Shown: one piece after another, positions 1 to 64,000 of the stretch
Layout: the number at the start of each line of letters is the position of its first letter
Position numbering within the stretch: the first letter of the stretch is position 1
DNA from: an uncultured Pelagibacteraceae bacterium
GTDB lineage: Bacteria; Pseudomonadota; Alphaproteobacteria; Pelagibacterales; Pelagibacteraceae
Length of the DNA stretch: 64,000 nucleotides
Assembly: GCA_902600485.1 (NCBI GenBank)
Contig: CACKJD010000004.1
Coordinates: 37,137-101,136 of the forward strand
Direction: 5' to 3'
Notes under the pieces: model-generated
The model's database searches: none
What the model saw: the letters and a program-made list of their open reading frames with translations, nothing else
What the model was told of the DNA's origin: nothing
Program-made: the position numbers and the translations under genes

Positions 1-1
1 T

Positions 2-301
<300 letters not shown>

Positions 302-303
302 TT

Positions 304-612
304 ATGAAAAAATTAGTTTTTTTAATATTTTTGTTTTTTACAAATCTTTCTTACGCAGAGGATTTAATAAATATAGGTGAGAATATTTTTTATAACAAAG
401 AGGCTTGTGTAAACTGCCACATATTAAATGCAGCAGATGGAGGTAATAATCAATTATCTAAAGAGCACGTTATAAACATAGTAACAAATGGTTACGGCGT
501 TATGCCAGCATATAAGGATAAATTGACTGAAAAAGAAATAGAGGCTGTAGCTATATTTGTTTCAACAGAAGGTAAAAATTGGAAAAATAAACTGAGCTCA
601 TTTGTACAATAA
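304..612 (+). CDS. small secreted monoheme c-type cytochrome
   Basis: 102 aa; N-terminal signal peptide ([20 protein letters not shown]), heme motif CVNCH, candidate axial Met in [24 protein letters not shown]. Confidence 0.88.
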
Positions 613-614
613 TT

Positions 615-3600
615 ATGAAAAAAGATTTAAGCAGCATATTTAAAACTAGTGAAATTTCTGATGCACAAAATTTTAATAGTATAAAAATTTCTCTTGCAAG
701 TCCTGAAAAGATCAAATCTTGGACTTACGGTGAAATTAAAAAACCTGAAACAATAAACTATAGAACTTTCAGACCTGAAAAAGACGGTTTATTTTGTGCA
801 AGAATTTTTGGTCCCATAAAAGATTACGAGTGTCTATGTGGTAAATACAAAAGAATGAAATTTAGAGGCATAATTTGTGAAAAATGTGGTGTCGAAGTAA
901 CCAAATCTAACGTCAGACGTGAAAGAATGGGTCACATTAATCTAGCAACACCAGTTGCACATATATGGTTTTTAAAGTCCCTACCAAGCAGAATATCACT
1001 AGCTATAGACATGAAACTAAAGGAAGTTGAAAGAGTTTTATATTTTGAAAATTTCATAGTTATAGAACCTGGATTAACTGGTCTTAAAAAAAATCAGTTA
1101 TTGTCTGAAGAGGAATTAATTAAATATCAAGATGAATTTGGTGATGAAGCATTTACAGCAGGTATTGGTGCTGAGGCAATTTTAGAAATATTAAAATCAA
1201 TAGATCTTCAAAAGGAAAAAGAATTACTGGTTAAAACTATTAATGAGACAAAATCAAAAGTCTCTGAAGAAAGATCAATTAAACGTTTAAAGCTTATAGA
1301 CTCATTTATTAAAACAGGTAATAAACCCGAGTGGATGATATTAACTGTAATTCCAGTTATCCCACCTGAATTAAGACCGTTAGTACCTTTAGATGGAGGT
1401 AGATTTGCCACATCTGATTTAAATGATCTATATAGAAGAGTTATAAATAGAAATAATCGTTTAAAAAGATTAATGGATCTAAAAGCTCCAGATATAATAG
1501 TTAGAAATGAAAAAAGAATGTTACAAGAGTCAGTTGACGCTCTGTTTGATAATGGAAGAAGAGGTAGAGTAATAACTGGCACTGGTAAAAGACCATTAAA
1601 ATCTTTAGCTGAAATGTTAAAAGGTAAACAAGGTAGATTTAGACAAAATCTTCTTGGTAAAAGAGTCGATTACTCCGGTAGGTCAGTAATTGTAGTAGGT
1701 CCTGATCTAAAATTACATGAGTGTGGTTTACCAAAGAAAATGGCATTAGAATTATTTAAACCTTTTTTATATGCAAGATTAAATAAATTAGGTTTAGCCT
1801 CAACAATTAAACAAGCAAAAAAATTAGTAGAGAGAGAATCAAATGCTGTTTGGGATGCATTAGAACTAATTGTTAGAGAACATCCTGTTATACTTAATAG
1901 AGCCCCAACATTACACAGACTTGGTGTTCAAGCTTTTGAACCTAAATTAATAGAGGGGGACGCTATTGAATTACATCCATTAACCTGCGCAGCATTTAAC
2001 GCAGATTTTGATGGAGATCAGATGGCCGTACACATTCCTTTAAGTTTGGAGGCGCAACTTGAAGCAAGAGTATTAATGATGTCAACAAATAATATTTTAA
2101 GTCCATCTAATGGAAAACCTATAATTGTCCCTAGTCAAGATATGATATTAGGAATTTATTATTTATCTTTACCTCCATATCAAGAAAAAAAAGTTGAGGG
2201 TTATTTTGTAAATAACTCCGAAATTGAACAAGCCTTAGAATCTGGGAGTATAAAAATTCACTCACGGATTATATCTAGATTTGAAACTGTTGACGAAAAT
2301 GGAAAAGTAAAATTTGAAAAACATACAAGTACAGCTGGAAGATTTTTATTAGCAAATTTATTACCTAAAGATAAAGATATTACTTTCAGCTTAATTGACA
2401 GAATACTTCCTAAAAAAGTTGTCTCTGAAATAATTGATATTGTTTTCAGATTTACTGGACAAAAAAGTACAGTTATATTTTGTGACAAACTTAAAGACTT
2501 AGGGTTCAAGCATGCATTTAAAGCAGGTATATCTTTTGGTAAAGATGATTTAATTATTCCAAATAGCAAAGAATCATTGATAGAAGAAACGAAAAAATTA
2601 ATTAAAGACTACGAAAATCAATATTCAGAGGGTTTAATTACAAGAGGTGAAAAATATAATAAAGTTGTCGATGCATGGTCAAAATGTACAGATAAGGTCG
2701 CTTCTGAAATGATGAAAGGCATATCAGCTACGGAAAAAACCGATAAAGGTCTTAATATAAATTCAGTATTTATGATGGCTGATTCAGGTGCCAGAGGTTC
2801 TGCAGCTCAAATGAAACAACTAGCAGGAATGAGAGGATTAATAGCAAAACCATCCGGTGAAATTATTGAGTCACCAATTACATCTAACTTTAAAGAAGGT
2901 CTTACAGCACTAGAATATTTTAATTCAACTCACGGTGCTAGAAAAGGTCTTGCAGATACAGCATTAAAAACAGCTAATTCAGGTTATTTAACAAGAAGAT
3001 TATGTGATGTTGCTCAAGACTTAACAATTACAAAAAAAGATTGTGATTGTAAAAGCAAAGGAAGCATTACTTTGTCCGAAATAATTGAAGGTGGAAATAT
3101 CATTGTCAGTTTATCAGAAAGAGCTTTAGGAAGAATCGCTGCTGATGATGTCAAAAATCCAATATCTGGTGAAGTTATAATTAAAAAAGGTGAAATGATA
3201 GATGAATCTGGTTGTGAAAAAATTGATGCAGCTGGTGTTAAAGCTATAAATGTATACTCTGTTATAACTTGTGGTTCTAAAGAAGGTGTTTGTGCGATGA
3301 GTTATGGAAGAGATCTTTCAAGAGGTCAAATGGTTAACGTAGGTGAAGCTATAGGAATGATTTCTGCACAATCGATTGGTGAACCAGGTACACAATTAAC
3401 AATGAGAACTTTTCACGTTGGTGGTACCGCTCAAATTAAACAAGATTCTCAAATTGTTGTTAAAAACGATGGTGTTTTAAAGATAATTAATACGAACTTA
3501 TTAGAGGACTCTAAAAAAAATCAAATAGTAATGGGAAGAAATACACAAATTTCTTTAGAGGATGATAAAGGAATGCAAATTGCAATTTATAAAGTTCCTT

Positions 3601-4784
3601 ACGGATCTAAACTTTTCTTTAAAAACGGGGATAAAGTTAAAAAGAATTCAAAAGTTTGTGAGTGGGATCCTTATACAACACCAGTTATTGCTGAAAAAAG
3701 TGGAATAGTTAATTTTGTAGATTTAATTGATGGAGTTTCTCTTTCTGAAACTCAAGATGATACAACTGGGATATCATCCAAATCAGTTATTGATTGGAGA
3801 TCACAATCTAAAAACACTGAGCTTAAACCAAGAATTACTCTTAGAGATGAAAAAGGTAATGTTGTTAAAAAAGCAGACGATAATGAAGCTAGATATTATT
3901 TAGTTCCTGATTCTATCTTATCAGTAAAAGATGGACAAAAAATTAGTGCTGGTGATGTCATTGCACGATTACCTAAAGAAACCTCAAAGACAAAAGATAT
4001 CACTGGTGGATTACCAAGAGTAGCTGAATTATTTGAAGCAAGGAAAGCCAAAGATAGCGCTATTATAGCTGAAAACGATGGTAAAGTTATGTTTGGAAAA
4101 GAAGTGAGGGGAAAACAAAAAGTTTCAATTGTTTCAGATTCTGGCGAAACATCAAATTACCTAATACCAAAAGGAAAACATATCAATTTTAACCCTGGCG
4201 AAGAAATCAAAAAAGGTGAATATCTTTTAGATGGTCAACCATTACCTCATGATATTTTAAGAATTTTAGGTATTAAAGAACTAACAGAGTATTTTGTAAA
4301 TCAAGTTCAGGAGGTTTACAGACTTCAAGGTGTTATAATCAATGATAAACATATTGAAACCATTTTAAGACAAATGCTTAAAAAGGTTGAAATAAAAAAC
4401 TCTGGAGACTCAGATTATTTGCCAGGTGAAATAATAGATAGGTTTAGGCTTGAGAATGTAAACGAAGAATTAATTAAAAACGGTAAAAAACCAGCGGTTG
4501 GAGAAAGAGTGTTAATGGGAATTACAAAAGCTTCATTACAAACAGAGTCTTTTATATCAGCTGCTTCTTTCCAAGAAACAACAAGGGTTCTTACAGATGC
4601 TGCCATAAAAGGAAAAGTCGATACTCTAGCTGGATTGAAAGAAAACGTAATTGTTGGAAGATTAGTCCCTGCTGGAACCGGTTCAATTAAAAACAAATGG
4701 AATAAAAAAGCATTAGAAGACGATCAAAAATTTTTATCTGAGCAAGAAAAAGTAGAACAAGCTGAAACGCCTGCAAATCCATAA
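615..4784 (+). CDS. rpoC: DNA-directed RNA polymerase beta' subunit
   Basis: 1389 aa; [12 protein letters not shown] catalytic motif, zinc-site [23 protein letters not shown]. Confidence 0.99.
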
Positions 4785-4801
4785 TAATAGAGCGTTTTTT
4801 T
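4765..4801 (+). terminator. weak candidate intrinsic terminator at the rpoC 3' end
   Basis: AAACGC (4765-4770) and GCGTTT (4792-4797) can pair, followed by a T-run; long loop makes it weak. Confidence 0.35.
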
Positions 4802-4813
4802 TATTGTTTTAAT

Positions 4814-4841
4814 TTGACAATTTCAAAAACTATAGTATTTT
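4814..4841 (+). promoter_or_regulatory. candidate sigma70-like promoter for the str/S10 superoperon
   Basis: TTGACA at 4814-4819, 16-nt spacer, TATTTT at 4836-4841, in the only substantial spacer (153 nt) upstream of rpsL. Confidence 0.5.
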
Positions 4842-4937
4842 CACCAAGATTTTGGTTGGATAGTAGTGCTATTTAGGTACTAAACGCGACCACAGACATT
4901 AGACTACTTTAATTTCTTCCTTAATCAATACTATATT

Positions 4938-5309
4938 ATGCCAACGATAAACCAATTGTTGAAAAAAAGAAGGACTAGACCAAAGGCTAGGGACAGAGTT
5001 CCTGCGCTTGAAAAATCTCCTCAGAAAAGAGGTGTATGTTTAAAAGTTTATACAACTACACCTAAGAAACCAAATTCTGCATTAAGAAAAGTTGCAAGAG
5101 TAAGATTGTCCAATGGACATGAAGTAACATCTTATATACCTGGTGAAGGTCATAATTTGCAAGAACACTCGGTTGTTCTTATCAGGGGTGGCAGAGTTAA
5201 AGATTTACCAGGCGTAAGATATCATATCTTGAGAGGAAATTTAGATACACAAGGTGTAACAGCAAGAAAACAGCAAAGATCTAAATACGGGGCAAAAAAA
5301 GGAAAATAA
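4938..5309 (+). CDS. rpsL: 30S ribosomal protein S12
   Basis: [12 protein letters not shown]..., [15 protein letters not shown] motif. Confidence 0.99.
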
Positions 5310-5310
5310 A

Positions 5311-5781
5311 ATGTCTCGTAAAAAAAGCTCTTCAAAAAAAAATATCTCATTAGATGCAAAATTTAAATCTCCAATAATTCCTAAACTAATAAATTCTCTT
5401 ATGTATGATGGTAAAAAAACTATTGCTGAAAAAATTGTATATGACGCAATAGAAAAAATTAAATCTAAATCTAAAGATGAGCCTATAACAATATTCAATC
5501 AAGCAATTACTAATATTAAACCTACTGTTGAAGTAAGATCAAGACGAGTAGGTGGTGCAACATATCAAGTTCCTGTTGAGGTTAAATCTAAAAGATCACA
5601 AGCTTTAGCGATAAGATGGCTTATAGATGCATCAAGAAAAAGAAAAGATAAAAAAATGTCTGATAAAATTTTTAACGAAATTTATGATGCATATCAAAAC
5701 AAAGGATCAGCAATTAAAAAAAAAGAGGACACTCATAAAATGGCAGAGTCTAACAAAGCTTTTGCTCATTTTAGATGGTAA
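5311..5781 (+). CDS. rpsG: 30S ribosomal protein S7
   Basis: S7 signature KPTVEVRSRRVGGATYQVPVEV; position after rpsL. Confidence 0.99.
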   Translation: MSRKKSSSKKNISLDAKFKSPIIPKLINSLMYDGKKTIAEKIVYDAIEKIKSKSKDEPITIFNQAITNIKPTVEVRSRRVGGATYQVPVEVKSKRSQALAIRWLIDASRKRKDKKMSDKIFNEIYDAYQNKGSAIKKKEDTHKMAESNKAFAHFRW

Positions 5782-5787
5782 TACCAA

Positions 5788-7866
5788 ATGGCACGAACAC
5801 ACAAATTAGATAAATATAGAAACATTGGTATTATGGCACATATCGATGCTGGAAAAACAACAACTACAGAAAGAATTTTATACTATACTGGAAAAAGTCA
5901 TAAAATTGGTGAGGTACATGATGGTGCCGCAACTATGGATTGGATGGAGCAAGAACAAGAAAGAGGTATTACAATCACCTCTGCAGCTACTACTTGTTTT
6001 TGGAATGATCATAGAATAAATATTATAGACACCCCTGGTCACGTAGATTTTACAATTGAGGTTGAAAGATCTCTAAAAGTTCTTGACGGTGCAGTTGCAG
6101 TTTTTGATGGTGTTGCAGGTGTTGAACCTCAATCAGAGACAGTATGGAGACAAGCAGACAAATATAAGGTTCCAAGAATATGTTTTGTAAATAAACTTGA
6201 TAGAACTGGAGCAGATTTTTTTAGATGTGTTGACATGATTAAAGATAGGTTAGGAGCTAAACCTTTAGTTATGCAAATTCCAATTGGCATTGAATCTTCA
6301 CTTCAAGGTGTAGTTGACCTTGTAAAGATGAAAGCTATTGTTTGGAAAAATGAAGATCTAGGTGCCGCATGGGAAGAAAAAGATATTCCTGCAGAACTAA
6401 AAGAAATTACAGATAAATACAGACAAGAGTTAGTTGAAACAGCTGTTGAACAAGATGAAAAACTTATGGAAAGTTATTTAAATGGAGAAGAAATAAAGAT
6501 TGAAGATTTAAAAAGATGTATCAGAAAAGGATGTTTGAGCTTTAATTTTGTTCCAGTCCTAACTGGATCAGCTTTTAAAAATAAGGGAGTTCAACCTTTA
6601 TTAGATGCTGTAGTAGATTATTTGCCAAGCCCAGTAGACATAGGATCAATCAAAGGAACAAAACCAAACTCAGATGAAGAAATTGAAATGAAATTTGAGG
6701 ATAATGCCCCTTTTTCTGCATTAGCATTTAAAGTTGCAAATGATCCTTTTGTTGGGTCACTTACTTTCATTAGAATTTACTCGGGAACTGTTAAATCTGG
6801 TACTGGAATATACAATACTTCTAAAGACAAAGAAGAAAGAGTTGGCAGAATGTTATTAATGCATGCTAATTCACGGGAAGACATTAAAGAAGCCAATGCA
6901 GGAGATATTGTTGCGTTAGCAGGATTAAAATACACAATTACTGGGCATACTCTTGCAAATGAGGATAAACCAGTACTACTTGAACCCATGGAATTTCCAG
7001 ACCCTGTAATTGAGATTGCTGTAGAACCAAAAACTAAAGGTGACCAAGAAAAAATGGGTGAAGCTTTGGGAAGGTTAGCAAAAGAAGATCCTTCATTTAG
7101 AGTTACTTCAGATGAAGAGTCTGGTCAAACAATAATTAAAGGTATGGGTGAACTTCATTTAGATATCATAGTCGATAGAATGAAGAGAGAATTCAAAGTT
7201 GAAGCTAACATTGGAGCACCTCAGGTTGCTTATAGAGAAACAATTTTAAAAAATTCTGAATTTGATTACACTCACAAAAAACAAAGTGGTGGAGCTGGTC
7301 AGTTTGCAAGGGTGAAGTTATCAGTTGAACCATTAGAGCCTGGAAAGGGAAGAGAAGTTGAAAGCAAAATTAAAGGTGGTGCTATACCTAAAGAATTTAT
7401 TCCAGGTGTAGAAAAAGGGATAGAAAGTGTCTCTGATTCTGGAATTTTAGCTGGATTTCCCATTATAGATTACAAAGTTACAATTTTAGATGGATTACAC
7501 CATGATGTTGACTCAAGTGTACTGGCTTTTGAATTAGCTTCAAGACAATGTTTTAAAGAAGCATGTAACAGAGCGACATTAAAGTTATTAGAACCTATTA
7601 TGAGAGTTGAGGTTGTTACACCAGAGGATTATATGGGCGATGTAATTGGTGATTTAAACAGTAGAAGAGGCCAGATAAATACACAAGAACAAAGAGGAAA
7701 TGCTACAGTTATAACTGCCATGGTGCCTTTAGCAAATATGTTTGGATATATTAACGCACTAAGATCCATGTCTCAGGGTAGAGCACAGTACTCAATGTTT
7801 TTTGATCATTACGATAAAGTTCCTCAAAATGTTCAAGACGAAGTAACAAAAAAAACAGGATCTTAA
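5788..7866 (+). CDS. fusA: elongation factor G
   Basis: 692 aa; [29 protein letters not shown] GTPase motifs. Confidence 0.99.
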
Positions 7867-7869
7867 AAA

Positions 7870-8178
7870 ATGGATAAACAGAATATAAGAATTAAATTAA
7901 GGGCATATGATAACAAAGTTTTAGACCAATCAACTGAAGAAATAGTTAATACTGTCAAAAGAACTGGTGCTAATATCAAAGGACCAATACCTTTACCAAC
8001 TAAAATTGAAAGATATACTGTTTTAAGGTCTCCTCATATTGATAAAAAAAGTAGAGAACAATTTGAAACTAGAACTCATAAGAGATTAATAGATATTATT
8101 GAACCGACACCGCAAACTGTAGAGGCATTAATGAAATTAGACCTAGCTTCAGGTGTAGATGTGGAGATAAAAATATAA
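7870..8178 (+). CDS. rpsJ: 30S ribosomal protein S10
   Basis: [17 protein letters not shown]... S10 family; order. Confidence 0.99.
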
Positions 8179-8888
8179 TGATTGAAATAGGCTTAATTGG
8201 CAAAAAAATTGGAATGACTAGAGAATTTTATAAATCTGGACAATCTGTACCTGTGACTGTAATTAAATTCGACACAGGTAGAGTAATACACTTATTATCA
8301 AAAGAAAAAAATGGATATAACGCTGTTCAAATAGGTTTTGGAAAAATAAAAAATTCAAAACTTTCAAAACAAATGAAAGGATATTTTTCAAAAAAAAATA
8401 CAGAACCCAAAAAAGTTTTAAAGGAATTTAGAGTTAAAAGTTTAGAAAATTTTAAAGAAGGAAATGAAATAGGTATTGAAATATTCAAAGATACAAAATT
8501 TGTGGACATTAAATCAAAAACAATTGGAAAAGGTTTTGCAGGAGCTATGAAAAGACATAATTTTGCTGGTTTAAGGGCATCCCATGGTGTCTCAATATCC
8601 CACAGAGCACATGGATCTACAGGTCAAAATCAAGATCCAGGCAAAGTATTTAAAAATAAAAAAATGGCAGGACATATGGGTGATAAAATAAGAACAATTC
8701 AAAATATAGAGATAATTAAATCTGATCCTGAAAATAATTTACTATATTTAAAAGGATCTATTCCAGGTTCAAAAAATACTCAAGTAGTAGTTAGAGAGTC
8801 AGTCAAAAATGTACGTAAACTCACAATGGCTGAAAAAATTGAGAAGATCGAAAAATTAAAAAAAATACCTGAAAAAAAGAAGAAATAA
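8178..8888 (+). CDS. rplC: 50S ribosomal protein L3
   Basis: GLIGKKIGMTREF, GKGFAGAMKRHNFAG; order. Confidence 0.98.
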   Translation: MIEIGLIGKKIGMTREFYKSGQSVPVTVIKFDTGRVIHLLSKEKNGYNAVQIGFGKIKNSKLSKQMKGYFSKKNTEPKKVLKEFRVKSLENFKEGNEIGIEIFKDTKFVDIKSKTIGKGFAGAMKRHNFAGLRASHGVSISHRAHGSTGQNQDPGKVFKNKKMAGHMGDKIRTIQNIEIIKSDPENNLLYLKGSIPGSKNTQVVVRESVKNVRKLTMAEKIEKIEKLKKIPEKKKK

Positions 8889-9512
8889 ATGAAGATAGAT
8901 AAGTTAAGTATAGATGGAAAAAAAACTTCAATTGAGGTTAAAGATAATATCTTTTCTTCAAAAATAAATGAAACTTTAATTAGTCAAGTAATATATAAAA
9001 CTAATGCAAATTACAAAGGTAGAAAATCTAAAACAAAACAAAAAAATGAGATAATTGGATCCACTTCCAAAATTTATGCTCAAAAGGGTACAGGTAATGC
9101 TAGACACGCAAGTAGAAAGGCTCCAATATTTGTTGGTGGAGGTGTGGCCCATGGTCCAAAAGGGGAGAGTAAATATAAAAAAAGAAAGTTAAATAAGAAT
9201 GAAAAAAGATTAAGTATAGCCTCGATATTAACAAAAAAACATAAATTAAATGATTTAATTATATTTAATGATTTTTCAAAGGAGATAAAAAAAACTAGAG
9301 AGATGAATTTAATTCTAAAAAAATTTCACGCTATAAATAGTATTCTAATTTTAGATAAATCTTCAAAAAATAACATTGATAAAGCTGTTAGGAATATTCC
9401 AAATGTGAAGTGTACTGATATAAATCATTTTAGTGCATTTGATATCGTTAAGTACAAAAAAATTATATTTACTGAAAGCTCGTTAAAAGAATTAGAAAAA
9501 AGGTACAATTAA
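8889..9512 (+). CDS. rplD: 50S ribosomal protein L4
   Basis: QKGTGNARHASRKAPIFVGGGVAHGP; order. Confidence 0.97.
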   Translation: MKIDKLSIDGKKTSIEVKDNIFSSKINETLISQVIYKTNANYKGRKSKTKQKNEIIGSTSKIYAQKGTGNARHASRKAPIFVGGGVAHGPKGESKYKKRKLNKNEKRLSIASILTKKHKLNDLIIFNDFSKEIKKTREMNLILKKFHAINSILILDKSSKNNIDKAVRNIPNVKCTDINHFSAFDIVKYKKIIFTESSLKELEKRYN

Positions 9513-9806
9513 ATGACCAAAATTAATATATATGACACAATAGTTGGCCCAGTTATTACTGAAAAGTCTACAAATTTATCATCTTTAAATAAAATTGTGT
9601 TTAAAGTTATCGATTCTGCAAATAAAAAAATTTTAAAAAAAAATATAGAAAAAATTTTTAAAGTTAATGTTACAAAGATAAATATAATTAACAAAAGAAA
9701 TAGAACCAAATTTACGAGAGGAAGAAAAGTTAAAGTTAAAGGTTACAAAAAAGCTGTTATCACTCTAAAAAAGGGTCAAAGTATTGATTTAACAACAGGT
9801 ATTTAA
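9513..9806 (+). CDS. rplW: 50S ribosomal protein L23
   Basis: IVGPVITEKSTNL...; order. Confidence 0.97.
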   Translation: MTKINIYDTIVGPVITEKSTNLSSLNKIVFKVIDSANKKILKKNIEKIFKVNVTKINIINKRNRTKFTRGRKVKVKGYKKAVITLKKGQSIDLTTGI

Positions 9807-10639
9807 TGAGCTTAAAAACATTTAAACCATATACAAAATCTTCTAGAGGTACAATTCTAGTTGACAGAAGCAAAGTTTGGAAAGGCAAACCTTACAAACC
9901 TCTTACATCCGTAAAATACTCATCAAGTGGAAGAAATAACCAAGGAAGAATTACAGCGAGGAATATAGGCGGTGGTCATAAACAAAAATATAGAATTATT
10001 GATTTTTATAGAAAAAAGAAAGGATTGATGGCAGAAGTTGAGAGAGTTGAATACGATCCAAATAGGTCTTGTCATATTATGTTGGTAAAATTTGAAGATG
10101 GTGAAAAATACTATTATTTGGCACCGCAAGGAATAAAGATTGGAGACAAGGTTTCAAATGGTGGAGACTCGGAGATAAAAGTTGGAAACTGTTTGCCATT
10201 ATCCGAGATACCCGTTGGTATTGATATACACAATGTAGAAATTAATCCAGGCGGAGGTGGAAAAATTGCAAGATCAGCAGGTACTTCAGTTTCAATTTCA
10301 GGCACTGACGGAAATTATTCAATAATAAAAATGACTTCTGGAGAAGTTCGAAAAATCGACTCTAGATCGTTAGCTACAATAGGCGTTCTCTCAAACCCTG
10401 ATCAAAAAAATATAAAAATAGGTAAAGCTGGCAGGTCAAGATGGCTTGGGAGAAGACCTCACACCAGAGGTGTAGTCATGAACCCAGTTGATCACCCTCA
10501 TGGTGGCGGTGAAGGTAAATCTGCTGGCGGAAGACATCCCGTGTCTAGAACTGGTCAATCAGCTAAAGGTTTAAAAACAAGAGATAATAAAAGAACAGAC
10601 AAATATATAATTAGAAGAAGAAAGAAGAAAAAGGGATAA
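9806..10639 (+). CDS. rplB: 50S ribosomal protein L2
   Basis: GRNNQGRITARNIGGGHKQKYR, VMNPVDHPHGGGEGK. Confidence 0.99.
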   Translation: MSLKTFKPYTKSSRGTILVDRSKVWKGKPYKPLTSVKYSSSGRNNQGRITARNIGGGHKQKYRIIDFYRKKKGLMAEVERVEYDPNRSCHIMLVKFEDGEKYYYLAPQGIKIGDKVSNGGDSEIKVGNCLPLSEIPVGIDIHNVEINPGGGGKIARSAGTSVSISGTDGNYSIIKMTSGEVRKIDSRSLATIGVLSNPDQKNIKIGKAGRSRWLGRRPHTRGVVMNPVDHPHGGGEGKSAGGRHPVSRTGQSAKGLKTRDNKRTDKYIIRRRKKKKG

Positions 10640-10642
10640 TTT

Positions 10643-10942
10643 ATGGCAAGGTCAATTTGGAAAGGTCCATTTGTTGAAGAAAGCTTGATAAAAAAAGCTG
10701 AAAAACAAAAAAATGAAACTAATAAAAAACCCATAAAAACATGGTCAAGAAAATCGACCATTATTCCAGATTTTATTGGACTGAGTTTCTTGATATATAA
10801 CGGAAAAAAATTTATCCCATTAACAATTTCAGAGGATATGGTTGGTCATAAATTTGGAGAGTTTGCTCCAACAAGACAATTTTTTGGGCATACACCAGCT
10901 GACAAAAAGGCTAAAGAGGAAGATACAAAAGACAAAAAATAA
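10643..10942 (+). CDS. rpsS: 30S ribosomal protein S19
   Basis: [31 protein letters not shown]. Confidence 0.98.
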
Positions 10943-10945
10943 TAT

Positions 10946-11344
10946 ATGAGCAAAACGAATAAAAATAATGAACTTAATTTAGTAAGATCTATTAACAAAA
11001 ATGTTAGATCAAGTACAAGAAAATTAAAACCTATTTTAAAAGCACTTGTTGGTAAAAAAGTTGATTTTGCCTTAAGAGATCTTGAGTTTTCAAATAAAAG
11101 AATATGCGGTGAAGTAAAAAAGACTCTTGCTTCAGCAATTGCTAATGCAGAAAATAATTATCAATATGATATAGATAAACTAATAGTAAAAGAGGCTTAC
11201 TGTGGAAAACAAGTGATAATGAAGAGGTTTAGACCTAGAGCAAAAGGTAGAGCGGCTCCAATAATCAAACCTTATTCAAATTTGACTATTATTTTATCGG
11301 AACAAAAACAAAATCAAAAGGAGAAACATGGGACAAAAAGTTAA
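10946..11344 (+). CDS. rplV: 50S ribosomal protein L22
   Basis: [42 protein letters not shown]. Confidence 0.97.
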
Positions 11345-11987
11345 TCCTGTAGGCTATAGACTTGGTGTTAACAGAGGCTGGGACTCAGTTTGGTATGCTA
11401 AGAAAAAAGATTTTGGAAAATTCTTAATAGAGGATTTTAAAATTAGAGAATATATTAAAAAAAATGTAATTAACTCTGGTGTGTCCAAGGTAATGATTGA
11501 AAGAACATCTAAGAAGTGTTTTGTCACAATTTATACCTCAAGACCAGGATTTGTTATCGGCAAAAAGGGAAGTGATATAGAAAAGATTAAAAATAAATTG
11601 TCAGCATTGACCACAAATGAAGTTAATTTAAATATTAAAGAGGTAAAGAAACCAGAAACTAATAGTTTTTTAGTTTCAGAAAATATTGCACAACAATTAG
11701 TAAAAAGAATCTCATACAGAAGAGCAATGAAAAGAGCAATGCAGTCTGCTTTAAGACTTGGAGCAAAGGGCATAAAGGTTTCTGTTAGCGGTCGATTAGG
11801 TGGAAATGAAATTGCAAGAACAGAATGGTTAAGAGATGGTAGCATCCCATCACATACATTAAGAGCTGACATTGATTATGCAGAGTCGGAAGCATTAACT
11901 ACTTATGGAATTATTGGAATTAAAGTTTGGATATATAAAGGAGAAATATTCTCAAAAGAATTTAATCAGGAGACAAATAAAAAATAA
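11328..11987 (+). CDS. rpsC: 30S ribosomal protein S3
   Basis: [50 protein letters not shown]; overlaps rplV by 17 nt. Confidence 0.98.
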
Positions 11988-11989
11988 TT

Positions 11990-12400
11990 ATGTTACAACC
12001 AACTAGAACAAAATTTAGAAAAGCTCATAAAGGTAGAATTCACGGAAATGCCTCAAGGTGCAATATAATGAATTATGGGTCATACGGTTTAAAAGCTTTG
12101 CAACCAGATAGAGTGATATCAAAACAAATAGAGGCAGCTAGAGTCGCACTAACAAGGCATATGAAAAGACAAGGAAGAGTTTGGACACGAGTATTTCCAA
12201 ACATTCCAGTATCAAAGAAACCTACAGAAGTTAGAATGGGTAAGGGAAAGGGATCTCCAGAGTTTTGGGCATGTAGAGTAAAACCAGGTCGAATATTGTT
12301 TGAAGTTGATGGAGTTTCAGAGCAAATTGCTAAAGAGGCATTGTACAAGGCTTCTGCAAAATTACCTATCAAAACTAAATTTATTAGGAGATTTTCTTAA
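11990..12400 (+). CDS. rplP: 50S ribosomal protein L16
   Basis: [40 protein letters not shown]. Confidence 0.99.
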
Positions 12401-12591
12401 TGAAAAAAAGTGAATTTAAAAAACTAACTTTAGATAAAGCTAAAAAAGACTTAGAAAAAAATAAAAAGGATTTATTTAATCTAAGGTTCCAACAGATAAA
12501 TGGTCAACTTACTAACACTTCCAAATTTAACCAAATTAAAAAAACTATAGCAAAATTATTAACATTTATTGAGAGGAAAAAAAGTGCCTAA
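12400..12591 (+). CDS. rpmC: 50S ribosomal protein L29
   Basis: 63 aa; [19 protein letters not shown]; order. Confidence 0.95.
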
Positions 12592-12820
12592 AAAAATTCT
12601 TAGTGGAGTTGTTGTAAGTGATAAACCAAACAAAACAATTACTGTTTTAGTTGAGCGAAAATATCAACATCCTTTATTTAAAAAAGTAATTAAAGTGAGG
12701 AAAAAATTTAGTGCTCATGATGAAAATAATAAATTTAAAAATGGTGATAAAGTAAAGATAATAGAGTGTAAGCCATATTCAAAAACAAAAAAATTTCAAG
12801 TTATGGAGGATAACAAGTGA
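12584..12820 (+). CDS. rpsQ: 30S ribosomal protein S17 (GTG start at 12584 preferred over the ORF-track TTG at 12569)
   Basis: [35 protein letters not shown]; order; V-P-K-K start matches the family N-terminus. Confidence 0.95.
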
Positions 12821-13185
12821 TACAAGTGCAAACAGAATTAAATGTAGCTGACAATACCGGTGCTAAAAGAATAGAATGTATTAAGGTTCTAGGAGGTTCA
12901 AAAAGAAGATACGCGAGTATAGGTGATACAATTGTTGTGGCTGTTAAGGAGGCAATTCCAAAGGGTAAAGTTAAAAAAGGCTCTGTACACAAAGCTGTAG
13001 TTGTTAGAGTTAAAAAAGGTATTCATAGAGATGATGGTTCAAAAGTTAAATTTGATAATAATGCAGCAGTATTGACTGATGATAAAGGAGAACCAATAGG
13101 AACAAGAATATTTGGACCTGTTACAAGAGAGTTGCGTGGTAGAGGACAGATGAAGATAATATCACTTGCACCAGAGGTAATATAA
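12817..13185 (+). CDS. rplN: 50S ribosomal protein L14
   Basis: [30 protein letters not shown] start overlapping rpsQ stop. Confidence 0.99.
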
Positions 13186-13431
13186 ATGATTAAAAAAGGA
13201 TTAAATGTAAAAATACTAACTGGTAAGGATAAAAATAAAACTGGTGAAGTAATTGAAGTGGATAGAAACAATGACAGGGTTAAAGTTAAAGGCACAAATA
13301 TGATTAAAAAACATGTCAAAACGACAAAAGATAAAAAAGGTGGAATATTTGAAAAAGAGAATTTTATACATATTTCAAACGTTGTTATTTTAAAAACAGA
13401 AAAGAAAAAAGAGACCAGTAAACAAAAATGA
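13186..13431 (+). CDS. rplX: 50S ribosomal protein L24
   Basis: [20 protein letters not shown]; order. Confidence 0.97.
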
Positions 13432-13982
13432 CACCAAGATTAAAAGAGCTTTATAAAAATGAAATCAAAAATTCTCTTAAGGAGAAGTATGGATTTAAAA
13501 ATCTTAATATGTCTCCAGAATTAACAAAAATTGTCATAAATATGGGCCTTGGTATAGATGGCAACGATAATAAGATTATCAAATCATGTGAAGAAGATTT
13601 GTCCAAAATTACTGGTCAAAAACCTGTAATTACTAAATTTAAAAAATCTATATCGAATTTTAAAACAAGAAAGGATACCAAAGCTGGTTTAAAGGTTACT
13701 TTAAGAAAAAATAAAATGTACGAATTTATTGATAGACTTGTAAATATAGCACTACCACGTATTAAAGATTTTAGAGGTTTATCTACGAATGGCTTCGATA
13801 ACTTTGGAAATTATACTTTTGGTGTAAAAGAACACATTATTTTCCCTGAAGTTAATTTTGATAAGGTAGACAAAATTAGAGGTTTAGATATTTCAATCGT
13901 TATAAAATCAATTTCAAAAGAACATAGCTTGGAATTATTAAAAAAATTTAATTTTCCATTTAAAACAGAAAGGAGTAATTAA
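13428..13982 (+). CDS. rplE: 50S ribosomal protein L5
   Basis: [34 protein letters not shown]. Confidence 0.98.
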
Positions 13983-14287
13983 TGGCAAAACTTAGTTCTG
14001 TAAACAAAAACAATAGAAGAATTAAACTTTCAGAAAAATTTTTTAAAAAAAGAGAAAATTTGAAAAAAATTGTAATGAACAAAAACCTACCATTAGAGGA
14101 AAGATTTAAGGCTCAACAAAAATTGTCAAAATTGCCTAGAAATTCTGCAAAAAATAGAGTTAGAAATAGATGTCAGATCACTGGAAGGCCTCATGGTGTA
14201 TATAGAAAATTAAAAATTTCAAGGATAGCTTTAAGACAATTAGGTCTTCAAGGTAAAATCCCTGGAATGGTAAAATCAAGTTGGTAG
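13982..14287 (+). CDS. rpsN: 30S ribosomal protein S14
   Basis: PRNSAKNRVRNRCQITGRPHGVYRKLKISRIALRQ. Confidence 0.98.
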   Translation: MAKLSSVNKNNRRIKLSEKFFKKRENLKKIVMNKNLPLEERFKAQQKLSKLPRNSAKNRVRNRCQITGRPHGVYRKLKISRIALRQLGLQGKIPGMVKSSW

Positions 14288-14299
14288 AAAGGAAAATTT

Positions 14300-14695
14300 A
14301 TGAGTTTAAGTGACCCAATTGGAGATATGATAGCAAGAATTAAAAATTCTCAAATGAGAAATCACAAAAAAGTAGAAATGCCTTCATCAAACTTTAAAAC
14401 TAAAATTGCAGATGTTTTAAAGAACGAGGGTTATATAAATAATTTTAATGTTGCAAATAGTGATAACAAAAATATTTTAACAATTGATCTAAAATACAAT
14501 TCTGGATCACCTGTTATTAGTGTAATAGAAAGAGTATCAAGACCTGGTAGACGAATATTTTCTAGCGCCGAAAGTTTACCAAAAATTAACAATGGTCTTG
14601 GTATAGCAATTGTATCAACACCAAAAGGTGTAATGACTGATATTGAAGCAAGAAAACAAAAAGTAGGTGGTGAAGTGATCTGTAAGGTTTTTTAA
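14300..14695 (+). CDS. rpsH: 30S ribosomal protein S8
   Basis: MSLSDPIGDMIARIKNSQMR; GIAIVSTPKGVMTDIEARKQKVGGEVIC. Confidence 0.98.
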   Translation: MSLSDPIGDMIARIKNSQMRNHKKVEMPSSNFKTKIADVLKNEGYINNFNVANSDNKNILTIDLKYNSGSPVISVIERVSRPGRRIFSSAESLPKINNGLGIAIVSTPKGVMTDIEARKQKVGGEVICKVF

Positions 14696-15234
14696 TGTCT
14701 AAAATAGGAAAAATAAATATTTCAATACCTGAGAAAGTAAAAGTTTTACTTTCTGGTTCTGATATTAATATAGAAGGACCATTTGGCAAACAATCAATTA
14801 AAATTAATTTAGATGTTTTTGAATTAAAAATAAATGAAGGAAAAGATATATCTATCAAACCCAAGAAGATAGATGACACAACAAAAAGACTCTGGGGCAT
14901 GAATAGAAGTTTAATTAATAATGCTATTATTGGCTCAAGTGTAGGATTTGAAAAAATTCTGGAATTAAGTGGTGTTGGATACAGAGCTGCACTTAAAGGT
15001 AATAAATTAAATCTCCAGCTAGGCTTTAGTCATGACATTAATTTTGATATCCCAAGTGACATTAAAATTGTAGTTGAAAAACAAACTATAATAAAAATTA
15101 CAGGTATGGATAAGCAAAAAGTCGGAATGATCGCTTCACAGATAAAATCTTTTAGGCCACCTGAACCTTATAAAGGAAAAGGTATAAGAGAAAAGGGTCA
15201 ATATGTTTTGAAAAAAGAGGGAAAGAAGAAGTAA
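14695..15234 (+). CDS. rplF: 50S ribosomal protein L6
   Basis: [50 protein letters not shown]. Confidence 0.98.
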
Positions 15235-15590
15235 TGAAACTAAGTACTATACAAAGAAAAAAATTTAGAGTTAGAAATAAATTAAAAAGAAACGCGAGCA
15301 GTGATAGATATAGATTAAGTGTTTCAAGAAGCTTAAAGAATTTTTCAGCTCAAATTATTGATGATGTAAATAATAAAACTTTACTGTCTGCTTCCTCTAT
15401 AGAGAAAGACATTAAAAACGCACCTAAAACAAATAAAATTTCAATTTCTAAAGTTGTTGCAGAAAAACTTGCGAAGAAAGCTATAGAAAAAAATATTAAA
15501 AAAATTTATTTTGATAGAGGCAAATTTAAATATCATGGCAGAGTTAAAGAATTTGCTGAAACATTAAGAAAAAACGGTATGGAATTCTAA
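15234..15590 (+). CDS. rplR: 50S ribosomal protein L18
   Basis: [41 protein letters not shown]. Confidence 0.97.
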
Positions 15591-16087
15591 TGCAAAAAGA
15601 TGATTTTATTGAAAAATTAGTTCACGTTAATAGAATAACCAAAGTAGTCAAAGGAGGAAGACGATTTGGTTTTTCAGCTTTAGTTGTTGTTGGAAATCAA
15701 AATGGAAAAATAGGCATTGCTCATGCTAAGGCAAAACAAGTTCCAGATGCTATTAAAAAGGCAAATGAATTAGCAAGAAGAAATTTAGTTCAAATACCTT
15801 TAAGAGAAGGTAGGACAATACATCATGATATATATGGAAAAGATGGAGCCGGAAAAATTAAAATGAGAGCCGCTCCAAAAGGAACAGGAATTATTGCAGG
15901 TGGACCTGTAAGAGCAGTTTGTGAAGTCCTTGGTATAAGAGATGTTGTAGCAAAATCATTAGGAACAGCTAACCCTCATAACGTAATAAGAGCTTGTTTA
16001 AAAGCTTTAAAAAAACAAAACTCACCAAAACAAATTTCAATCATAAGAAATAAAAAAATTGCAGAGATCATTGAAAAAAGAGGATAA
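15590..16087 (+). CDS. rpsE: 30S ribosomal protein S5
   Basis: [24 protein letters not shown]; order. Confidence 0.98.
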
Positions 16088-16537
16088 ATGTTAAATAATT
16101 TAAAAAAGCTTAAAGAAAAAAAAATTAGAGTTGGTAGAGGCATTGGATCAGGTAAAGGTAAAACATCTGGTAGAGGTGTAAAAGGTCAAAAATCAAGATC
16201 AGGTGTAGCTATTAAAAGTTTTGAAGGTGGTCAAATGCCTTTGTATAGAAGACTTCCAAAAAGAGGTTTTAATGCAATACATAAAAAAGAAATTGGACTA
16301 TTAAATTTGTCAGATATACAAGCGTTTATTCAATCTAAAAAGATTAATCCTTCTGATAAAATTGACTTAGAGTTATTAAAAAAACTAAATATTTTAAAAA
16401 AAAAATATAAAAAACTCAAAGTACTGGGAAACGGTGATGTCAAAGAAAAATTAAACATTGAGGTTAATTATTTATCTAATTCAGCTAAAACAAAACTTGA
16501 AAAGTTAGGCTCAAATATAAAAATTATTAACAAATAA
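16088..16537 (+). CDS. rplO: 50S ribosomal protein L15
   Basis: RVGRGIGSGKGKTSGRGVKGQKSRSG...FEGGQMPLYRRLPKRGF. Confidence 0.98.
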   Translation: MLNNLKKLKEKKIRVGRGIGSGKGKTSGRGVKGQKSRSGVAIKSFEGGQMPLYRRLPKRGFNAIHKKEIGLLNLSDIQAFIQSKKINPSDKIDLELLKKLNILKKKYKKLKVLGNGDVKEKLNIEVNYLSNSAKTKLEKLGSNIKIINK

Positions 16538-16544
16538 ATTTAAT

Positions 16545-17825
16545 ATGAGCACAATTGCCCAATCAGGAGATTTAAAAAATCGTATAATTTTCACTATTTT
16601 TATCTTAGCGATATATAGATTTGGAACTTTCGTACCATTACCAGGAATTGACCCTGATCAATTAAAAATTATGATGGAGGGTAATCAAAAAGGTCTCTTG
16701 GGAATGTTTAATGTTTTTGCTGGCGGCGCAGTAAGTCGTATGGCTATTTTTGCTCTTGGTATTATGCCGTATATATCCTCAGCCATTATTGTACAACTTT
16801 TAACAGGCGTTTCAGATTATTTTAAAAATTTGAAAAGCCAAGGTGAAATTGGAAGAAAGAAAATTACACAAATAACTAGATATGGAACTGTATTACTTGC
16901 AACAATTCAAGGATACGGACTCTCTGTTGGTTTAGAGGCATCTTCGGGTTTAGTAATTAACCCTGGAATTTTTTTTAAAGTCTCCACTGTCACTACAATT
17001 GTTGCAGGAACTGTTTTTTTGATGTGGTTGGGGGAACAAATTACTCAAAGAGGAATTGGAAATGGAATTTCTTTAATAATATTTTCTGGAATAGTAGCTG
17101 AAATCCCACGTGCGTTGGTTACTACTTTTGAATTAGGTAGAACAGGTGCAATTTCAACTGTTATGATAATCTTTATATTTTTATTATTAATAGCCACAAT
17201 AATGTTTGTTGTTTTTATGGAAAGAGCTCTTAGAAAAATTCTTATCAACTATCCTAAAAGACAAATGGGTAATAAGATGTATGGAGGTGAATCATCACAT
17301 TTACCTTTAAAGATAAATACTGCAGGAGTTATACCTGCAATTTTTGCATCAGCTCTTCTACTTTTACCCGTTACAATGTCAAATTTCAATTTTTCCTCTA
17401 ACGATACAGTGACTTCATTTGCATCTTATTTTACACAGGGCCAACCTTTGTATATGTTGCTGTATGCTGCAGGAATTATATTCTTTACTTTTTTTTACAC
17501 CTCAATAACTTTTAATCCTGTTGAAACTGCTGAAAATTTAAGAAAATATGGAGGATTTGTTCCAGGTATAAGACCAGGTGAGAGCACAGCAATATATATT
17601 GATCAAATCCTTACAAGATTAACAACAATAGGCGCTTTGTATCTGACATTAGTTTGTTTGATGCCCGAATTCTTAATTTCAAAATACCCTATACCGTTTT
17701 ATTTAGGTGGCGCATCGATATTAATTGTAGTTGTAGTTGCAATAGATACAGTTACTCAAATACAAACAAGATTAATGAGCGCCCAGTATGAACAATTAAT
17801 TAAAAAAACAAAATTTGGCAGATAA
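16545..17825 (+). CDS. secY: preprotein translocase subunit SecY
   Basis: 426 aa polytopic; YRFGTFVPLPGID, GIMPYISSAIIVQLL, GERITQRGIGNG-like motif. Confidence 0.98.
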   Translation: MSTIAQSGDLKNRIIFTIFILAIYRFGTFVPLPGIDPDQLKIMMEGNQKGLLGMFNVFAGGAVSRMAIFALGIMPYISSAIIVQLLTGVSDYFKNLKSQGEIGRKKITQITRYGTVLLATIQGYGLSVGLEASSGLVINPGIFFKVSTVTTIVAGTVFLMWLGEQITQRGIGNGISLIIFSGIVAEIPRALVTTFELGRTGAISTVMIIFIFLLLIATIMFVVFMERALRKILINYPKRQMGNKMYGGESSHLPLKINTAGVIPAIFASALLLLPVTMSNFNFSSNDTVTSFASYFTQGQPLYMLLYAAGIIFFTFFYTSITFNPVETAENLRKYGGFVPGIRPGESTAIYIDQILTRLTTIGALYLTLVCLMPEFLISKYPIPFYLGGASILIVVVVAIDTVTQIQTRLMSAQYEQLIKKTKFGR

Positions 17826-17827
17826 AA

Positions 17828-18391
17828 GTGAATATAATACTATTTGGTCCCCCTGGTGCAGGAAAAGGAACTCAAGCTAAAAATTTAGAAAAAAAATTAA
17901 ACAACTTTCAAGTATCAACTGGCGATATTTTAAGAGATGAAATAAAGAAAGAATCAGAAATAGGAAGAACAATAATTAATTATATGAATGAAGGTAAGTT
18001 TGTTGATGATAAAATTGTAAATAGTTTAATAAAAAAAGTGGTATTTGATAAACAAAAAAAAGGAAAACTTATTTTTGATGGTTATCCTAGAACTTTAGAT
18101 CAAGCTAAAAATTTAGATTTATGGTTAACTAATTCAGATCAAAAAATTGATTTTATTTTTTTTCTTAATGTAAATAAGGATACAATTATTCAAAGGATTA
18201 AAAAAAGAAAAATCATAGAAAATAGATCTGATGATGATTTAGATACTATTCTAAAGAGATACGATACTTATATGGAAACAACCAGACCTGTTTTAAATTA
18301 TTACTCAACTAATTCCAATTTTAATGAAATTGATGGGGCTTTAAAAATCGCTGAAATTACTAGTAAAATCAATGATATTTTAAAGGTTTAA
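17828..18391 (+). CDS. adk: adenylate kinase (GTG start)
   Basis: NIILFGPPGAGKGTQAKNLE, DGYPRTLDQA. Confidence 0.97.
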   Translation: MNIILFGPPGAGKGTQAKNLEKKLNNFQVSTGDILRDEIKKESEIGRTIINYMNEGKFVDDKIVNSLIKKVVFDKQKKGKLIFDGYPRTLDQAKNLDLWLTNSDQKIDFIFFLNVNKDTIIQRIKKRKIIENRSDDDLDTILKRYDTYMETTRPVLNYYSTNSNFNEIDGALKIAEITSKINDILKV

Positions 18392-18394
18392 AAG

Positions 18395-18422
18395 TTGACT
18401 TTAAATCAACTTCTTATATAAA
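18395..18422 (+). promoter_or_regulatory. candidate internal promoter upstream of rpsM (alpha operon)
   Basis: TTGACT (18395-18400), 16-nt spacer, TATAAA (18417-18422) in the 53-nt adk-rpsM spacer. Confidence 0.45.
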
Positions 18423-18444
18423 AGGCATGATTTAATCTCAAATT

Positions 18445-18828
18445 ATGGCTCGTATCGCTGGTGTAAATATTCCGCAAAATAAAATTGTCCAGGTTGGACT
18501 TACTTATATATACGGTATAGGTGATAAATTCTCTAAACAGATCTGCAAAGATCTAGATATTGCCAAACCTACTAGAGTTAATCAACTAACAGACGATCAA
18601 ATTTTAAAGATAAGAGAATATATAGATAAACATTTTTCTGTTGAGGGAGATCTTAGAAGAGATAACTCAATGAGCATAAAACGCCTTATTGATTTGGCAT
18701 GCTATAGAGGTTCAAGACATAAGAAAAAATTACCTGTAAGAGGTCAGAGAACAAGATGTAACGCTAGAACAAGAAAAGGTAAAGCAATAGCAATAGCTGG
18801 TAAAAAGTTAACACCTTTAAAGAAATAA
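18445..18828 (+). CDS. rpsM: 30S ribosomal protein S13
   Basis: [40 protein letters not shown]. Confidence 0.98.
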
Positions 18829-18831
18829 TTT

Positions 18832-19275
18832 ATGGCTAAAAATAAAGAGACAGATAACAAAAACGATAACAAGGAACAAAAAGTAGTTAAAAAGAGCTCC
18901 TATTCAAAAAAGAAAAAAATAAAAAAAAATATACCTAGCGGAATAGCGTATGTTCAGTCTAGTTTTAACAATACAATTGTTTCAATTGCTGATACTGAGG
19001 GAAATATTATCTCCTGGTCTTCTGCAGGTCAAAAAGGTTTTAAAGGATCAAGGAAATCAACGCCCTACGCAGCTCAGATAGCTGCTGACTCAGCGGCTAC
19101 AAAGGCTTTAGAATTTGGAATGAAAACATTAACAGTTGAAATAAAAGGTCCAGGTTCAGGAAGAGAAACTGCATTAAGAGCTTTACAAGCCAGGGGTTTT
19201 AAAATTTTATCAATTAAAGATACTACACCAATGCCTCATAATGGAACAAGACCACCAAAAAAAAGGAGAGTTTAA
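18832..19275 (+). CDS. rpsK: 30S ribosomal protein S11 with Lys-rich N-terminal extension
   Basis: [46 protein letters not shown]. Confidence 0.98.
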
Positions 19276-20303
19276 TGGAAAACGCAGAAATAAATGTAAA
19301 AAATTGGAAATCATTAATAAAACCAGGAAAATTAGATGTTAATTTAAGCGAGGACAAATCTTACGCAAAAGTAATTGCTGAACCATTAGAAAAAGGATAT
19401 GGACTTACTTTAGGAAATTCTTTAAGAAGAATTCTACTTTCATCTATTAGAGGTACAGCAGTCACTGCAATTCAAATAGATGGTGTGCTTCACGAGTTTA
19501 CTTCAATAAAAGGTGTTAGAGAAGATGTTACAGATATTGTTTTAAATGTTAAGTCTTTAGCATTAAAAAGTAACTCAGAGGGTTCAAAAAAATTAATTTT
19601 AGATGCTAAAGGTCCAGGTGTAATAAAAGCCTCAAATATAACTCCAGTTAATGAAATAGAAATATTAAATCCAGACCTTGTGATTTGTAATTTAGATGAA
19701 AATACCAATTTTCACATGGAAATGACCGTTGGAACTGGAAAAGGGTATGTACCTGCAGATCTTAACAAACCAGAAGAGCCTCCATTAGGTCTAATACCTA
19801 TAGACTCTTTATTTAGCCCTGTTAAGAAAGTCTCATATTCAGTTAGTACAGCTAGGGAAGGTAAAGCACTTGACTACGATAAATTAACTATGGAAGTGGA
19901 AACTAATGGTTCAATATCTGCAGAGGATGCGTTAGCTTATTCGGCAAGAATTTTTCAAGATCAACTCGCTATGTTTGTAAACTTTGATGAGCCACAAGAG
20001 ATAGCAGTTACTGAATCACCTAAGGAACCTGAATTTAACAGAAATTTATTGAGAAAAGTTGATGAACTAGAACTTTCAGTAAGATCTATGAATTGTTTAA
20101 AAAACGATAACATTATATACATAGGTGATTTAGTTCAAAAATCAGAAGGTGAAATGTTAAGAACACCAAATTTTGGCAGAAAATCATTAAATGAAATTAA
20201 AGAAATTTTAAATGGAATGTCACTTTATCTTGGAATGGAAATACCTAATTGGCCACCAGATAACATAGCTGAATTGTCTAAAAAATTAGAAGAAAGTATC
20301 TAA
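19275..20303 (+). CDS. rpoA: DNA-directed RNA polymerase alpha subunit
   Basis: [40 protein letters not shown]; alpha-CTD. Confidence 0.99.
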
Positions 20304-20743
20304 TGAGACATAAACTTGGATATAAAAAGTTAAATAGAACGTCTGAACACAGAAAAGCTTTGATAAAGAATATGCTTAATTCATTGATTAAATATGAGCA
20401 AATTATAACAACTTTACCAAAAGCAAAACTTATAAAACCTCAAGCAGAAAAACTAATAACATTAGGAAAAAAGAAAAATTTAACTAATACAAGAGTTTTA
20501 ATTTCTAAATTACAAGATAAGACAAACGCTAATAAAGTCTTAAATACTTTATCAAAAAGATATGAAAAAAGACCAGGTGGATACACAAGAATAGTTAAAG
20601 CGGGTTATAGATATGGAGATAATTCACCTATGGCAGTTATTGAATTTGTAGACAGAGATGTTGAGGCAAAAAGAAAATTTAAAAAGAAAAAAAAAGAAGA
20701 CCTCAAACCAGAAGATAAGAATAAAAAACAAATTTCAGCATAA
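20303..20743 (+). CDS. rplQ: 50S ribosomal protein L17
   Basis: [28 protein letters not shown]. Confidence 0.98.
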
Positions 20744-20757
20744 ATAATTTTAGGCAC

Positions 20758-21660
20758 ATGAATAGGTCTTATAAAATAAAACCAGTTCATACATCTATGC
20801 GTTTAGATAGATGGATTAAAAACAATATAGGCAAATATCCTCAATCTTTATTAGAAAAATCGATAAGAAATGGAAAAATTAAATTAAATAAGAAAAAAAC
20901 AATCTCATCATATAGATTACAAATTGGAGATGAAATAAATTTTTATAATTTCGATTATAAATTCAAACCAAAAGATAACTCTATATATAAACCTTCTAAA
21001 AAAAATTTAGATGAAAATGAAAAATCATTGATAAGTGATAATGATGATTTTATAGTAATAAATAAAAAATCTGGTATTTCCTCGCAAGGTGGAACAAAAT
21101 CAAAAAATAATTTAATAGATATTTTTTCTAATAGCTCCTTATTTGAAGATACAAAACCTTATTCAGTTCATCGCTTAGATAAAGAAACAACAGGTGTAAT
21201 GATTATTGCAAAAAATTATAATAGTGCAAAATTATTGACTACACTATTTAGATTGAAAAAAATTCATAAAACTTATTTAGCTATTTGTCATGGAATATTT
21301 AAAAAGAAAAAGGGAGAAATAAGAGGAAATTTAGTAAAATATGAAAAAGAAAAAAAAATTACTGAGTTAGCAATTACAAATTATAATGTAATTAATTCAA
21401 ATAATTTTTTTAGTTTTGTTGAGCTCAAACCAATTACAGGAAGAAAACATCAATTAAGAAAACAACTTGCATTCATGGGTAATCCTATAGTTGGTGATAG
21501 TAAATATAATATTATCAAACAAAAAAATAAAAATGAAAAAAAATTAATGCTTCATGCTTATAAGATTAAATTTATGATAAATAATAAAAAATTTAATTTT
21601 GAGGCAAAACCTCCCGCATATTTTAATAATTATTTAAATAAAAAAAGATTAATAGTCTAA
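20758..21660 (+). CDS. RluC/RluD-family large-subunit rRNA pseudouridine synthase
   Basis: [19 protein letters not shown] catalytic motif plus N-terminal S4-like domain; [15 protein letters not shown]. Confidence 0.92.
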
Positions 21661-22269
21661 ATAATTTAACAAGTTTTTTTCTAATTTTTTTAATATTTCT
21701 GATTTACTAACCTTTTTAATTTTATTTATGTTTATGATCCCTTTATCACTAATACCGCAAGGAATAATTTTTTTATATTCATCTAAACTGTTTGAAAAAT
21801 TTAAAGAAAAACCGTGAAATGCAACCCACTTTTTTACCCGAATTCCTATAGCTGCAATTTTTTTAATTTCATTATTATGATTTGTCCATATACCAACATT
21901 TTTTCTATCATTGAAAGATTTAATATTTAATTCTTTTAAAGTGTTGATAATACTTTTTTCTATTGCTGAAATAAATTTTCTAATATCCTTTTTTCTTTTA
22001 TTCAAATCTATAACGAGGTAACAAATGATTTGACCTGGTCCATGCCATGTTATTTTTCCACCTCTATTTGTTTTTAAAATCTTAATAGATTTTTCAACTA
22101 TCTCTTTTTCTTTATAACTTGTTCCTGCAGTAAAAATTGACCTATGCTCTAAAAACCATATCAATTCTTTTTCATTATTACTTGTTAAATTTTGAACTCT
22201 TTCTTCAAGTAAATTAATTGCCTTTTTGTAATTTACAGGTTTTGTTGATTTTTTGATCTCTATATTCAT
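21649..22269 (-). CDS. lipB: octanoyl-(acyl carrier protein):protein N-octanoyltransferase
   Basis: [53 protein letters not shown]. Confidence 0.95.
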
Positions 22270-22331
22270 TTAAAAATTGTATTATATGTATTTTGTATTA
22301 ATAGTTCTAATAAATTTTAAAAGTTATAAAA

Positions 22332-23711
22332 ATGTCTACATTAAAAAAAAATAAAGATAAAAAAGTAAATTTTGAATTTAACAAGGAATATATAAAAGTT
22401 ATTGTAGAAAAAATCCAAAATAGCGATGTTGAATTTCTTTCAAACTCATTCAAAGAAATGCATCCTGCAGATGCCGCTGATATTATTGAACATTTAAATC
22501 AAAACGACCGTGAAAATTTGATAAAGTTGAATAACTTCAAAATTAATCCAGATATATTTGTAGAACTAAACGAAAATATTCAGTCTGAAATAGTAAAAAT
22601 GTTGTCATCTGAATCTATTGTTTTTATTTTAAAGAATTTAGAGTCTGATAATGCAATTAAAATTTTAGAAAATATTGATGAAGAAAATAAAAATCAAATT
22701 TTATCTTCTCTTCCACCTAAAGATAGATTTATTCTTTTAGAAAGCTTAAGTTATCCTGAAGATACTGCCGCTAGAATTATGCAAAGAGAATTCACAGCTA
22801 TTCCTAGTAATTGGTCTGTAGGACAAACAATTGATTATCTTAGAGAGAATAAAGATTTACCAGATCAATTTTTAGAAATTTATATAATAGACAGTGAATT
22901 TAAACCACTTGGAACTGTTCCTTCTTCTAAAGTTTTGCGAACTTCAAGAGAAACAAAAATGATTGATATAATGCTTGAGTCACAAGTTACAATACCAGTA
23001 GAAATGGACAAAGAAGAAGTTGGAAGGTTATTTGAAAATTATAACTTAAATTCTGCTGCTGTTATAGATAAAAACGGTAAATTAGTCGGCATGATTACAA
23101 GTGATGATATATTAACTGTTTTAAAAGAGGAAGCAGAAGAAGATACTTTAAGATTAGCAGGGGTAGGTGATGAAGAGATTACAGATGGAGTAATTAAAAA
23201 AACACAAAGACGTTTTAATTGGTTATTACTAAATTTATTTACTGCTTTTCTTGCAACATGGGTAATTAGTAAATTTGGTGCTACAATAGAACAAATGGTT
23301 GCCTTAGCATTTTTGATGCCAATAGTTGCTTCAATGGGTGGTAACGCAGGTATGCAAACTTTAGCTGTAACAATAAGAGGTATTGCTACGAATGACTTAA
23401 CAGACAGTAATTTTTTAAAAATTGTTTTAAAAGAATTTAATATTGGAGTTCTTAATGGAATAATTTTTGCAATTATCAGTGCGTTAATTGTGCAGTTATG
23501 GTTTAAAGATTATGTATTATCGATAATTATTTCTGTATCTATGATCCTAAACATGATTGTGGCTGGTTTATTTGGAATTTTAATACCAGTTACACTAAAA
23601 AAATTTAATATAGATCCCGCAATTGCATCAAGTGTTTTTGTGACAACAATTACTGATGTCATTGGTTTCCTCTCATTTTTAGGAATAGGCGCTTATTTTT
23701 TTTACAATTAA
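22332..23711 (+). CDS. mgtE: MgtE-family magnesium transporter
   Basis: EMHPADAADIIEHL N-domain, CBS pair, C-terminal TM with PIVASMGGNAGMQTLAVTIRG. Confidence 0.96.
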   Translation: MSTLKKNKDKKVNFEFNKEYIKVIVEKIQNSDVEFLSNSFKEMHPADAADIIEHLNQNDRENLIKLNNFKINPDIFVELNENIQSEIVKMLSSESIVFILKNLESDNAIKILENIDEENKNQILSSLPPKDRFILLESLSYPEDTAARIMQREFTAIPSNWSVGQTIDYLRENKDLPDQFLEIYIIDSEFKPLGTVPSSKVLRTSRETKMIDIMLESQVTIPVEMDKEEVGRLFENYNLNSAAVIDKNGKLVGMITSDDILTVLKEEAEEDTLRLAGVGDEEITDGVIKKTQRRFNWLLLNLFTAFLATWVISKFGATIEQMVALAFLMPIVASMGGNAGMQTLAVTIRGIATNDLTDSNFLKIVLKEFNIGVLNGIIFAIISALIVQLWFKDYVLSIIISVSMILNMIVAGLFGILIPVTLKKFNIDPAIASSVFVTTITDVIGFLSFLGIGAYFFYN

Positions 23712-24511
23712 AAATTATCAATTATTCTTACTCCTTGAATATAGAAAGCAATAAAAATTTTTACATTTTTTTTATTTATTTTTTTACTTAGGTTATTTTT
23801 GTTTCTCAATTCTAAATATTCAATGTTAAATACTTTATTTTTATTTATAAACTCATTTATTAAAATTTTATTATTTAAATTTTTTCTTAAAAGATTAAAT
23901 AATTTTTTTACATTTGAAACAAGTAAAGCAGATTTATTTATAGAGCTTCGATTTAATAATTCATTTCTTGAAGAATAAGCTAGTCCATTCTTCATTCTAA
24001 TTGTTTTGCACAATATAGTTTTTATATTTGAATTTTTTTTTAAAAATTCTCTAATCAGTATGTATTGTTGATAGTCTTTTTCACCTAAAAATATTTTATT
24101 TATTTTTAATTTTTTGATAAACTGATTTATTACACCTAAAACCCCCTCAAAATGACCAGGTCTATATTTAGCACATAATATTTTATTTGATTTGTTAATT
24201 TTAAATTTTTTTTTACTCTTATTTCCATATACATCTTTAACAGTTGGTATTAAAACATAGTCTACTTTAAGATTTTTTAACAATTTAAGATCTTTTTGAA
24301 TATTTTTTGGGTATTTTTTATAATCTTTTTTATTATTAAATTGAGCAGGGTTAACAAATATACTTACTAATGTTTTTTTGCATTTTTTTTGTGATTTCTT
24401 TATCAAACTCACGTGTCCGTCATGCAAGGCCCCCATGGTTGGGACAAAACCAATATCTGCCTTAAAATTAACCTTTTTATTAAGTCTATTAATGCTTTTA
24501 AAAATAATCAT
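23708..24511 (-). CDS. panC: pantothenate synthetase
   Basis: GFVPTMGALHDGHVSLIKKS, VSIFVNPAQF, SSRNELL. Confidence 0.96.
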   Translation of the reverse strand: MIIFKSINRLNKKVNFKADIGFVPTMGALHDGHVSLIKKSQKKCKKTLVSIFVNPAQFNNKKDYKKYPKNIQKDLKLLKNLKVDYVLIPTVKDVYGNKSKKKFKINKSNKILCAKYRPGHFEGVLGVINQFIKKLKINKIFLGEKDYQQYILIREFLKKNSNIKTILCKTIRMKNGLAYSSRNELLNRSSINKSALLVSNVKKLFNLLRKNLNNKILINEFINKNKVFNIEYLELRNKNNLSKKINKKNVKIFIAFYIQGVRIIDNF

Positions 24512-24540
24512 TTATGGTACTTCACTAATAATAGTTATTT

Positions 24541-25356
24541 ATGATTAGACAAGCAATAATACCTTTGGCAGGTCTTGGTACAAGATTACTGCCATTAACT
24601 AGCGTTTTTGCAAAAGAATTGTTACCAATGAACGGCAGAGCTGGCATTGAGTATATACTAGATGAATGCATTGATGCAGGCATTAAAGAAGTTGTATTTA
24701 TAATTTCCAAAAAAAAAATGATGATAAAAGATTATTTTTATAAGGATAGTTTTTATAAAAAGATTATAAAAAAAAAGGGTGATAAAAGAATACTCAATGA
24801 GTATAGAAAAATCCTAAAATATAAAAAAATGATAAAATTTGTATATCAAAATAAACCTTTGGGTACCGGCGATGCTGTGCTTAAAACAAAGAAATTTATA
24901 AAAGATAAATATTTTTTAATGTTGTTACCAGATGATTTAATCGTAAAAAATAATTGTTCAAAAGATATGATCAGCATAAGTATCAAAAATAAATGTTCTG
25001 TGATGGCGAGTATGAAAGTTAAAAAAAATAATGTAAGTAGATGGGGCATATATTCGTTATCTAAAAGACTTAATAAGAATAATTTTTTTATTAAAGATGT
25101 TATTGAAAAACCAACTATTAAAAGTGCACCTTCAACAAATGCTGTTATAGGTAGATATATCCTCCCGAAAAAAATATTTTCTAAACTAAAAAATCTTAAA
25201 CCAGGAAAAGGCGGTGAAATTCATATTACTGACGCAATTAAAATATTGATAAACGAAGGTGATAAATTTATTGGACATAAATTCCGTGGAAAATATTTAG
25301 ATTGTGGGAGTATGTCCGGGTATATTAAATCAGGAATAGAAATATCAAAGTTATGA
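24541..25356 (+). CDS. galU: UTP-glucose-1-phosphate uridylyltransferase-like nucleotidyltransferase
   Basis: AIIPLAGLGTRLLPLTSVFAKELLPMNGRAGIEYILDE; adjacent ugd. Confidence 0.88.
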   Translation: MIRQAIIPLAGLGTRLLPLTSVFAKELLPMNGRAGIEYILDECIDAGIKEVVFIISKKKMMIKDYFYKDSFYKKIIKKKGDKRILNEYRKILKYKKMIKFVYQNKPLGTGDAVLKTKKFIKDKYFLMLLPDDLIVKNNCSKDMISISIKNKCSVMASMKVKKNNVSRWGIYSLSKRLNKNNFFIKDVIEKPTIKSAPSTNAVIGRYILPKKIFSKLKNLKPGKGGEIHITDAIKILINEGDKFIGHKFRGKYLDCGSMSGYIKSGIEISKL

Positions 25357-26651
25357 AATTATGCATGATAGGAACAGGTTATGTTGGTTTGGTTAGTGGA
25401 GTTTGTTTTTCAGATTTAGGAAATACTGTTTATTGTGTAGATAATGATATTGAAAAAATTAATGCACTTAATAAAGGAATAGTCCCAATATATGAACCAG
25501 GTCTAGAGGAAATTTTAAAACGTAATTATAAACAACAAAGATTAATTTTTACTAATAATTTAAAAGAAGCAGTAGAAAACTCTGATATTATATTTATCTG
25601 TGTTGGTACTCCCACTAAAAAAAATAGTAACTCGGCTGATTTGAAATATGTTTTTAACGTTGCCAATAATTTAAAAAGATTCATAAAAAAATACAAAGTA
25701 GTTATCACAAAGTCTACTGTACCTGTCACTACAGGTGACAAAATTGAAAAAATTTTGATAAAACAAAAAAGAAAAAAATTGGTAGATGTTGTTTCTAATC
25801 CTGAATTTTTAAGAGAGGGTGAAGCAATAAGAGATTTTTTGAGTCCTGATAGAGTTGTAGTCGGAACTGATAGTAATAAGGCAAATAAATATCTTAAAAA
25901 CCTTTATTTACCCATAGTTAAAAAAACAAGCAGATATTTTAGAACTTCAAGACGTGGAGCTGAACTAATTAAATATGCATCAAATGCTTTTCTAGCTACA
26001 AAGATATCTTATATCAATGAATTAGCAAATCTTTGTGAAAAAACAAATGTTGATATTAAAGAAATTTCTCAAGGTATGGGCTCAGATCAAAGAATAGGGG
26101 ATAGATTTTTAAGAGCAGGACCAGCATACGGTGGTTCTTGTTTTCCTAAAGATACTAGAGCAATAATAGATACCTCAAATAAATTTAAATCAAATTTGTC
26201 AATTATAAAAGCTGTAATTAAATCAAATGAAGATAGAAAAAAATTATTAACAGAAAAGGTATACAAAATTTTAAATAATAATCTAAAAAATAAATTAATA
26301 ACTTTTTTAGGAGTTACTTTTAAGCCTAATACTGACGATATGAGAGAAGCATCAAGTTTATATATGATACCAAAATTATTAAAAAAGGGAGCCATTATCA
26401 ATTATTTTGATCCGTCAGGTAAAAAAAATGAATTTAAGAAATTTAAAAGAGTTAAATATTGTAAAAATGTATCTCAAGCATGCCTTAGATCGGATTTAAT
26501 AATACTTCACACTGAATGGAATGAATTTAAAACTTTAAATTTCAAAAAATTAATTAAAAAGAGCAATTTTAAGGTTTTTGATATGCGTAATCTATATTCT
26601 CCAAAATTAATGAAAAAAAAAGGTATTAACTATTTTGGTATAGGAAGATAG
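25353..26651 (+). CDS. ugd: UDP-glucose 6-dehydrogenase family
   Basis: MKLCMIGTGYVGLVSGVCFSDLG; GPAYGGSCFPKDTRAI; GVTFKPNTDDMREAS. Confidence 0.93.
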   Translation: MKLCMIGTGYVGLVSGVCFSDLGNTVYCVDNDIEKINALNKGIVPIYEPGLEEILKRNYKQQRLIFTNNLKEAVENSDIIFICVGTPTKKNSNSADLKYVFNVANNLKRFIKKYKVVITKSTVPVTTGDKIEKILIKQKRKKLVDVVSNPEFLREGEAIRDFLSPDRVVVGTDSNKANKYLKNLYLPIVKKTSRYFRTSRRGAELIKYASNAFLATKISYINELANLCEKTNVDIKEISQGMGSDQRIGDRFLRAGPAYGGSCFPKDTRAIIDTSNKFKSNLSIIKAVIKSNEDRKKLLTEKVYKILNNNLKNKLITFLGVTFKPNTDDMREASSLYMIPKLLKKGAIINYFDPSGKKNEFKKFKRVKYCKNVSQACLRSDLIILHTEWNEFKTLNFKKLIKKSNFKVFDMRNLYSPKLMKKKGINYFGIGR

Positions 26652-27113
26652 TTATTTTATTTCAAAAATTGCATCAATCTCGACTGCAACACCTAACGGT
26701 AAGCTATTTACACTAACTGCCGCTCTAGTATGCATTCCTTTATCTTCGAGAATTTTCACCAATATATCAGACGCGCCATTAATTACTTTTGGTTGTTCTA
26801 TAAAATCATTTGTTGAATTAACAAAACCAACTATTTTTACACAAGATTTTATTTTATCTAGATCTCCAGATAATATTTTCTTTGCTTGAGCTAAAATACT
26901 TAGGGCACATCTTTCTGCTGCTTTATATCCCTCTTCTGTATTTAAATCTTTACCTAACTTACCTTTTATTAACTCACCTTTTGAGTTCATAGAAATTTGT
27001 CCTGAAATATATAATAATTTTCCAACAATTTTACTTGCTAGGTATGATCCTACTGGCGCTGGTGCTTCAGGTAAAACAATGTTATTTTCTTTTAATCTTT
27101 TATCAGCACTCAT
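26652..27113 (-). CDS. RidA/YjgF-family protein
   Basis: LYISGQISMNSKGELIKGKLGKDLNTEEGYKAAERCALSILAQAK; C-terminal RAAVSVNSLPLGVAVEIDAIFEI. Confidence 0.88.
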   Translation of the reverse strand: MSADKRLKENNIVLPEAPAPVGSYLASKIVGKLLYISGQISMNSKGELIKGKLGKDLNTEEGYKAAERCALSILAQAKKILSGDLDKIKSCVKIVGFVNSTNDFIEQPKVINGASDILVKILEDKGMHTRAAVSVNSLPLGVAVEIDAIFEIK

Positions 27114-29696
27114 TTATTTTTTTTTCTTTTTACTTCTATCGTATTCTTTTCTTTTCTCAATCAAAATCAATGCCTCTTCCATTGTTAGTTCAGCTGGATC
27201 TTTCTCTTCAGGAATTGTAGCATTTAATGATTTGTATTTAATGTAAGGACCGTACTGACCTTTCATAATTCTAACTGGTTTTTTGTCTTCTGGATGTTCA
27301 CCTAAATCTTTTATCATAGAAGATGAAATTCTACCTGGTTTAGCTTCTGATATTAAAGTTATCGCTCTATTTAATCCAATATTAAATAATTCCTCAATAC
27401 TTTCTAATCTTGCAGATTTATTATCACATTTTAAATATGGACCAAATCGACCAACATTTATTGTAATATCTTTTTCCAAATCTGGATGCTTACCAATTAT
27501 TTTGGGAAGTGAACATAAATATTTTGCTTTTTCTAAATCAACATTTTCTATATCTAAACCTTTTGGAATAGAAACATTTTTAAAGTTACTTTCTTCTTTC
27601 TTTTTCTTTTTTGTTTTAGTTTTCGGTTTATTAATATTTTCTAATTCTTCATTACTTAGTTCGTATTGTAAATAAGGTCCAAATCTTCCATTTTTTAAAT
27701 AAATATCCTTACCGATATCATTTTTTCCTATTAATTTAGGTTCCGACAGATTTGCTTGAGCAGCAGCTTTTGCTTTTGATAATGGTCTTGTATATTTACA
27801 GTCTGGGTAATTAGAACAACCAATAAATGCGCCGCCTCTAAAGCTATTTTTTAAGCTTAATGTTCCTTCAACTGAAAACTTACAATCTTTATTATATAAT
27901 TTACAGCTTCTATCCACCTTACCATTACTATTTTTGTCAAAAATTAAACTTCCTAAACTATCATTAAGTAAATCTAAAACTTCTCTAGTCCTTTTCTCTT
28001 TAACATTAGAGACATTTTCGTTAAAATCTTTCCAAAATTGATCTAAAACTTTTATCCAGTTTTCTTTCCCTGATGTAATATCGTCTAATTGATCTTCAAG
28101 TTTTGCAGTAAAATCATAGTCAACATATCTGGAAAAAAGTTTCTCCAAGAAGGCAGATAGTAATTTTCCTCTATCAGTTGGAAAAAATCTCTTATTTACT
28201 ATATCAGCATATCCTCTATTAGATATAACAGAGATTATACTTGCATATGTTGAGGGACGACCAATTCCTAATTCTTCTAATTTTTTAACTAAACTTGCTT
28301 CTGAAAAACGTGGGGGTGGTTGTGTAAAATGTTGCTCATCATTAAATTCTTTTATTTCGATTGGTCCTTTAGATACTTCAGGTAATATTTTTTCATCATC
28401 ATTTTCATCAATTTTTTGAAGTTTTAAAAACCCATCAAATTTTATAGTTGAACCACTAGATTTTAATATGTTCTTTCCATCTTCTGAGGTAATTAATATA
28501 GTTTTTCTATCAAATTTAGCTGGTTGCATTTGAGATGATAGAGCTCTCGACCAAATAAGATCATATAATTTATACTGATCTGTACTTAAATATTTTTTTA
28601 TACCTTCAGGTGAATTTTTTATTTCCGTTGGTCTGATTGCTTCATGCGCTTCTTGTGCATTTTTTGCTTTTTTACCAGAATAATTATTAGCTTGTTCAGG
28701 AAGATAATCGTTACCATAATTTTCCTCTATATATTTTCTAAATAATGGAATAGCTTCTTTAGATATATTGGTACCATCGGTCCTCATATAAGTTATTAAA
28801 CCTTTGGTATCCCCATCTATCTCAATACCTTGATAGAGTCTTTGTGCAATTTGCATTGTTCTTGAAGCACCAAAACCTAATTTACTTGAAGCAGATTGCT
28901 GGAGAGTTGAAGTTGTGAAAGGACCTGACGGGTTCCTTGTATATATTTTTGAAGTTATATCTTTAATTAAATATTTTTTTTCTTTAATTTTTGATATAGC
29001 ATTATTTATATCTTCTTTATTTCTAAAACTAAATTTTTCAATTTTTTCTCCGTTTAATTCAGATATTGACGAAGTTAAAATATTTTTTGAAGAAGTAATA
29101 AAATTTACATTTATTGTCCAAAATTCTTCTGGATTAAATACTTCTATTTCATGCTCTCTTTCAGTTAACAATCTTAAGGCTACTGATTGAACTCTACCAG
29201 CAGATTTAGAGCCTGGTAATTTAGTCCATAATATTGGTGAAATGTTAAAACCTACTAAATAATCTAAAGCTCTTCTTGCCATGTATGCGTCAACAAGTTG
29301 ACCTTCAAGCGATCTAGGATTTTCTATACCATTTATAACTGCTTTTTTTGTGATTTCGTTAAATACTACTCTTTCAATTTTTTTATCTTTAAGTATTTTT
29401 TTTTCATCTAAAAATTCTTTAACATGCCACGCTATTGCTTCTCCTTCACGATCAGGGTCGGTAGCTAAAATAATTTTATCAGAATCTTTTGCAACATCTG
29501 TAATTTCTTTTAAATATTTTTTCGAAAAACTATCTACTTCCCATATCATTTTAAATTTATTTTCTGGATCTACAGATCCATTTTTAGATGGCAAATCTCT
29601 TATATGTCCGTAACTAGCAAGAACTGTGTAATCTTTTCCTAAATACTTATTTATTGTTTTTGCTTTAGCTGGACTTTCAACAATGACTAAATTCAT
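27114..29696 (-). CDS. topA: DNA topoisomerase I
   Basis: 860 aa; MNLVIVESPAKAKTINKYLG Toprim; ITYMRTDGTNIS active-site region; C-terminal zinc/repeat domains. Confidence 0.98.
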   Translation of the reverse strand: MNLVIVESPAKAKTINKYLGKDYTVLASYGHIRDLPSKNGSVDPENKFKMIWEVDSFSKKYLKEITDVAKDSDKIILATDPDREGEAIAWHVKEFLDEKKILKDKKIERVVFNEITKKAVINGIENPRSLEGQLVDAYMARRALDYLVGFNISPILWTKLPGSKSAGRVQSVALRLLTEREHEIEVFNPEEFWTINVNFITSSKNILTSSISELNGEKIEKFSFRNKEDINNAISKIKEKKYLIKDITSKIYTRNPSGPFTTSTLQQSASSKLGFGASRTMQIAQRLYQGIEIDGDTKGLITYMRTDGTNISKEAIPLFRKYIEENYGNDYLPEQANNYSGKKAKNAQEAHEAIRPTEIKNSPEGIKKYLSTDQYKLYDLIWSRALSSQMQPAKFDRKTILITSEDGKNILKSSGSTIKFDGFLKLQKIDENDDEKILPEVSKGPIEIKEFNDEQHFTQPPPRFSEASLVKKLEELGIGRPSTYASIISVISNRGYADIVNKRFFPTDRGKLLSAFLEKLFSRYVDYDFTAKLEDQLDDITSGKENWIKVLDQFWKDFNENVSNVKEKRTREVLDLLNDSLGSLIFDKNSNGKVDRSCKLYNKDCKFSVEGTLSLKNSFRGGAFIGCSNYPDCKYTRPLSKAKAAAQANLSEPKLIGKNDIGKDIYLKNGRFGPYLQYELSNEELENINKPKTKTKKKKKEESNFKNVSIPKGLDIENVDLEKAKYLCSLPKIIGKHPDLEKDITINVGRFGPYLKCDNKSARLESIEELFNIGLNRAITLISEAKPGRISSSMIKDLGEHPEDKKPVRIMKGQYGPYIKYKSLNATIPEEKDPAELTMEEALILIEKRKEYDRSKKKKK

Positions 29697-29732
29697 TATA
29701 ACAAAAGTACATTAAAGACCTAGATAGTCAAA

Positions 29733-30320
29733 TTAATAAATTTTTGTCTTAGATTCTGTCTTATTTATTAGGCGTTTTATATTTTCCCGATGTGTATAAA
29801 AAATCATTATGAACATTATAAAGTAGAAATAATAAAAGGGATCTGAAATAAAAAAAAATTGAAAAATAGGTATACAAAAACTTGATACAATTGAACTTAA
29901 AGAAGAGTATTTAAATATAAAAAAAATTAATAACCAAGTTACACAAAACACTATTCCTGACAAATAATTTAAACAAAATAAAATTCCAACATAAGTCGCT
30001 ACACCTTTACCACCTTTAAATTTAAGCCAAACCGGAAAAACATGACCTATAAAAACTGATAAAGAAGCTAAGTATAATTGATCATTATAATAAAAATTAA
30101 TAAACAAAATAGGCACTACAGCTTTTGAAATATCAAGAGCTAATGTTAAATATCCTATAAATTTATTTCCAGATCTTAAAACATTAGTTGCTCCAATATT
30201 TCCAGAACCTATTTTTCTTATGTCTTTACCGATAAAAGTTTTAGTTAAGATAAGTCCGAATGGAATAGAACCAAACAAATAAGAGATTATAATAATCGAA
30301 GTAATTTCTAAATTTAGCAT
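29733..30320 (-). CDS. plsY: glycerol-3-phosphate acyltransferase
   Basis: YLFGSIPFGLILTK, GSGNIGATNVLR, KGGKGVATYVG. Confidence 0.96.
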   Translation of the reverse strand: MLNLEITSIIIISYLFGSIPFGLILTKTFIGKDIRKIGSGNIGATNVLRSGNKFIGYLTLALDISKAVVPILFINFYYNDQLYLASLSVFIGHVFPVWLKFKGGKGVATYVGILFCLNYLSGIVFCVTWLLIFFIFKYSSLSSIVSSFCIPIFQFFFISDPFYYFYFIMFIMIFYTHRENIKRLINKTESKTKIY

Positions 30321-31603
30321 TTAAATAACTCTACTCCATTAATAAAAGTGCTTAACACTTTGCCTTGTAGTTTTTTGTCCTCTATACAAGTATTCTTAGA
30401 TTTTGATATCATTTTTTCTTTTTTAACTACCCATGGCTTGTATATATCAACAATACATAAGTCAGCATCACTTCCTACAGAAAGATTTCCTTTATTAATT
30501 TTTAGAATTTTAGCTGGATTGCTTGTCAGACACTCAATTATCTTATTTAATTTTATTGATCCATTGTGAAATAATTCTAATGCAAGTGGTAAAAGAGTTT
30601 CTATACCAGAGGCACCTGTAGCAGCTTGTGAAAATGTTAATCTTTTTGACTCCTCATCTTCAGGTTTATGATCTGATACAATTACATCTATCAAATTTTG
30701 GTTTATACCCTTTATTAGAGACAATCTGTCCTCTTCTGTCCTTAGAGGAGGGGATAATTTAAGGAAAGTACGAAAGTCTCCTATATCATTTTGGTTTAAT
30801 GATAAATTATTAATTGAAACACCAGTTGTAAATTTTACAATTTCTTTTCTATTTTTAATTATTTCAACAGACTTTTCTGATGATATTTGAGCAATATGAT
30901 ATCTACAATTGAAATCCTCTAGCAAAGTTAAATCTCTTTCGATAATAATTTTTTCTGCGTAGTCAGGTATGCCTTGAAGACCAAGTTTAGTTGCGATTAT
31001 CCCGTCATTTATTTGTCCATCTTTTGATAATTCATTATCTTCTGCATGTTGTATTACTAATGCATCTAAATCAAAAGCAGATCTCATAATTCTGGACATC
31101 AATCTTGTATTTTGAATAGTTTGCGTGCCATCTGTATATCCTATTATTCCTTTTTTATTTAAAAGACCAAATTCATTCATATTAGTTCCTTCCAGACCTT
31201 TTGTTAAACTTGCGGTTGGAAATATATTAATTTTTGATTTGTCTCTTCCTCTTCTTTTAAGAAAGTCAACCATAGAAACATTATCTATAACAGGGGAAGT
31301 ATTAGGCATTGTAACGACAGATGTAACACCCCCAGCTAGTGCTGCATTGCTCAATGTTCTAAAATTTTCCTTATATTCATAACCTGGCTCACCTACAAAT
31401 ACCCTCATATCAACAAGACCAGGAAATATAAATTTTTCTTTAAGATCTGTATATTTTTCTCTTGAAGGAATATTATTCTGGTTTACTTTTTTACCTATTG
31501 CTTCAATTTTTCCATTTTCGCCAATAATCAAACCGCCTATTTCATCTATAGAGTTTTTAGGATCTATTATTTTTGCATTTAAAAAATATTGTTTTTTCAT
31601 CAT
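30314..31603 (-). CDS. dihydroorotase-like protein, predicted non-catalytic PyrC' (pseudo-dihydroorotase)
   Basis: 429 aa amidohydrolase fold; [21 protein letters not shown] where active DHOases carry HxHLREPG; overlaps the start of pyrB's reading frame end. Confidence 0.88.
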
Positions 31604-32538
31604 TCACAAAATAACTTTAGACAGGCCATTCTTACAGCAACACCTAATTCAACCTGTTCTTTAATTACACTTTTATTAATATCATCAGCTAATTTTGTAT
31701 CTATTTCTATTCCCCTATTCATAGGACCAGGGTGCATAATAATTGCATCACTCTTTGCTTTCTCTAATTTATCTGGTGTAAGGCCATAATATTCATAATA
31801 CTCTCTATTTGATGAAAGGAATGAACTTGTCATTCTTTCATTTTGTAATCTTAACATCATCACAATGTCACAACCTTTCACTCCTTCTTTCATATTTGTA
31901 AAAGTGTTGACACCAAATTTTTCTAGATCTTTTGGCATCAAATTAGATGGTGCAACTATATTTATGTCTGCACCCAACATATTTAATAAATAAATATTTG
32001 ATCTAGCAACTCTTGAATGAAGTATGTCTCCACAAATTGCAATTTTAAGACCTTCTATCTTATTTTTTTTCTCCATAATTGTTAAAGCATCAAGCAATGC
32101 TTGAGTGGGATGTTCTCTTCTGCCATCGCCTGCATTTAACACCGCACAATTAACTTTTTGTGACAATAAATTTGAGGCACCTGAGTCTTGATGTCTTACA
32201 ACAATAATATCAGGGTGCATCGCATTTAAAGTCATTGCAGTGTCTATTAAAGTTTCTCCTTTTTTAATTGCTGAATTAGTTATATTCATAGACATAACAT
32301 CAGCACCTAATCTCTTACCAGCAAGCTCAAACGAACTTTGAGTTCTAGTAGATGGTTCAAAAAATAAATTTATTTGTGTTTTACCTCTCAAAATATCTAT
32401 TTTTTTATTTTTACTTTTGTTCAAAGCTATAAAGTTTTTTGACTCTGAAAGAATAGTTTTAACATCAGAGATTGATAGATCTTGAATACCTAGGAGATGT
32501 TTTTTTGAAATTTTAACAGCGTTTTTTGAATTGGCCAT
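31600..32538 (-). CDS. pyrB: aspartate carbamoyltransferase catalytic subunit
   Basis: [37 protein letters not shown]. Confidence 0.97.
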
Positions 32539-32579
32539 TAAAACTAACTCTATAACTTCAAAGCATGTTTAATGCAAGC

Positions 32580-33035
32580 TTAATTATTGAGATAATCGAT
32601 TGCGCCTTGTAAAATGAATGATGCAGCATTTTCATCAATTTTTTTCTCTCTTTTTGTTACGTTAACGTCTAATTCTTTAGAAATATTAAAAGCACCTTTG
32701 GTTGACATTCTCTCATCCCAAAGTACAACATCAATTTTTAGGTTTTTTGATATAATATTAGCTTTATCAGTAACAGATTGAGCTGCTCTTCCTAAACTGC
32801 CATCCATATTAATTGGGTATCCAATTATAATTCCAGACACGTTATTTTCATAAATAATGTTTGTTAATTGATCCAATAGATATTGCATATTCCTATAATC
32901 TATTGTTTTAAATGGAGTAGATATTTTTCTTCTATCATCACAAATTGCTACACCTATACGTTTTGACCCTAAATCCAAACCAATTAATCTCGCATTAATG
33001 TCAATTTTTTTCTTAAGATGCTCAATAGTGATCAT
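32580..33035 (-). CDS. ruvX: YqgF/RuvX-family Holliday junction resolvase-like / pre-16S rRNA nuclease
   Basis: GLDLGSKRIGVAICDDRRKISTPF; IGYPINMDGSLGRAAQSV; WDERMSTKGA. Confidence 0.92.
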   Translation of the reverse strand: MITIEHLKKKIDINARLIGLDLGSKRIGVAICDDRRKISTPFKTIDYRNMQYLLDQLTNIIYENNVSGIIIGYPINMDGSLGRAAQSVTDKANIISKNLKIDVVLWDERMSTKGAFNISKELDVNVTKREKKIDENAASFILQGAIDYLNN

Positions 33036-33080
33036 ATTGTATTTTTCAGATTTAATGATAGTTTTTGATATTCATATCAT

Positions 33081-33368
33081 ATGACAATTGATCTTAAAAC
33101 AGTAAAGCACATATCTAAATTATCTAGGATTTCAATCGATGATAATAAAGCTAAAAAATTAGGCAAAGATTTAAATTCAATTTTTTCTTTTATTGAAAAA
33201 TTAAATGAATTAGATACAAAAAATACTGAACCATTAACCTCAATTGCTGAAACTACATTAAAACTACGTAAAGACGAGATAAAATCTGAAAATATTCGTG
33301 AGGATATTTTAAAAAATTCACCAGACAAAAATAAAGATTTTTTTGTTGTGCCTAAGGTAATTGAATGA
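33081..33368 (+). CDS. gatC: Asp/Glu-tRNA(Asn/Gln) amidotransferase subunit C
   Basis: TVKHISKLSRISIDDNKAKKLGKDLNSIFSFIEKLNELDTKNTEPL; order gatCAB. Confidence 0.95.
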   Translation: MTIDLKTVKHISKLSRISIDDNKAKKLGKDLNSIFSFIEKLNELDTKNTEPLTSIAETTLKLRKDEIKSENIREDILKNSPDKNKDFFVVPKVIE

Positions 33369-34825
33369 TGAGCAATATAACAGATTTAAAATTAGTTGAA
33401 CTTGTAGACAAAATTAAAAAAAAAGAATTATCGTCATCCGAGGTAACTATTGCTTTTATTGAAAGATCAAAAAAATCAAAAAAACTTAATGCTTATATTT
33501 CTGAAAATTATGAAAATGCAATTAAAAAAGCAAAAATATTTGATCAAAAACCAGACTTTAAAAAAAAATTACCTGGTATACCTATTGCTGTAAAAGACTT
33601 GTTTTGTACAAAAAATATTAGAACTACAGCCGGAAGTAAAATTCTTGAAAATTTCGTTCCAACTTATGAATCAACAGTAACTCAAAATATTTTAGATGAA
33701 GGAGGTATTGTAATTGGAAAGTTAAACTGTGATGAATTTGCAATGGGTTCTTCTAATGAAACAAGTTATTTTGGGAATGTTCAAAATCCAGTATCTGAGA
33801 ATTTAGTACCTGGTGGATCTTCTGGTGGATCATCATCAGCAATTGCTGCAAAATTAACTCCAGCAACAATAGGTACAGATACAGGTGGATCTATTAGACA
33901 ACCAGCGTCCTTTACTGGTACAGTTGGTTTAAAGCCAACATACGGTAGTTGCTCAAGGTATGGAATAGTAGCATTTGCATCATCTTTGGATCAAGCAGGA
34001 CCCATGACTCATGATGTCAAAGATTGTTCTTTGATGTTAGAAATTATGAGTACTTACGATACAAAAGATTCAACTTCTGTTGATTTCAAAAGAGAAAATT
34101 ATTTAACTAATTTAAATGAGAATATTAAAGGAAAAAAAATAGGCATACCAAAAGAATATAGAGTTGATGGAATGCCAAAAGAAATTGATGAACTATGGGA
34201 AAAAGGAATAAAAATTATTAAAGAAAATGGAGGTCAAATTATTGAGATAAGTTTACCTAATACCAATTATGCTTTACCAACATATTACATAGTAGCTCCT
34301 GCAGAAGCCTCATCAAATCTTGCTCGATACGATGGTGTAAAATATGGTTTTAGATCAAAAGGTGAAAATCTTATAGACATGTACGAAAAAACAAGATCAG
34401 AGGGTTTCGGTGATGAAGTAAAGCGAAGAATTATGATTGGAACATATGTTTTATCATCAGGTTATTACGATGCATATTATTTAAAAGCACAAAAAGTAAG
34501 AAGACTAATCAAAAATGATTTTGATGAGGCTTATAAAAAAGTAGACGCTATATTAACTCCATCTACGCCAAGCTCTGCTTTTAAGATTGGAGAGAAATTA
34601 AACGATCCAGTATCAATGTATTTGAATGATATTTTCACAGTTCCAATTAATCTTGCAGGCTTACCTGCCATATCAATTCCAGCGGGTCATGATAAAAAAG
34701 GCTACCCACTAGGTTTGCAAGTTATTGGAAAGGCATTTGATGAACAAAGTATTTTAAATATCGCATTTGCTTTAGAAAAAAATATAAGCTTTAAAAATAA
34801 TATAACTGATTGGTGGATTAAGTGA
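33365..34825 (+). CDS. gatA: Asp/Glu-tRNA(Asn/Gln) amidotransferase subunit A
   Basis: Amidase signature [38 protein letters not shown]. Confidence 0.98.
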
Positions 34826-36288
34826 GTAAAAATAATGGTGAATATCTAATAATAAGAAATGATAACAAATATGAAGTTATTATTGGTCTTGAAGTTCATG
34901 CACAAGTCTTATCTGAGTCTAAATTATTTTCAACTTCATCAACAAAATTTGGATCAGAACCTAATACTCAAGTTAGCTTGGTCGATGCAGCATTTCCAGG
35001 AATGTTACCAGTAATTAACGAACATTGTATTAAACAAGCTGTTAAGACAGGTATTGGATTAAAAGCTAAGATTAACAAAAGATCAATATTTGATCGAAAA
35101 AATTATTTTTATGCTGATTTGCCTCAAGGTTATCAAATTTCTCAATATAAAGATCCAATTGTGGGCGAGGGATCTGTTACATTAGATATGCCTAATGGGG
35201 AAAAAAATATTGGTATTGAAAGACTTCATTTGGAGCAAGATGCAGGAAAAAGTATCCATGATATAGATCCTCAAAACACATTAGTTGACTTAAATAGATC
35301 AGGCGTAGCTCTAATGGAAATAGTTAGCAAACCTGATTTAAGATCTTTAGATGAAGTAAATGCATATATTAAAAAATTAAGATCTATAATGAGATATTTA
35401 GGAACTTGCGATGGTAATATGCAGGAGGGCTCATTAAGAGCTGATGTAAACGTTTCTGTTCGAAAAAAAGGAGATAAAAAACTAGGCACTAGATGTGAAA
35501 TTAAAAATGTCAATTCTATAAAATTTATGCAAATGGCAATAGATTTTGAAGCTAATCGTCAAGTAGATATAATTGAAGAGGGTGGCTCTATTGATCAAGA
35601 AACAAGATTATTTGATACCAAAAAAAATGAAACAAGATCTATGAGATCTAAAGAAGACGCACATGATTATAGATATTTTCCTGATCCTGACCTTTTACCG
35701 CTTGAATTAAATGATAATTATATAGATCAAATAAAAAAAAATATTCCTGAGCTTCCTGATGAAAAAAAGAAAAGATTTATTGAAAAATTTAAACTATCAC
35801 CTTATGAAGCAAATATACTAGTTTCAGACATTGAAATTTCAAAATATTTTGAGGAAGTTTCAAAAAACTCTGATGTAAAATTAGCTACAAACTGGATAAC
35901 AGGAGAGTTATTTGCATTATTAAACGAAAAAAATATTGAAATAACAGAAAGTCCAATTTCCTCAAAAAATTTATCAAAATTAATTAATTTAATCAAAGAT
36001 GGAACCATTTCAGGCAAGATTGCTAAATCTGTGTTTGAAATAATGAGAGATGGGGATAAAGATCCAATAACTATTGTAGAAGAAAAAGGTTTAAAACAAC
36101 AAAGTGATCCTAAGGAATTAGAAAATTTAATTAATAAAGTAATTATTGAAAACCCAAAAAATGTTGAAGCTTATAAATCAGGAAAAGATAAATTATTTGG
36201 TTTTTTTGTTGGTCAAGTAATGAAAAATTCAAATGGTAAAGCAAATCCTAAACTTGTTAATGAAATTTTGAAAAAAAAATTGAATTAA
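34822..36288 (+). CDS. gatB: Asp/Glu-tRNA(Asn/Gln) amidotransferase subunit B (GTG start)
   Basis: [38 protein letters not shown]. Confidence 0.98.
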
Positions 36289-36289
36289 A

Positions 36290-36946
36290 ATGGGTTCAAA
36301 CATTAAGATTACAAACGAACTCGAAGAATATATAAACAATCATTCTTATAAACTAAATCCGATTCAAAGAGAGATTATTAAATATAACAAAACTTTGGGT
36401 GAAATGAAAAAAATGCAAATTTCATTAAGTCAATGTCATCTATTACACCTAATAATAAAATTATATAATCCAAAAAAAATTTTAGAAATTGGAACATTTA
36501 CAGGTTTAAGTGCTTTAACAATGGGATTAGCTATGAATAATGATTCAAATTTAATAGCTATCGACAAAAACAAACAAACTTCTGAAATGGCTAAAAATTT
36601 TTTTATTAAAGCTAATCTTGAAAACAAAATAAATCTTTTGGTAAAAAATGCCATTGATGGACTAGATGAGCTTATTAAAAGCAAAGAAGTTTTTGACTTA
36701 GTATTTATTGATGCTGACAAGGAAAATTATATAAATTATTTTGAAAAATCTTTAAAAATGTTAAAAAAAACAGGGATAATTATAACAGATAATGTTTTAT
36801 GGTACGGTGACGTTATAGATAAAAATAAAAATGACAATCTTACAATTAAAATTCGAGAATTTAATTCGTATATTGATAAAGACAATAGAGTAGAAAATAT
36901 CATTTTACCAATTGGCGATGGTTTATCAATTTGTAGAAAATTATAA
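36290..36946 (+). CDS. class I SAM-dependent O-methyltransferase (COMT/CCoAOMT-like, TrmR-like candidate)
   Basis: 218 aa; KKILEIGTFTGLSALTMGLAM, LVFIDADKENY, IIITDNVLWYGDV, ILPIGDGLSICRK. Confidence 0.88.
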   Translation: MGSNIKITNELEEYINNHSYKLNPIQREIIKYNKTLGEMKKMQISLSQCHLLHLIIKLYNPKKILEIGTFTGLSALTMGLAMNNDSNLIAIDKNKQTSEMAKNFFIKANLENKINLLVKNAIDGLDELIKSKEVFDLVFIDADKENYINYFEKSLKMLKKTGIIITDNVLWYGDVIDKNKNDNLTIKIREFNSYIDKDNRVENIILPIGDGLSICRKL

Positions 36947-37845
36947 TGTATAATATTTTTGGTTTTTACAAATTTAAAAAGATTATAAATCTTAAAAAGA
37001 AAAAGGAATTACTTGATAATTACCTAAAACAAGAAAATTTTAGAGGGACTATAATATTATCCCCAGAAGGTGTAAATGGAACTATAAGCTTTAAAATTGA
37101 TAGGTATATTTCAATAAAAAAAAATATAAAAATAATTTTAAATTTAAAGAACTTTGATAGCGAAAATTTATCACATTATAAATATCAAGCTTTTCACAAA
37201 GGTAAAATTAAAATTAAAAAAGAACTTGTTCCTATTGGTATTAAATTAAAAAAAAGAATTATTAATAATCAAATTGATCCTGAAAATTGGAATAATTTTA
37301 TTAAAAAAAAAAATACTGTCATTATTGATACAAGAAAAAGTTTTGAATTTAAAGTTGGTACTTTTAAAGGATCAATAAATCCAAAACTGAATAATTTTAG
37401 AGACTTTCCAAAATATTTTAAATCATTAAAAAAAAATAATAACATAGGCATGTTTTGTACCGGTGGTATTAGGTGTGAAAAGGCAAGTTTTTATTTGAGA
37501 AATAAAGGTTTCAAAAATGTTTATCAATTAAATGGAGGTATCATTAATTATTTAAATAAAATTGATAAAAAAAAAAGTTTATGGAAAGGTGATTGTTTTG
37601 TCTTTGACAATAGAGTATCGGTAAAACATGGCCTAAAACCTGGCAATTTAAAAATTTGTGCTGGTTGTAGAGAACCTATTACGAAGTTAGAAAAAAAAAA
37701 CAAGCAATATGAGGAAGGAGTTAGCTGTTCTAATTGTTTTCATAAATTAACTGATAAACAAAAACAAAGATTCCGTATGAGACAAAAACAAATCAACCTA
37801 TCTAAAAAAAAAGGTCAAAAATATTTTTATCAAATTGAAAAATAA
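36946..37845 (+). CDS. trhO: rhodanese-domain tRNA uridine(34) hydroxylase, TrhO/YceA family
   Basis: LSPEGVNGTISF N-domain, rhodanese loop MFCTGGIRCEKAS, C-terminal Cys-rich CAGCREPI...CSNCFHKL. Confidence 0.92.
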   Translation: MYNIFGFYKFKKIINLKKKKELLDNYLKQENFRGTIILSPEGVNGTISFKIDRYISIKKNIKIILNLKNFDSENLSHYKYQAFHKGKIKIKKELVPIGIKLKKRIINNQIDPENWNNFIKKKNTVIIDTRKSFEFKVGTFKGSINPKLNNFRDFPKYFKSLKKNNNIGMFCTGGIRCEKASFYLRNKGFKNVYQLNGGIINYLNKIDKKKSLWKGDCFVFDNRVSVKHGLKPGNLKICAGCREPITKLEKKNKQYEEGVSCSNCFHKLTDKQKQRFRMRQKQINLSKKKGQKYFYQIEK

Positions 37846-37850
37846 ATAAT

Positions 37851-39206
37851 ATGTACAAAAAAATTAATTTGTTAAGAGATCCAATTTGGCCATTATTAAG
37901 AAAAGTAACAATTCCTGCTAGTATAGGATCATTATTCCAAACTTTTTATAATTTAGTTGATACTTATTTCGCTGGTAAAATATCACCTGAAGCTCTTAGT
38001 GCTTTGGCTAAATCTTTTCCAATATATTTTATAATAATTGCAATTGGTGTTGGAGTAGGTGCTGCTACAAATACCTTAATCGGAAATTCAATTGGTGAAA
38101 AGAATGAAAAAAGAGCATCAATGTTTGTTGGCCAATCTTTTCTATATGCTGTTTTCGTTTCACTTTTAGTCACCTATGTTGGTTTAAATATTTCAGATTT
38201 TTTATTGGGACTAATGGGATCTAGTTTAGAAAATATTTTATTAACAAGAGAGTATCTTGATATAATATTTTACTGCACTGTTTTAGTTTTAATACAAACA
38301 TCTTTAAATGGCACCCTAAATGCTCAAGGAGATACAAAGAGTTACAGAAATGTTTTAGTTTTTACCTTTTTTTTAAACATAATCTTAAATCCTATATTCA
38401 TATTTGGATATGGTTTTATACCTGCCTTCGGTATTTCTGGAATTGCTATAGCAACCGTTATATGTCAATTTTTAGGTGCAACTTATTTAATTTACAAAGT
38501 TTATTGTTGTAAATTAAAAAAGTATCTATTTTTTGAATGCTTTAAACCAAAAATTTTTTACTTTAAAAACCTAATATTTCAATCTGTTCCAGTTATGTTT
38601 AGTATGCTTTTAATTGGTGTCGGTTTATTTAATGTTTTATATTTTGTAGGAAAATTTGGTGATTTGGCTGCAGCTGGTTATGGCACTGCTTTAAGAATTG
38701 AACAAGTCTTTTTGTTACCAGTTATTGGATTAAATACAGCAGTACTATCTATCTCAAGTCAAAATTTTGGAGCTAAAAATTATGGGCGGATTAGAGAATT
38801 ATATTTAAAAGCTCTCAAATTTGGTTGTTCTTTTATGACATTAGCAGGTATCATAATTTATTTTAATGCATCATTCCTCATAAGTTTATTCACAGAAGAT
38901 TTGAATACAATTAGTTATGGTACAATTTATTTAAAAATTGCAGCTTTAATAGGTCCGATTTATCCCACTTTCTTCATAACAACAGCCTTATTTCAATCAG
39001 TAAAAAGGCCAATATATAGTTTGTACCTTGGTATCTTAAGATTAACGGCTCTACCATTTTTATGTTTATGGTATGTAATAAATATTAAAGATGGATCATA
39101 TGAAGATATTTTCTATACTTTATTATTTACTAATTGGTTTATGGGATTTTGCATATTAATCTTTATTGGATCTTTTTTTAATGCAGTTTTTAAAAAAACT
39201 AGTTAG
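37851..39206 (+). CDS. MATE-family efflux transporter
   Basis: 451 aa, multi-TM; PASIGSLFQTFYNLVDTYFAGKISPEALSALAKSFP; NTLIGNSIGEKNEKRA. Confidence 0.93.
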   Translation: MYKKINLLRDPIWPLLRKVTIPASIGSLFQTFYNLVDTYFAGKISPEALSALAKSFPIYFIIIAIGVGVGAATNTLIGNSIGEKNEKRASMFVGQSFLYAVFVSLLVTYVGLNISDFLLGLMGSSLENILLTREYLDIIFYCTVLVLIQTSLNGTLNAQGDTKSYRNVLVFTFFLNIILNPIFIFGYGFIPAFGISGIAIATVICQFLGATYLIYKVYCCKLKKYLFFECFKPKIFYFKNLIFQSVPVMFSMLLIGVGLFNVLYFVGKFGDLAAAGYGTALRIEQVFLLPVIGLNTAVLSISSQNFGAKNYGRIRELYLKALKFGCSFMTLAGIIIYFNASFLISLFTEDLNTISYGTIYLKIAALIGPIYPTFFITTALFQSVKRPIYSLYLGILRLTALPFLCLWYVINIKDGSYEDIFYTLLFTNWFMGFCILIFIGSFFNAVFKKTS

Positions 39207-39224
39207 ACTTTGCTAACTTTTTTT
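39192..39224. terminator. candidate bidirectional intrinsic terminator across overlapping convergent stop codons
   Basis: AAAAAAA-CT-AGTTAG-ACTTTG-CTAACTTTTTTT; 6-bp stem (39201-39206 / 39213-39218), A-tract on one side and T-tract on the other. Confidence 0.6.
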
Positions 39225-39936
39225 CAAATTTTCTTACAAAATAGGAAACTACTAAAATTAAAATTAGATATTCAAATATTAAAAAAGTATAAATTTCCAA
39301 TGGTCTATAGGTTGTAACAACAAGCTCATTTGCTTTTCTTGTTAAATCACCAATTCCTATAATTGAAACAAGAGAAGACATTTTTAAAACATATACAAAT
39401 TGATTACCAATAGCAGGAAGTATATTTTTAATAGCTTGTGGTAATATTATGAGTCTTAATTTTTTAAAAAAAGAAAACCCAAGAGAGCTACCGGCTTCCC
39501 ATTGAGATTTTTTAATTGAATTTATTCCAGCTCTAAATATTTCAGCTTGAAAAGCACTTTCACTTATTGATAAAGCTATAATACCAGACACAAATGGACT
39601 AAAACTTATACCTGTCATTATTGGTAAACCATAATAAATCCATAAGATTAAAACTAATAATGGTATCGCTCTAACGATTTCTACATAGCCTATATTTATA
39701 TAAGTAAGAAATTTATTTTTTGCTAATGATGGAATTGCAATTATCAGACCTAAAATTATTGAGATAAATATTGAAACTAGGGATATGTATATTGTTGTTG
39801 TAAATCCACTTATGAGAAATTTAAGGTTTGTTAATCCATCAACATTATTTGGGGATAAAATTAACCAGTCCAACTCTTGTTTTGAACAAGAATTAAGAAA
39901 TAATAATATAAATATTAGAAAAATAATATTTTTCAC
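39199..39936 (-). CDS. amino-acid-type (HisM/GlnP-like) ABC transporter permease with lipobox-like N-terminus
   Basis: GFTTTIYISLVSIFISIILGLIIAI; EIVRAIPLLVLILWIYYGLP; SESAFQAEIFRAGINSIKKSQWEAGSSLGFS. Confidence 0.92.
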   Translation of the reverse strand: MKNIIFLIFILLFLNSCSKQELDWLILSPNNVDGLTNLKFLISGFTTTIYISLVSIFISIILGLIIAIPSLAKNKFLTYINIGYVEIVRAIPLLVLILWIYYGLPIMTGISFSPFVSGIIALSISESAFQAEIFRAGINSIKKSQWEAGSSLGFSFFKKLRLIILPQAIKNILPAIGNQFVYVLKMSSLVSIIGIGDLTRKANELVVTTYRPLEIYTFLIFEYLILILVVSYFVRKFEKKLAKSN

Positions 39937-39976
39937 ACATATATTTATAAAGTATTAAATATTAATATCTAATTTA

Positions 39977-40741
39977 TTATAAGCTCTTTAGATTATATTT
40001 TGTTAAAAGTTCTGTAAAAAAACCGGATGATTTTTTATTACTTATCCATTCATTAACGTAATTTTTCCATTTATCATCACCTTTACCAACCATCATTGCT
40101 AAAAATGCAGGATTTTTTTCTCCATCTGGAACAATTGCCAATTGAGGATATTTAATGACTAATTTATTGGCCTCTGTTGAGCTAGTTATATTCCCATCTG
40201 CTCTACCAGCTAAAACTTCTTGAAAATCTCTTGCAGGTGCTTCAACAGAATTTAGTTTTGATTTTGGAAAAAATTCTTTTGCTTTTTCCTCTTGTGAAGT
40301 TCCAAGTGTTGTTGCAATCGTTACTTTACTATCATTTAAAGAGTCCCAAGTTGGAAATTTTTTTAAATTTTTCTTAAGAACAAGGGGCACTGTTCCATAT
40401 TTATAGTAAGTGTCAGTAAATCCTGCAACCTCTGCTCTTTTAGGTGTTTTAGTAACACTTGTTGAGATATCATATCTTCCTGAAGTAATTCCAGATACTA
40501 TAGTTTTCCACTCTGCAGGCACAAATTTAATTGTTACACCCATATCTTTTGCTAATTCATTCATGACATCTATATCAAAACCTCTATATTTATTAGTTGC
40601 AGGATCTTTAATAGTCATAGGATCCCAATCTCCAGTTGTTCCAACTCTTAGCTCACCAGAGGACAAAATTTTGTCAAGACTTGATGAATAAGAGGGTAAT
40701 GCAAAGAATAAACTAAATAAAAGTACTATAATTTTTTTCAT
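39977..40741 (-). CDS. periplasmic family-3 solute-binding protein (cyclohexadienyl-dehydratase-like/amino-acid binding)
   Basis: Signal peptide; [41 protein letters not shown]. Confidence 0.9.
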
Positions 40742-40802
40742 ATTTTATTTAGTACTTAATAAAGGAGAAGATTTCCAGGTTAACCTTGACGCACATAAAC
40801 AA

Positions 40803-41366
40803 TTAGATAAATCTTGCACTATCATTCAACCATAGCCATAAATCTTCTGAAAACGACCTTCTTACAAATAGATTAAGGTTGTTATCATCTCTATTGTGGA
40901 GAATTACATCTATGTGATTAACAATTGTTTGAGCAACAGATCCTTTTTTCTTTTTATATTCATTAAAATTATATGGGCAACTTTTAGACAGTAAATCGTA
41001 CACTTTATTCCCTTTTAGGTTAATCATTATCCAATGATCAGATACATTTGTTACAGCTCCTTGATTTAATTTTGAAATTTCATTAAATAATTTGTCTTCT
41101 AAATTTATTTGGTCATCTAAAGTCATTTTTTTATCATTAGAGTAAATTAACCATTCATCCGGACTCAACCATAATAAATTAAATTTTTCGTTACCAGACG
41201 ATGTATTTGCTTCATTTGGTGGTAAAATCGATAATATTTTTCCAATTTTTGTAGAGAATTCTCTTTTATTGCTTCTAAGATTAATTTTAATTGTAGGCTC
41301 AACTTCAATAATATTTAAATCATTGTATTTTTTTTCTTCTTTAATTGGTGAATAAAAATTAAGCAT
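40803..41366 (-). CDS. soxG: sarcosine oxidase gamma subunit
   Basis: SPDEWLIYSND...AVTNVSDHWIMINLKG...; last gene of soxBDAG order. Confidence 0.9.
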   Translation of the reverse strand: MLNFYSPIKEEKKYNDLNIIEVEPTIKINLRSNKREFSTKIGKILSILPPNEANTSSGNEKFNLLWLSPDEWLIYSNDKKMTLDDQINLEDKLFNEISKLNQGAVTNVSDHWIMINLKGNKVYDLLSKSCPYNFNEYKKKKGSVAQTIVNHIDVILHNRDDNNLNLFVRRSFSEDLWLWLNDSARFI

Positions 41367-44300
41367 TTAATCTTTTATTTTCCTTATCATAAAAAACAGT
41401 GTCGGTAATAGTTACATTGATATTTTTATTTTCCATAGGAACTATTAATTTTTTACCTTTTAGTTTTTTTCCACTCCTTACTACAGCTAGAGCAATAGAT
41501 TTATTAAGATTTGGACTAAAATAACTAGAGGTAACATGACCTAACATATCAATTGGCTTTTCTAAGCTTTCAACAAGTTGGGCTCCTTCTTCTAAAACTT
41601 CCTTTGGATCATCTGTTAATAAACCAACTAATTGTTTTCTATCCTCTCTTATCGTATCACTTCTGTATAATGATCTTTTACCTATAAAATCATATTTCTT
41701 TTTTCCAATAATCCAATCCATTTGAAGGTCTGAAGGTGTTAATGTTCCATCAGTATCTTGACCGGTAATTATGAAACCTTTTTCAGCTCTTAGTAAATGC
41801 ATAGTTTCAGTTCCATATGGTGTAATATTAAATTCTTTGCCTGCTTCTATACATTTCTCCCAAACATCTTTAGCGTAATTAGATTGTACATTAATTTCGT
41901 AACTATGCTCTCCGGTAAAACTAATTCTCATAATACGGCAATTAACATTATCTATTTTTGAATTTTTAAAAGACATATGCGGGAAACTTTCATCTGATAG
42001 ATCTAAACTTGGTATTATTTTTTTAATAATTTTTTTAGAATTTGGTCCACAAATGCTCATTGTTGAATATTGATCTGTTACAGTAGTTAAATATACATTC
42101 AATTCTGGCCATTCTGTTTGTAAATAATCCTCAAGTTTTGATAAAACATTTGCTGCACCACCAGTTGTGGTCGTCATTATATAATGATTTTCCCCAAGTC
42201 TTGTTGTTACACCATCATCATAAACCATTCCATCTTCATTTAGCATTAAACCATACCTACATTTACCAATAGCAAGTTTTGACCATGCATTGGTATAAAC
42301 TCTATTTAAAAATTCAGACGCATCTTCACCTTGTATATCAATTTTTCCTAAAGTAGAGGCATCAAGTATTCCTGCACTTTCTCTTGCAGCTTTACTCTCT
42401 CTTTGAACAGCTTGGTACATAGTTTCTCCATTTTTTGGAAAATACCAAGGCCTTTTCCATTGTCCAACATTTTCAAATTCTGCTTTATTTTCCACATGCC
42501 AATCATGAATAGCTGTTCTTCTTGTATGATCAAAAAACTCGCCAACGTTTCTTCCTACTATTGCTCCAAATGTTAACGGTGTATAAGGAGGCCTAAAGGT
42601 AGTTGTGCCTAGTTCTCCCATATTTGTACCAGTTGTATCAGCGATTATACCCAGTGCATGCATATTTGATAGTTTACCCTGATCAGTTCCCATTCCTGTT
42701 GTAGTATATCTTTTTACATGTTCTATAGATTTAAAGCCTTCTCTTAGAGCTAGTTTTACATCTTTAGCAGTCGAGTCATTTTGAAAATCTAAGAATGGCT
42801 TTGATTTAGATATAGGTTTATTCGAAGGTAACAACCATATATTTCTTTTTTGTTTTTCTTTTGAACATTTAATATCTAAATTTTCATAATCATTTTTATC
42901 TAAGCCAAGAAAAATTTTAATATTTTTGACAGTATTAATTATAACATCATCTAATTCAAAGTCTCCATTTGATGATCCCACACTGATTTGTTCTGATGGC
43001 GTTTTATTTTCATCTGGAATAAAAACATTGTCATTATTCCTAAACTTTAATTTACCACCTGATTGAGTAAACAAATGTACCATTGGCGTCCATCCACCAG
43101 AAATTCCCAAACAATCACATTTGTAAGTAGTTTTGTTACCAACAACGTTTTCACCATCTTTTGATAACTTCATAACATCGATAGATTTAATTCTTTTGTA
43201 CCCATCAGTATTAGTTATTGTATGTCCTCTTAATATTTTTATTCCTGTTTTTTCTATTTTTTCTGAAAGTATTGAGCTAGGATTTTCTCTAATATCTATA
43301 ATTATTTTTACTTTAACTCCACTTTTATTTAATGAAATTGCTGTTTCATAAGCACTATCATTGTTAGTAAACAATGAAATATTTTCCCCAGTTTTTACGC
43401 CATAGTAATCAATATATTTTTTTATAGATGATGATAAAATTATCCCTGGTCTATCATTGTTACTAAAAATTAAAGGTCGTTCAATAGCACCAGTTGCTAT
43501 CACAACTTTTTTAGCTCTTATTTTTAACAATCTTTGTCTAATTTTTTCTTTTCTTTCATTGATACTTAAATGATCAGTTAAATTTTCTCTTGCTAAAAGA
43601 TAATTGTAACCATGAAAAGCAGCAACACTAGTTCTGTTTTTAATTTTTAAGTTTGGTATTTTTTTTAGTTTCTCTATTTGATTTTTTAACCATACATTTG
43701 AAGTTTCATTATTTATTTTGAAAATATCATCATCTTGATATATTGTTGATCCACCAAGATAACTTTTATCATCTATCAACATTGTATTAAGGCCTTTTTC
43801 TGCTGATAATTTAGCTGATAAAATGCCAGAGATACCACCACCAATTACTAAAACATCACAATGTACAAATTGATGATCATACAAATCTTGATCTGGTTCA
43901 GTTGGAGATTTCCCCAATCCAGCTGAATGTCTAATAAAAAATTCATATTTTTCCCAAAAACTTGCGGGCCACATAAAAGTTTTATAATAAAATCCTGCAG
44001 GTAGAAGAGGGGATAGAAAATTATTTATACCCCCAATATCAAAATTTACACTTGGCCAACAGTTTTGGCTAAATGCTTCTAAACCCTCATATAATTCGAT
44101 TTCAGTAGCTCTTACGTTTGGATCAGTTAATGCAGGATCTTTTCCAACCTGAACAATTGCATTAGGTTCTTCTGAGCCACAGGTCATTATTCCTCTGGGT
44201 CTATGATATTTAAAACTTCTTCCAACCAGATGAATATTATTTGCTAATAATGCAGAAGCTAATGTGTCACCTTTGTAACCAAAAAGCTTTTTACCATTAA

Positions 44301-44367
44301 ACTTAAAAGAAATTCTAACAGTTTGATCTATAAAGTTGTTTTTATTAATTCTTAAGTTGTTACTCAT
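41359..44367 (-). CDS. soxA: sarcosine oxidase alpha subunit
   Basis: 1002 aa; N-terminal HLVGRSFKYHRPRGIMTCGSEEPNAIVQVG, FAD motif VLVIGGGISGILSAKLSAE, C-terminal GcvT-like domain. Confidence 0.97.
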   Translation of the reverse strand: MSNNLRINKNNFIDQTVRISFKFNGKKLFGYKGDTLASALLANNIHLVGRSFKYHRPRGIMTCGSEEPNAIVQVGKDPALTDPNVRATEIELYEGLEAFSQNCWPSVNFDIGGINNFLSPLLPAGFYYKTFMWPASFWEKYEFFIRHSAGLGKSPTEPDQDLYDHQFVHCDVLVIGGGISGILSAKLSAEKGLNTMLIDDKSYLGGSTIYQDDDIFKINNETSNVWLKNQIEKLKKIPNLKIKNRTSVAAFHGYNYLLARENLTDHLSINERKEKIRQRLLKIRAKKVVIATGAIERPLIFSNNDRPGIILSSSIKKYIDYYGVKTGENISLFTNNDSAYETAISLNKSGVKVKIIIDIRENPSSILSEKIEKTGIKILRGHTITNTDGYKRIKSIDVMKLSKDGENVVGNKTTYKCDCLGISGGWTPMVHLFTQSGGKLKFRNNDNVFIPDENKTPSEQISVGSSNGDFELDDVIINTVKNIKIFLGLDKNDYENLDIKCSKEKQKRNIWLLPSNKPISKSKPFLDFQNDSTAKDVKLALREGFKSIEHVKRYTTTGMGTDQGKLSNMHALGIIADTTGTNMGELGTTTFRPPYTPLTFGAIVGRNVGEFFDHTRRTAIHDWHVENKAEFENVGQWKRPWYFPKNGETMYQAVQRESKAARESAGILDASTLGKIDIQGEDASEFLNRVYTNAWSKLAIGKCRYGLMLNEDGMVYDDGVTTRLGENHYIMTTTTGGAANVLSKLEDYLQTEWPELNVYLTTVTDQYSTMSICGPNSKKIIKKIIPSLDLSDESFPHMSFKNSKIDNVNCRIMRISFTGEHSYEINVQSNYAKDVWEKCIEAGKEFNITPYGTETMHLLRAEKGFIITGQDTDGTLTPSDLQMDWIIGKKKYDFIGKRSLYRSDTIREDRKQLVGLLTDDPKEVLEEGAQLVESLEKPIDMLGHVTSSYFSPNLNKSIALAVVRSGKKLKGKKLIVPMENKNINVTITDTVFYDKENKRLNA

Positions 44368-44369
44368 AA

Positions 44370-44645
44370 TTATTTTACGGGTGGTCTTTCTCCCATTTTA
44401 TAAACTGCATGTATCTTATCATTTGAAGTATCTCTAACTACATTGAACCATTTTCTGCATCCATGTATGTGGTTCCATCTTTCAAATTGAACTCCTTTTA
44501 TGTTTTTACGCATAAAAAGGTATTCAGCCCATTGATCGTCACTTAATTCTGTAGGTTGTTTTGGTCTTTCAATGTGCGCTTCACCACCACAAGAAAATTC
44601 TGTTTGATCTCTTTCACCACAATATGGACAATTAATTATAAACAT
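44370..44645 (-). CDS. soxD: sarcosine oxidase delta subunit
   Basis: INCPYCGERDQTEFSCGGEAHIERP zinc-binding subunit. Confidence 0.96.
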   Translation of the reverse strand: MFIINCPYCGERDQTEFSCGGEAHIERPKQPTELSDDQWAEYLFMRKNIKGVQFERWNHIHGCRKWFNVVRDTSNDKIHAVYKMGERPPVK

Positions 44646-45907
44646 TAATGCGCTACTGCAGCAGCACCGTGTTCATCAACTAGATCACCGCTTACAAATC
44701 TATTTAAGTTAAAAGCAGCATTTAATTTGTGCGGTTCATCATTAGCTATGGTGTGTGCGAATAAATCTCCAGAACCAGGTGTAGCTTTAAAACCACCAGT
44801 ACCCCAACCACAATTAAAATATAAACCTTTAACTTGAGTTTTACTAATTATTGGACTTGCATCTGGGCAAATATCTACAATACCTCCCCATTGTCTTAAC
44901 ATTTTCATTCTACTAAATATCGGGTATAATTCTAATATTGCTCTTAAAGTTTCCTCAACAATATTATGACTACCTTTTTGAGTGTAAGAAACATATGAGT
45001 CCGTACCAGCTCCAATTACAAGTTCACCTTTATCTGATTGACTTACATAAGCATGTACAGCATTTGACATTACAACTGTATCAATTATTGGTTTAACTGG
45101 CTCAGAAACTAATGCTTGAAGAGGTTTGCTTTCTAACGGCAATCTTATACCAGCCATATTTGCTATAACACTAGAATGTCCTGCAGCAACAACACCAATT
45201 TTTTTGGTTTTTATAAAACCTTTTGTTGTTTCTATTCCCTCGACCTTATCACCATTTCTTTTTATACCTTTAACTTCACAATTTTGTATAATATCAACTC
45301 CCATTTCATCTGCGCCACGAGCATAACCCCATGCAACAGCATCATGCCTTGCTGTTCCAGCTCTTTTTTGTAAAGTACCTCCTAGAACTGGGTATCTAAT
45401 GTTTGGAGATGTATTAATAATTGGACAAAATTTTTTAACTTCTTCTGTATTTAACCAGACTGCATCAATACCATTTAATCTATTTGCATGAGTTCTTCTT
45501 TTTAAATCTCTGACATCCTGAAGATTATGCGCAAGATTCATAACCCCTCTTTGACTAAACATAACATTGTAATTTAATTCTTGAGATAATCCTTCCCAAA
45601 TTTTAAGTGCATGATCATAAAGTCCAGCACTAGCATCCCATAAATAGTTTGATCTAATTATTGTTGTATTTCTTCCAGTGTTACCACCACCAATCCAACC
45701 TTTTTCAACAACAGCAATATTTGTCATTTTGTGTTTTTTGGCTAAATAATAAGCAGTTGCAAGTCCATGACCTCCACCACCAATTATAACTGTGTCGTAC
45801 TCTTTTTTTGGTTCTGGATCTCTCCAAGCTCTTTGCCAATTTTCATGCCCACTAAAAGCATTTTTTATTAGCGAAAATATTGAATATTTATTTTTCATTT
45901 TGAACAA
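44645..45907 (-). CDS. soxB: sarcosine oxidase beta subunit
   Basis: [52 protein letters not shown]. Confidence 0.98.
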
Positions 45908-45961
45908 AATTACTTCATAAATATTGAATATTCAATGATTTCAAGTTACACAGGTAAATAG

Positions 45962-46056
45962 GGAAGGATGGGTGAGCTGGTTTAAACCAGCGGTTTGCTA
46001 AACCGCCGTACGCTTGAAAAGGTGTACCGAGGGTTCGAATCCCTCTCCTTCCGCCA
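45962..46056 (+). tRNA. tRNA-Ser, anticodon GCT, with encoded CCA
   Basis: Acceptor GGAAGGA/TCCTTCC; anticodon arm GCGGT-TTGCTAA-ACCGC; long variable arm; GGGTTCGAATCCC T arm; GCCA end. Confidence 0.95.
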
Positions 46057-46078
46057 AAAAAGGTGCTTAATTTATTTA

Positions 46079-46333
46079 TCAATTTAACTCATTTTTTAAC
46101 TTAAAAATTAGCTTTTTAAGTAGCGCATTATCTTCGGGATTGAGAATAGTATCTTTTTCTAATGATTTTCTAACTTCTTTCCTAATTTTTTCTCTCAAAA
46201 TTTCTCTGCCGTAATCTGATTGTAAAAGTTCAAATTTTTTTTCATACTCACTAATCTTTGCATCAATTGTAAATTTATATAATAAAAATAAACATATAAA
46301 AACAAACAAGGTTTTATAAATAAATATTTTCAT
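46079..46333 (-). CDS. small single-pass membrane protein of unknown function
   Basis: 84 aa; N-terminal TM (TLFVFICLFLLYKF) followed by charged helical segment; spacing tight to next gene. Confidence 0.6.
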   Translation of the reverse strand: MKIFIYKTLFVFICLFLLYKFTIDAKISEYEKKFELLQSDYGREILREKIRKEVRKSLEKDTILNPEDNALLKKLIFKLKNELN

Positions 46334-46335
46334 AA

Positions 46336-47931
46336 TTATTTTCTGAATATACTATTTATTGAATTATTGTTAACAATAATTTGATTAATTAGTTCAAAAT
46401 TATTATATAAATATTCATCCTTTTTTATTGGATTTTGATTTAGATAATAATGGTTAGTTATAATAAACTCAGCATCTTCAATTTTTTTAACAAATATTAT
46501 TTTATCTCTTTTATTTTTATCAATTAATTTTTTGCTATAATAATAAGGTGAGTTGCTATAAACGTATACTAAGAATTTATCTTTTTTATAATTATCTAAT
46601 AAATATTCTAAAGAGTCTTTATTTGATACACCCCAATAATCTAATTCAAAATTAGATTTGACTTTGTTTTTTATTAAAAAATTGTAATAAACATATTGAT
46701 AAGGATGATTAATAAAAATCCAATATAATGAGGATAAAATTGAAAAAAATATAAATGGTATTATAAATTTAAACTTAATGTATTTTCTTAAAATATCTAT
46801 ACCAAATAGTGAAAGAATTATAATTGATGGATATAAAAAATAAGTATGTCGCCAACTACCATATAATGTTGAGTCAAATATAATTACATAGCTTAAAATG
46901 ATAATAATGTTCAAAAGTGCAATAATATTAAAAAACTGAAAATTATTTGTCCAAAGGTTCGAATATACTTTATTATCGATATATAAATAATTTAAAATTA
47001 AATCTTTAAAACTAAAAAACGCTCCAATAAAAAAAAATATAACTATGACGAGTGGGGTCGTAGCCATAAATAAGATCAAAGTATAATTCCAAGGTATATT
47101 TTTTGCTTGATGATACTCTCCTAAAAAAAAAACTAAACCGCGCCAATTGTAAGAAGACATACTTTTAAAAGTATAGACTAAATTTTCTAATGGATTTGAC
47201 CATAAAAAAGGCCATAATAAATAAGAAAACAATACAACAAGTAAAAAACATTTCAAAATATCTATAAAATTTTTTTTAAATATTTTTTTACTGTTGAGTC
47301 CGTCTAAAAAAAGAACAAAAATAAAAATTAAGACAATTAGAACACCTAGAATTCTCACATTTATTGACATTGCTGCGAATAAGCTAAATAAATAAATAAA
47401 ACAATTTTTCCTAGTAATGAAATATTTTAAAAAATAATAAAAACTAATGGTATAAAATGATAAAAAAATAATATCTTTATTATTATAAAATGCCTCTGCA
47501 AATATTCTTGGTGATAATATTAAAAATAAAAATCCTACTATAGATACTGTTTGACTGTAGTAAATTCTTAAAGTGAAATAAAAATAAGCAGATCCTAAAA
47601 AAAAAATTAAAAAATTAATAAGGTGACGTAATAAAAAAACGTTTTTAATATCATTTATTTTTGCCAAATCTTCTATATATGCTAATGGTAAATTAAACAA
47701 AACCCCATATTCTCTATAAATATAACTTGATAGATCTGGATAACCTTGCAAAATATTTAGATTAAGTTTTTTATAAATCTCATTTAATGATACGAAACCA
47801 CTATATCTTTCATTTACTTCATCCCAGCTAATTCCATAATCTGAAAAAATTATCAAACCAGTCACTAAGTATAAACTTAAAATTAAAAAAAAATATTTTT
47901 CATTTAAAACTGTAGAAAATACCTTATTCAT
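46336..47931 (-). CDS. polytopic membrane glycosyltransferase (GT39/PMT/ArnT-like)
   Basis: 531 aa, many TM helices; N-terminal GISWDEVNERYSG acidic motif; FYNNKDIIFLSFYTISFYYFL. Confidence 0.75.
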   Translation of the reverse strand: MNKVFSTVLNEKYFFLILSLYLVTGLIIFSDYGISWDEVNERYSGFVSLNEIYKKLNLNILQGYPDLSSYIYREYGVLFNLPLAYIEDLAKINDIKNVFLLRHLINFLIFFLGSAYFYFTLRIYYSQTVSIVGFLFLILSPRIFAEAFYNNKDIIFLSFYTISFYYFLKYFITRKNCFIYLFSLFAAMSINVRILGVLIVLIFIFVLFLDGLNSKKIFKKNFIDILKCFLLVVLFSYLLWPFLWSNPLENLVYTFKSMSSYNWRGLVFFLGEYHQAKNIPWNYTLILFMATTPLVIVIFFFIGAFFSFKDLILNYLYIDNKVYSNLWTNNFQFFNIIALLNIIIILSYVIIFDSTLYGSWRHTYFLYPSIIILSLFGIDILRKYIKFKFIIPFIFFSILSSLYWIFINHPYQYVYYNFLIKNKVKSNFELDYWGVSNKDSLEYLLDNYKKDKFLVYVYSNSPYYYSKKLIDKNKRDKIIFVKKIEDAEFIITNHYYLNQNPIKKDEYLYNNFELINQIIVNNNSINSIFRK

Positions 47932-48044
47932 TTCAAATTATTAGTTTATCTCGAATTTTTTTTTTTTTTCAATAATTTATACTATCTAATTCTATAATTA
48001 ATTATTTATTAAATACTTGACTTTATTAATTTCTTCTTAAATTT

Positions 48045-49181
48045 TTACTTTAAATTTTTTTTTATAAATTCAAATTTCTTTAATGCTGCTGCAATCGTCA
48101 TGTCCATATCGTAATATGCGTAGTCTGCTAATCTTCCACCAGTAAAAAAATTTTTGTAATTCTTATTTAAATAATTTACATATTTAGAATGAATTAAACG
48201 ATTTTTTTTATCATTAATTGGATAGTACGGTTCATTACTATTTAATTCTGGATATTCTTTTATAATTAAGGTCTTTTCTTTATATTTTCTGTTAGAATGC
48301 AAATGTCTTGGTTCATGAATTCTAGTAAACTTAATTTTTTTTTCTGGATAATTCATTACTGATGTTCCTTGGTAATCCTTTTTATTAAGTATTTTTTTTT
48401 TAAATTTTACAGATCTCCATTCTAATTTACCAAATTTATAATTTAGCAATTTATCTAAAGGACCCGTGTATACAATTGCATTATTAACAATATATTTTTG
48501 TTGAAGATTAAAACTTTTATTATAAATGATTTTAATTAAAGGATTTGATGTTAGTCTTTTAAAAACTTCTGTATAACCATCCAATGGTATGCCTTCTATG
48601 TCTGCATTTTTAAAATAAGTCTTGTCATAATTAAACCTTATTGGAAGCCTGTTAAAAATGGAGCTAGGTAATTTCTTTGGACTTTTGCCCCATTGTTTTT
48701 CAGTATAACCCTCAATAAAAGCTTTATAAAGTTCTTTTCCAATTTGCATTAGAGCCTTTTCCTCAAAATTATTAGGATTATTTTTAATAAATTTTTTTGT
48801 TTTATTTTTTAAAAACAATTCAGCTGTTGATGGATCTAGTTTTTTATTAAAAAATTTGTTTATAGTTTCTAGATTAATTGGCATTTGGTAAATTTTAGAT
48901 TTATAATTTGATAATACCTGGTGTTTATAATTGTTTAAAGAAGTAAACTTTTTTAAATAATTCCATACATTTTTTTTTGATGTATGGAATATGTGTGTAC
49001 CGTATTTATGAAATTCTATACCTGTTTGTTCATCAATTTCACTGTAACAATTACCACCAATATGATTTCTTTTCTCAATTATTGTAACTTTCTTTTTTAA
49101 TACGTTTGCTAATCTTTCAGCTATTACGCATCCATACAAACCAGATCCCACTATAAGAAAATCAGTTTTAATTTTTTTCAT
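48045..49181 (-). CDS. glf: UDP-galactopyranose mutase
   Basis: DFLIVGSGLYGCVIAERLAN FAD motif; GGNCYSEIDEQTGIEFHKYGTHIFHTS; FIEGYTEKQWGKSP. Confidence 0.96.
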   Translation of the reverse strand: MKKIKTDFLIVGSGLYGCVIAERLANVLKKKVTIIEKRNHIGGNCYSEIDEQTGIEFHKYGTHIFHTSKKNVWNYLKKFTSLNNYKHQVLSNYKSKIYQMPINLETINKFFNKKLDPSTAELFLKNKTKKFIKNNPNNFEEKALMQIGKELYKAFIEGYTEKQWGKSPKKLPSSIFNRLPIRFNYDKTYFKNADIEGIPLDGYTEVFKRLTSNPLIKIIYNKSFNLQQKYIVNNAIVYTGPLDKLLNYKFGKLEWRSVKFKKKILNKKDYQGTSVMNYPEKKIKFTRIHEPRHLHSNRKYKEKTLIIKEYPELNSNEPYYPINDKKNRLIHSKYVNYLNKNYKNFFTGGRLADYAYYDMDMTIAAALKKFEFIKKNLK

Positions 49182-49861
49182 TTAAAGTAAATAATTTCAT
49201 TTAAAGATTTTAAACAAAAATATAGTAATTTCCATTTTTTAATCGAAACTTCACCTGTTTGTCTTTCCTTATGATCGACGCTAATAAATTTTAATGATTT
49301 ATCTTTTGCTGCAATTATTGAAATCAAGACATTTGGTATAATCGAATTTTCAATTTTATTTATATTTTCAGCCAAAAAAGATTTTTTTATTAATCTAAAA
49401 GGACTATTGGCATCCTTAACCAAAACCCCATGAAAAATAAGAATTATAAATTTCATTAAATTTGTAATTATTAGTCTTATTAATTTATCTTTTCTTTTAT
49501 TTCTTTTTCCAATAATTAGGTTTTCTCTAAAGTCTTTTCTTAAAAACTGTTCGATATCATTAATGTAAAACTGGTCATCACTATCCATTTGGAAAATATA
49601 ATCACAATCATATTTCAATGCATATTTATATCCACAAGAAATTGTTTTGCCGTGACCTTCATTTTGTTTATTGATAATAATTATATTTTCATTATCTCTA
49701 AATCTTTCAATTTTTTTTTTTGTTTCATCTTTAGAACCGTCGTTAATAAGTATAATCTTAATATTAAATACTAATGTTTTGCTGATAAGTTCACTAACAA
49801 CCTTCTCAATAATTTTCTCTTCATTATAAATAGGTATTATAATAAATATTTTCTTACGCAT
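49178..49861 (-). CDS. family 2 glycosyltransferase
   Basis: IIIPIYNEEKIIEKVVSEL; ILINDGSKDETKKKI; DYIFQMDSDDQF. Confidence 0.92.
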   Translation of the reverse strand: MRKKIFIIIPIYNEEKIIEKVVSELISKTLVFNIKIILINDGSKDETKKKIERFRDNENIIIINKQNEGHGKTISCGYKYALKYDCDYIFQMDSDDQFYINDIEQFLRKDFRENLIIGKRNKRKDKLIRLIITNLMKFIILIFHGVLVKDANSPFRLIKKSFLAENINKIENSIIPNVLISIIAAKDKSLKFISVDHKERQTGEVSIKKWKLLYFCLKSLNEIIYFK

Positions 49862-49869
49862 CTCTTTTT

Positions 49870-52098
49870 TTAATATAATGGTTCATCTTTAAAGAAGTTC
49901 TTAAGTTTTAATGGCTGCCCTTCAAGAATATACCTATATACATTATAATTTTCTAAAACTCTTTGAACATAATTTCTAGTTTCTTTAAATTTAATAAGTT
50001 CTATCCAATCTACATAATCTATTTGTTTTTTTTGAGGATTTTTATTTAATTTTTTCCAGTATCTAACTCTTTTGGGTCCGGCATTATATGCTGCAATAGC
50101 GAATGGATATGATCCATCATATTCTAATATTAAACCTGCTAAATAATGAGAACCTAATTTGATATTATATTCTGGATCTTGAGTTAATCTCGATTTTGAA
50201 TATGGTAATTTTGCCTGCTTTGCAACAACTTTAGCTGTGTAGGTCATAAGCTGCATCATCCCTTTGGCTCCAGCATAACTGTTAGCTTTAGAGTCAAATT
50301 CACTTTCTTGCCTTATAACAGCTAAAATTAATGCCTGATCGGGTATTTTTCTTCCAGCAACATAACTAGGCGTATTTATTACCGGATAATTATATTTGTT
50401 GTGAAATCTTTTTTCATAAGATGCTATTTTAGAAATTTGTATTGCAAAATCATATCTTGAAATATCTGTAGCAAGTTGAGCTGATAATATTTCACTACCT
50501 TTATCAATATTATCTAAAGCTAAATATCTAAAAATATGTTTGGTATACTTATCCTTATCTAATTCATAAAGTAAATGTACTAATTTATAAAGATCCTTCT
50601 TAAAAAAATTTTTTTTATAATTTTCATCAATTTCCGATAGAGTAGGTAGATTATATTTCTCATCTTCAAAAATTTTTAAGTGAGATAGCTGTCCATAGTA
50701 TGTAGTAGGATATGTAGATGCAATTTTATAATATTTGTTTGCAGTGACGGTATCATTCAACGCTTCGTAACTTCTAGCAATCCAATAAGCTCCTCTAGAC
50801 AAACTAATTGGATATCCTACATTTTCAAAAAAAGATTTAAAATGTTCACGAGCTCTTAGAGGGTCATTTAAAAAACTTAAAGATATCCAGCCACTTAACC
50901 ATTCAGCTTCAGCAAATTCTGGTGTGCCTTCATCAAGAACATGATTACTTACAATTTCGTAAGAAGTTTGATATTTCTTTTTATATATTAAGGATCTAGC
51001 AATAATTGATCTTTCAATCCACCATTTATCAGGTCTAACTAAATAATTTTTGTTATTTTTGATATTTAATAATATTTCTAATGAACTGTCGACTCTACCT
51101 CTTTTTCTTCTCCATTTTAATCTATCATAGTTTAGACCAGAATCATTTTTAAACTTTTCTGGAACTTTTGAGATTGCCGCATCCACACCATAGGATTTAC
51201 TCATTAAAAGCTGTCTTGCATTATAAAGAGCTTGATAGTCCTTAGGTAGATATCTTAACATTCTTTTAAGATCCCAATATTTATTTTCCCATGCTAAATA
51301 ATCAGCTCTTTTAATATGATCTTCTGATTTTAGATATTTATTAAATCTTTTCTTATAGGTTCTTAATTCATTTTTATTAAGATCTGCTCTAATCCATCCT
51401 TTTTTGATTAAATTTATACCCCCCGCTATATTTCCTTCTTTAATTAAACTTTCTCCTAATATCATTTCTCCGAATCCACTGAGAGGTTCTTTTTCTTCAA
51501 ATATCTTAATAATTCTTTTCGGGCTCATATTTTTTGTAGATAATTTCTTTTCAGATAAATATTCAACTCTACCAATTCTTGGATATTTTTTATTATTTTC
51601 TAGGAATTCGCTATAAAGACTATAATCTGCATTATTATTTTTTTCTAATAGATATCTCCAAACAATAAAGTTATAAATTGATTTATCTTTTGCCTTTTTA
51701 GATAATTTAATTGCTGTTTCCCATTTTCTTTTTTCCATAAGAGAAATAGCTTTTTTTGCTATTTCAAAATCTTTTTTATTGTAATATTTTGATTTTATTT
51801 TTTTAGCTTTCTTTTCAACCTTTTTTTTGGCAATCACCAATGGCTTGTTCTTTGGTAAAATAACACCTAAAATATTTTTATCTTGATCCTTGCTTTTAAC
51901 CTCGGCCTCAGTCTTGTTATCTAATGAGGGTTTTTTTAAAGGTAAAATTTCACTTTTAAGCTCACTGATAACTTTTTTTTCAGAGCTTATTTCTGGTTTT
52001 TTCTTTGGTATAATTAAACTATCACTTAATGCATTGGATGACAAAATTATGAAACATAATATTGTAATTAAAATAGATATTTTTTTATATTTGATCAT
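49870..52098 (-). CDS. soluble-type lytic murein transglycosylase
   Basis: 742 aa; ALILAVIRQESEFDSKANSYAGAKGMMQLM and YPFAIAAYNAGPKRV SLT motifs; N-terminal signal. Confidence 0.94.
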   Translation of the reverse strand: MIKYKKISILITILCFIILSSNALSDSLIIPKKKPEISSEKKVISELKSEILPLKKPSLDNKTEAEVKSKDQDKNILGVILPKNKPLVIAKKKVEKKAKKIKSKYYNKKDFEIAKKAISLMEKRKWETAIKLSKKAKDKSIYNFIVWRYLLEKNNNADYSLYSEFLENNKKYPRIGRVEYLSEKKLSTKNMSPKRIIKIFEEKEPLSGFGEMILGESLIKEGNIAGGINLIKKGWIRADLNKNELRTYKKRFNKYLKSEDHIKRADYLAWENKYWDLKRMLRYLPKDYQALYNARQLLMSKSYGVDAAISKVPEKFKNDSGLNYDRLKWRRKRGRVDSSLEILLNIKNNKNYLVRPDKWWIERSIIARSLIYKKKYQTSYEIVSNHVLDEGTPEFAEAEWLSGWISLSFLNDPLRAREHFKSFFENVGYPISLSRGAYWIARSYEALNDTVTANKYYKIASTYPTTYYGQLSHLKIFEDEKYNLPTLSEIDENYKKNFFKKDLYKLVHLLYELDKDKYTKHIFRYLALDNIDKGSEILSAQLATDISRYDFAIQISKIASYEKRFHNKYNYPVINTPSYVAGRKIPDQALILAVIRQESEFDSKANSYAGAKGMMQLMTYTAKVVAKQAKLPYSKSRLTQDPEYNIKLGSHYLAGLILEYDGSYPFAIAAYNAGPKRVRYWKKLNKNPQKKQIDYVDWIELIKFKETRNYVQRVLENYNVYRYILEGQPLKLKNFFKDEPLY

Positions 52099-52139
52099 AA
52101 TTTTAGTAAATGAATCGATAATTTATGTTATAAGTTCAT

Positions 52140-53024
52140 ATGTTTAAAGGATCAAATGTTGCATTAATAACTCCTTTTAAGGATAATATATTAGACGAAG
52201 AAAACTATATAAAATTAATTAATTTTCACATTGAAAATGGTACTAACGGGTTAGTTCCCGCAGGAACTACAGGTGAATCTCCCACGTTAAGTCATAATGA
52301 ACATGAAAAAGTAATCGAAATATGTATTAAAGAGTCCGCAGGTAAAATTCCAGTAATAGCTGGCACAGGATCAAATTCAACTGAAGAAGCTGTTTCATTG
52401 ACAAAACATGCTGAAAAGGCTGGAGCTAATGGAGTATTAGTAGTTACACCTTATTATAATAAACCAACACAAGAGGGTTTATATCGTCATTACAAAGCTA
52501 TTAATGATAACACAAGTTTACCAATAATAATCTACAATATACCAAGCAGATGTGTAATTGACATGTCAGTAGATACAATGGCAAGATTGTTTGAGCTTAA
52601 AAATATAGCAGGCGTTAAAGATGCTACTGGTGATCTTAATAGGTTAGACCAAACTATTAAAAAGTTGGGACCAGAATTTATACAGTTAACCGGAGAAGAC
52701 GGCTTAGCATTTAAATTTAATAAAAGAGGAGGTGTGGGAATAATTTCTGTTACAGCAAATATTGCACCAAAACAATGTTCTGAAATGCAGAGATTATCAA
52801 AATCTAACAAAGATCAAGATATAAAAAAAGCTGAAAGTATTGATAAAATTTTACAACCGTTACATAAAGCATTGTTTATTGAGAGCAATCCTGCACCAGT
52901 TAAATATGCAGCAAAAATACTAGGATTGTGCAGTGATGAAATTAGACTGCCTTTAGTCAATATAAAAGAGGAAACTAAAAAAGAAGTTGATAAAGCATTG
53001 TCAATTGCAAAATTATTAAGTTAA
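52140..53024 (+). CDS. dapA: 4-hydroxy-tetrahydrodipicolinate synthase
   Basis: [45 protein letters not shown]. Confidence 0.98.
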
Positions 53025-53494
53025 TGAAAAATAAAACCAATTCTGGTTTAAAGATAATTTGTTTAAATAGAAAAGCATCTTTCAATTATTTTTTTGAGGA
53101 TATTTATGAAGCAGGATTGATCCTCAAAGGATCAGAAATTAAATCTGTAAGAAATGGTAAAGTAAATATATCAGAAGCATATGCAATTGAAAGAGATGGG
53201 GAACTATACTTGATAAATTCGCATATATCATCATATAAACAAGCAAGTCTGTTAAATCATAATCCTATTGAGGAAAGAAAATTATTATTAAATAAGAAAG
53301 AAATAAATAAATTAATAGGCAAAATGCAAAGAGAAGGATTTACATTAATACCTACCAAAATGTATTTTAAAAAAGGTAAAGCAAAAATTGAAATAGCAGT
53401 CGCAAAAGGAAAAAAACAATATGATAAAAGACAAGCAATTAAAAGAAAAGATTGGAATAGAGACAAAGCAAGATATTTTAGAAAATCCTCATAA
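53024..53494 (+). CDS. smpB: SsrA-binding protein
   Basis: [56 protein letters not shown]. Confidence 0.97.
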
Positions 53495-53972
53495 ACCAGT
53501 TTATTTAGGAATTGGTTCAAACGTTGGAAATAGAATTAACAACATCAATTATGCATGCTATTTATTAAATAATTTTTGCTCAATATATAAAGTTTCTAAT
53601 TATTACGAGACCAATTCTTGGCCAAATGAAAATTATCCAAAATATCTGAATATTATTTTGAAATGTAAAACTAGATTGAATCCATTTTCATTAATAAAGA
53701 AACTTAAAAAAATCGAAAAAAAACTTGGCAGAAAAAAAAATATCAAAAATTTCCCAAGAACATGCGATATCGATATAATTGATTTCAAAGGCCTTAGATT
53801 TCAAAAAGAAAATCTACAGGTACCACACCCACATTTGTCTAAACGTAATTTTGTATTAGTACCACTATTTGAAATTGAAAAGGGATGGATATTTCCTAAA
53901 ACCAACACTACAATTGATGAATTAATTAAAAATCTTGATATAAAGTCTCTTAGAAGTATTAAAATTTTTTAA
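53421..53972 (+). CDS. folK: 2-amino-4-hydroxy-6-hydroxymethyldihydropteridine pyrophosphokinase
   Basis: [57 protein letters not shown]. Confidence 0.93.
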
Positions 53973-53992
53973 AAGTAATGGTATAAATAAAT

Positions 53993-55753
53993 ATGTTAAA
54001 ATCTGAAGAATTAATAAATAAAGTAAAAGAATACAATAAGTTTTTAAATCCTGATGCATTAACAAAAGCATATAATTTTGCTCTTGTTGCTCATAAAAAA
54101 CAAAAAAGGGATGAAGGAGTTCCTTACATTAATCATCCCGTTGCTGTAGCAAATATACTGTCTGATTTAAAACTAGATAGTGCCACAATAACAACAGGTC
54201 TTCTCCATGACACTATTGAGGATACTCACGCAACATATCAAACTATCAAAGAAGAATTCGGTCAAGAAGTTGCTGATTTAGTTGAAGGTGTCACTAAAAT
54301 ATCAGTTTTTGAAAATCAAGCAATTGACGATCAAGATAAAAAAAAATTTACTAAAGCTGAAAATTTTAGAAAACTGATCATTGCTACATCAAAAGATATT
54401 AGAGTTTTGTTAGTTAAAATTGCCGACAGATTACATAATATGAGAACAATAAAATATCTTAAAGATGATAATAAGAAAATAAGAAAAGCCCAAGAAACTA
54501 TGGAAATTTATGCTCCTCTCGCAGACAGAATGGGCATGAACAGAATAAGAGACGAATTAGAGGATCTTTCTTTTGAAGTTTTAAATAATGAAGCGAGAAC
54601 ATTAATTAAAAATAGGTTAGATGAAATAAAACATAATAATTTAATGAACTTTAAATCTCTCTCGGAGGAGTTTACAAAAATCCTTAATACATCAAACATA
54701 AAAGTTAAAATTTTTGGAAGAGAAAAAACCCCATTTTCTATTTGGAGGAAAATTCAAAAAAAAAGAACCTCATTGGAACAAATAACAGATATAATAGGCT
54801 TTAGAGTAATCGTTGATAGTCTAAATGATTGTTATAAAGCTTTAGGCGTTTTTCATTCAAAATGGAATTGCATACCAGGAAGATTTAAAGATTATATCTC
54901 TTCTCCAAAAATTAATAAATATCAGTCATTACATACTGCAATAATTGGCCCTAATAAAAGACCTATTGAAATTCAACTAAGAACAATGCAAATGCATGAA
55001 TTTGCTCAGAGAGGAATAGCTTCACATTGGAAATATAAATCAAATGAAAGATTTAATTCATTAACTTGGAAAGAGTATGATTGGCTTAAAGACTTAGTTG
55101 ATATTATTGAAAGGAATGAAAATCCTGAACATTATTTTGAGTATACGAAACTTCAAATGTTTCAAGAAAATGTTTTTTGTTTTACCCCAAAAGGATCTGT
55201 GATAAAATTACCAAAAAACGCTACTCCTATAGACTTTGCATATGCCGTGCACACTCAAATAGGCGATACTGCTATTGGATGTGAAATTAATGGAAAGGAT
55301 AGCCCCTTACAAAGTGAGTTAAGAAATGGAGATGTTGTAAAAATAACAACCTCAAAAAAAGTTTCCCCATCTCTTCATTGGCTTTCATCAACTAAAACAG
55401 GTAAAGCACGCTCTGCAATAAGAAAATATTGGCAATATAGAGAAAATTCTAAACAGATTGATAAAAAATATAATACATCATTATGGGTTTCATTACCAGA
55501 TAAACCAGGTATTTTGGGTGACGTAACTTCATTAGTTGGACAAAATAAAATTAATATATCGAGTGTAGAAATGACGGAAAAAACAAAAACATCAATAAAC
55601 TTTAAATTTAATCTTATAATTTCTGATCTCAAAAACTTTACAAAACTTTTAAGTGAGTTAAAACAGAGGCAATACAGGTTTAAAATAATTAGACATACTA
55701 ATAAAAAATATGCTTTCTTTAAAAAACTCTTTAAAGGTCTTAAAAAAAACTAA
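53993..55753 (+). CDS. bifunctional (p)ppGpp synthetase/hydrolase, RelA/SpoT family
   Basis: HD motif GLLHDTIEDT, RFKDYISSPKINKYQSLHT synthetase, TGS and ACT domains; 586 aa. Confidence 0.95.
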   Translation: MLKSEELINKVKEYNKFLNPDALTKAYNFALVAHKKQKRDEGVPYINHPVAVANILSDLKLDSATITTGLLHDTIEDTHATYQTIKEEFGQEVADLVEGVTKISVFENQAIDDQDKKKFTKAENFRKLIIATSKDIRVLLVKIADRLHNMRTIKYLKDDNKKIRKAQETMEIYAPLADRMGMNRIRDELEDLSFEVLNNEARTLIKNRLDEIKHNNLMNFKSLSEEFTKILNTSNIKVKIFGREKTPFSIWRKIQKKRTSLEQITDIIGFRVIVDSLNDCYKALGVFHSKWNCIPGRFKDYISSPKINKYQSLHTAIIGPNKRPIEIQLRTMQMHEFAQRGIASHWKYKSNERFNSLTWKEYDWLKDLVDIIERNENPEHYFEYTKLQMFQENVFCFTPKGSVIKLPKNATPIDFAYAVHTQIGDTAIGCEINGKDSPLQSELRNGDVVKITTSKKVSPSLHWLSSTKTGKARSAIRKYWQYRENSKQIDKKYNTSLWVSLPDKPGILGDVTSLVGQNKINISSVEMTEKTKTSINFKFNLIISDLKNFTKLLSELKQRQYRFKIIRHTNKKYAFFKKLFKGLKKN

Positions 55754-56291
55754 CGCATTATTAGAAGGGCATTTTATTTTATCCTCAGGGCTTCACTCTG
55801 CACATTACGTACAATGTGCTAAACTTTTAAGTTACCCTAAACTTTCAGAAAAATTTGTAAAATCTCTTGCATCTAAAATTAAAAAAAAAATAAAAAAAAT
55901 TGATATAATTCTTTCACCTGCGATGGGTGGGATTATAATTGGGTATGAAATTGGCAAGTTATTAGGTAAAGAAACAATTTTTTGTGAAAGAGTAAATAAA
56001 AAATTTACATTAAGAAGAGGATTTTATATTAAAAAAAATTTGAAAGTTTTGATTGTTGAAGATGTTATCACTACAGGAAAATCAAGTTTAGAATGTTTTA
56101 AATTGATTAAAAAATATAAAGCCAAATTGGTTGGATTTGCTTGTCTAATTGATAGATCTGGTAAGACAAAAATAAAAAGTAAGATTATATCCCAAGTAAA
56201 ATTGAAAATTCCGACTTATAGCAAAAAAAACTTACCTTCTTTTTTAAAAAATAAACCTGTGACTAAACCAGGAAGTAGATTTTTAAAATGA
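55710..56291 (+). CDS. pyrE: orotate phosphoribosyltransferase
   Basis: ALLEGHFILSSGLHSAHYVQC; VLIVEDVITTGKSSLE PRPP motif. Confidence 0.95.
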   Translation: MLSLKNSLKVLKKTNALLEGHFILSSGLHSAHYVQCAKLLSYPKLSEKFVKSLASKIKKKIKKIDIILSPAMGGIIIGYEIGKLLGKETIFCERVNKKFTLRRGFYIKKNLKVLIVEDVITTGKSSLECFKLIKKYKAKLVGFACLIDRSGKTKIKSKIISQVKLKIPTYSKKNLPSFLKNKPVTKPGSRFLK

Positions 56292-57001
56292 CTAAACTTG
56301 GCATAAACATTGACCATGTTGCTACAGTAAGAAATGCTAGAGGAGAAGGTCATCCAAGTCTTATTGAAATTGCAAAAATTGTTAAGGACTCAGGTGCTGA
56401 CTCAATCACTGTTCACTTAAGGGAAGATAGGAGACATATAAAAGATCAAGATTTAAAAATTTTATGTAATAAAGAATATTTAATAAATATGGAGATGGCA
56501 GCAAATATTAAAATGATGGAAATTGCGATTAAGAATAAACCTAAATTTGTTTGTTTGGTACCTGAAAAAAGAAACGAAGTTACTACTGAAGGTGGGCTTA
56601 ATTTAAACAAGAATTATAATTTAATAAAAAAAATTGTAACTAAATTGAATAATAAAAATATCAGAACAAGTTTATTCATAGACCCTTCGATAAGAAATAT
56701 AATGTTGTCAAAAAAAATTGGAGCTAAATGTGTTGAACTTCATACTGGAAAAATTTCAAGACTTGTTAAAAATAATAAAAATTTTTCAAATGAATTTTTA
56801 AAAATAAAAAAATGTTCTAAATTTGGAATAGAAAATAATATTGAAATCCATGCAGGGCACGGTCTTGATTACAAAACGACAAGGCTATTAACTAAAATTT
56901 CACATATTACCGAATATAATATTGGTCATTTTATCATAGGTGAAAGTATTAAAATTGGTATATCTAAAGTTATTAAAAACTTTAAAAAAATTATTAAATA
57001 A
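56288..57001 (+). CDS. pdxJ: pyridoxine 5'-phosphate synthase
   Basis: LGINIDHVATVRNARGEGHPSLIEIA; ITVHLREDRRHIKDQD. Confidence 0.98.
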   Translation: MTKLGINIDHVATVRNARGEGHPSLIEIAKIVKDSGADSITVHLREDRRHIKDQDLKILCNKEYLINMEMAANIKMMEIAIKNKPKFVCLVPEKRNEVTTEGGLNLNKNYNLIKKIVTKLNNKNIRTSLFIDPSIRNIMLSKKIGAKCVELHTGKISRLVKNNKNFSNEFLKIKKCSKFGIENNIEIHAGHGLDYKTTRLLTKISHITEYNIGHFIIGESIKIGISKVIKNFKKIIK

Positions 57002-57002
57002 A

Positions 57003-57392
57003 ATGAATATATTTGGTATTGGTGTTGACATCGTTGATAACAATAGGTTCAAAAAATTGTTAAAAAAAAAAAATCTTATTAAACGTATTTGTAGCCAAAA
57101 AGAAATTAATATTTTAAAAAACAAAAAAAATAAATTGTTGTTTTTGTCTAAAAGATTTTCTGCAAAAGAGGCATTTGTTAAATCCTTAGGCACAGGTTTT
57201 AGAAATAATTTGTGTTTTACTGATATTTCAATTCTAAATGATAAAAAAGGAAAACCATATTTTATGTTTAACAAAAAATTAAAAAATATTTTAAAAGAAA
57301 AATATAAATTAAAAAATTTTAAAGCTCACTTATCTCTGTCAGATGAAAAAAAGCATTCAATTTCATATGTTATTTTACAAAAATTAAAATGA
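57003..57392 (+). CDS. acpS: holo-(acyl carrier protein) synthase (start at 57003, not ORF-track 56940)
   Basis: MNIFGIGVDIVDNNRFKKLL; RFSAKEAFVKSLGTGF; HLSLSDEKKHSISYVI. Confidence 0.94.
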   Translation: MNIFGIGVDIVDNNRFKKLLKKKNLIKRICSQKEINILKNKKNKLLFLSKRFSAKEAFVKSLGTGFRNNLCFTDISILNDKKGKPYFMFNKKLKNILKEKYKLKNFKAHLSLSDEKKHSISYVILQKLK

Positions 57393-58117
57393 AAAAAATA
57401 ATTTTAGAAAATTTAAAAACAATATTTTATGCATTAATAATTGCTATTTTAATAAGATCTCTTTTATTACAACCTTTTTATATTCCCTCATCTTCTATGG
57501 AACCTTCATTATTAGTTGGTGATAGATTATTTGTATCAAAATTATCCTACGGTTATAGCAAACATTCTTTTCCATTTAGTTTGGGGCCTATAAAGAACAG
57601 AATTTTATTTTCAGAACCTGAAAGAGGAGATATTGTGGTTTTTAAAACACCTGCAGATAATAGAACAGATTATATAAAAAGATTAATAGGTTTACCTGGT
57701 GATAAAATCCAATTTATTGATGGCAATTTATATTTAAATAATGTCGAAATTTTAAAATCAAAAATAGAGTATAAATCTAAAATTTATTGTGGAAAATCAA
57801 TTGTAGATACACATGTTTTTAAGGAACAATTAGTTAATAAAAAAGAGTATTTAACTACATACTATAAAAATGGTAGCTATCAAAACTCAGATGAATTTTT
57901 AGTTCCTAAAGACCATTATTTCTTTTTAGGAGATAACAGAGATTGTTCTAAAGATAGCAGATTCTTAACTAGTGTGGGCTATGTTCACAAAGACAACTTA
58001 GTGGGTAAGGCTCAATTTATATTTTTTTCAACAAATATAAAAGAGGGTAGTGTATTTAAATTTTGGAAATGGAAAAAAATTATTAGAATAGAAAGATTTT
58101 TTAAAAAGATTGTATAA
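57389..58117 (+). CDS. lepB: signal peptidase I
   Basis: FYIPSSSMEPSLLVGDRLFVSK; YIKRLIGLPGD; FFLGDNRDCSKDSRF. Confidence 0.96.
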   Translation: MKKIILENLKTIFYALIIAILIRSLLLQPFYIPSSSMEPSLLVGDRLFVSKLSYGYSKHSFPFSLGPIKNRILFSEPERGDIVVFKTPADNRTDYIKRLIGLPGDKIQFIDGNLYLNNVEILKSKIEYKSKIYCGKSIVDTHVFKEQLVNKKEYLTTYYKNGSYQNSDEFLVPKDHYFFLGDNRDCSKDSRFLTSVGYVHKDNLVGKAQFIFFSTNIKEGSVFKFWKWKKIIRIERFFKKIV

Positions 58118-58776
58118 TGGATAAAAGTCTAACTAATTTTCAAAAAAAAATAGGTATCAACTTTAAAAATGAAAAACTTTTATTAAAATGTTTTACGCAT
58201 AAGAGTTATAATCCTGTAGACAACAATGAAAAACTAGAATTTTTAGGTGACAGAGTTTTAGGCTTGATAATATCTCAGAACTTACTTAAATTTTTTCCAA
58301 AAGACAAAGAAGGTGATTTAGATAAAAAATTAGCCTCACTTGTCAATAAGAAACAATGTGCAAATATCGCCAAAAGTATCAATCTTCAAAACTATATTTT
58401 AATCAAAAATTCAAATAGAATTTCAAATATCGAAAACAAAGTTTTATCTGACTGTTTAGAGTCTGTTATTGGTTGTATTTATTTAGACCAGGGTTTAGAT
58501 GTTGCTGAAAAATTTATAATTAAAAATTGGAAAAAATATTTAAATAAAAGTCTTATTACAGAAAGGGACTCAAAAACAAAATTACAGGAATATTCATTAA
58601 AAACTCATAAAACTCTTCCAATATATAAGTTAATAGAAAATAAGGGTCCAAGACACAAACCATTAATAAAAGTTTCGGTCAAAATTAAAAATTCTAAAAA
58701 CACCATTGGTGTAGGTAATTCAAAGAAGGAAGCAGAACAAATAGCAGCAAAAAAATTATTAGATATATTAAAGTGA
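58117..58776 (+). CDS. rnc: ribonuclease III
   Basis: NEKLEFLGDRVLGLIIS; C-terminal dsRBD GVGNSKKEAEQIAAKKLL. Confidence 0.96.
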   Translation: MDKSLTNFQKKIGINFKNEKLLLKCFTHKSYNPVDNNEKLEFLGDRVLGLIISQNLLKFFPKDKEGDLDKKLASLVNKKQCANIAKSINLQNYILIKNSNRISNIENKVLSDCLESVIGCIYLDQGLDVAEKFIIKNWKKYLNKSLITERDSKTKLQEYSLKTHKTLPIYKLIENKGPRHKPLIKVSVKIKNSKNTIGVGNSKKEAEQIAAKKLLDILK

Positions 58777-59453
58777 TTTGGTCAGATAAAGGTTTTTTAC
58801 TTTCAAAGGTAAATTTTCAAGAAAACTCAATTATTTCAAAGTTTTTTACTGAAAAACATGGAAAATGCACTGGTATTATTTATGGAGCTACTTCTAAGAA
58901 AATAAAAAGTTATTTACAAAATGGAAATGAATTATATTTAGAATATTTTTCAAAAAATGATAACACTATGGGGTATTTTAAAACTGAAATAATAACACCC
59001 AGCACATCTAAATTTTTTTCTGAAAAAGTTAAACTCAGCTGTATCGTATCAATGCTAGATCTCGTTAACTTATTAACAGTAGAGGGTCAACAAAATAAAA
59101 AAATTTATAATTTAATTAATAAATTTTTTTTTAATTTTAATTCTGAAGATTGGACTAAAAATTATATATTTATTGAGCTTGAATTATTAAAATATATTGG
59201 TTTTGACTTAAATATTAAAGAATTTTGTAAATATGAAGTCATTAATAACTTAAAAAAATATTTTATAGATACTTCATCTAGAAAATTAATTGTTCCTAAT
59301 TTTTTGGTGGAAGATAATTATAATAATATATCTGATAATGACATTTATAATTCATTAATTTTGATAAGTGAATTTATGAAAAAAAATATTTTTATTCCTA
59401 ATAGTATTAATTTTCCAATATCAAGACTTAACTTTATTAATAACTTTAAATAA
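58773..59453 (+). CDS. recO: DNA repair protein RecO (GTG start)
   Basis: N-terminal SDKGFLLSKVNFQENSIISKFFTEKHGKCTGIIYGATS; position after rnc. Confidence 0.85.
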   Translation: MIWSDKGFLLSKVNFQENSIISKFFTEKHGKCTGIIYGATSKKIKSYLQNGNELYLEYFSKNDNTMGYFKTEIITPSTSKFFSEKVKLSCIVSMLDLVNLLTVEGQQNKKIYNLINKFFFNFNSEDWTKNYIFIELELLKYIGFDLNIKEFCKYEVINNLKKYFIDTSSRKLIVPNFLVEDNYNNISDNDIYNSLILISEFMKKNIFIPNSINFPISRLNFINNFK

Positions 59454-60452
59454 TTATTTAAGAATTTTATCTAAATAATCTGCGTGATAACTTATAATCG
59501 CATTAGCACCAGCTCTTTTAAAAGATAGCAAGGTTTCGTATATAGCTTCAGGTTTTAAAATTCTATTTTTTATTGCATTTGTTAATAAACTATACTCACC
59601 AGACACCTGATATGCTAAAACTGGTATTTTAAATCTATTTTTTATATCTTTAATAATATCAAGATATGGTAATCCTGGTTTTACCATTACCATGTCAGCT
59701 CCTTCTTTTATATCAATCGACACTTCTCTTAGTGCCTCATCCGAATTTCCATAATCCATCTGATATGTTTTTTTATTACCTTTTAAAGAATTTTTTGATC
59801 CTATTGCATCTCTAAATGGTCCATAAAATGAGGAAGAATATTTTACAGCATACGAAAGTATTTGAATTTTCTTAAATCCTTTTCGATCTAACTCTTTTCT
59901 GATTTTTCCAATTCTACCATCCATCATATCTGATGGTGCTATCACATCACAACCCATTTCCGCTTGTAATAAAGCTTGCTTAATTAATATTTCAACAGTT
60001 TCATCATTTAAAATTTCATTTTTTTTAATTATTCCATCGTGTCCATGGGATGTATAAGGATCAAGTGCCACATCGCACATTATACCAATATAATTTTTAT
60101 ATTTTTTTTTAACGTTTCTTATAGCTTTGCATACTAAATTATTTTCATTTAATGCTTCGGAACCCTTTAAATCTTTTAATTTTTTATTTGTCTCTGGAAA
60201 TATGGCTATCATGGGTATCTTATTGTTTATGGCACGATCAATAATACTCGACAAATTATCAACACTATATCTATAAACGCCTTTCATTGACTTTATTTCG
60301 ACCTTTCTATTTTTTCCATCTGTAACAAAAATCGGTAAAACAAAATCACTTCCGGAGAGACTATTCTCTCTAACAAGTCTTCTTGACCACTCTTCTTTTC
60401 TTGATCTTCTCATCCTTAAATTTGGATATTTTCCAGTGATAATCATTCTCAA
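59454..60452 (-). CDS. hemB: delta-aminolevulinic acid dehydratase
   Basis: MRRSRKEEWSRRLVRENSLSGSDFVLPIFV; VIAPSDMMDGRIGKIR; ADMVMVKPGLPYLDII. Confidence 0.97.
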   Translation of the reverse strand: MRMIITGKYPNLRMRRSRKEEWSRRLVRENSLSGSDFVLPIFVTDGKNRKVEIKSMKGVYRYSVDNLSSIIDRAINNKIPMIAIFPETNKKLKDLKGSEALNENNLVCKAIRNVKKKYKNYIGIMCDVALDPYTSHGHDGIIKKNEILNDETVEILIKQALLQAEMGCDVIAPSDMMDGRIGKIRKELDRKGFKKIQILSYAVKYSSSFYGPFRDAIGSKNSLKGNKKTYQMDYGNSDEALREVSIDIKEGADMVMVKPGLPYLDIIKDIKNRFKIPVLAYQVSGEYSLLTNAIKNRILKPEAIYETLLSFKRAGANAIISYHADYLDKILK

Positions 60453-60519
60453 ATATTTATTAATGCGACAATAGTAATATATATAATTTTAGTCTATAAG
60501 TTATTAATAAAAAGTAATT

Positions 60520-61110
60520 ATGTCACTATCATTTAATGATTTTCAAAAACAAAAAATTAAATTTGATATAAATAAATTAAAAGAGGCCTACAATCAGGTT
60601 CTCAAAATAAAAGATTTTCAAGGAGTTGAGGGAGTAACTAATTTCGGAGCAATTTCTCTGACGCAAATCCCTGGTGATCCAGAGTCTATAAAAGGTAACA
60701 AAGCAAGAGGTGTTTTTTGGACAAAACCCGATGAGTCAGGAAAAGAAGTTATAAGAGATCAAATGATAGACGAAGCTGCATATTCAGAATTTATAAGTGA
60801 CTACAAAGAAACTTATTTTAAAGAGGTAGTAGAAACTTTACAAAAGAATTATAAAATTGGGCGTGTTAGAATTTTATTAAAAACACCAAGATCTACGTTA
60901 AGTTGGCATAGAGACCCTGAACCAAGGTTACATATTCCAATTATAACTAATCCTGGCTCAATAATGGTCATAGATAATGTTGCAAAACATATGCCTGCAG
61001 ATGGATCAGTTTGGATTACAAACAACACTAAATATCATAATGCTTTTAATGGTGGTGAAGAAAATAGAATACATTTAGTAGCATGTGTTTTAGACTATAA
61101 GTTTAATTAA
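60520..61110 (+). CDS. putative Fe(II)/2-oxoglutarate-type hydroxylase (Asp/Asn beta-hydroxylase-like)
   Basis: WHRDPEPRLHIPIITNPGSIMVID and NTKYHNAFNGGEENRIHLVACVLDY: HxD...H plus downstream Arg in a cupin-like arrangement. Confidence 0.65.
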   Translation: MSLSFNDFQKQKIKFDINKLKEAYNQVLKIKDFQGVEGVTNFGAISLTQIPGDPESIKGNKARGVFWTKPDESGKEVIRDQMIDEAAYSEFISDYKETYFKEVVETLQKNYKIGRVRILLKTPRSTLSWHRDPEPRLHIPIITNPGSIMVIDNVAKHMPADGSVWITNNTKYHNAFNGGEENRIHLVACVLDYKFN

Positions 61111-61111
61111 A

Positions 61112-61534
61112 TTGAAGATTTTTATTTCATCAGATCACGCAGGTTTCGGTTTAAAAGATTATATTTTCGAAAACTTAAAAAAAAAAAATTATAAAGTTAC
61201 AAATTTAGGTCCATTTAGCGATAAATCTGTTGACTATCCAATTTTTGCAAAAAAATTAGCAAATAAAGTAGCTAAAAACAAAACAAGTTTTGGGATACTT
61301 GTCTGTGGATCTGGTACAGGTATGGCAATGGCTGCAAATAAAGTGAAAAATATAAGGGCTGCCATGTGTTATAACGTGAAAAATACGAAATTATCTAGAT
61401 TGCATAATAACGCAAATATTATTACAGTAGGATCCAGATTAACTAGTAAAAATTTAGCTTTTAAATTAATCAATATTTTTTTGAAAACTAAATTTGAAGG
61501 TGGTAGACACTTGAGGAGAATAAAAAAAATTTAA
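61112..61534 (+). CDS. rpiB: ribose-5-phosphate isomerase B (TTG start)
   Basis: [48 protein letters not shown]. Confidence 0.94.
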
Positions 61535-61541
61535 TAAAAAT

Positions 61542-62852
61542 ATGTCTAGTGAAAAAAAATATATAAACTCAGATTTTCAAAGTTTTTTTGAAAATAATTT
61601 ATCATCTTCTGATCCAGAAATATATAAAGCTATTAATGATGAACTCTTAAGACAACAACAGCATATAGAGCTTATAGCTTCAGAAAATATAGTTTCTAAT
61701 GCGCTATTACAAGCTCAAGGCTCTGTTCTTACTAACAAATATGCGGAGGGTTATCCTGGCAAAAGATATTATAATGGATGTGATCATGTCGATGCAGCAG
61801 AAAGTTTAGCAATAGAAAGAGTTAAAAAATTATTTAATTGTAAATTTGCAAATGTTCAACCACACTCTGGTGCACAAGCTAACGGAGCTGTATTTTTAGC
61901 ATTATTAAAACCAGGAGATACTATTTTAGGTATGAGTTTAAATTCTGGTGGACACTTAACTCATGGTTCAAAAGCATCTGTTTCTGGTAAATGGTTTAAC
62001 GCTATAAGTTACGAAGTAGACAAGGAAACTGAATTATTAGATTATAAAGATATTGAAAATAAAGCTATAGAACACAAACCTAAATTAATAATTGCAGGAG
62101 GAAGTGCTTATTCTAGAGTTATAGATTTTAAAAGATTTAAAGAAATTGCAGAAAAAGTTGGAGCCTATTTGATGGTAGACATGGCACATTTTTCTGGACT
62201 AGTAGCTGGTAAAGGTTATCCAAATCCAGTTGACCATGCAGATGTAGTAACATCAACAACTCATAAAGTTTTTAGAAGTGCAAGAGGCGGTATAATTTTA
62301 ACAAACAGAGAAGATTTATCTAAAAAATTTAATTCTGCAGTTTTTCCAGGATACCAAGGTGGTCCATTAATGCATGTAATAGCTGCAAAAGCAGTTGGTT
62401 TTTTGGAAGCTCTGAAGCCAGATTTTAGAAATTATATATCTAACGTTCTTGCAAATGCTAAGATGTTAGCTGAAACATTAAAAAATAATGGATTTAAAAT
62501 TTATTCTGGAGGCACTGATACACATTTAATGTTAGTTGATTTACGTCCATTTAATGTAAAGGGCAATATGGCATCAGATAGTTTATGTAAAGCCAACATA
62601 ACTTGTAATAAAAATGGAATACCTTTTGATACAGAAAGCCCAATGATTACCTCCGGAATTAGATTAGGAACTCAAGCAGCAACAACAAGAGGATTTGGAT
62701 TAGAGGAATTTAAATTAGTAGGAAATTTAATTACTAAAGTTATTAAAGGTTTATCAGCTAATCAAGAGGATAACAGTAAAGTTGAAAATGAAGTGAGAAA
62801 AGAAGTTATTGATCTTTGCTCTAAGTTTCCAATTTATAAAAATTTAAAATAA
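61542..62852 (+). CDS. glyA: serine hydroxymethyltransferase
   Basis: [58 protein letters not shown]. Confidence 0.99.
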
Positions 62853-62859
62853 TTTTAAA

Positions 62860-63321
62860 ATGATTTGTCCCTGTGAAAAAAAAGGTGAAACATCAGTAGT
62901 TGACTCTAGACCTACAGAAGATGGTACAGCAATTAGGAGAAGAAGACTTTGCACTGTTTGTGGTGAGAGATTCACTACATTTGAAAGAGTACAAATAAGA
63001 GAGTTATTTGTAGTAAAAAAAAATGGTAGAAAATCTCCTTTTGATAGAGATAAGTTGTCTAAGTCAATTTATATAGCATTAAAAAAAAGACCTATTGATA
63101 GTGACACAGTAGAAAAATTTATAACAAAAATTTCAAATTCCTTAGAGGAAATGGGGCAAAATGAAATATCATCTAACACAATAGGAACTATGGTTATGGA
63201 TGGTCTTAAAAACTTAGATCCTGTGGCCTATGTTAGATTTGCATCGGTATATAGAAATTTTAGAGAAGAAAAAGATTTCGTTCAATTTGTAGACAAGATA
63301 GATGTCTTCAAAAAAGGATAA
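62860..63321 (+). CDS. nrdR: transcriptional repressor NrdR
   Basis: [40 protein letters not shown] zinc ribbon + ATP-cone. Confidence 0.97.
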
Positions 63322-64000
63322 ATTTTACCTCAAATTAGCTTTAAATCTGGCCAAACAACATGAAGGTTTGACCAGAGAAAATCCCTCTGTGGGTTGTGTT
63401 ATAGTTAAGAATAATAAAATTTTATCACTCTCAAAAACATCAATTAATGGAAGACCACATGCCGAGGTTAACGCTATTCGTTTAGCAAATACAAATGAAC
63501 TTAAAGGTTCTACTATTTATGTAACATTGGAACCATGTACACATCATGGAAAAACACCACCGTGTACTGATTTAATAATTAAAAAAAAGATATCAAAAAT
63601 TGTATATGGATCTAATGATATTGATAAAAGAACAGCCAATAAACTAAAAATAGTTTTGAAAAATCATAATATTTCTACAAAACAAGTTAAGATGAAAGAG
63701 ATTACTGATTTTTATAAAAGTTATTTTTTTATTAGAAAAAATAAATTACCTTATATTACTGCTAAATTAGCTTGTTCAAATGACTATTATATTTATTCCA
63801 AAAAGAATAGAAATATTACCAATGAATTATCTCGAAAAACTTCACACTTACTAAGATATAAGAATAATGCAATTCTAATAACATCTAAAACTTTAAATAA
63901 AGATAATCCTTTTTTAAACTGTAGAATTAATGGTTTAGAAAATTATTCACCTACGAGAATTATTTTAGATAAAAACTTAAATTATAAAAAAAATCTTAAT
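63302..64000 (+). CDS. ribD: riboflavin biosynthesis deaminase/reductase, 5' part (truncated by window end)
   Basis: Not in ORF track; ATG 63302 reads [35 protein letters not shown]...[10 protein letters not shown]...[20 protein letters not shown] to the window end. Confidence 0.93.

Follow-up and report, generated by a model that had tools for sequence, protein, structure and literature searches.

Does the candidate O-methyltransferase (OMT) encoded directly upstream of trhO in a SAR11 genome complete the modification of the tRNA wobble uridine that TrhO begins, and is this enzyme a TrmR? TrhO makes ho5U34 with O2, and TrmR methylates ho5U34 in Gram-positives (PMC6599085); the original prediction read the gene pair in this light, as a hydroxylase coupled to a methylase from the broad family to which TrmR belongs. 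The window, i.e., the whole 64,000-nucleotide stretch of DNA analysed here, belongs to a source genome of 1.09 Mb that is 95.8% complete, and the closest loci to it (93% identity) come from single-cell genomes of uncultured Pelagibacteraceae (SAR11).

The gatCAB-OMT-trhO locus

All genes of the locus are ORFs on the forward strand. The run opens with gatC (33081-33368, named from its sequence and kept along with the run), followed by gatA (33365-34825, conserved in synteny) and gatB (34822-36288), which stands directly 5' of the OMT gene in almost all relatives. A single base separates the gatC/gatA/gatB run (33081-36288) from the OMT gene (36290-36946, ATG start, 218 aa), and the corresponding gaps in relatives are mainly 1-5 nt. 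The OMT gene and trhO (36946-37845, ATG start, 299 aa) overlap by 1 nt in the sequence TAATG (36944-36948), where the final A of the OMT stop codon TAA (36944-36946) is the first base of the trhO ATG, exactly as originally described. A MATE-like transporter gene (37851-39206) starts 5 bases past the end of trhO. The ORF listing of the window also contains an antisense 94-aa ORF within the OMT gene, which is taken as mechanical.

The earlier naming of trhO holds as well: its product passes the NCBIfam equivalog model NF001133 with 246.5 bits (cut-off 170), and this curated model identifies it as the oxygen-dependent tRNA U34 hydroxylase. The protein consists of the UPF0176 N-terminal domain (PF17773), a rhodanese domain (PF00581) and a C-terminal CxxC...CxxC segment; Cys171 (37456-37458) lies in the rhodanese active loop CTGGIRCE (in the window protein, FCTGGIRCE), and the loop is identical in every TrhO row inspected. 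Compared with TrhO (YceA), the window protein is an ordinary member with nothing notably different.

The tight coupling of the two genes is borne out among relatives. Among 125 distinct homologous loci, 120 have trhO directly 3' of the OMT gene on the same strand, and 91 of these 120 pairs also share the 1-nt overlap seen here; three of the five loci that lack a downstream trhO are contig or locus ends. The adjacency was confirmed in all six genera sampled, and dN/dS is about 0.09-0.18 for both genes. A peroxiredoxin-like gene takes the place of the MATE gene 3' of trhO in genera g5, g145 and g146, and because gene order past trhO varies among genera, the conserved unit is gatCAB-OMT-trhO, with the MATE gene outside it. 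At one locus (L188:3001-5843), MATE and trhO come after the OMT gene but lie on the other strand, which points either to an inversion of the downstream block or to a chimeric single-cell assembly.

Within a sample of 37 relatives from the window family, the OMT gene and trhO are adjacent in all 29 same-genus genomes that hold either gene in full. The remaining eight genomes, with completeness of at most 86%, contain neither gene, and full gatB is absent from them too (no match in seven, an N-terminal fragment in one). In two nearly complete genomes without the pair, full gatB was likewise not found. In the order sample the OMT was found in 75 of the 77 genomes of the family. Because full gatB is missing as well, the absence of the pair most likely reflects assembly gaps rather than losses. 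Co-loss of the OMT gene and trhO in incomplete genomes was considered but is unlikely, since nearly all of these genomes are without gatB.

As a baseline for the weight of synteny, we mapped 75 window genes onto 80 kb of two other SAR11 genera, in which 55 of 74 and 53 of 74 window neighbour pairs are kept. Because most neighbour pairs in the family are conserved, the adjacency of the OMT gene and trhO alone is modest evidence. Stronger evidence is provided by the contrast with the sister family of the order, where the genes after gatB are unrelated ones and trhO has a different location with other neighbours; in most genomes of that family no PF01596 protein was found other than a vertebrate-COMT-like one, which does not adjoin trhO. 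TrhO itself is common to both families by vertical descent, the TrhO of the window family being sister to that of the other SAR11-order family. Since the sister family is arranged otherwise while TrhO is vertically shared, a single event, no later than the ancestor of the window family, appears to have placed the OMT gene next to trhO. The methyltransferase of the sister family (L133-L136, L138-L140) has 210 aa and is most like vertebrate catechol OMT, with 115 bits to PDB COMT. Among other alphaproteobacteria there is no preferential co-occurrence of PF01596 and TrhO; both are found in about 18 of 153 genomes, where about 24 would be expected.

Affinities of the methyltransferase

The OMT matches Pfam Methyltransf_3 (PF01596, 200.7 bits), and its sequence classifies it as a class I cation-dependent O-methyltransferase of the caffeoyl-CoA-OMT (CCoAOMT)-like type. 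Its highest-scoring PDB entries are Coxiella 3tr6 (152 bits, 41% identity, matching fold) and the plant CCoAOMT-type 8gxo (141 bits), with Legionella 3r3h, Leptospira 2hnk and Synechocystis 3cbg among the further leading matches; B. subtilis TrmR (PDB 5zw3), about 31% identical, stands well down the list with 86 bits. An HMM of the CCoAOMT-like set scores the OMT at 243 bits, compared to 143 bits with the TrmR HMM. The AlphaFold2 model (mean pLDDT 93.2) finds 3tr6, 2hnk, 3cbg and SafC as best Foldseek matches, and TrmR is not among the top 50. By PDB bit scores and Foldseek alike, TrmR is not the closest characterised relative of the OMT. The TrmR references were anchored on a Listeria protein (215 bits to 5zw3) in the neighbourhood mltG-OMT-udk-greA, an order that we take to be that of B. 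subtilis yrrM; the Listeria TrmR relative adjoins these genes and not trhO.

Four residues are relevant to catalysis. The DADK motif supplies Asp141 (36710-36712), a predicted metal ligand, and Lys144 (36719-36721), the predicted general base by analogy with the COMT family, while Asp167-Asn168 (36788-36793) in TDNVLW are predicted metal ligands. All four are invariant over 31 SAR11 members, 45 CCoAOMT-like rows and 6 TrmR rows, and because of this invariance across all groups the OMT is expected to be catalytically active and metal-dependent. The original placement in the superfamily of TrmR (YrrM) of B. subtilis (PDB 5zw3/5zw4) therefore stands, as PF01596 and the metal and lysine residues are shared, but the implied closeness to TrmR finds no support. 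At alignment columns that split TrmR from CCoAOMT-like enzymes, the SAR11 OMTs agree with the CCoAOMT-like enzymes at 13 sites and with TrmR at two; for example, they have Asp143, Met42 and Trp171 where TrmR has Ala, Pro and Phe/Tyr. The TrmR states missing from the OMT are, in window numbering, Ala143, Pro42, Phe/Tyr171, Glu92, Gln146 and Phe150, and instead of the TrmR motifs DAAK, VPIM and DNVLF it has DADK, KMQI and DNVLW.

The segments quoted earlier as shared with TrmR are indeed present in both proteins, those of B. subtilis YrrM/TrmR being PKKILEIGTAIGYSA, IITDNVL and IPVGDGLAIS. Because the same segments also occur in OMTs of Coxiella, Legionella, Leptospira and cyanobacteria, they are marks of the superfamily (SAM and metal sites) rather than of TrmR. 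The motifs common to the OMT and the CCoAOMT-like enzymes are MQ..., EIGTFTG.SA, DADK.NY and DNVLW. The SAR11 OMT clade differs from these enzymes in residues of its own (Gln26, Gly37, Lys57, Cys215), in its N-terminal segment and in adjoining trhO, whereas trhO is not adjacent, where sampled, to the CCoAOMT-like enzymes (3tr6, 3r3h, 2hnk, 3cbg, SafC). Net positive charge of the OMT was considered as a sign of RNA binding and set aside: the values of the groups overlap and the genomes are AT-rich.

The trees are not decisive on the distance between the OMT and TrmR. In a tree of 109 rows, the SAR11 OMT clade (support 100/98) stands amid CCoAOMT-like enzymes with TrmR elsewhere, whereas in a tree of 40 rows TrmR is nested inside the SAR11 OMT clade on a stem of 1.94. 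An AU test with 77 rows does not reject a grouping of SAR11 OMTs with TrmR (p 0.717); with Dayhoff recoding the SAR11 OMT clade is retained (91) and is not joined with TrmR alone. We judged the nesting in the 40-row tree to be probably a long-branch and composition effect, because it is lost in the 109-row tree and upon recoding. OMTs of the Anaplasma type form a clade separate from the SAR11 OMT in the 109-row tree. A family-level survey assigns 'trmR' to alphaproteobacteria such as Ehrlichia (PMC6599085), assignments that may concern the Anaplasma-type OMT; labelling any PF01596 protein 'TrmR', as such surveys may do, is unsafe. Some small-genome alphaproteobacteria (L149, L147, L150) have a PF01596 OMT of the Anaplasma type (L149, 158 bits to 4pca). 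One relative of the window OMT, from Legionella adelaidensis (L164:1995-2654), has the genes for hppD and fumarylacetoacetate hydrolase as neighbours within a tyrosine-catabolism cluster.

Wobble tRNAs and the proposed pathway

The CmoA/CmoB pathway to cmo5U34 starts from ho5U34 too. In the source genome neither CmoA (best 25.4 bits, cut-off 193.3) nor CmoB (best 19.8 bits, cut-off 23.8) was found, which answers a check proposed with the original prediction; TrhP (peptidase U32) and a second PF01596 protein besides the OMT were not found there either. The accompanying suggestion that a CmoA/CmoB route might have been expected in an alphaproteobacterium did not hold up: a Caulobacter control has no CmoA above the cut-off and no CmoB match, and tRNA of the alphaproteobacterium Bartonella was found to contain ho5U34 but not cmo5U (PMC10965804). 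The 32 tRNA genes of the source genome include the six classical xo5U34 tRNAs with U34 (Ala UGC, Pro UGG, Thr UGU, Val UAC, Ser UGA, Leu UAG). Within this tRNA set, C34 partners were not found in any of the six boxes and G34 partners were not found for Ala and Pro. The Ala and Pro boxes each depend on a single U34 tRNA, and all six boxes are without a C34 back-up; consequently, a modified U34 matters.

Because the pair is conserved, CmoA, CmoB and TrhP are absent, the OMT is the sole PF01596 protein and the six U34 tRNAs are without C34 partners, we consider the pathway U34 to ho5U34 to mo5U34, carried out by TrhO and a CCoAOMT-like enzyme, to be the best explanation of the locus, and we hold it with about even confidence; in this respect the original prediction named the likeliest function. 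The OMT gene and trhO would be the wobble-modifying part of a translation operon, gatCAB-OMT-trhO. TrhO would use O2 to convert U34 to ho5U34 in the six NYN-box tRNAs listed above, and the OMT, using a divalent metal (held by Asp141, Asp167 and Asn168) and Lys144, would transfer the SAM methyl group to the 5-oxygen of ho5U34 to give mo5U34. We thus infer ho5U34 in tRNA as substrate and mo5U34 as product, so that the reaction following the U34 hydroxylase would be the same as that of TrmR and the end product the same as in B. subtilis, but reached via a CCoAOMT-like protein and not a recognisable TrmR. The chemistry has a precedent in the COMT-family enzyme Rv0187, which converts free ho5U to mo5U (PMC6543040), and Sakai et al. 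describe yceA(trhO)-trmR fusions in Phytophthora (oomycetes) and a diatom (PMC6599085); both support the mo5U34 reading. The non-TrmR candidate enzyme is what is new here, the methylation of ho5U34 itself being known. If the reading is true, the coupled hydroxylase and methylase identify how wobble bases are modified in SAR11, a dominant lineage and one of the most abundant groups of marine organisms, and mo5U34 is not tied to TrmR.

Alternative roles and the loss of trhO

One locus retains the OMT gene without trhO. In L205, a MAG titled ETNP 300 m, the gene order is gatB-OMT-MATE, and comparison with its relative L186 reveals that about 0.86 kb has been cleanly deleted (at L205:3600-3760), with the loss of nearly all of trhO, from the OMT stop to a short 3' trhO remnant before MATE; this is the evidence of one MAG, for this locus only, which lies near a contig end. 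The L205 OMT is still constrained, with a dN/dS of 0.10 towards relatives (four OMT pairs). Loss of trhO would fit oxygen-poor water, the hydroxylase being O2-dependent, and the retention of the OMT hints at a role that is not strictly tied to TrhO, at another source of ho5U, at a trhO elsewhere or at a recent deletion. L205 weakens strict coupling of the OMT to trhO. A wider version of the mo5U34 reading is more tentative: SAR11 would make mo5U34 by an OMT of the CCoA/catechol group, independently recruited in the family ancestor as a second, non-TrmR origin of the reaction, and low-O2 lineages could drop the O2-dependent hydroxylase while keeping the OMT, whose ho5U would then have to come from elsewhere.

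The mo5U34 reading is weakened by the CCoAOMT/catechol-like character of the OMT, as many members of that group act on small molecules, and by the finding that Rv0187 has no action on ho5U-tRNA (PMC6543040); the generally high synteny of SAR11, the case of L205 and the lack of preferential PF01596/TrhO co-occurrence across other alphaproteobacteria weaken it further. The enzyme type, the high synteny and L205 also suit a doubtful but serious alternative, namely that the OMT methylates a small catechol-like or CoA-linked molecule, owes its position to operon packing in a streamlined genome, and leaves TrhO to act alone on tRNA that ends at ho5U34, as reported for Bartonella. CCoAOMT/catechol-type enzymes lead the sequence, HMM and fold comparisons, and the Legionella relative beside hppD comes from the same region of the tree. 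What speaks against such a role is that no small-molecule pathway gene adjoins the OMT in the SAR11 genera inspected, where the upstream genes are translation genes, that streamlined genomes keep the OMT almost throughout, and that, judged against the sister family, its adjacency to trhO is the product of a rearrangement.

It is unlikely that the OMT methylates another macromolecule, such as a protein or some other site in RNA, and is only co-regulated with the translation genes upstream. Those genes and the persistence of the OMT in L205 are consistent with this idea, and protein substrates have been reported for a PF01596 enzyme of Anaplasma, in work cited by PMC6543040; but the Anaplasma-type enzymes are a separate clade, and in chemical terms ho5U offers the obvious catechol-like hydroxyl in this operon. 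Still more improbable is a true TrmR ortholog that evolved fast and kept residues of the superfamily type. The 40-row nesting speaks for it and the AU test is compatible with it, yet the very long TrmR stem, the splitting of the SAR11 clade that the grouping entails, its disappearance with more rows or recoding, the diagnostic sites and the HMM scores all stand against it. The original prediction had taken a place of the enzyme among CCoA/catechol OMTs, together with missing synteny with trhO in relatives, as grounds for rejecting a wobble module. The former is what we find; the latter is clearly not, with the reservation that the synteny is weaker than apparent because most neighbours in the region are equally conserved. 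As a minor observation, the PLSDB 'plasmid' records behind L160, L165, L167 and L296 (Acetoanaerobium, Neisseria, Prevotella and Fusobacterium), 1.8-2.6 Mb in size, look like chromosomes misfiled under that label.
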